Shown here: one piece after another, positions 1-28,335 of the stretch
How positions within the stretch are numbered: position 1 is the first letter of the stretch
Layout: each line of letters starts with the position of its first letter
Assembly (NCBI GenBank): GCA_001464165.1
Contig: LNEX01000528.1
Span: forward strand, 1 to 28,335
DNA from: a bacterium Ga0077546
GTDB taxonomy: Bacteria; Cyanobacteriota; Vampirovibrionia; Obscuribacterales; Obscuribacteraceae
Length of the DNA stretch: 28,335 nucleotides
Direction: 5' to 3'
The notes under the pieces: model-generated
Databases searched by the model: none
Told to the model about the DNA's origin: nothing
The model's input: the letters and a program-made list of their open reading frames with translations, nothing else
Position numbers and translations under genes: made by a program

Positions 1-1020
1 GAATCATCAGACTGCAACAACGACCAAACGGCTCGACGTCTGCTGGATGCCGTAGCTCCTATTACAGTCAAAATCGAAACTGGCGATAAGCCTTTTCCGC
101 GCAGCGAAAGTGATTCTAAAGTCGGCTCTGGCCTACTCGTAAACGATGGCAGTGAAGTCTTGACCAATGCCCACGTAGGCTTGTCTGGTTCTTTTGTCGA
201 CGTCATTACCCACGACGGCAGTAGATATCATGCCCAACTAATTAAACTAGACGAAATCAATGATCTCGCCCGCTTCAAAGTAATGGGCCTAGCGGCCGAT
301 CCTAGCCATGCAGCAAAAGTTGATATCACACCTCTGAAGCCAGAAGAAGAACTCGTAACCTACGGGCACCCAAGAGGTGCATCTGAACTCTGGGCTTCCA
401 CCGGCAACTATAAAGGCATTGCCCCACTAGAAAAATTTGTGACCGACCCTAAGGCCTATCCCGATCTGGTTGCCATAATTGACATGAAAAATTCGGCCGA
501 TCCAACCGTGGCAAAAATGGCGCGAGACTATCTTGCATCCGAGCGAATTTTCCAAAGAGCCCATATCGAACATGGCAATTCTGGTGGCCCATCTTTTGAT
601 GGTGCGCAAAATCTTCGCGCTGTGGCCGCCAACCGCATTAGTAAAACAAAATCGCTTTTTATCCCGGCCGACAAAGTGAAAGCAGCCATAGAAGAGCCCG
701 AACAAAAATTCAAATTTAACTATCAAACCCTGGCGGATGGCAACACTAAACTAACCTCTATTGAACGCCTTGATGGCAGCAAGACTGCTCCAATTGTGCT
801 TCTGGCCGGCAGAGAAACAGCGCCAGAGATTGAGGGAAAGAAACAGAGTGATGCAAACCGCGCCGGCCTCAATGAGAGCGCATTTGGCGGCCTAGGAATT
901 GGTATCAGAAATTTACTACACCATTCGCCATCTGTTCTAACAGAAAATCCTGCCGGTCGAGAAAATTTCAGAAACCCACTGCTGCGCTTGAACTATTACG
1001 AACAGAAAGCAAAGCTTTAG
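1..1020 (+). CDS. Trypsin-like serine protease (5' truncated by window edge)
   Basis: The reading frame is open from base 1, so the gene starts before the window. Only an in-frame TTG at 160 looks like a start, but it lies inside the catalytic His motif and cannot be the true start. The fold is the S1/HtrA-type double beta-barrel. The frame shows GSGLLVNDGSEVLTNAHV, with His at codon 172-174, then NDLARFKV with Asp at 262-264, and GNSGGPSFD with the nucleophile Ser at 580-582, so the triad is complete. The roughly 140 residues after the Ser motif show no PDZ signature that I recognise and end in a low-similarity tail. Such proteases normally act in the periplasm or at the envelope; any signal peptide is outside the window. 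The physiological substrate is unknown. A terminator hairpin begins inside the last codons. Confidence 0.9.
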   Translation, partial: ESSDCNNDQTARRLLDAVAPITVKIETGDKPFPRSESDSKVGSGLLVNDGSEVLTNAHVGLSGSFVDVITHDGSRYHAQLIKLDEINDLARFKVMGLAADPSHAAKVDITPLKPEEELVTYGHPRGASELWASTGNYKGIAPLEKFVTDPKAYPDLVAIIDMKNSADPTVAKMARDYLASERIFQRAHIEHGNSGGPSFDGAQNLRAVAANRISKTKSLFIPADKVKAAIEEPEQKFKFNYQTLADGNTKLTSIERLDGSKTAPIVLLAGRETAPEIEGKKQSDANRAGLNESAFGGLGIGIRNLLHHSPSVLTENPAGRENFRNPLLRLNYYEQKAKL

Positions 1021-1036
1021 GCTTTGCTTTCTAATT
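1004..1036 (+). terminator. Hairpin terminator overlapping the protease stop codon
   Basis: A perfect 12-bp stem (1004-1015 with 1021-1032) has a 5-nt loop that contains the TAG stop of the protease gene. Only a weak AATTAAT tract follows, so termination efficiency is uncertain. The left arm is coding sequence. Confidence 0.6.
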
Positions 1037-1071
1037 AATCACTAGTAAATTCTGACTATTCTCTGTAGCTC

Positions 1072-1281
1072 TTAGCCAATGGTTAGGGGCGGAAGTTCAG
1101 AAAGTGAAGACAGGCTACCAACGGGGGTAGTGCAGTGTTGCGGATTGCGCACCATTGAACCATCTTTGCACTGATAAAGGGTAGAAGCTAGTTGCGAAAG
1201 ATTTTCGCGAGCAGCAACAGCGGTGTTATCGCTTTGAGTAGTAAGGGTTGCATCGGCTGGTCTTTCAATTTCGTTTGCCAT
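1072..1281 (-). CDS. Small hypothetical protein (about 69 aa)
   Basis: I do not recognise this protein. I prefer the ATG at 1281 (MANEIERPAD...) to an in-frame ATG 45 nt upstream, because the upstream extension looks non-coding. Ser/Thr/Ala-rich sequence is followed by LYQCKDGSMVRNPQHC, a short segment with two Cys, and a Leu/Pro-rich C-terminus. There is no transmembrane segment or signal peptide. The ribosome-binding site is weak (GAG about 10 nt upstream). It lies alone between the plus-strand protease and the minus-strand phosphatase, whose terminator precedes it, so it would need its own promoter. It could be a chance frame. Confidence 0.4.
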   Translation of the reverse strand: MANEIERPADATLTTQSDNTAVAARENLSQLASTLYQCKDGSMVRNPQHCTTPVGSLSSLSELPPLTIG

Positions 1282-1485
1282 GATTTTAGTCTCGCTTGTG
1301 TTGGGGGGAACGTCTCTAATATGCATGCAATTGATAACGGAGTTATTACTAAATCGATGTGACCGGCGAAGTTTTTTTTGACAGTGGGACTAAAGTTTTT
1401 TGGCTGCCTGCTACTTAAGATAGTACATACCCTCAACAAAAAAGATGATGAAAACTGGGCAAGAGAATCACAATAATGAACTGCG

Positions 1486-1526
1486 AAAAAAAGGTGCGCA
1501 GTCCTCCCTAAGGGAAACTGCGCACC
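1486..1526 (-). terminator. Rho-independent terminator of the IMPase-family operon
   Basis: On the minus strand a perfect 10-bp GC-rich stem (1517-1526 with 1493-1502) encloses a second small stem (TCCCT/AGGGA). It is followed directly by seven T residues (plus-strand A run 1486-1492). It lies about 35 nt beyond the stop of the phosphatase gene and ends the minus-strand transcription unit running from about 4.0 kb. Confidence 0.88.
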
Positions 1527-1559
1527 ACTCACAATTGACTTACTGACTAATTGGCCTGC

Positions 1560-2444
1560 TTACTTCGCTGTGGCAGTCACGACTTCTTCTGGTCGCTTGC
1601 TCCAATGTTGGCGCCACCAAGAGAGAGAGCCCTTCTTGCCTATGATGATGTTGGGCAGATGCTTGGAGTGCTCATAGCCGTAGCTGATAAAATCATCCAC
1701 TTCAGTGCCCACGTCCAGCCCCAGACCTTGCGATACCGGGCCAGGAGCCGCAGTATCCCAATAGCCCAGAGTGGGTCGAATGTGGACAAAGACGTCAGCC
1801 TTGTCGACCAACAGCTCGTAGACATCGATGCCGATGCTTGAAGCAATGACAATTTCAACGTCGTCCAGCTGGCTCACCCAGGGGTTGGCAGCAAGATCAT
1901 TCTTGCTGATCAAAAGCCGCACTTTGCTCCCGCTCGCAAGCGAGGGCAGCTGTGCAACCTTAATCAGCGACTGGGGCTCAGCAACATAGCGATAGCTGCC
2001 GAGACCAGGGCCACCAAGCAAAGCCTGTTTGTAGGCTGGCATGTAGAAGCAGCCGAACAGTTCGCGTCCAGCGTGTTCTAAGCCGATCATGACGCAGTAC
2101 TTGCCAGTGCCATCGACATAGTATTTGGTACCGTCGATGGGGTCAACAATCCAACGACGCTTGCCGTCGTTGCTGCTATTCCAGGGCGCCTCTTCCGAAA
2201 GCACAACGTCGTTAGGGAAGCGTGCAGAGAGCTCTTTCACGATCAACTCAGACAGTGCTTTGTCAGCACTGGTGACCAGATCTGTGGCCGAGGTCTTCTC
2301 CTCAACAGTGGCGCTGGCACGCATTGCCACAGCAATATCACCAGCGCGCACGGCCAGGTCGAGCACGAACTGGATATCGGCTTCAGTCAGAGCGAAGTCC
2401 GCCGGAATCAGAATCTGGCTTGTCGCAGTTTTTCCTTCGGTCAT
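1560..2444 (-). CDS. Inositol monophosphatase / CysQ-family phosphatase
   Basis: This is a Mg2+-dependent sugar- or nucleotide-phosphate phosphatase of the IMPase superfamily. The metal-binding motifs are all visible: DLVTSADK near residues 55-62, the SEE acidic pair at 83-85, the signature VDPIDGT at 100-106 (D101, D104), and the second signature YWDTAA with D230. At 294 residues it is of normal family length. Substrates in the family include inositol phosphate, fructose 1,6-bisphosphate and 3'-phosphoadenosine 5'-phosphate. The sequence alone does not choose among them, although a CysQ-like 3'(2'),5'-bisphosphate nucleotidase is plausible. It starts at ATG 2444, 25 nt after the stop of the upstream membrane-protein gene, so the two are probably co-transcribed. 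A strong terminator follows. Confidence 0.9.
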   Translation of the reverse strand: MTEGKTATSQILIPADFALTEADIQFVLDLAVRAGDIAVAMRASATVEEKTSATDLVTSADKALSELIVKELSARFPNDVVLSEEAPWNSSNDGKRRWIVDPIDGTKYYVDGTGKYCVMIGLEHAGRELFGCFYMPAYKQALLGGPGLGSYRYVAEPQSLIKVAQLPSLASGSKVRLLISKNDLAANPWVSQLDDVEIVIASSIGIDVYELLVDKADVFVHIRPTLGYWDTAAPGPVSQGLGLDVGTEVDDFISYGYEHSKHLPNIIIGKKGSLSWWRQHWSKRPEEVVTATAK

Positions 2445-2469
2445 TTAGTTCCATTCTCTAATTATGCTC

Positions 2470-3513
2470 TCAGCGTCCGGGCAGGCGCTGACGCAGGGCC
2501 TGCGGCAAGAAGCCGACGATGACATTTTCGATTTCGGTCTTGTGGCGGCGATACTGCACGCCCAAGAAAATCACACCAATGCCCGCCAGAATGAGGGCGA
2601 AGGGGAAGAAGATCGAGTTGGAGAAAAGACTCCAGAGCAAGTGACCAACGTAGAAGATGGCACCGATCGAACCGGCCAGCAAGAAAACCTTGCGAGCGAG
2701 AATGACCGAGGTGAACATCATCAGCACGTTGATAACGAAGTAGGCGAAACGGCCCAGCTCAGAGCCTGAGTCGAGCAGGCTGAGGGGAATCCAGAAGGCA
2801 GCGACGCCGAAGAGATAACCCCACCACGAATAATCTTCGTCGCGGCCGAAATGCGAATCGACCACCGTGGCCGAGGCCAGAAGAACAGCACCCATAGTTA
2901 CCGAGACCCAGGTGAAATAGTTCGAGCCGAAGCCGAAGAAAGCATTGTTGTCACCAGAAATGATACCAGCGATAGTCATGGTCAAGAGCCAAAGTGAACC
3001 GAAAACCGGGGCACTGAGAAGGGAGACCTTGACCAAACGCAAAGCCAGAAGTCCAGCAGCGAGAGTGGCAAGCTCAAGGAGCAGCGGCTCTTGCAAGCCG
3101 TGCAGAGAAGCATCGAGCTGGCTAAAGTTAAGGCCAGCGGCGAGCGTCGCGGGCACCATGAGGACGGCAAGGAGAAAGAGCACAGCACCAGCTAGGCGCT
3201 GACCATTCTGGAAACGCAGCTTGTAGCCGAGACCAGCGAAGGCAGCGGTATAGAGCACGCTCATAGCGAACACTGCACCCATACCGAAGCTGTCGTTGGC
3301 CAGACTGAGAAACCAGCCCATTGCCATCATCACCAGCACGCCGCCGGCGTAGTAGAGCAGTTGCGCGATATCGAAACTGCCCTTGGGCTGCTGTGCCCTA
3401 GAAGACTGTTGCAACATCGACCAGAGGCTGTCGACGTCTTGGGTCGCCATGGCGCCCTTTTGAGCAGCGGCGACGAGGTCGCTTTTGCCAATTGATACAC
3501 GATTATTTGTCAT
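2470..3513 (-). CDS. Polytopic membrane protein, DUF2157-like
   Basis: A 347-residue protein with a soluble N-terminus of about 50 residues (DLVAAAQKGAMATQDVD...) is followed by roughly ten hydrophobic segments spread over residues 50-325 and a basic C-terminal tail. The layout (short helical head, then paired hydrophobic helices) resembles DUF2157-type membrane proteins, which have no established biochemical role. The match is by general pattern, not by a diagnostic motif. The start at 3513 is backed by a good ribosome-binding site (AAAAGGTG about 6 nt upstream). It sits between a smaller membrane protein (12 nt upstream) and the IMPase-family gene (25 nt downstream), in an apparent three-gene operon. 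Confidence 0.7.
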   Translation of the reverse strand: MTNNRVSIGKSDLVAAAQKGAMATQDVDSLWSMLQQSSRAQQPKGSFDIAQLLYYAGGVLVMMAMGWFLSLANDSFGMGAVFAMSVLYTAAFAGLGYKLRFQNGQRLAGAVLFLLAVLMVPATLAAGLNFSQLDASLHGLQEPLLLELATLAAGLLALRLVKVSLLSAPVFGSLWLLTMTIAGIISGDNNAFFGFGSNYFTWVSVTMGAVLLASATVVDSHFGRDEDYSWWGYLFGVAAFWIPLSLLDSGSELGRFAYFVINVLMMFTSVILARKVFLLAGSIGAIFYVGHLLWSLFSNSIFFPFALILAGIGVIFLGVQYRRHKTEIENVIVGFLPQALRQRLPGR

Positions 3514-3525
3514 TGAAACACCTTT

Positions 3526-3993
3526 TTAGTTGGAGACCGCCAGAAGAGGGGCCAGCACGAACATCATCAGCAGATAAAACACGCCAGTAACAAGAGTCGG
3601 TGCCAGAGCTGCTTTGAAAGCAGCAGAAGCAGAGTCAACACGCAAGATGCTGGGCATCAAGCGGCCGAGTACCATGGTGGAGAACCAATTGGACAGCTGC
3701 AGCATCACGATCAGAACAGTAGCTGAGATAGCCAGAACAGCAGTGGTGGGGGCAGCAGAAGCTACGCCGACGCCAAGCAAAACCAGAAGTGGCACTAGGG
3801 TGACAGAGGCCAGAAGCGAAAGACCGAAGAGCATCACCTGACTGGTGAAACTCATGGCCAGACCGAAGAGCAGCTTGTGACCGACAGCCACAGGCTGAAA
3901 GGCCACGGCGCCGCTGCTGAACTTGGGAGCGATGAACTGATAGAGCGCACCAAAAAGACAGGCGGACAGGAGCAGCGAGATAACTGTTTGCAT
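3526..3993 (-). CDS. Small integral membrane protein (155 aa)
   Basis: I do not recognise the family. The frame is open up to 4209, but residues before the ATG at 3993 (MQTVISLLLSACLFG...) are compositionally unlike the rest, so I place the start at 3993. The protein has about four hydrophobic helices: near residues 1-20, 40-75, 80-105 and 130-155. A short basic loop (GRLMPSILR) lies between the third and fourth. No ribosome-binding site is obvious. The stop is 12 nt before the start of the next membrane-protein gene, so the two are likely translated from one message and may work together in the membrane. Confidence 0.65.
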   Translation of the reverse strand: MQTVISLLLSACLFGALYQFIAPKFSSGAVAFQPVAVGHKLLFGLAMSFTSQVMLFGLSLLASVTLVPLLVLLGVGVASAAPTTAVLAISATVLIVMLQLSNWFSTMVLGRLMPSILRVDSASAAFKAALAPTLVTGVFYLLMMFVLAPLLAVSN

Positions 3994-4596
3994 AATAAGC
4001 TTTCGAGGGTTGGTTATATCTCTGACTATCCAGTGAACCTCATACAACTGAAGCTTCGACCCACACCTCAGAGAAGGAGCAGTCAGAGAAACGATAGTTG
4101 ATGAGCGGGGTTGTTCGGTGGATGTAAGTAAGAGAAATAGGTGAATTGAAGGAAGCAATAAAGCACTATCAGATAAGAGCTCATGATTACAGTAAGTAAA
4201 AGCTCTCAATATGTAATCTATTTCTCAATGTTAGCGATAGCGCGCGCTAACCTAGAAGATTAGTCAGCGTCCTCAGAACGCAACTCTGTGTGGCATCGAC
4301 GACATCGTGTCAAAATTAGCCAAAATGCCCGAGAAGGCTGCACAGATTAATCTTTGGCCGCTTAGCAACCCTTTACTTGGATCTCCAATATATAGACGTT
4401 TAGGGTTAGACATCACTTCAACTCTTTAAACCAAAAGGTTTTTTCTCTCAAAGCAACTTTTTTTTCACCAGCAGGTAGAACCACAGCTCTGTCCACGCAA
4501 ATCGCGAGGAATCTAGCAGCACGGAATTCTCACCCGCCTAACCATCATGTCTTGAACACTCCGGTGCTCAGGTCGTGTCACGTAAAGGAAACAACT
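3994..4596. other. Divergent intergenic region, no gene seen
   Basis: About 600 AT-rich bases separate the minus-strand membrane-protein operon from the plus-strand ZIP gene and must hold both promoters. The only clear structure is a GC-rich inverted repeat at 4231-4250 (TTAGCG/CGCTAA around the palindrome AGCGCGCGCT). T-rich runs occur at about 4438-4472. I found no convincing -35/-10 pair. Confidence 0.5.
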
Positions 4597-5323
4597 ATGG
4601 ATATGACCCTCGTCTACGGGCTGGTGGCTGCTTTTGCTGTCAGCGTCGTTTCACTGATTGGTGTCGTGGCATTGGTGAGCAAGCGCTTCCCTCTGACCAA
4701 CGCCACCCCTTTCTTCCTCAGCTTGGCCGCAGGCGCCATGGTCGGCAACGCTCTCTTTCACTTGATTCCTGAAGGTTTCGAGCACTACATCGAGAGCGAT
4801 GGCGCAAATGGTCTGCAATTCGTCTCGCTGCTGATCACTCCTGCTTCATTCTGTCGGCAAGCACGACCAGCCCCACGCAAAGCCCATCGGCTACCTGGTC
4901 ATGCTGGGCGATACCCTCGAGAACTTTGTCGACGGCATCGTCATCGGTAGCGCTTTTCTGCTCAGCCCTGAAATCGGCATTGCCACGACGATTGCCGTGG
5001 TCGTGCATGAGATTCCCATCGAGCTTGGCGACTTCGCTGTGCTGATGCATTCGGGTTTCTCACGAAAGAAGGCGCTGCTCTGGAACTTCACCTCCGGCAT
5101 GATTTCACTTATCGGAGTGGTCGCTGCCTGGCATTTCGGACAACACATCGAGGGCTTCCCGCACCTCATGGGTCCGATTGCTGCCGGTGCATTTCTCTAC
5201 ATGGCTGGCTCGTCGATCATTCCGGCAATTCGCGAAGACGCGCACTTTTCCAAGGCTGGCGTGCATTTGCTGATTGCCATCTTCGGTGCGGCCATCATGT
5301 ATTCGCTGTTGTTCCTGGAATAG
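4597..5323 (+). pseudogene. ZIP-family divalent metal transporter, frameshifted with internal deletion
   Basis: ZIP proteins import zinc and related cations across the inner membrane. Translation would start at ATG 4597 after a good AAAGGA site. The first frame gives two ZIP helices, with the hallmark GAMVGNALFHLIPEGFE, up to about 4836. From about 4838 the family sequence continues in a different frame: HSVGKHDQPHAKP, GDTLENFVDGIVIG (metal-site helix 4), HEIPIELGDFAVLMHSG (metal-site helix 5), and three further helices to the TAG at 5321. Against the family, about 25-30 nt that should encode the end of helix 3 are missing between LQFVSLLI and HSVGKH, and the lost length is not a multiple of three. 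As written, the first frame ends at 4950 as a truncated peptide. It could be a true pseudogene or an assembly or sequencing error. Confidence 0.8.
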
Positions 5324-5359
5324 ACTCTTCCTGGAATAAGTAATTCCTCGAATAGACAG
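5312..5359 (+). repeat. Three degenerate 16-bp tandem repeats spanning a stop codon
   Basis: Units begin at 5312, 5328 and 5344, an exact 16-bp period. All share TTCCTSGAATA followed by a variable end. The first unit encodes the last residues and stop of the ZIP reading frame, and the other two lie just downstream. This looks like local tandem duplication by slippage. Confidence 0.7.
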
Positions 5360-5380
5360 CGAAACAAAAATGCTTGCTAG

Positions 5381-5456
5381 GGCCCACAGCTGGGGAAGGG
5401 ACAGTCGGTCTAACCACCACTGCTCTCCTTCCTCGCTGTGGACCTTTCTTTTTCCT
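5381..5456 (+). terminator. Probable terminator after the ZIP gene
   Basis: GGCCCACAGC (5381-5390) pairs with GCTGTGGACC (5435-5444) with one mismatch. Inside, GGAAGG pairs with CCTTCC, and a T-rich tail (TTTCTTTTTCC) follows. The long loop makes it less than ideal, but its place downstream of the ZIP frame fits a terminator. Confidence 0.6.
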
Positions 5457-5905
5457 GTTCTTGCTGCATACTCAAATGCAAATCGAAACTCATACTTAAA
5501 TGTCAATCGCGACGCCAAATTAGATAGAGCCAGAAAGCTTGATTCTTCATGGCTTAATTTCAATCGTTCTTATTCTGCGGCTTTTTAAAAGCGTTTTTTC
5601 TACTACAATCTATAATATTGCAACCTATAGTATAACATTGTTTTTAAGCAAACAATAGTAACAACTTCGCGTGAGCGAAGACAGATAGTGGTGCAAATAG
5701 TTAGCGAGAGACAACTTGTGTAAATTGAGTAAATCAATAATCATGCACTTTTCTTTGAAGAAGAGCTTCAAGCTTGCATCATGAGCTCTTTCGATGTGTT
5801 TGCTTTATTCCTTTCCCATCGATAGGCTCAAATTCAAATTTCTATTACCGCCACAGCGCTGAGATTTCAAACCACCAAACATCAAGCAAACACAACTACC
5901 CACAA
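5457..5905. other. AT-rich intergenic region with two small hairpins
   Basis: No gene is evident. Two perfect hairpins are present: 5637-5656 (ATTGTTT/AAACAAT) and 5665-5680 (CTTCGC/GCGAAG closed by a GTGA tetraloop). A perfect TATAAT occurs at 5611-5616, but no matching -35 lies 16-18 nt upstream, so a promoter there is only possible. Confidence 0.4.
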
Positions 5906-6292
5906 ATGAACCACAACACACTGCCACGCGAACTGGGCCGCGACACCCTTTGGCTAGTCAGAATCAAGAACACGCCAGAAGTAATTGCCACTGGAGCCTC
6001 TTTCAACACCGACGGTAACGCACAAGGTTTCTTTCTGCCTGGAAGCGAAGACTTCCATGACCTTAACCAAATTGAAGAAGTACTGCGGCCAATCACCATA
6101 GACGAAAGCTTAGCAGCCCGCCCCCATGGCTTCCGCCCACCAGCTGCTAGCCTTTGGCTGGTGGTTGTTGAATGCCGCTACAACGTAGTGAAAGTATCCG
6201 ACGACGGCATTGGCTTTTTTATTCCAGGACAAGAACCATGCTGGCTACTGCCCCACGTAGCCCAGTGGCTGGAACAAATCTTCCCTCTATAG
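5906..6292 (+). CDS. Hypothetical protein (128 aa)
   Basis: I do not recognise this protein. I choose ATG 5906 (MNHNTLPRELGRDTLW...) because the frame upstream to 5774 reads like translated non-coding DNA. The protein seems to contain two related halves. Each has a beta-rich stretch ending in Gly-Phe-Phe (DGNAQGFFLPGSEDF and DGIGFFIPGQEPCWLL) preceded by a Trp-Leu-Val strand (LWLVRIKN and LWLVVVECRY), which suggests a duplicated small beta domain. There is no signal peptide or membrane helix. The stop is 28 nt before the start of the EF-hand membrane protein, so the pair is probably co-transcribed. Confidence 0.65.
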   Translation: MNHNTLPRELGRDTLWLVRIKNTPEVIATGASFNTDGNAQGFFLPGSEDFHDLNQIEEVLRPITIDESLAARPHGFRPPAASLWLVVVECRYNVVKVSDDGIGFFIPGQEPCWLLPHVAQWLEQIFPL

Positions 6293-6320
6293 ACAACTAC
6301 AATAAATTCAACTAATCCAT

Positions 6321-6971
6321 ATGAACATAATTGCTACAAATTCGCTTCCAACACCAGGCGAACTTCCACTCACTGTCTTGATCGTCGGCTTGTGGATTAT
6401 CGGCACAGCGGCTGCGGCTTGGCGTGCTGAATTGAAAGTCGGACGCAAGACCGAAATCTTTGAACTGATTTATTTTGTGCTGCTGGCACCGATCGCGGTT
6501 GCATTTGCTATCAGACAAGGTTTAAATTCACCGGGCCTGTTCATGCTCAGCCTGAGCTGCGTCTTTGGGCCAATCTCGCTCTACATCATGGTGCACTACT
6601 ACAACTGCAAACGCGCCTGGCAAGTAGCACCCGAACTACATAACTGGCTTATCGACAACTTTGCCCTATTGGATGTCGATGGCGACGGCTTAGTTAGCCG
6701 GGATGACATTGACAGAGTATGGTACCTGCTCAAAATGACAGAAACGAAAGGTGGTGCTCGGCGGCAGTCTTGCAAATATGACAGAAAGATGGCTGGCTAT
6801 GCTAGTTACTTTCTCTGCGATATTGGCCATGTCACAAATTCGATTTTGGTTGGCTCGCCGATGTCTGGCGCCTTCACCAGAATAAAAGTCTATGGCATGA
6901 CCGTGGCAGACGTGGAAGCCTTCCCTGAAAAAGCACTGCTGCGTTACCAGCGGGAGTTCCCTCGCGGCTGA
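6321..6971 (+). CDS. EF-hand membrane protein (216 aa)
   Basis: The N-terminus holds three hydrophobic helices (about residues 15-35, 45-65 and 71-93). A soluble domain follows, with one canonical calcium-binding EF-hand loop at residues 118-129 (DVDGDGLVSRDD). Positions 1, 3 and 5 are Asp, 6 is Gly, 8 is Val and 12 is Asp instead of the more usual Glu, which can lower Ca2+ selectivity. The rest of the soluble part is unfamiliar and contains two Cys (CKYDRK and FLCDIGH). A calcium-sensing or calcium-stabilised membrane protein is a reasonable inference; its partner is unknown. The hypothetical gene 28 nt upstream is likely in the same transcript, and a strong hairpin follows the stop. Confidence 0.75.
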   Translation: MNIIATNSLPTPGELPLTVLIVGLWIIGTAAAAWRAELKVGRKTEIFELIYFVLLAPIAVAFAIRQGLNSPGLFMLSLSCVFGPISLYIMVHYYNCKRAWQVAPELHNWLIDNFALLDVDGDGLVSRDDIDRVWYLLKMTETKGGARRQSCKYDRKMAGYASYFLCDIGHVTNSILVGSPMSGAFTRIKVYGMTVADVEAFPEKALLRYQREFPRG

Positions 6972-7011
6972 AGCAGAAACAAACTCTTAATTGGTCTCAA
7001 GCAGCACTGGC

Positions 7012-7046
7012 AACCAGGGTGTTCAAACACCATGAACACCCTGGTT
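7012..7046 (+). terminator. Strong hairpin after the EF-hand gene
   Basis: A perfect 13-bp stem (7012-7024 with 7034-7046) has a 9-nt loop and lies 41 nt past the stop codon. It is followed by AGCCATTTTGG, so the T-tract is short and displaced. It is a likely terminator or 3'-end-protecting hairpin. Confidence 0.65.
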
Positions 7047-7310
7047 AGCCATTTTGGTGCAACTGCATTTGACCGCCTAAAAACCAGAGCAGGCAAACTT
7101 GTCAAAAAAAAACGCCGTTTGCTACTCTTGCTTATAGTAAAAAAAAAAAAAGCGTGAGCTTACAAACAACCTGCAGCCCCAGCCACGGAACCGACCAAAA
7201 GAGCACTGCCGTCCAAGAGTTATGCCGAAGCATTCTTGATACGGCAGTGCTTCCAGTCTAGGTTAATGATTGAGCCTGCGCCCGATTGGCTGATTTAGCC
7301 GTACTGGCTT
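7047..7310. other. Convergent intergenic region with A-tracts and a long hairpin
   Basis: This spacer lies between the plus-strand EF-hand gene and the minus-strand TruD cluster. It holds a 9-A tract (7104-7112), a 13-A tract (7139-7151) and a long inverted repeat (7202-7251). No gene is seen. Read on the minus strand, the A-tracts are T-runs downstream of the cluster and may aid termination. Confidence 0.5.
7202..7251 (-). terminator. Long hairpin downstream of the minus-strand cluster
   Basis: A perfect 11-bp stem (7202-7212 with 7241-7251) encloses a second partial stem (CAAGAG with TTCTTG, one G-U pair). On the minus strand a short TTTT follows within 2 nt of the stem. It probably closes the transcript from the cluster at 7.3-10.9 kb. 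The internal asymmetry would also allow a small structured RNA. Confidence 0.5.
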
Positions 7311-7547
7311 TTAGCTGTGCGAGGCGAAGGCGAGGGCCAACTTGCCGTCGTCGACGCACGGGCCTTTGCAGACCTGCGTGCCGAGCGAGACGAACCGGCC
7401 GAAGAGACGCTGACTGATAGTGCTTTCATCCGCAGGGGATGTCACTTCTTCCATCAGTGCGGTGGAACCCAGCTGGGGTCGCCGCAGCGATGGAATCACG
7501 GGGGCGTCCATGGGGCCGCCCTTTCCGTAACACATATTGCTGTTCAT
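7311..7547 (-). CDS. Small hypothetical protein (78 aa)
   Basis: I do not recognise this protein. It starts at ATG 7547 with a GAGG ribosome-binding site 10 nt upstream, and its start lies 64 nt downstream of the TruD stop, on the same strand. The sequence MNSNMCYGKGGPM... carries a Cys near each end (C6 and a CKGPC pair), has no membrane helix, and has the same GC-rich codon use as the TruD gene. That argues for coding over chance. A pseudo-continuous frame on the opposite strand covers the same bases, so I keep moderate confidence. Confidence 0.5.
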   Translation of the reverse strand: MNSNMCYGKGGPMDAPVIPSLRRPQLGSTALMEEVTSPADESTISQRLFGRFVSLGTQVCKGPCVDDGKLALAFASHS

Positions 7548-7611
7548 GGTATTTAAACCTCACTTTGCGTTTTGGGTTGCGGGGTTGCTAGTGTTCAGGC
7601 CGAATTGGCCC

Positions 7612-9027
7612 TTACTTGTCTTCCACTTCAAGGCCGTCCGTGTCCAGCTGGAACAGATACGACAGGAACGTCGTAGCGTACGCACCGGAGCGGAGGCTGA
7701 AGCAGAAGCTGACAACCTCGTCGTGAACTTCATATGACAGATCGTTCACGAAGATGAAGGCAGGGCGGCGAGGACCGGGCCGACCGTTGAAGTTCGACAG
7801 GAAGATTTCCTTGGTCTTCCGATCGAGTTGGTCAGGCACAGCCTGGGGGCACCACTGCCGATAGAATGCCACGGACCGCTCATCCCCAGGGAAGTACAAG
7901 GGGATGGTCGGCTCGCCGTCTTTGTCGGTGTCGAGCGACTTCACCGAGATCTTGGCACCCTCGTCGTTGACGTCCCCCAGGAGCTGGTTGAACCAGTAAC
8001 CCTGGAAAGCGCCCACCGACAGAGAGAGGTCGTCCTTCAGCTCACGAACCGCACGTTCGATGCACTTCGTGCTGAGGATCTTGTTGACCAGCTTGTACTC
8101 GATGAACATGTTCGCCATCTTGTACACCGGCTTGCCGCGGTAACCACTCGCCTCGAGCAGCTTCTTCATGTCGAGGAAGCAGTAGAACTGCTCGGCGACA
8201 CTCTGATTCTTCTCTTCGGCGACGCGCTCAGCTTCTGCCCACTTAGCCGCGAGTTGCCGGCGCACCTCGTTGGCCTTGGGGTGGTCGTTGTTCTCGACCA
8301 CTTCGCAGATGAACCGCTTGACGCCAGCTTCCAACCCGTTTTCGATCAGGTCGACGCCAACACCGAGCAGGTTCTGCCGACGCCCCAGACGCTGCCGTCC
8401 GAAGAAGTTCGGCACACGAGGGACACGCTTGCCCTTGTGGTCACGCATGAGGAACTCGAGACGCGGAGCCAGGTATTCCTTCAGCTGCTCGCGCGTCTTG
8501 CCGGCAACGATCAGCTTGATCTGGAAGTGGTTGCCTTCCAGGTGACCCTTGCCGAGCTTCTTGGTGCATCGACGTGCATCTTTGATAAAGAAACCATGCT
8601 CCCGCAGGACGTTCTCGTCCGGGAAGCAGTGACGCCGCACATGCTCGAATTCCACACCCTCGATGACCACCATCTGCGAACTACGTGCAGTGCGGTCCTT
8701 GAGACCAGCAGCGGTGATGTTGCGAGCGGGAACGTTGAGCAGTCTGGCCAGCCCCTCGACGGCGGCTGGGGTAGTGAGACGATACTTGACCAGGGTGACT
8801 GCCACCAGGGGGCCCTTGGCAGACTCGAGGTCTTCCGGGTTGGGGAAGTCCGACTCTACCGACACCGTGGTCTGAAGCCCCGGCTGCCGTTCCTGGACGA
8901 CGAAGTCATCGGGGTCGGCCTTGTGCTGTGCAGGCAAAACTTTGAAGTTTCCTGCGAACTCACGGACAGCAGCGGTGGGCACGAAGCCGATACCTGACGT
9001 CATTGTGATGTCGTTAATCTTAGCCAT
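7612..9027 (-). CDS. truD: tRNA pseudouridine(13) synthase TruD family
   Basis: TruD isomerises U13 of tRNA to pseudouridine, in the cytoplasm. Family motifs occur in order: DFVVQE at 41-46, the catalytic-loop motif AAGLKDRTARSSQ with the likely catalytic Asp D111, GKGHLEGNHFQI at 159-170, VPNFFGRQRLG at 205-215, and the C-terminal SLRSGAYATTFL near 444-455. At 471 residues it is clearly longer than typical bacterial TruD (about 350). The extra length lies mainly between residues 240 and 430, in the region of the TRUD insertion domain. The start ATG 9027 has an AGAGGTG site 8 nt upstream. That site can pair with an upstream CTCTAG. The gene lies in a four-gene minus-strand cluster with a HAD hydrolase and two unknowns. 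Codon use is GC-rich compared with genes such as the TPR gene at 15-16 kb. Confidence 0.92.
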   Translation of the reverse strand: MAKINDITMTSGIGFVPTAAVREFAGNFKVLPAQHKADPDDFVVQERQPGLQTTVSVESDFPNPEDLESAKGPLVAVTLVKYRLTTPAAVEGLARLLNVPARNITAAGLKDRTARSSQMVVIEGVEFEHVRRHCFPDENVLREHGFFIKDARRCTKKLGKGHLEGNHFQIKLIVAGKTREQLKEYLAPRLEFLMRDHKGKRVPRVPNFFGRQRLGRRQNLLGVGVDLIENGLEAGVKRFICEVVENNDHPKANEVRRQLAAKWAEAERVAEEKNQSVAEQFYCFLDMKKLLEASGYRGKPVYKMANMFIEYKLVNKILSTKCIERAVRELKDDLSLSVGAFQGYWFNQLLGDVNDEGAKISVKSLDTDKDGEPTIPLYFPGDERSVAFYRQWCPQAVPDQLDRKTKEIFLSNFNGRPGPRRPAFIFVNDLSYEVHDEVVSFCFSLRSGAYATTFLSYLFQLDTDGLEVEDK

Positions 9028-9258
9028 GTTTATACACCTCTAGGTTTTTGATCCGTTCTTGCTAGAGCAGCGGTTGCTGCATCCTTGTGCGGACCGAAGT
9101 TGATAAACCGAAGAGCTGAACGGGCCCCGCGTGCCAGTGCGGAACCTTGTTGCAGCGTACGGCAGGCTCACCACGGTTGTAGTGAACCTGTCAGGCTGCT
9201 CCCTGAGAAGAGCCTGAAGCGGGTAATACCGTTCACTGTTCGCCGTGATGGCGAACAG
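9028..9258 (-). promoter_or_regulatory. Structured leader/spacer upstream of truD
   Basis: This 231-nt spacer contains at least four inverted repeats. A perfect 9-bp hairpin (9236-9244 with 9250-9258) abuts the HAD gene stop. CAGGCTCAC pairs with GTGAACCTG (9163-9171 with 9182-9190, one mismatch). GCAGC pairs with GCTGC (9067-9080). CTCTAG pairs with CTAGAG (9038-9043 with 9062-9067), and this last pairing covers most of the truD ribosome-binding site. Translational control of truD is an inference. Confidence 0.5.
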
Positions 9259-10020
9259 CTAGTAGGCGGCCGGAGCCTCAGGCAGGAGGTCGATCAGTTC
9301 CTCCATACTTCTCACGACCAAGACACCATCAGGGATGGACGCCGGGTCATACTTGAGATTGCGATCGACGAGACATGCTTTCATTCCCACCGCGAGCGCA
9401 GGCAGGATGTCGTTTTCCAGGTGGTCGCCGATCATCAGGCAATCACCAGGGTGGCACTTGTTGCGGATGTACGCCCGACGGTAGATTTCAGGATCAGGCT
9501 TGCTGACCCCTTCTACGAAGGAATACACACGCAGTTCTTCGGGGAAGTACTTGCCGAGATTGTCTTCAGCGAACAAGCAATCCACTGGGAACGACCACAG
9601 GTTAGATACAAGGCTCAGCTTGAAGCCGCGGCCCTTGAGCACCTTCAACGCATTCTTGGCGTCGAAGAATACTCCAGCGCACGACGACTCATGGTCGACC
9701 ACGTCCTGGAACTGTTCAACCTGTTGCGGGTTGACAGAGAGGTGGAAGCGACTGGCAACTGAGCGAAGAAAACCGACCGCGTCACGAACGTCTGTTGTCA
9801 GGCAAACATTCAAGAACGCGGGATCCACCGACCGCAAATCCTTGGGGTCGATGGTGTCTGTTTTGTAGCCGAGAATCCTCTGAGCGTCGAGGATCGGTTC
9901 ACGGTTGTCTGACCGTGCTACCGTTCCCCAAAGGTCGACACAGAGCGTACTGATACCCGACAGTGCCGAGCGCCAGTAGTCTGCAGAGTTCTTGGCCAAC
10001 TGAACCGATGCTGTGTTCAT
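9259..10020 (-). CDS. HAD-superfamily hydrolase (subfamily IA)
   Basis: The HAD Rossmann core is complete. Motif I is CVDLWGTV with nucleophile D29, motif II is SLVSN with S139, motif III is SKPDPEIY with K174, and motif IV is IGDHLENDI with D199 and D204. The +2 position of motif I is Trp (DLWGT), not the Asp usual in HAD phosphatases. This DxW/Y-G-T form is seen in haloacid-dehalogenase-like and some phosphatase members, so the reaction cannot be assigned from sequence. A helical cap lies between motifs I and II (about residues 45-120). It starts at ATG 10020 with a textbook AAAAGGAG site. At 253 residues it is of normal length. It sits between the Cys-rich unknown and truD, with structured spacers on both sides. 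Confidence 0.88.
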   Translation of the reverse strand: MNTASVQLAKNSADYWRSALSGISTLCVDLWGTVARSDNREPILDAQRILGYKTDTIDPKDLRSVDPAFLNVCLTTDVRDAVGFLRSVASRFHLSVNPQQVEQFQDVVDHESSCAGVFFDAKNALKVLKGRGFKLSLVSNLWSFPVDCLFAEDNLGKYFPEELRVYSFVEGVSKPDPEIYRRAYIRNKCHPGDCLMIGDHLENDILPALAVGMKACLVDRNLKYDPASIPDGVLVVRSMEELIDLLPEAPAAY

Positions 10021-10195
10021 AGTCTGGCTCCTTTTCTTTTAAATGGCTTGAGCTGTCGGCCCACTCTGTTCAGGGGTCGACTGCTCTTCAAAATGCTGGG
10101 ATGGGGCCCGGTCCTAGGCACACTGGTGCCTAACAAGAGAACCGGGCTCACTAGTTACACTGGGCACGCCTTAGGGCTATGCGGCGCGACCTAGG
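10021..10195 (-). promoter_or_regulatory. Structured spacer between the Cys-rich gene and the HAD gene
   Basis: This 175-nt spacer holds a two-tier hairpin. GCCCGGT (10106-10112) pairs with ACCGGGC (10141-10147), and inside it TAGGCAC (10115-10121) pairs with GTGCCTA (10126-10132) around a 4-nt loop. A second small hairpin lies close to the upstream gene's stop. No U-tract follows either, so they look more like processing or regulatory elements than terminators. Confidence 0.45.
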
Positions 10196-10876
10196 TCAGA
10201 CCACGTAGTTCACTTCAGCGAAGATGCCCCGAGGGATGCGGCGGTCGAGAGAGGCGCCGAGGGTGTGGCAGAGAGCGACCCGTCTCATGGAAGAGTCGAG
10301 ATCGACATGCAACACCACGAAACCCATCTTGATCAGCTTGCGAGCTGCAGCCACCAGAGACGGCGGACAGTCGCGCTGCGACATGGCGGCGAGGAGGTCG
10401 GCTTCGTCGGCTGCGATTGCATTCTTGTCGAAAGCCTTGCCGGAGAAGCTCTTCACTTCGTCGTACTGGAAAGACACCACCACGTGTGCCAGGCATGGTT
10501 GAACGGTGGCGAAGTTGACACGGCCGGCGCCAAGAACGACGTCGACATTGCCCTGGGCGTAAGCTGCTGCAGCACGTTCAGGGGTGAGATTGTCGGGGCC
10601 GTACTGAGCGTGAGTTGCCGTCAAGGGTTCCGCGTCATCGCCGTCGGGGATGTCATTGCGCAGCAAGGTCGCGACGACAATCTTGACCGACATTGGCATC
10701 TGATAGATGGCGCGGGCGTTGGCAGAGATGGGCTGGGAAATACTGGAGCATGTGACGCAGAAGACACCGCCATCGTCCAGTCTGTTCGCACGACAGGCGT
10801 CACCATCGTGGCCCGAGATGGCGCACGGTTGGCAGACGTCCGTTCCGATGATTCTGAGTTGCTTTGGATTTGTCAT
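10196..10876 (-). CDS. Cys-rich unknown protein (226 aa)
   Basis: I do not recognise the family. I place the start at ATG 10876 (MTNPKQLRIIG...), 6 nt after an AGAG site, and reject an in-frame extension of 11 codons. The N-terminus has the spacing CxxC at C15/C18, C28, then CxxC at C40/C43 with H23 between, suggestive of a small zinc-binding knuckle. The remaining 180 residues are mixed alpha/beta, with phrases such as VVLGAGRVNFATVQPCLAH and KMGFVVLHVDLDSS, and no known motif. There is no signal peptide or membrane helix. It is the first gene of the minus-strand cluster that continues through the HAD hydrolase to truD, so a role in RNA or nucleotide metabolism is possible but unproven. Confidence 0.65.
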   Translation of the reverse strand: MTNPKQLRIIGTDVCQPCAISGHDGDACRANRLDDGGVFCVTCSSISQPISANARAIYQMPMSVKIVVATLLRNDIPDGDDAEPLTATHAQYGPDNLTPERAAAAYAQGNVDVVLGAGRVNFATVQPCLAHVVVSFQYDEVKSFSGKAFDKNAIAADEADLLAAMSQRDCPPSLVAAARKLIKMGFVVLHVDLDSSMRRVALCHTLGASLDRRIPRGIFAEVNYVV

Positions 10877-11937
10877 ATTTTCTCTTTTTCGTGAGCCTCG
10901 TGATGCCAACTACCACTACAACCGCAGAGCGTCCCTGGGCCGAACACCGAACAAATCAACGAACATTCCTGCAAGTGCTTCCTCTGCCAACAATTTGCTG
11001 GAAGATTTAGCGGTGAGGATAGTGCGCTGGTTTGGTGTTTAAGGGAACTGAAAAAACTCTTGATGTATGTGTGTAGAAGGATAGTTGGACCTTAAGCTAA
11101 AGTTATCAAGAGAAGCAATAGTTATTTCACCCGCGTCATTAAAGTTTATGCTTGTAGGTGGCGCCCCTGGCGCTATGTACGGCCAGCCTGGGGTGACGAA
11201 GAACCCATGCGGTTAGGAGATCTAGAGGCTCAGAATGCTAGTTTAGTTAATCAGTAAACCTAGTAGAGGCTCACGCAGAGCGCGTATTTACCACACTGAG
11301 AGCTGCTTAATGATCTAGCAAAGCTTGCTACAAGCAAGTTTTGGCAAAAAAAACGAAGCTCTATTGCTTGAGCAAACTGTAGTGGAGATGAAACAAATCG
11401 TGCTAGCGCAGCTTCGCGATTGTTAGGGAAAATCCGAAAACCTCTCTTGCACAAGCACCGCGAACCTCTTTACAACCCAAGACGCTTAACCTGTCTTGGC
11501 TTGCGGCTCCGGGCCGAAACAGTTGTCCCGCCAACCAAATTTTCATTAACCGCATCTAATTATTTAGCTCTTTGTTCTTGCATGGTCATATATCTACGGT
11601 GGACATACTGTCTCTCATTTAAAAATCTCTGGAATCGTAAATATCACGCGCTAACTCTTCTTCAACACTCCACTCTCACTCTTTCATTTCTCACCATTTT
11701 TTTGTGTGAGTTTTGGGGGTGCGTCATTGAAGTGTTGAGCTTGTTTTGAAGAGTGCGTGTCTGTTTGCGATTTCTTTGGCGAGTGACACGGGTTAGAGTC
11801 AACGGTCTAGTTTCGGCTAACTGTGCGGCTCTTGCTCTTCTGTTTCTTCTAACAGTCGTCTCAAACCAGAAGCTCAATTCCGTCGGTACCATCACGGTGC
11901 CTGAAAAAGAGCTTCATAAAGAACATGGAGTCATACT
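10877..11937. other. Gene-poor divergent region with hairpins and a short direct repeat
   Basis: About 1.06 kb contains no convincing gene; the frames that exist are poor in coding character. It must contain promoters for the minus-strand cluster and for the plus-strand metallopeptidase. Visible structure includes an imperfect GC-rich hairpin at about 11163-11193, a direct repeat TAGAGGCTCA (11223-11232 and 11264-11273), and a terminator-like hairpin at 11321-11341 ending in TTTT. In the metallopeptidase leader there are hairpins at 11756-11790 (CGTGTC/GACACG) and at about 11886-11902. Confidence 0.45.
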
Positions 11938-13770
11938 ATGAACATTCGTGAAAAGCTCATCCACGGCCTCAACTCTGCTTTCAGCGTCGAGACCGTCGTT
12001 CCGCCCAAGTCGCTCTATACCAGTGCCGTCTCTCGCCTGGTCGAGCTCTACCCCGACCTGAACGTGCCCGGCTATGACCGCAATGGTCACATCCGTCACC
12101 TCTCCGGTCCCTCTGGCATGTTCGCGCAGCCGTTCCTCGGCAACGCCGCTCAGCATGCCCGCAACTTCCTCGCCAGCAGCACCATCCAACAGGCCTTCAG
12201 CCTGAGCAATGTCTCGCTCGCCGACGGCGTTTCGGAAGAAATGCCTTTCGGTCACCGGGTCGCCTACGCTCAGCAGATCGTCCTCAAGGATGGCACCAAG
12301 CTCTCCGTTCGCGGCGCGCACATGCACGTGTCGATGGACAAGGCCGGCAAGATCTTCAACGTCACCTCGACCCTCAAGTTCGGCCGTCGCCCGGCTGCGC
12401 TCGGGAAGGTGATTTCGGCTGACGACGCCATCGCACTGGCGAAGGTCAAGTTCGCTTCCCTCACTCGCCGCCTGAGCAAGGACGACAAGCAGTACGCCAA
12501 GGACCTCAAGGGTGCCATCAACACCTGCTCGGCCACGGCGAAACTGGTGCTCTCCGAGCATGCCGGCAAGTTCGACGCCATCTACGAAGTCCAGCTCTCC
12601 ACCTGCGAACCGCGTCAAGTGATGCTGTTCCTGGTCAAGGCGAAGACCAAGGAAGTGGTGCACCACCAGTCGCTCCTCCACTACTCGATCTCGAGCTCTG
12701 CCACCCAGGCCGGTCTCAATCGCATTCCGGCGAAGTGCTTCCTGCGCATCCCCGACCCCAAGGTGGCCATCCCGAAGCAGGTCGTAGACCACTTCGTCGA
12801 GAACCTCCCGGACCCGAAGCTGCTCAAGAACGAGCGCTTCGACATGAAGGTCAAGGTCGGTCGTAAGTGGGAGACGTTGGCTGCCAAGGCTGACGGCACC
12901 TACAACTTCGACGCCGTCAAGGAAGTCGATGCCTTCACTGCGGTGGCGACGTTCGTTGCCATCAACACGCAGATGGTCTTCTTCGAGGCCATGGGCATGA
13001 AGAAGCAGGATCGGCCCATCCCGGTCTTCGTCAACGACTCGAGCGTCACCGACAACGCCTATTTCGATCCGGAAGGATACGAGATTCACCTCGGCGTTGG
13101 TTCTGGCCTGCCCAACGGTCTGAACAAGGTGATCGGCTTCGACCTCGGCGTGTCCTGGCACGAGAATGGCCACCACGTGGTCATGCTGCAGGCTCCGGGC
13201 AAGGACCTTCCTGGGCCGGAAGGTGGGGCGCTGCATGAGAGCACTGGCGACATGTGCCAGCTGATCATGCAGTACTGGTTCGCGCTCACGTTCGCTTCGG
13301 CCGGCAGTCAGGCTCTGACGGTTGCCGAGATCAAGGCGGACAAGCGTATCATCGGCCTGTATGCGCTGCCGCCCAACGGCATCCGCATCCAGCGCAACAC
13401 CAAGACGGTCCGTGACAAGACCGGCGAAGTGCACGATGACGGTGAGATCTCGGGTGCGGCCACGGCTGACATCCTGGAAGCCTTCCTCACCAGCGATGCT
13501 TCGGCCGACGTGGCCAAGCTCAAGGCGCAGCTCGAGCTGTACGTGAAGACCTACCTGCTGGCTCTGGCCCTCGTGCCCCCCAGCAAGGTGACCTTCCGCG
13601 ACATGCGCCGGGCCTTCGTCAGCGCGGATGGCCAGCTCAGTGCCGGTGCCAACAAGGCCGTCATCGAGAAGGGCTTCAATGATCACGGCATCACTGCCGG
13701 GACCACGCCCGTCGCCGGCAACACCGGTGGCTCTGGCAAGACTGGCAAGGGTCGTCGTCGCAAGGGCTAA
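11938..13770 (+). CDS. M4/M36-like zinc metallopeptidase with propeptide-like domain
   Basis: The catalytic core shows SWHENGHHVV with zinc ligands H408 and H412 and base E409. The third ligand is E434 in GALHESTGDM, followed by D438, the HExxH...E-xxx-D arrangement of thermolysin/fungalysin-type (gluzincin) proteases. Before it (about residues 85-180) is a region like the FTP propeptide of these enzymes (FGHRVAYAQQIVLKDG, then ISADDAIALAKVKF). YFDPEGYEIHLGVGSG just upstream of the core also fits the family. Unusually, the N-terminus (MNIREKLIHGLNSAFS...) is not a Sec signal peptide, though the family is normally secreted. The C-terminus is a Gly-rich, strongly basic tail (GKTGKGRRRKG). The start ATG 11938 has GGAG 7 nt upstream. 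The gene is GC-rich relative to its AT-rich surroundings. Confidence 0.85.
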   Translation: MNIREKLIHGLNSAFSVETVVPPKSLYTSAVSRLVELYPDLNVPGYDRNGHIRHLSGPSGMFAQPFLGNAAQHARNFLASSTIQQAFSLSNVSLADGVSEEMPFGHRVAYAQQIVLKDGTKLSVRGAHMHVSMDKAGKIFNVTSTLKFGRRPAALGKVISADDAIALAKVKFASLTRRLSKDDKQYAKDLKGAINTCSATAKLVLSEHAGKFDAIYEVQLSTCEPRQVMLFLVKAKTKEVVHHQSLLHYSISSSATQAGLNRIPAKCFLRIPDPKVAIPKQVVDHFVENLPDPKLLKNERFDMKVKVGRKWETLAAKADGTYNFDAVKEVDAFTAVATFVAINTQMVFFEAMGMKKQDRPIPVFVNDSSVTDNAYFDPEGYEIHLGVGSGLPNGLNKVIGFDLGVSWHENGHHVVMLQAPGKDLPGPEGGALHESTGDMCQLIMQYWFALTFASAGSQALTVAEIKADKRIIGLYALPPNGIRIQRNTKTVRDKTGEVHDDGEISGAATADILEAFLTSDASADVAKLKAQLELYVKTYLLALALVPPSKVTFRDMRRAFVSADGQLSAGANKAVIEKGFNDHGITAGTTPVAGNTGGSGKTGKGRRRKG

Positions 13771-13935
13771 AGCCATCACAGGCTAAGGCTCAAGCTGGCG
13801 ATACCTACCACTAGGTAAGGCAAGCAAAAGCTAGGAGGGGGCGTGGTCCGCAAGACTGCGCTCCCTTCGACGCTTTTATTCTCTGCACAGCTTCAAGCGT
13901 GCACATCTCAACGTTCAAAACTCAGGAGCTACAAC

Positions 13936-14172
13936 ATGACCGGACTTATCATCATCATCGTTCTCGGTGCCCTCGTCTATGGCGCGCACAAGAACGGTTT
14001 CGCCACCAGCGAAGGCAACAAGATGCTCGGCGGCGTCTGCGCAGGCATCGGCGCCAAGCTCAACCTGGCACCGAATCTGGTGCGCGTCCTCACCGTACTG
14101 GCTGGCCTGGTTTCGGGTGGCTTCGTGCTGGTGCTCTACCTGCTGCTGTGGGTCTCTCTGCCCAAGCGCTAA
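13936..14172 (+). CDS. PspC-domain membrane protein (78 aa)
   Basis: PspC proteins are small inner-membrane proteins tied to envelope-stress response. The domain is recognisable from KMLGGVCAGIGAKLNLAPN, with Arg soon after (LVRVLTVLAG), and the final helix VLYLLLWVSLPKR. A short extra hydrophobic helix (LIIIIVLGALVYGA) precedes it. I chose ATG 13936, with AGGAG 8 nt upstream, over a GTG at 13843 that would add a non-PspC extension. It follows the metallopeptidase by 165 nt in the same direction. A regulatory partner (PspA or PspB type) is not in the window. Confidence 0.85.
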   Translation: MTGLIIIIVLGALVYGAHKNGFATSEGNKMLGGVCAGIGAKLNLAPNLVRVLTVLAGLVSGGFVLVLYLLLWVSLPKR

Positions 14173-14206
14173 GGGCGCTGAGCAAGAAGCCTTAGACTAG
14201 GCATTA

Positions 14207-14262
14207 GAAAGGCAGGTGTCCAGCTGAGCAAACGCTCAACTGTTTCACCTGCTTTTCTTTTG
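14207..14262 (+). terminator. Terminator after the PspC gene
   Basis: GAAAGGCAGGTG (14207-14218) pairs with CACCTGCTTTTC (14246-14257, one G-U). An inner stem CAGCTGAGC/GCTCAACTG has one mismatch. TTTT follows directly. This is a two-tier Rho-independent terminator 34 nt past the stop. Confidence 0.82.
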
Positions 14263-14274
14263 GTAAGAAGCTAG

Positions 14275-14286
14275 TAGACCGGTCTA
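14275..14286. promoter_or_regulatory. 12-bp palindrome TAGACCGGTCTA, possible operator
   Basis: This is a perfect palindrome of the kind often bound by TetR-family dimers. A closely related near-palindrome occurs at 23959-23974. No regulator gene is in the window, so function is speculative. Confidence 0.3.
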
Positions 14287-14321
14287 TTAACTCATTGTTG
14301 GACTTAAAGGAGCTCGCCCAA

Positions 14322-14345
14322 GCCTGAGCCTGAGCCTGAGCCTGC
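14322..14345. repeat. Hexanucleotide repeat (GCCTGA)x3 plus GCCTGC
   Basis: Three exact GCCTGA units and one variant unit lie in tandem, close to the 3' end of the decayed toxin gene. Length variation by slippage is expected. No function is apparent. Confidence 0.6.
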
Positions 14346-14360
14346 AAAAAGTTCTATCTA

Positions 14361-14648
14361 TTACACCAAAAGAATACTGTTACCGTAATCTCGCAACAAG
14401 CGATCATGTGTCACCAACATTGCTGGTTCAGACAAACTCTGAACGACAAGCATTCGAACGAAGGGATCACTATGAATCGACGGCAAACCGGATAAAAGAG
14501 TGCAATGCTCGAAGGTAATTGGCAAAGGGTTACAACCAGTCTTGTGAATTGCTTCTGTGATCTCAAAAGGGTCGCTGCTTCGGGTGACAATTTTCGATCC
14601 ACAGTGAGAGCCCAAAAGCAGTATGTGTGTATCAAGCAAGATTCTCAC
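14361..14648 (-). pseudogene. vapC: Decayed VapC-type PIN-domain toxin
   Basis: VapC toxins are PIN-fold ribonucleases of about 125-140 residues. Translation from GTG 14648 begins correctly with RILLDTHILL, carrying the first active-site Asp. The expected continuation FWALTVDRKLSPEAATLL then lies in another frame. One T too many in a TTTT run (CTGCTTTTGGGC) explains the shift. Family sequence resumes in the first frame at EITEAIHKTGCNPLPITFEH and runs through DPFVRMLVVQ and VTHDRLLRDYG to the end. The segment normally holding the conserved Glu helix (about 35-40 residues) is missing. The gene is therefore frameshifted, internally deleted and probably inactive, though a 95-residue product could still be made. 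It follows its antitoxin by 13 nt. Confidence 0.8.
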
Positions 14649-14661
14649 ACTTGAAACATCA

Positions 14662-14898
14662 TTATTGCCCCGTGAACGCTCCTAATATTTCTTCTGGAAG
14701 TGGCGCATCAAAATCTGCAGACAATTTCAACTTGCCCTTTAACAAACCCAATACGCGGGGCTTACGACTAGCGTCCAAGGCCGAAAGCTTCGCTACCGGT
14801 TTACCGGCTTTACTAATTACTATTTCCTCGCCCAATTGCACTCTTTCAATCAGACGTGAAAGATTCGTCTTTGCCTCATGGATATTAACTGACTCCAT
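14662..14898 (-). CDS. vapB: Phd/YefM-family antitoxin
   Basis: This antitoxin binds DNA through an N-terminal Phd fold and neutralises its toxin with the C-terminal tail. The family pattern is clear: NIHEAKTNLSRLIERV at residues 5-20, then GEEIVISKAGKPVAKL at 23-38. A toxin-binding tail ends in FDAPLPEEILGAF. At 78 residues it is intact and of normal length. The start is ATG 14898. The paired PIN toxin immediately downstream is broken, so this looks like an orphaned antitoxin that may still autorepress its promoter or protect against related toxins. The vapB symbol reflects the pairing with a PIN toxin; the fold is Phd-type. Confidence 0.9.
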   Translation of the reverse strand: MESVNIHEAKTNLSRLIERVQLGEEIVISKAGKPVAKLSALDASRKPRVLGLLKGKLKLSADFDAPLPEEILGAFTGQ

Positions 14899-14933
14899 AA
14901 CTCAAAACTCGAATTAGCTAAACTTAGTCTACT

Positions 14934-14968
14934 AAAAAAGGGCGCCAGCGAACGGCTATTTCCGCCGA
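14934..14968 (-). terminator. Terminator after the TPR gene
   Basis: On the minus strand GGCG pairs with CGCC, with an inner AGC/GCT stem, and six T residues follow (plus A run 14934-14939). The stem is short, so confidence is moderate. It lies between the TPR gene stop and the antitoxin start. Confidence 0.5.
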
Positions 14969-15020
14969 TCTAGCACTATCATTGATGAGTTCCATCGACA
15001 ATCATGATTATTCCAATCTG

Positions 15021-16178
15021 CTATTTCTTCGGCATTTCGAACAATAGTTTTTCTGCTGGTCTGCCTTTAATAGCCATGGCTTTCTTGCGGTCCTTTTCGG
15101 CCAGATTTAATTGACCTAGCTGTTCATAGGCCTTGGCGCGTCCTTCGTAACTTGCCCGAGCAGATTCAGGAGACTCATCGATAGCCACGCTATAGTCTTT
15201 AATCGCTTCCTTCCATTTGTGCAAAGCGGCATACTCACAGGCTCTGTAATAATAACCATCATCATCAAGTGGATTTGCCCTAATCAGAATGTGACAGTCG
15301 TTCAAAGCTTTCTCGTGCTGTCCAAGGCGGCTCAGCAACCGCGCTCGACTTAACAAATCACGATAAGAATCGGGCTCAAGTTTAAGAATGAGATCGAGAT
15401 CGCTCAACACATCTTTTGGTCGCCCCAAGCGGTCATAGATATTTGCTCGCGATCTAATCGTGGCAATCTCGTTTGGATGCAGCTTTAGCCTGGTGTTCAG
15501 GTCTTGCAGCGCCTTTGGAAACTGCTTCACTTCCAAATAAAACATCGCTCGATACTTGTAGAGGTCAGGGTCATTCGGATTTTGTGAAATCGCTTTATTT
15601 AAATAGGCCACGGCCTCGTCAAACTTCCCAGACTCGGCCAAGGCTAGGGCAAGATAGCTATAGCAATCCGGCACTTTAGGGTCAATGGCCAGAGCTTTTT
15701 TGAGGTATACCATTGCCTCATTATTTTTGTTCAGATAGTAAAGGCTCGCGGCGGCGACGACATAGGCTTCAGCTAACAACGGCTTACCGGCTATAGCTTG
15801 ATTACTGTCGGCCAAGGCTCTAACAATGTCAGACTGCGCGTGCCACACTTTAGCCCGACAGAGCAGTGGCCAGCTCAAACCAGGATTGGCCAAAATCAAG
15901 CGATCACAACGCTTTAACGCCTCAGGGCACTGCCGAGTTTCAATTAGATTTTGAATTTCTCCAAAATAAGGCGGCACCTTGTGTCCACCATCGCTCAGAT
16001 ACTTTTCTTTCGCTAACAGCGGGGCAGCAAATGACAGCATCGCCACAAACATAGCCCCGGCAAGCGCAACCCCGCCAGACATGAACAGCGGTAGCGCAAA
16101 CAGGCAATAGCGAGTCGATGCAATAGGTCGCAGCCAATTACGCCAACATTGATGTAGTTTAAAATTGTGATTGGGCAT
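15021..16178 (-). CDS. Membrane-anchored TPR-repeat protein (about 385 aa)
   Basis: After a basic N-terminus and a long hydrophobic segment (about residues 24-56, YCLFALPLFMSGGVALAG...), the rest of the protein is a run of roughly eight tetratricopeptide repeats of 34 residues. Examples begin AEAYVVAAASLYYLNKNN, PDCYSYLALALAESGKFD and PDLYKYRAMFYLEVKQFP, each with the Ala/Gly/Pro positions of a TPR. TPR superhelices bind protein partners; the partner here is unknown. The start is uncertain: the frame is open to 16274, and ATG 16178 is preferred because it puts the membrane segment near the N-terminus, but no good ribosome-binding site precedes it. Codon use is less GC-rich than in the 18-24 kb cluster. 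Confidence 0.82.
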   Translation of the reverse strand: MPNHNFKLHQCWRNWLRPIASTRYCLFALPLFMSGGVALAGAMFVAMLSFAAPLLAKEKYLSDGGHKVPPYFGEIQNLIETRQCPEALKRCDRLILANPGLSWPLLCRAKVWHAQSDIVRALADSNQAIAGKPLLAEAYVVAAASLYYLNKNNEAMVYLKKALAIDPKVPDCYSYLALALAESGKFDEAVAYLNKAISQNPNDPDLYKYRAMFYLEVKQFPKALQDLNTRLKLHPNEIATIRSRANIYDRLGRPKDVLSDLDLILKLEPDSYRDLLSRARLLSRLGQHEKALNDCHILIRANPLDDDGYYYRACEYAALHKWKEAIKDYSVAIDESPESARASYEGRAKAYEQLGQLNLAEKDRKKAMAIKGRPAEKLLFEMPKK

Positions 16179-16876
16179 GACTTGTATCAGCTTCTTGGGC
16201 AAGAGGCCACATAGCATATCAGAGCTGACTGAACATACAGCGGTTTGTTTCCCAAAGCGCCCATAAAAGGCCAAACTTCCTGGCTATAGTTAATTAGGTT
16301 TCCGAGAAAGTCAGCATCAAAGCAGCACCGCATAAGGTGCCATTTTCACAATACCAATCTATGGTCAGCTTGCGCATTGAGGCAAAGGAAGTCTCCATGC
16401 GTCGTTTTGCGTTCCGCCACCACATATAGTGGCGCCGCGCTAGCTGTATAATTGTATTTAATGTCAGAATCATCCGAACGAAACCTCTGCTGTTAGCGAC
16501 TCTCGCACTAGTACACCGAGCAGTGCCACGCGGGAAAGCAGCCGCTAGAGTTGCAGCAACTATTTCACCGCACCCATCAGAATATAACTGTTTTAGCCAT
16601 TTCGCAGTCGATTGCGAAGGGCAGACCATCGCGCTAACGCTTCCATTTCGTCAGAGCCGACCATATTCACCAACCTGCGCCAGCCAATTTGCAGCACACC
16701 ATGCGCCTCTCACTGGGGTAATTACTAACCATTGATAAATGTATTTGAGTTTATCTACTGTTTTATATATCCCTTCTAACTTTATTCAAGAGCTTTCAAA
16801 AACACCAGTAAACAGCACCAAAGCTTTTCACTAACCCCTTCGCCAGACAATCGCTTGCCTGACGGACCAACACGCA

Positions 16877-16907
16877 AAAGGAGAACAACATGAAATGGCG
16901 ATGTTAG
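16877..16907 (+). CDS. Possible five-codon minigene with strong ribosome-binding site
   Basis: AAAGGAG at 16877-16883 is followed 6 nt later by ATG at 16890, which reads M-K-W-R-C and stops at TAG 16905. A second overlapping mini-frame (M-L-E-N, stop) starts at 16901. A stable two-tier hairpin begins 13 nt after the stop. The arrangement resembles a leader peptide ahead of an attenuator, or the remains of a lost gene start. Confidence 0.25.
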
Positions 16908-17572
16908 AGAACTAAAACCTCCGACCGTGACAGTGCTGCCACCCACTGTGTTAGTCGGAACAAATCCAAGAGATTGACGGCGGTAGAGGAAGAGCAATCT
17001 TCTGAAGCAGTCATATTTTGGTTCTACAATTCAGCGTCGTCATGCTGAATTGGGAGGTACCCATTGCTGGCCGTGGACCCGGTTGAGTAGTGGTGTATCA
17101 ATATTTTGACGCACAGCAAAGGCCACCCCGAAAACATGACCTAATGCTGCGGACCTAAAGGTGAAAACTCAGTTAAATGAGTCGCTCACCGGCTTTTCGA
17201 AAATATATAAATACTTTCGATTAGTTTAGATGTAGTTTTCACTCAATGGACAAAACCTGGACACGAGCTTCAGGTTTGAGTCCTATAGCAGACTTCCGAC
17301 TTGAGTGATGTTAGCCGGATATGGCTAATACATTACTGAGTTAGCCGAGGGGCGGTCTGCTAGAGCCGAGGGCGCTTCTTTCTCACCTAAATTATCGAGA
17401 AAGAGGCAATCATATTTTAAACAATATAGAGCCTGTCCTCGAGGCTCGAGCAGCAATTGATGAGTCGTCAACTCAGAGATTGCTGTGAGCATCATTGCTT
17501 TCACCGGCGGTGATCCCAAACAACCCTAACCCGCAAGCCTTCGGGTAAGCGGCACTACAGATCCAAGTCAGT

Positions 17573-17637
17573 GTGCTGCTTTTCTTCAGAGAAATTTCTA
17601 TATAAATAGAAATATTCTCTACTGAGATTAGCAGTAC
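17573..17637 (+). ncRNA. Long imperfect hairpin, candidate small RNA
   Basis: GTGCTGCT (17573-17580) pairs with AGCAGTAC (17630-17637). Inside, GAGAA and ATTTCTA pair with TAGAAAT and TTCTC around a 6-nt loop, with small bulges. The whole 65-nt segment folds into one rod. Direction is unknown; I give the strand of the downstream operon. Confidence 0.3.
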
Positions 17638-17889
17638 CAGTCGAGTTCGGCTCTGGGGTCGAGCTTCTACCAGTCGCGCCTAGCGAGCGCGGTCATGACT
17701 GACAAACATGACTCCCGCGGGAGATTTGACGATTGGTCCAAATCGTTAAACCTGCCAATGCCAGGAATGAGAACCGGCATAGGGACAAGCTTAGAGAGGT
17801 TCCCACACTAGTGGGATTGGCGATGGTACTCCTGTCGCGACACCCTCTCTATCTCCATCAGCAACACAGTTAGTAGCATTTCGCATCCT

Positions 17890-17973
17890 CAAGGTCTTTT
17901 CGTTTTCACTCAAACGCGAGTGGCAGACATAGACCTTGGACAGGGCACAGGTAACGCCTGAAAAACCGTGCCC
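17890..17973 (+). promoter_or_regulatory. Two hairpins in the 5' leader of the PPDK-fusion operon
   Basis: CAAGGTCT (17890-17897) pairs with AGACCTTG (17931-17938) around an inner CACTC/GAGTG stem. GGGCAC (17943-17948) pairs with GTGCCC (17968-17973) around AGG/CCT. Both lie within 125 nt of the first start codon. They could shape mRNA stability or attenuation; neither has a U-tract. Confidence 0.45.
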
Positions 17974-18010
17974 TTCCTCCACCTCAGGCAAAACCTAGAA
18001 AGAGCCATCC

Positions 18011-19141
18011 ATGAACACCATTAACGCCAGCCTCTTCGCCTCCTTCGCTCCCGCCAGCTTCAGCGACCGCGCTGAAGTACAGGGCATCGACAACCTCGTC
18101 CAAGCCATTCACGGCGAATGGCTGAAGGTGAGCGAACTGGCTGCCAGCGCCAAGAAAGCATTGTTTGCCGTGAAGTCGCACCGCGGCACCTATGAAGTGG
18201 CGCTGAATCAGAAGGAGAACACCCGGCGCCGCGCTGTGATCAACAAACAGAGCTCTCTCGTCTGCAACTACGCAGCGGCCGACTATGCCTTCCGCTTCTT
18301 CGGCCAGAGGCTGGTGGCAAACACGCGCACCCTGGCCGCAATGATCCCCGAGCTGGTGAAAGACAGCAAGATCTGCGCCGGCAACTCCAGCATCAACGAT
18401 GCTCGCCGCAGCAACACCGTGGTCTGCGTCCGCCTCATCACCGAAATGCCGGACTCGCTGCAAGCCCTGGCGGCTCAGTTCAAGCCCGAAGATGTCCTGC
18501 AGATCGCAAGTGGCTCTGGAGACCTGATCACGCTCGGCCTGGCAATCTTCGACCACAACCAGATCGAACGCTTTGCCGCGCCGCTGAACATCCCCTACCA
18601 ATACGGGGTGACAAGCCAACCGGCCTTCGTGGCTCTGGAAGAGAAGCTGGCGAAACTGGCTGCCACCGTCGAGCACACCGAGCGAGCGGCCCAAGCCTTC
18701 GAGCGCGCCCGTTCGCTGGCCGGCAACCAGGAGCAATTCAAGAGCCGCCTGGCCAATGTCAGCACGCCGGAACAAGCCCGCCTGATCGTCAAGGAAGCAG
18801 ACAGGGCCATGCTCGACTATCGCGCGGCAGAACTGGCGCTGGAACAAGGAACTAGCGCCATCTACTACGCCAACCTGGCCTGCGAGCAACAGCTCAAGGC
18901 GGCCCCTCAGACGCACGGAGACACGGCTAGTGGCCTCTGGGCCGTGGTGCAAACCAACCGCATTGCCGCCAAGTGCCTGCTGCTGAATGCTATGGCCCGC
19001 CGCGCCAAGATGAAAGGAATGCTCCACACCAAAGACCACCATGACTTGCGCATGACCTGCTACCAGGCGCTGGAAGCCGCCTTCGAAGCCATTCCGGCCA
19101 ATTTCCAGTTCCCCTACCTGAACTTCCTGCACTGCAACTAA
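18011..19141 (+). CDS. Unknown mostly helical protein (376 aa), first gene of the operon
   Basis: I do not recognise any domain. The sequence is Ala-rich and almost entirely predicted helix, with heptad-like stretches around residues 210-290 (ALEEKLAKLAATVEHTERAA, then EQARLIVKEADRAM). There is no signal peptide and no membrane helix. A run of conserved-looking polar positions (HHDLRMTCYQALEAAFE) lies near the C-terminus. The start ATG 18011 has GAAAGAG about 7 nt upstream. It is the first of six co-directional genes: the next start is 24 nt after its stop, and the PPDK-like fusion follows 225 nt later. It may be a scaffold or the target of that enzyme, which is inference from position only. 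Confidence 0.75.
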   Translation: MNTINASLFASFAPASFSDRAEVQGIDNLVQAIHGEWLKVSELAASAKKALFAVKSHRGTYEVALNQKENTRRRAVINKQSSLVCNYAAADYAFRFFGQRLVANTRTLAAMIPELVKDSKICAGNSSINDARRSNTVVCVRLITEMPDSLQALAAQFKPEDVLQIASGSGDLITLGLAIFDHNQIERFAAPLNIPYQYGVTSQPAFVALEEKLAKLAATVEHTERAAQAFERARSLAGNQEQFKSRLANVSTPEQARLIVKEADRAMLDYRAAELALEQGTSAIYYANLACEQQLKAAPQTHGDTASGLWAVVQTNRIAAKCLLLNAMARRAKMKGMLHTKDHHDLRMTCYQALEAAFEAIPANFQFPYLNFLHCN

Positions 19142-19165
19142 ACCCAACCAAACATCGGAACACAA

Positions 19166-19357
19166 ATGAGCATCACTTTCACCATCCTCGGCCTGATCAT
19201 GATCGCCGCTGCCTTCCCCCTATCGAAGCTGGAAAAGAGAGGTGGCACCTTCGGCGGCTTCGGCCCCGGCGTCACCATCAAGTACGGCCGCCTGCTGGCG
19301 CTGATCGCTGGCATCGCCGGCGCCGCGCTGATCTTCAAGGGTGCTGGCGCCTTCTGA
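19166..19357 (+). CDS. Small two-helix membrane protein (63 aa)
   Basis: Two hydrophobic helices (about residues 3-18 and 42-60) flank a short basic and Gly-rich loop (KLEKRGGTFGGFGPG). I do not recognise the family. It lies 24 nt after the helical protein and 33 nt before the PPDK-like fusion, so it is almost certainly in the same transcript. The ribosome-binding site is weak (CGGAA). It could anchor the cytosolic products of the operon to the membrane, which is inference. Confidence 0.7.
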   Translation: MSITFTILGLIMIAAAFPLSKLEKRGGTFGGFGPGVTIKYGRLLALIAGIAGAALIFKGAGAF

Positions 19358-19390
19358 TAGTTCTCAGCCCTCTCATTCAAAGGAGAAATC

Positions 19391-22279
19391 ATGGCCAAAT
19401 TCACACAGCAGGCGCAAGCACAAGTGCCGGTGAGCAAGAAAGTGGCCTTCTCCTTTGGTGAGAAAGGCCCAGACAGCAAGAAAGACCTGGGCGGCAAAGG
19501 TGCTGGTCTGGTCGAACTGGTCAAGCTCGGCGCCCGGGTTCCTCACGGCTTCACCATCACCACCGCCGTTGCCCGCGCTTATGCCCAAGAAGGCGTCATG
19601 CCCAAGCGTGTGGTCTTCCACCTGCAGCAACAAGTGGCAGCGCTGGAAAAGGCAACTGGCAAGCGCTTTGGCGCGGCGGTCGAAGTGGGCACCATGCCCC
19701 TAATTGTCTCGGTGCGCTCTGGTGCGGAAGTATCGATGCCCGGCATGATGGACACAGTGCTCAACCTCGGCCTCAACTGGGCAACGACCAAGGCCCTGGC
19801 CAGCACGGTCGATGGGCGCTTCGCCTGGGATTCGTATCAGCGCTTTCTCAACATGTTCGGCGAGGTGGTGCTGGGCATCAAGAAAGAACTGTTCGACGTC
19901 TGCAACAACCGGCTGCTCACTCGGCACGGTGTCAGCGATATCGAGCAGCTGAGCGTTGCTGGTCTGACCGAACTGTGCGGCCGCTACCTGGCTCTGACAG
20001 AAGAAGAAAGCGGCAAGCCCTTCCCGCATCGCGCCCGGGAGCAACTGCTCATAGCAGTGCAAGCCGTTCTGCGTTCGTGGAACAACCAGCGTGCCCAAGA
20101 GTACCGCCGCCTCAATCGCATCAGTGGCAACCTCGGCACTGCGGTCAACATCCAAGCTATGGTCATGGGCAACCGTGATCAGAATTCCTGCTCGGGTGTG
20201 GCTTTCAGCCGCAATGTGGTAACCGGTGCCAGGGGCATGTGGGGTGAATTTTTGGTGCGCGGTCAGGGTGAAGATGTGGTGGCAGGTATCCGCAAGGCGC
20301 CTGATATTGCGTTGATGCGCCAGTGGAACGAAGAAGTCTATCTGGAGCTGGCTGAGCTGGTGGCAAAGATGGAACAGCATCGCGCTTTGCCGGTGGAAAT
20401 CGAATTCACCGTCGAATCAGGGGTGCTCTACATTCTGCAAGTGCGCGATGCCAAATGCACTGCAGCAGCTGCGGCCAGTGTGGCGGTGCAGTTCGTCTGG
20501 GAAAAGCGCTGGAGCAAAGAAGCAGCGCTGGCATTTGTCTCGAAAGAGGCAGTTGCTGCCCTTAAGGCACCGGGCTTTCATCCCATGTACCTGGCCACCG
20601 CCATCGAACGCAACCTCATCGGCCGCGGCATCTCGGCGTCGCCGGGGGCGGCCTTTGGCAAGGTGGTGACAACATCGCAAGCGGCAGTGGAAGCGGCAGC
20701 CCGCGGTGAGAAAGTGGTGTTGGTGCGCCCCGACACTTCGCCCGACGACCTCTCGGGCATGATTGCCGCAGTGGCCATCGTCACCTTCGTTGGCGGTGCC
20801 ACAAGCCATGCGGCAGTGGTGGCACGAGGCCTGGCCAAACCCGCTGTGGTTTCCCTCAATCTGGAAGTGGGTCAAAAGCTCACCGAAGGCATGGGAATCT
20901 CAGTGGACGGCAGCGGCCTTGTGCTGCTCGGCGAAGTGGAAATGGCAGAGCAAGTCAACAAAAAGGAGGTGAACATATTCCTCAAGTGGGTCGCCCAAGA
21001 GGAAGCGAAAAACTGGCCGAAGCCGCGCCTGAACTTCGACTACGTGGGGCAATCGGAGCGAGTGGAAACCCTCATCGCTGACTTTTACTTGAGCGATGCC
21101 ATGGTGCGCGAAGCCCAGGGCAAGGTGCTTGAGATGGAAGCGGTGACATTGCGCAACCAGGTGCACAGCGCAGTGGCAGAAAGACTGGCAACCTACATCG
21201 CCACTGCCATCGGTGGCGAGCTCTCCCACGGCAAGGCCAAAGACAAGTGCTACACCCCCGAGCTAGTGGCGGCCGAACATAAAGAGCTGAACGAGGGCTT
21301 TGCTGTCGAATTCAACGACGCAAGCTCTTGGGTACGGCCCATTGTAATTGCTCGACTGCAGACCCAGACGACGGCAGACCACCTGCGTTTTGCTGGGCTG
21401 GCAGCGACCTGCTTCAACACCCCAGCCTGGTCAACCAGCTACGGCGGCAAGAAGTGGGGGGCAATTGCCCAGGCGTTAGTGGGATTCTTGAACGGCACGC
21501 TCAGCCACAGCGTGTTTGCCGACCATGCATTCGACCTGCAACACAATGGCGGGTCAGTGTTTGGCAAGAATCGGATGGTGACCGGTGACCGCGATCAGAT
21601 TCACGGCCTGCTGGAAAGCAAGAAGCACGCGCGCACCATAGAAGAACTCTTCAAGAAGTTCATCATCCACGACAGCCACGACATATTCGACCGCGACGAC
21701 CGGCAAATGGCTTCGGCTGCTGTTGTAGCGCTCTATGAGCGGGGGCGCAAGCTCTCGCTCTGGGCGTCCGCTGCGGCAAAGAAGGAACCGACGAGCACCA
21801 TTGTGTTTGCCGAAAGCCTCAAGCCTTCCGCGACGCCGCAACCCGGGCCAACGAAACCCGGCCTGACAGCGCTAAAAGACCCGCACTATGCAAAGTCGAT
21901 TGAAGGGGCGAAAGCGGAGCTGCAGGAAGTAATCGACTATTTCAAAAAGCCCAGCAGTCACGGGTTGAAGATCGCCGCTACGGGAGGCGCAGGCAGCGGC
22001 AAAAGCAAAATGGCACAGGCAATGTCGCAGAAATTGGCTATGCCATGGCCGGACGACCTCCTGATGATCGACCCGCAAAACGAATTCGTTCACCTCGATA
22101 AAGGCAAGCTCGTCGACGAATACTCAGGTCTGACCGCAACCTCAAACCTCACAGGAGGAAAAACCCTAGACGAGCTGCTCAAGGGCTACAAGGACTCCGT
22201 ATACCACAAAAACGAAGAGCCAATAATCTTCACAGATGAGCCTTTCACAAACCAGTATTTCAAAGGAAATCTCTCATGA
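19391..22279 (+). CDS. PPDK-like ATP-grasp/phosphohistidine protein fused to unknown and P-loop domains
   Basis: Residues 1-355 match the ATP-grasp half of pyruvate phosphate dikinase: GGKGAGL with K36, VRSGAEVSMPGMMDT with R109, FAWDSYQRFLNMFGEVVLG, EFLVRGQGEDVVAGIR, and EIEF...QVR with E338, Q350 and R352. Residues 410-515 are the swivelling phosphohistidine domain, with GGATSHAAVVARG and H473. PPDK would then continue with a PEP/pyruvate TIM barrel of about 350 residues ending in a catalytic Cys region. I find none of that. Instead, residues 520-800 form an unknown domain with the pattern YGGKKWGAIA and DHAFDLQHNGGSVFGK. A Pro-rich linker (812-824) leads to a P-loop module with Walker A GGAGSGKS (865-872, K871) and two Walker-B-like strands (LLMID with D894; PIIFTDE with D949/E950). 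An AGGAG site at 19381-19385 precedes the start. The stop overlaps the next gene's ATG. Predicted: ATP-dependent autophosphorylation of H473, transferred to an unknown acceptor. Confidence 0.9.
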   Translation: MAKFTQQAQAQVPVSKKVAFSFGEKGPDSKKDLGGKGAGLVELVKLGARVPHGFTITTAVARAYAQEGVMPKRVVFHLQQQVAALEKATGKRFGAAVEVGTMPLIVSVRSGAEVSMPGMMDTVLNLGLNWATTKALASTVDGRFAWDSYQRFLNMFGEVVLGIKKELFDVCNNRLLTRHGVSDIEQLSVAGLTELCGRYLALTEEESGKPFPHRAREQLLIAVQAVLRSWNNQRAQEYRRLNRISGNLGTAVNIQAMVMGNRDQNSCSGVAFSRNVVTGARGMWGEFLVRGQGEDVVAGIRKAPDIALMRQWNEEVYLELAELVAKMEQHRALPVEIEFTVESGVLYILQVRDAKCTAAAAASVAVQFVWEKRWSKEAALAFVSKEAVAALKAPGFHPMYLATAIERNLIGRGISASPGAAFGKVVTTSQAAVEAAARGEKVVLVRPDTSPDDLSGMIAAVAIVTFVGGATSHAAVVARGLAKPAVVSLNLEVGQKLTEGMGISVDGSGLVLLGEVEMAEQVNKKEVNIFLKWVAQEEAKNWPKPRLNFDYVGQSERVETLIADFYLSDAMVREAQGKVLEMEAVTLRNQVHSAVAERLATYIATAIGGELSHGKAKDKCYTPELVAAEHKELNEGFAVEFNDASSWVRPIVIARLQTQTTADHLRFAGLAATCFNTPAWSTSYGGKKWGAIAQALVGFLNGTLSHSVFADHAFDLQHNGGSVFGKNRMVTGDRDQIHGLLESKKHARTIEELFKKFIIHDSHDIFDRDDRQMASAAVVALYERGRKLSLWASAAAKKEPTSTIVFAESLKPSATPQPGPTKPGLTALKDPHYAKSIEGAKAELQEVIDYFKKPSSHGLKIAATGGAGSGKSKMAQAMSQKLAMPWPDDLLMIDPQNEFVHLDKGKLVDEYSGLTATSNLTGGKTLDELLKGYKDSVYHKNEEPIIFTDEPFTNQYFKGNLS

Positions 22280-22851
22280 ATGACCGCAAACGCAGAACGA
22301 AGAGAAAGGCAGCGCAAGCGCCGCCAGCTTCGCGCGCACCGCAACCGCCCTACCGCGGCAATCCGGTGCGCGTCGGCCCCTACACGGTGCTGGCTGGTGG
22401 CACCCGCTACCTCGAGAGCTCCGACCTGGACAAGGCCGACGTTCTCATCCCCCTGACGGGCTGCCAGGAACTCAACTTCGGCCAGCTCTACGAGCTCACC
22501 GCCGAGCAGCAACCCTCCGGCATCACCACCTTCACCCCAGGCAAGAGCTACAAGGTCTTGGTGGGAAAGCTGCCCGACTTCGGCGGTGTTCCCGACAACT
22601 GGGAAGCTTTCCTGCGCCAGCAGGTGATACCACTGCTGGCATCAGGGGCAAGCTTGATGGGCTTCTGCTTCGCCAGCCAAGGGCGCACCGGCACCTTCTT
22701 GGGTTCGCTCATTGCCATCCTCGAACCCGAGACCGACGACCCCATCGCGGCGGTGCGTCAGCGCCACTGCGAGCATGCGGTGGAGACTGCGGCGCAAGCT
22801 GCTGCCATCTTCGCCATCAAGGGCATACCCGTGCCCGAACGCTACCGCTAG
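22276..22851 (+). CDS. Protein-tyrosine/dual-specificity phosphatase-like protein (191 aa)
   Basis: The Cys-based phosphatase signature CX5R is present as CFASQGRTGT, with nucleophile C131 and R137, on the usual loop after a hydrophobic strand (SLMGF). The general-acid loop is visible 30 residues earlier (KLPDFGGVPDNW, D101). After the P-loop the helix DPIAAVRQRHCEHAVETAAQ matches the DSP/PTP pattern that ends in an ET-xx-Q motif. The usual His before the Cys is Phe. The first 30 residues are basic and disordered-looking (RKRRTKRKAAQ...). Its ATG overlaps the TGA of the PPDK-like gene, so translation is coupled and expression is near-stoichiometric. It may dephosphorylate the product or target of that enzyme (inference). 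Confidence 0.85.
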   Translation: MNDRKRRTKRKAAQAPPASRAPQPPYRGNPVRVGPYTVLAGGTRYLESSDLDKADVLIPLTGCQELNFGQLYELTAEQQPSGITTFTPGKSYKVLVGKLPDFGGVPDNWEAFLRQQVIPLLASGASLMGFCFASQGRTGTFLGSLIAILEPETDDPIAAVRQRHCEHAVETAAQAAAIFAIKGIPVPERYR

Positions 22852-22920
22852 AACCGAGGAAGCGCCTCCAGGCGAGCCTTCCCTGTCGCTCAGCATTATC
22901 ACTGAAGGAGCAAATCTACT

Positions 22921-23178
22921 ATGGATGCCCAAACTTCTGTGGCCCAGCGTTACGTGATCAAGATGTCCAATGGCCAAGGCCACGTCGAGTGGTACATGGG
23001 CCTGAGCGTGCGCACCCAAGCGCTTTCGGTCGACGAAGCGCGCACCTTCACCAGCCAGGCCGCGGCCGAAGAAAAAGCAAAGGAAATCACGCGCCCGAGC
23101 ATGCTCGCCGCGTTCTCCGGCGCCTTCTTCGTCGACGGCGGCTGGTTCATCGAGGCCACCGTGGAGCCGCTCCCCTGA
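22921..23178 (+). CDS. Small hypothetical protein (85 aa)
   Basis: I do not recognise this protein. Sequence features are VAQRYVIKMSNGQGHVEWYMG at the start, an Ala/Glu-rich helix (QAAAEEKAKEITR) and a final strand pair (FFVDGGWFIEATVEPL). This looks like a small alpha/beta fold without membrane segment. The start ATG 22921 has GAAGGAG 10 nt upstream. It follows the phosphatase gene by 69 nt and shares its GC-rich codon use, so it probably belongs to the same transcript. Confidence 0.65.
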   Translation: MDAQTSVAQRYVIKMSNGQGHVEWYMGLSVRTQALSVDEARTFTSQAAAEEKAKEITRPSMLAAFSGAFFVDGGWFIEATVEPLP

Positions 23179-23200
23179 TCAGGTAGCTAGTTCCGCCCTC

Positions 23201-23240
23201 CCTCCCTTCTTCCCTCCATCCCTCCCTTCTTCCCTCCATC
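23201..23240 (+). repeat. 20-bp exact tandem repeat in a polypyrimidine tract
   Basis: Two identical 20-bp copies (23201-23220 and 23221-23240) of a C/T-rich unit (CCTCCCTTCTTCCCTCCATC, with a single A) are followed by a partial third copy. The tract from about 23196 to 23255 is nearly all pyrimidine on the plus strand, just upstream of the next gene. It is prone to slippage and could form a triplex (H-DNA). Confidence 0.85.
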
Positions 23241-23273
23241 CCTACCTTCTCCCAACTCACGAAAGACACCATC

Positions 23274-23879
23274 ATGTTCAAGACCAAGCTTCACGTCTCC
23301 GGCACCGAAGGCACCCACAACTACGTGGTCATCGCCGCCAGCCCCCTGGGCATCATCGCCGTGCGCCTGCTCAACAGCGACTGCTACCGCGTGCGCGTCG
23401 AGCCGGACAGCCCCGAAGGCGCCAACACCATCGCCAAGAGCCTGAGCCGCAGCAACGGCTGGAAGCAGCCCGGCGACAGCGCCCAGAACCGCTTCTCCAT
23501 CGTCGTCTCGGCCAGCAACCTGCACGACACCATCGCCAAGGCCGTGGACGCCCTCAGCACCGGCAACAACAGCGATGACTGGAAGAGTGGGGACAACGAC
23601 TGGTCTGCTGCCCTCGCCGCCGTGGCCATGGCCGGCAGCACCGACCGCGAAGTGCTGCTCGAGCGCCTGCGCCAGACCAAGACGCCCGGCGTCAACAGCG
23701 CCAGCAACTGGACCACCACCACCCTGCTGGCCAAGCTCGTCGCCATCGACTACGAGACCGCCAACCGCGGTGAAGCCGTGGCGCTCCTGACCAAGGTCAA
23801 GGCCAGCGGCCTGCCCGGCGCCAACCTGGCCAGCCAGTGGTCCATCGAGACCCTGCGCAAGAAGGCACTCGTAGCCTAA
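23274..23879 (+). CDS. Unknown protein (201 aa), last gene of the operon
   Basis: I do not recognise a domain. The N-terminal 90 residues are beta-rich (KLHVSGTEGTHNYVVIAASP, then IIAVRLLNSDCYRVRVEP). The C-terminal half holds two similar helical units, each with an Asn-Trp or Gln-Trp turn: GVNSASNWTTTTLLAKLVAI and LPGANLASQWSIETLRKKA. These suggest an internal repeat of about 45 residues. There is no signal peptide or membrane helix. Codon use is the most GC-rich in the window (Ser mostly AGC). Only a weak GAAAGA site precedes ATG 23274. A polypyrimidine tandem repeat lies upstream and a strong terminator follows. Confidence 0.75.
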   Translation: MFKTKLHVSGTEGTHNYVVIAASPLGIIAVRLLNSDCYRVRVEPDSPEGANTIAKSLSRSNGWKQPGDSAQNRFSIVVSASNLHDTIAKAVDALSTGNNSDDWKSGDNDWSAALAAVAMAGSTDREVLLERLRQTKTPGVNSASNWTTTTLLAKLVAIDYETANRGEAVALLTKVKASGLPGANLASQWSIETLRKKALVA

Positions 23880-23886
23880 GCGGCTA

Positions 23887-23949
23887 GAGAAGGTTCCCTG
23901 ACTGGCTGCTAACGGCACCACAGGAAACCTTCTCCTTCCTTTTCTTTTC
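23887..23949 (+). terminator. Terminator closing the 18-24 kb operon
   Basis: A 14-bp stem with one mismatch (23887-23900 with 23921-23934) is followed by a T/C-rich tail (CTTCCTTTTCTTTTCC). It lies 7 nt after the stop of the last gene and fits a Rho-independent terminator. Confidence 0.82.
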
Positions 23950-23958
23950 CTCTATTAT

Positions 23959-23974
23959 ATTCGACCGGTCTAAT
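23959..23974. promoter_or_regulatory. Near-palindrome ATTCGACCGGTCTAAT, possible operator
   Basis: A 16-bp near-perfect palindrome around GACCGGTC (one mismatched pair) lies 80 nt upstream of the HAD gene, in a likely promoter region. It shares GACCGGTCTA with the palindrome at 14275-14286. Confidence 0.35.
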
Positions 23975-24053
23975 ACAATTCAGTAGGGGCAACAATTCAA
24001 ACAAGCGATACGCTAGAATCTCTACTCAGTAATCCAAGAGTAATACTGAGCAA

Positions 24054-24683
24054 ATGAAGAAGCACGACATCAAACTAATTGTCTTTGACATGGGCCACGT
24101 CTTTGTCGACTTCGAATGGGAAATTGTTTGCCAGGGTTTTTACACCAGAGCAGGCATTACCAAAGAGCAATTCAAGCCAATCTTGAAGCACATCGGCTCC
24201 CTCGGTTATGAAAATGGCCACATCGACACCAGCACTTTTTTGCAGGCCATCAACGAACAAATGGCAAGCCACGGCAATATGCATCCCATCAATGAAGAAG
24301 AATTCCACCAGTTATGGAACGCTACATTTCGCGAAAACGATGACATGGCAAATCTCTTGCAGGCTCTAAGAAAGCAGCACAAGCTCTATCTCTTGTCTAA
24401 CACTAACGAATCACACTGGCAGTATTTAGATCAAAATTTCAAAGTCAGTCGCCACTTTGAAGAGTTGATTCTCTCTTACAAAGTTGGTCATAGCAAACCG
24501 CAGCACGAGATCTATCAGGAAGTATTGCGTCGCAGCAATCTAGCTGCCCATCAATGTCTTTTCATTGACGACCTTGAGCCCAATATTCAAGCTGGCACAC
24601 AGGTAGGAATGAACGTCGTGCATTTCAAAGATATAAATGACTTGCAGAGCCGCTTTGAGCACTTTGGCATTAGCTCAACTTGA
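24054..24683 (+). CDS. HAD-superfamily phosphatase, YihX-like
   Basis: All four HAD motifs are visible: VFDMGHVFVDF with nucleophile D12 and Gly at +2, LLSNTN with S115, HSKPQ with K148, and FIDDLEPNIQAG with D172/D173. The DxG form of motif I together with VDF and the short helical cap (about residues 20-95) resembles the YihX (alpha-D-glucose-1-phosphate phosphatase) branch of subfamily IA. Substrate specificity is not provable from sequence. At 209 residues it is of family size and complete. It lies between the operon terminator and a convergent minus-strand gene (29 nt between stops), so it is probably monocistronic. Confidence 0.87.
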   Translation: MKKHDIKLIVFDMGHVFVDFEWEIVCQGFYTRAGITKEQFKPILKHIGSLGYENGHIDTSTFLQAINEQMASHGNMHPINEEEFHQLWNATFRENDDMANLLQALRKQHKLYLLSNTNESHWQYLDQNFKVSRHFEELILSYKVGHSKPQHEIYQEVLRRSNLAAHQCLFIDDLEPNIQAGTQVGMNVVHFKDINDLQSRFEHFGISST

Positions 24684-24712
24684 GCGAAGCAAATCAACAA
24701 AGAGTGGGCAAA

Positions 24713-25603
24713 TCATCTACCGAGATTGCCAAACAATTCATCGATACCAGACTCAGCTGCTTCGTCCATGTTTAGCGCTTGGTAGGAAGTGACCGTTTTG
24801 AATCCCTCCGGTAACTTCAGCCAATCTTTCGGGGCGGCAACGACTCTGCAGTTATTGCTAGCTACAAGCGTGGTTCTAGCATGACCTAAACAACTATAGC
24901 CATAATTAAGCGGCAACAATGGAATCATTGGAGCGCCGTCAATCTTCTCTAAAATATTGTAGATAACAGTAGGCACATGCAGGTCAACGCCCTGAAATTC
25001 TGCTTTGCGCGGAAATCTGTCGCTGAACTTCTTCCCTTTGAATAAGGCAATCTGCTGCTTTGACCAATCATCAGTGGTGCTGTATATCTGGCAAACAACG
25101 CCGTTGACTTCTTTTGTTCCGCTAGGCACAAGAGGAAACTTTGATGCCGAAGGTAAACCAATCAGGGTAAGACTCTTGAGCATGACGTCAGCAGGAGCAA
25201 ATTTGGCTAGAGTTGGTTTCCAAATTGTCTTGGCGCGCCAATTGTAAGCCACCACGTCGAATTTTGGTGCCTGGGCAATAATTGTAATGCCAGAACGAGG
25301 GCACTCAGTGCGCAAACCAGTCTTATTGAGATAAACATCAATGTCACCAAAAACAATGCCATGCTGTTGTAATTTCCAAACTTGATCCGGACCCGGTTTT
25401 TTCCCGCTGATCAAATCACTAAAGCCAGCCTTGTGACTGACTAGAGGGTTAGTACTTGCCGGTGCGGCTAAAGCGATAGGGAGCGAGTAGGAAGTCAATC
25501 CAACTAGCAAAAGAATTATTGAAAAAGTCGCACGACTTAACCGCGAATTTCGAACCAAAACTAAGACTTTCGCCGTAAGTAAAACCTTTTCTAAAACAGT
25601 CAC
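24713..25603 (-). CDS. Secreted or lipobox-free exported unknown protein (296 aa)
   Basis: I do not recognise the family. Basic residues (VRNSRLSRATF) followed by a hydrophobic core (SIILLLVGLTSYSLPIALA) and APA form a Sec signal peptide with likely cleavage near residue 47. The start is the GTG at 25603, which gives a long n-region; a shorter start (for example an internal TTG) is possible. The mature part is beta-rich, with four Cys (ECPRSG, VVCQIY, YSCLGH, NNCRV) that could form disulfides outside the cytoplasm. Phrases such as KFDVVAYNWRAKTIW recall outer-membrane lipoprotein-carrier-like folds only loosely. It is convergent with the HAD gene. Confidence 0.7.
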   Translation of the reverse strand: MTVLEKVLLTAKVLVLVRNSRLSRATFSIILLLVGLTSYSLPIALAAPASTNPLVSHKAGFSDLISGKKPGPDQVWKLQQHGIVFGDIDVYLNKTGLRTECPRSGITIIAQAPKFDVVAYNWRAKTIWKPTLAKFAPADVMLKSLTLIGLPSASKFPLVPSGTKEVNGVVCQIYSTTDDWSKQQIALFKGKKFSDRFPRKAEFQGVDLHVPTVIYNILEKIDGAPMIPLLPLNYGYSCLGHARTTLVASNNCRVVAAPKDWLKLPEGFKTVTSYQALNMDEAAESGIDELFGNLGR

Positions 25604-26144
25604 TTTCGCCTCATCACAATGAACCTAAACCAATTCAAATGCGGCCACTCCAGAGAGGCAAAGCATTCAACAACAATACTATTGAAGCAGATTCTCGTAA
25701 CACTCAAAGCCCTTTGCGCCAACTCCGCTAGACAAAACTTTTGACAACATTACAGCGAAGATCCCCTTGGCATCACCATCTAAAGCCTTTACTGGCAAGG
25801 TTTTTCATTTTGGTTTAAGCGCAGCTCAGAAACACATATAAAAAAGAAGCATTCAAGATGCTCTTTTCTCTTTATATAACTAACACTTCACTTGAGCTAG
25901 CCGAGGCTTTGATCTAGGTTCCATAGGTTCTCATCAAACTCTTTCTTAACGCTTACTTTCCAACCGAAAACCCCAATCCCTAGCCTATCGCCACTTCATA
26001 ACTCATCTGCTTCTTGCGGTAGTTCTGGACTGGATTTCGGCAAAATTCGCTTTGACTAACTTTCTCACAGCCTGTCGCTCAGTCTGTTAGTTAGGGCCTA
26101 GTCAGCGCATTGGTAAGCACAAATCAACCTCAACGGAGATCCAG
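25604..26144. other. Divergent intergenic region
   Basis: About 540 AT-rich bases separate the exported protein (-) from a membrane protein (+). I see no gene. A small hairpin at about 25846-25865 (AGCAT/ATGCT) is flanked by an A-run on one side and TTTTCTCTTT on the other, so it could act as a bidirectional terminator. TTGACA at about 25741 has no convincing -10 partner. Confidence 0.4.
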
Positions 26145-26780
26145 ATGGACCACTGTCAAAAACAACGCATCAAATTCACTGCACTGCGCGGGCTGCTCTC
26201 GGCCGCTGCCGGTGTCATCTGTTGGTTCTTGCTCGGAGCCGCCGACACCAAGTTCGGCCTGGGCATCACGGCCAATCAAACTCTCTTTGTCGGCGCTGCT
26301 CTGACCATCATCGGCTGGTTCAGCACCAAGCGCATGTTCCGGTTTACTGAAGAGTGCATGAGCATGAAGGAAGGCAAAGGCGAGCGCAATCTCAAACCGG
26401 CGACTAAGAGCAATCCCCCGCTCGACCGCCTTGCCACTCGACCAGCGACCGCCGTCAAGACCCTCAAGCCCGCGGCCGAAAGTCCGTTGGAAATGGTCAA
26501 TGGTGGCAAGCTCATCGGCAAAAGCCGCGTCACTGTCACCATCAACAAAACCGATGACGGTCGTACCGTGACGGTGACGATGAAGGGCATCGGCAGCGGC
26601 GAGTTCAAGGGAGACAGCGGTGTGCGTTCGCGGCTCGAGAGCATCCCCGGTATCAAGTGGTCTTTCCCCAAGAACGATTCGGCCAACGGCGTTCGCACCA
26701 TGGAAGGTGTAATCACCCCTTCTGCTAGCAACGACAAGGTGGCTGCTGGCTTGATCGAAGTGGCTAACCGCATCGGTTAA
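26145..26780 (+). CDS. Membrane protein with C-terminal soluble domain (211 aa)
   Basis: I do not recognise the family. Two hydrophobic helices (about residues 12-32 and 46-61) form a hairpin, followed by a basic linker and a soluble domain at about 115-211. That domain has alternating beta strands (RVTVTINKTDDGRTVTVTMK) and a C-terminal helix (KVAAGLIEVANRI). The start ATG 26145 has GGAG 7 nt upstream. A stable hairpin lies 21 nt past the stop, before the next small membrane gene. Codon use is GC-rich, as in the 18-24 kb operon. Confidence 0.72.
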   Translation: MDHCQKQRIKFTALRGLLSAAAGVICWFLLGAADTKFGLGITANQTLFVGAALTIIGWFSTKRMFRFTEECMSMKEGKGERNLKPATKSNPPLDRLATRPATAVKTLKPAAESPLEMVNGGKLIGKSRVTVTINKTDDGRTVTVTMKGIGSGEFKGDSGVRSRLESIPGIKWSFPKNDSANGVRTMEGVITPSASNDKVAAGLIEVANRIG

Positions 26781-26801
26781 GCCTCCGCAATAACTTCACT
26801 G

Positions 26802-26841
26802 GCGATGGCGCAAGGCCATTAGTGGCAATGCGTCATCGCCT
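26802..26841 (+). other. Stable intercistronic hairpin
   Basis: GGCGATGGCGC pairs with GCGTCATCGCC (one G-U), with an inner GGCCA/TGGC stem. It has no U-tract. It sits between the two membrane-protein genes and may act as a 3'-protecting or processing element. Confidence 0.55.
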
Positions 26842-26889
26842 TCCCATCAACAAGTCTTTTACTGCTCTAGTCAAAAACTAGATAAAGCC

Positions 26890-27099
26890 ATGACCATATT
26901 CCTCATCGTCGGCCTCGTCCTCTCGCTGATCGGCATGTTCACAACCGAGCAAGTCTCCAAGTTCATCGGTCCCACAGGAAGCGGCGGTCCCGGTGACTAC
27001 CTGCGAGTGCTGCTCTCTGTCGGCTGGTTAACCCTCGGCAAGCTCTTCTGCTTGATCTTCGCTTTGATCTTCGCCTTGGGCCTCGCCATTCTCTACTGA
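26890..27099 (+). CDS. Small two-helix membrane protein (69 aa)
   Basis: Two hydrophobic helices (residues 2-18 and about 41-69) are separated by a Gly/Pro-rich loop (IGPTGSGGPGDY). The ribosome-binding site is weak (GATAAAG). I do not recognise the family. It follows the larger membrane protein by 109 nt in the same direction. In layout it resembles the 63-residue peptide at 19166, but I see no clear sequence identity. Confidence 0.6.
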   Translation: MTIFLIVGLVLSLIGMFTTEQVSKFIGPTGSGGPGDYLRVLLSVGWLTLGKLFCLIFALIFALGLAILY

Positions 27100-27137
27100 G
27101 AGCCCTCGGGAAAAGCCTCACGCGCAGATTACTCCCC

Positions 27138-27228
27138 AAATGAGCTTGTCACTTTTCAGTTGAAATTCGTCTGCCCGCTTAGGCCAGTCGAAGATTTAAC
27201 AGCGAAAAGAGACAAGCTCATTTTCCCC
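27138..27228 (+). terminator. Long-loop inverted repeat with T-tail
   Basis: A perfect 13-bp stem (27138-27150 with 27211-27223) encloses 60 nt that fold further (CTTTTC/GAAAAG). TTTT follows, then a second T-run 12 nt on. It could terminate the membrane-protein transcript or be a structured small RNA. Confidence 0.5.
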
Positions 27229-27295
27229 ACAGTAATTTTTTCCTATTTTGCTATTACTTCATATAGTGATTGAAGCCATTTTTTTTAGTTTGGGC

Positions 27296-27332
27296 GCGAA
27301 GAAGGGAGAGTTTTACCCTCGCCCTTCTTTGC
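27296..27332. other. 11-bp inverted repeat
   Basis: GCGAAGAAGGG pairs with CCCTTCTTTGC (one wobble) around a loop that itself can pair (GAG/CTC). The run of T on the plus strand lies before the stem, and on the minus strand it would be A, so it is not a standard terminator in either direction. Confidence 0.45.
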
Positions 27333-27485
27333 GGTGTCAGTTGTTAGAAGGCACCATCAGAATCATCCAATGGCGATGTAAGTAAGTTTTGCTTTCTCCT
27401 TGGCTAGGTCACGATATATCTCACGCAGAGCAGAGCACTTACTGATATGGAGATTTAAGGTTGATTGATCACAGCAATAGCGACT

Positions 27486-28055
27486 TCAGTCCAATAGACT
27501 GATCTTCTCGCCATCGCTCTTAATGTTATAGCGAGCCAGGTGGATGTTGGTGAACCGCGCTTTACCAAAGGGCTTGCGCCAGCTACGGCCGCTGCCAGGC
27601 AGTTGCTGACGCACAACGGTGCTAACGTAGATTACATCTTTGGGCAACAGTTCTGCTATAAAGCCGAGGGCATGATAGGTCTTGCAGTCATAGTGTGAAC
27701 GAACCGCTTCGACCAGCTCGCTTACCACAAAACGATAACCAGTTAATACGGCCGTAAGTTGACGTTGATGCGGTTCGCGTCCCTGCTCAACCTTCTCATT
27801 GCAAAGTATCAGCACAGCACTCGATGGTCTCGACTCTGGCTTGAGCCAGCAAGTACCGTCACCTTGACGAACAAGCTCGGCGTTGTAAATGCGCTCGTCA
27901 CCGCTCTCAACGAGCTGATCAATCAACTCACTTGTGAGAAAAACCCTCAGCCCATCTTGCTCACCAATTGCAGCAAGAGAGACATAACTTTGAGAACCAA
28001 GTACAAACGGAAAACCTGCGACTGTTCGATAATCAAATACTTCAATGCATTTCAT
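27486..28055 (-). CDS. Unknown soluble protein (189 aa)
   Basis: I do not recognise this protein. I choose ATG 28055 (MKCIEVFDYRTVAG...), 6 nt after a GGAG site, over a TTG four codons upstream that overlaps that site. The sequence is mixed alpha/beta without signal peptide or membrane helix. Notable stretches are LRVFLTSELIDQLVESGDE, AVLILCNEKVEQG and a basic C-terminal region (SGRSWRKPFGKARFTNIHLARYN, residues split by Gly). A hairpin and a tetranucleotide microsatellite lie just upstream, so expression could vary with repeat number. Confidence 0.65.
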   Translation of the reverse strand: MKCIEVFDYRTVAGFPFVLGSQSYVSLAAIGEQDGLRVFLTSELIDQLVESGDERIYNAELVRQGDGTCWLKPESRPSSAVLILCNEKVEQGREPHQRQLTAVLTGYRFVVSELVEAVRSHYDCKTYHALGFIAELLPKDVIYVSTVVRQQLPGSGRSWRKPFGKARFTNIHLARYNIKSDGEKISLLD

Positions 28056-28074
28056 GCCCTTCTCCAAAACGATT

Positions 28075-28109
28075 GCAAGGCAGCTGGCTCAAGCAGCTAG
28101 TTGCCTTGC
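28075..28109 (-). promoter_or_regulatory. Leader hairpin upstream of the 27486-28055 gene
   Basis: GCAAGGC pairs with GCCTTGC, with an inner AGCTG/CAGCT stem. It lies 20 nt upstream of the start codon and directly beside the AAAG microsatellite. It may be in the 5' UTR or mark the end of an upstream transcript. Confidence 0.4.
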
Positions 28110-28110
28110 C

Positions 28111-28136
28111 AGAAAGAAAGAAAGAAAGAAAGAAAG
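28111..28136. repeat. Tetranucleotide microsatellite (AGAA)n
   Basis: About six and a half perfect AGAA units lie 56 nt upstream of the unknown gene's start. Tracts like this slip during replication and can phase-vary promoters. Whether it falls between promoter elements cannot be told from one sequence. Confidence 0.85.
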
Positions 28137-28186
28137 TCAGCACCATCAAGATGCTGGTACAACAGACATCAGTTAGCAAAAAAAAG

Positions 28187-28335
28187 TTAGCCGTATATAT
28201 TGGCCGAAAACCGCTTAATTTCGCTTGGTTCAGAAGAGCGCATGCAGTAGCGCAAGTATTCTTCTTTCGAAGCCTCGCTCATGGCGTCCATCTCCTTGCC
28301 ATCATAGAGGCCATAGCGCACTAGTCGCAAAGAAG
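28187..28335 (-). CDS. 3' end of a minus-strand gene (start outside window)
   Basis: A frame open from the window edge encodes about 49 residues ending ...SEIKRFSANIYG and a TAA at 28187-28189. Phrases such as YGLYDGKEMDAMSEASKEEY are rich in acidic and polar residues and look coding. The family is not recognisable from this fragment. After the stop comes an 8-T run on the minus strand (plus A run 28178-28185), which would suit a terminator, but I see no strong stem before it. Confidence 0.55.
   Translation of the reverse strand, partial: SLRLVRYGLYDGKEMDAMSEASKEEYLRYCMRSSEPSEIKRFSANIYG

Follow-up and report, generated by a model that had tools for sequence, protein, structure and literature searches.

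The window, by which we mean the whole stretch of 28,335 nucleotides that was analysed (contig LNEX01000528.1 of the Obscuribacteraceae bacterium Ga0077546), carries on its forward strand an open reading frame at 19391-22279 that encodes a protein of 962 amino acids. The frame starts with an ATG at 19391, ends with a TGA at 22277-22279 and is preceded by AAGGAG at 19380-19385, 5 bases 5' of the start codon. We named K the half of this protein that is of the pyruvate phosphate dikinase (PPDK) type, and X the domain that replaces the PPDK barrel. The K half (19391..20953, residues 1-521) comprises an ATP-grasp and a phosphohistidine swivel domain, and is followed by X (20954..21778, residues 522-796), a member of the phrog_20946 family, and by a lineage-specific tail with a Pro-rich part and a P-loop (21779..22276, residues 797-962). 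Open reading frames on the opposite strand under the K-X gene (19700-20380, 20417-20875 and 20900-21229) look like frame shadows.

The next gene on the same strand (22276..22851) encodes a putative DSP/PTP-type phosphatase of 191 amino acids, the ATG of which overlaps the TGA of K-X as ATGA (22276-22279). Its CX5R motif reads CFASQGR, with the codon for Cys131 at 22666, and both C131 and R137 of the motif are invariant in all 25 aligned phosphatases. The window phosphatase has no Pfam match at E ≤ 0.5; its phage relative L001:7518-8075 matches the Pfam family DSPc above cut-off, and phrog_17568 matches the window protein (E = 5.3e-8) as well as both phosphatases of phage VH2_2019. Further downstream lies a gene of unknown function, here called TEGT (23274..23879, forward strand, 201 amino acids), which recurs beside K-X in relatives. 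A first-pass annotation of this DNA had included neither the downstream phosphatase gene nor the phage counterpart of X.

The PPDK-type half and the place of the barrel

The same annotation had assigned the N-terminal part of the protein to the ATP-grasp and phosphohistidine portions of PPDK, an assignment which can be kept. K-X matches the Pfam families PPDK_N (E = 1.5e-38) and PEP-utilizers, the latter a mobile domain (E = 7.9e-18), and in a phmmer search of the PDB the PPDK of Clostridium symbiosum (9pzl) matches residues 19-521 only (E = 6.5e-108). The residue map proposed at the time was also right, given that in the phmmer alignment R109 (codon at 19715-19717), E338 (20402-20404), Q350 (20438-20440), R352 (20444-20446) and H473 (20807..20809), all read on the forward strand, pair with R92, E323, Q335, R337 and H455 of the C. 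symbiosum enzyme. E338, Q350, R352 and H473 are invariant in an alignment of 38 sequences (A4), in which R109 is conserved to 90% or more; from the alignment to the C. symbiosum enzyme and from its conservation, H473 is the predicted phosphocarrier. In PHROGs, the phage family phrog_18609, annotated as 'kinase', matches residues 27-531 (E = 5.6e-120) over positions 19-516 of its 685-position profile, the end of which is left unmatched by K-X. Judged from its sequence, K is a PPDK half by descent.

The PEP/pyruvate barrel of PPDK comprises approximately 340 residues, and the proposal that in this protein it had been replaced was borne out, as no barrel model matched. At E ≤ 1, K-X gave Pfam matches to PPDK_N and PEP-utilizers, a weak one to a P-loop family, and none to a PEP-utilising C-terminal domain or any other model. 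The NCBIfam model TIGR01828 aligns to K-X over profile positions 2-525 of 865 with 526.8 bits, which is below its curated cut-off of 843.45 bits, and the canonical PPDK L031, taken as control, spans positions 7-865 with 1355.5 bits. A barrel in residues 515-850 was also sought at the level of structure and was not found: residues 522-796 are modelled as all-helical, and the best PDB chains cover the full K-X model over residues 16 to ~576 only. In two phage kinases the TIGR01828 match likewise ends early, at positions 513 and 523, and Pfam scans of the protein P0001 and of four phage kinases found no barrel or PEP-utilising C-terminal domain. Because the barrel was looked for in these ways and not found, we conclude that the K-X protein is not a PPDK.

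The X domain and the P-loop tail

Family phrog_20946, listed in PHROGs as of unknown function, matches residues 650-743 of K-X (E = 1.4e-15). A profile of our own, built from alignment A3, gives E = 3.5e-54 on the X domain of the window, a circular value in that this domain is itself a member of A3. AlphaFold2 predicts X to be a compact all-helical domain (pLDDT 83.1, pTM 0.85), and X is all-helical in two models, including that of full-length K-X. No clear fold match for X was found among the solved structures of the PDB, any given Pfam family matches at most 2 of the 72 members (best E = 0.0052), and the X proteins of phages have no match in PADLOC. The pattern GGKKW...DHxxDLxHNxGxxxxK, which had been noticed in the letters of this sequence, is real and conserved, with eight of its positions (G685, G686, W689, D711, L716, H718, N719 and K726) kept in 72/72 sequences of A3. 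Conserved residues of X also include Y566, Y602, E610 and H613. A docking or acceptor site is likely formed by E610, H613, D711, H718, N719 and K726.

The tail contains the Walker A motif GGAGSGKS (21983-22006, forward strand, residues 865-872). In the full-length model, for which few sequences carry the tail, residues 794-832, 853-872 and 882-962 have pLDDT values below 50, and the ~100 C-terminal residues, counted from the motif, lie mostly below this value. The tail matches DUF87 with 16.6 bits (cut-off 23.2) and, also weakly, mad8 of PADLOC with 20.4 bits; these two matches point to a HerA-like protein as a possible relative of the tail. A glycine-rich Walker A motif behind X was present in 8 of the 37 proteins assessed (P0001-P0004, P0006, P0007, P0010 and P0011). 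Given a motif in 8/37 proteins, a pLDDT mostly below 50 and such low family scores, the second nucleotide-driven step that had been attributed to the P-loop domain could not be upheld, and we treat the tail as a lineage-specific addition with an accessory role.

Fused and split K-X loci

The domain order of K-X had been thought to be without known parallel, which is not the case: at least 38 relatives of residues 535-962 were found among 7997 candidates scored, and 36 of the 38 listed carry both PPDK Pfam domains. In the 13 bacterial genomes with K-X, X was found at 16 places, each time directly behind a K half on the same contig. Phages encode X as a gene of its own (phrog_20946). It occurs in 40 annotated phage records, 39 of which also carry the K half, although these 39 are not independent cases, as the 40 include the same or near-identical phages; the sole record with X and without K is a fragment of 5,842 bases. 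A further 18 phage records carry K without X, namely two of phage G, one fragment of 1,495 bases and 15 Listeria, Enterococcus or faecal records, and both of the two among these 15 that were opened hold an open reading frame of 881 amino acids, the full length of a PPDK. Phage G, in which gp139 has a K half of 365 amino acids, is absent from the 40 X records.

We examined 12 split loci, seven from phage records (L001-L003 and L024-L027) and five from bacterial contigs (L016, L017, L020, L022 and L023). Ten of them have the order K, DSP, X, DSP and the other two K, DSP, X; in the seven annotated phages K is separated from the first DSP by at least one small gene. The module is located between annotated terminase and DNA polymerase genes in four phages that were opened. 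The split-type kinases extend ~180-230 residues beyond the K match, ahead of the separate X gene, and the fused layout may therefore not mirror the phage complex. The existence of both layouts makes the pairing of K with X directly testable.

The fused proteins are also distinct from the PPDK of the cell itself. Full-length PPDKs above the TIGR01828 cut-off (1285-1356 bits) are present in 9 of the 13 genomes with K-X; in the remaining four, for which genome completeness is not given, none scores above the cut-off. Of the five genomes to which the bacterial split-type loci belong, three likewise encode a full-length PPDK. For K, a quick maximum-likelihood tree was computed from 36 chosen rows (16 fused, 12 phage or split-type and eight canonical PPDKs) and rooted by choice at the canonical PPDKs, four of which share a genome with fused rows. 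All 16 fused rows fall together (SH-aLRT 99), separated from the canonical PPDKs with a support of 97. The 12 phage or split-type rows group with a support of 26, as against 86 for the 11 among them other than the long-branch phage G. A single fusion event would be the simplest reading.

A homologue of the window phosphatase is found in 12/12 split loci and 7/16 fused loci, and TEGT homologue frames in 13 of the 16 fused loci (the window and 15 fetched ones); as the profiles for both proteins were seeded from the same loci, these figures are homologue counts rather than independent evidence. The phosphatase profile, run over whole genomes, matched nine places in 7 of the 13 K-X genomes, seven of them strong and on K-X contigs, with genome G003 showing two weak matches only, both on contigs without K-X. 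The phosphatase family had no match in the other six of the 13 genomes in this profile scan. The TEGT profile matched 18 places in 10 of the 13 genomes, 16 of these on K-X contigs. Loci L010 and L011 have neither gene, nearby or elsewhere in the genome. Since the phosphatase family is unmatched in six of the 13 K-X genomes and only weakly matched, away from the locus, in a seventh, the phosphatase is optional, and an eraser is dispensable.

Proposed function, rival readings and known systems

In K-X, a K half is joined to a member of the phrog_20946 family in the absence of the barrel, and we consider it probable that the protein is a dikinase which transfers phosphate from ATP, via H473, to X or to a substrate that X holds. 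An acceptor other than pyruvate, as had been suggested earlier, is likewise probable, the PPDK half being kept and the barrel absent. Phosphorylation of H473 from ATP would yield AMP, as it does in PPDK; the swivel domain would next dock on X where PPDK has its barrel, and X or its bound substrate would receive the phosphate from H473. Where a DSP phosphatase is present, it would remove that phosphate. We infer that X is the acceptor, or holds it, because X lies at the site of the barrel, is the only other constant part of the protein and has a conserved set of polar residues. X would be an acceptor-side domain, without clear match among solved structures, joined to a reused phosphorylation engine. 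More tentatively, phages and Obscuribacterales could have in common a write-and-erase system, in which the swivel kinase loads X, as acceptor or carrier, and the paired CX5R phosphatases unload it. If this is so, the fold of X would have no relative among solved structures, and a whole group of phage ppdK calls as auxiliary metabolic genes would shift from carbon metabolism to regulated phosphorylation.

Another possibility, which we regard as rather unlikely, is that K is a protein kinase that phosphorylates a separate partner, X being a docking or regulatory domain and not the acceptor site. There is a precedent in VadK (Rv1127c), a PPDK half without the pyruvate domain that autophosphorylates at His422 and interacts with other enzymes (PMC13400623). 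TEGT and DSP genes adjoin many K-X genes and could be seen in the same light, as could the K half of phage G, which is not accompanied by X. However, the conserved polar block of X resembles an active or binding site, and the association of X with K, in 39/40 phage records and 16/16 bacterial places, is strong for a mere adaptor. X could instead be an enzyme in its own right, acting for instance on nucleic acids or nucleotides in phage replication, which the kinase switches on and the phosphatase switches off. The invariant E, H, D, H, N and K residues would suit such an enzyme, as would the location of the module between terminase and DNA polymerase genes in the four opened phages, but the Pfam, PDB and PADLOC searches, which gave at best two members matched in Pfam, no clear fold and no match for phage X, make this improbable.

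That the protein is a working pyruvate phosphate dikinase encoded by an auxiliary metabolic gene, with the barrel hidden or separate, is very improbable, even though phage homologues are annotated as ppdK or pyruvate phosphate dikinase. A 2025 paper (PMC12038007) described the PPDK of Vibrio phage J26, of 691 amino acids, as overlapping structurally with 1GGO over residues 1-527, and docked PEP into residues 524-691, which were called a TIM-barrel pyruvate domain and described with four strands. These 168 residues are too few for a PPDK barrel. Moreover, Pfam finds no barrel in P0001 and the four phage kinases, X is modelled as all-helical, and a separate full-length PPDK is encoded in most K-X genomes (9/13) and in 3/5 split-type genomes. 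One of the 39 records that hold K together with X is that of phage J26 itself (PP534163), and on the evidence from relatives of its protein the TIM-barrel pyruvate reading of that protein is unlikely. The 'PPDK' labels of the phage K/X group likely need relabelling, a correction that is testable, as 39 phage records carry both K and X and the four kinases scanned with Pfam are without the barrel. Finally, a misassembled or decaying PPDK gene, to which one might attribute the poorly folded tail, is hardly credible: the same K-X order recurs in independent assemblies, the longest contigs having 650,560 and 6,694,848 bases, while the catalytic residues are kept in K and in the DSP phosphatase and X is conserved with phages.

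The proposed transfer from H473 to X, or to a substrate bound by it, can be compared with what is known of related systems. PPDK (TIGR01828, C. symbiosum 1kbl) and K-X have the same ATP-grasp and phosphohistidine domains, catalytic residues and order up to residue ~521, after which PPDK has its PEP/pyruvate TIM barrel, whereas K-X has X and scores below the TIGR01828 cut-off. VadK resembles K-X in having the ATP-binding and His domains of PPDK and no pyruvate domain, with His autophosphorylation in VadK, but in the excerpt available it is described with two domains only and no X (PMC13400623), whereas in K-X the X domain follows directly. As VadK proper is defined in that excerpt, K-X does not belong to it, X filling the place of the barrel. 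RPH transfers phosphate to rifampin via a His swivel domain (PMC4844700). Besides a RIF-binding domain, RPH contains a His domain that stands at the C-terminal end, in contrast to the ATP-His-X order of K-X, the His stretch of which matches 801-874 of 5hv1 and 765-857 of the 864 positions of NF041857. The match to NF041857 amounts to 35.6 bits against a cut-off of 999, in three stretches of which the best covers residues 413-508, and K-X was not assigned to RPH.

Another related system is the phage pair of 'ppdK' (phrog_18609) and phrog_20946, found in Vibrio, Stenotrophomonas, Rhizobium and Rhodobacter phages, which has the same K, the same X family and DSP genes nearby. In the phages, unlike in K-X, two separate genes encode K and X, K carries an extension of ~180-230 amino acids at its C-terminal end, and X is flanked by two phosphatase genes (10/12 split loci). 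In HpeHI, which transfers phosphate to aromatic compounds via a His swivel domain, the dikinase parts likewise reside on two chains; it is set apart by its split between the ATP-grasp and the swivel plus substrate domains (PMC12167813), whereas the phage split falls after the swivel. PPDK, PEP synthase, RPH, HpeHI and VadK share one phosphorylation engine that serves different acceptors, to which K-X may add X.

Phosphatase labels in the phage modules

Among phage records that carry the PPDK-type ATP-grasp and phosphohistidine half (K) and the predicted all-helical domain (X) as separate genes, the module phosphatases at L024:8683-9153, L024:10208-10996 and L027:8457-8933 are labelled thymidylate synthase in RefSeq, and phrog_17568, the family of the phosphatase gene adjoining the fused K-X gene, is likewise so labelled. 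Because these three phage phosphatases have the CX5R motif, the label is likely a propagated mislabel. In Vibrio phage VH2_2019, a CsrA-like protein (L001:7058-7540; Pfam CsrA, E 1.9e-6) is encoded in the interval that separates the kinase gene from the first phosphatase gene.

K and X outside the usual arrangement

In Bacillus phage G, the K half is reduced to a minimal protein, gp139 (L028:5881-6978), 365 aa long and with PPDK_N and His domains; this phage is absent from the phage records with X. P0039, a metagenome protein of 537 aa, has X without K, and its N-terminal part is long and cysteine-rich. L029 and L030, unverified records labelled as phage, contain an ORF that at 881 aa is as long as a complete PPDK; they are probably bacterial DNA within the phage collection.

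ZIP and TEGT genes

Elsewhere in the window, a match to the ZIP zinc transporter family is divided over two overlapping plus-strand ORFs that are read in different frames, the N-terminal part in 4552-4950 and the C-terminal part in 4901-5323, possibly reflecting a frameshift or sequencing error.

One Obscuribacter MAG (isolate MP5IB2) has three K-X copies (L006, L008 and L018), each with a TEGT gene downstream. The TEGT protein of the window (23274-23879, plus strand) has the conserved core GTEGT...RVRVEP...WKQPG..QNRFS. Three of its 36 homologues bear an organism name (Obscuribacterales, Cyanobacteriota and 'bacterium'). Its C-terminal repeats, of the type GANxASxWxxxTLRxK, are reminiscent of SAP-like motifs.
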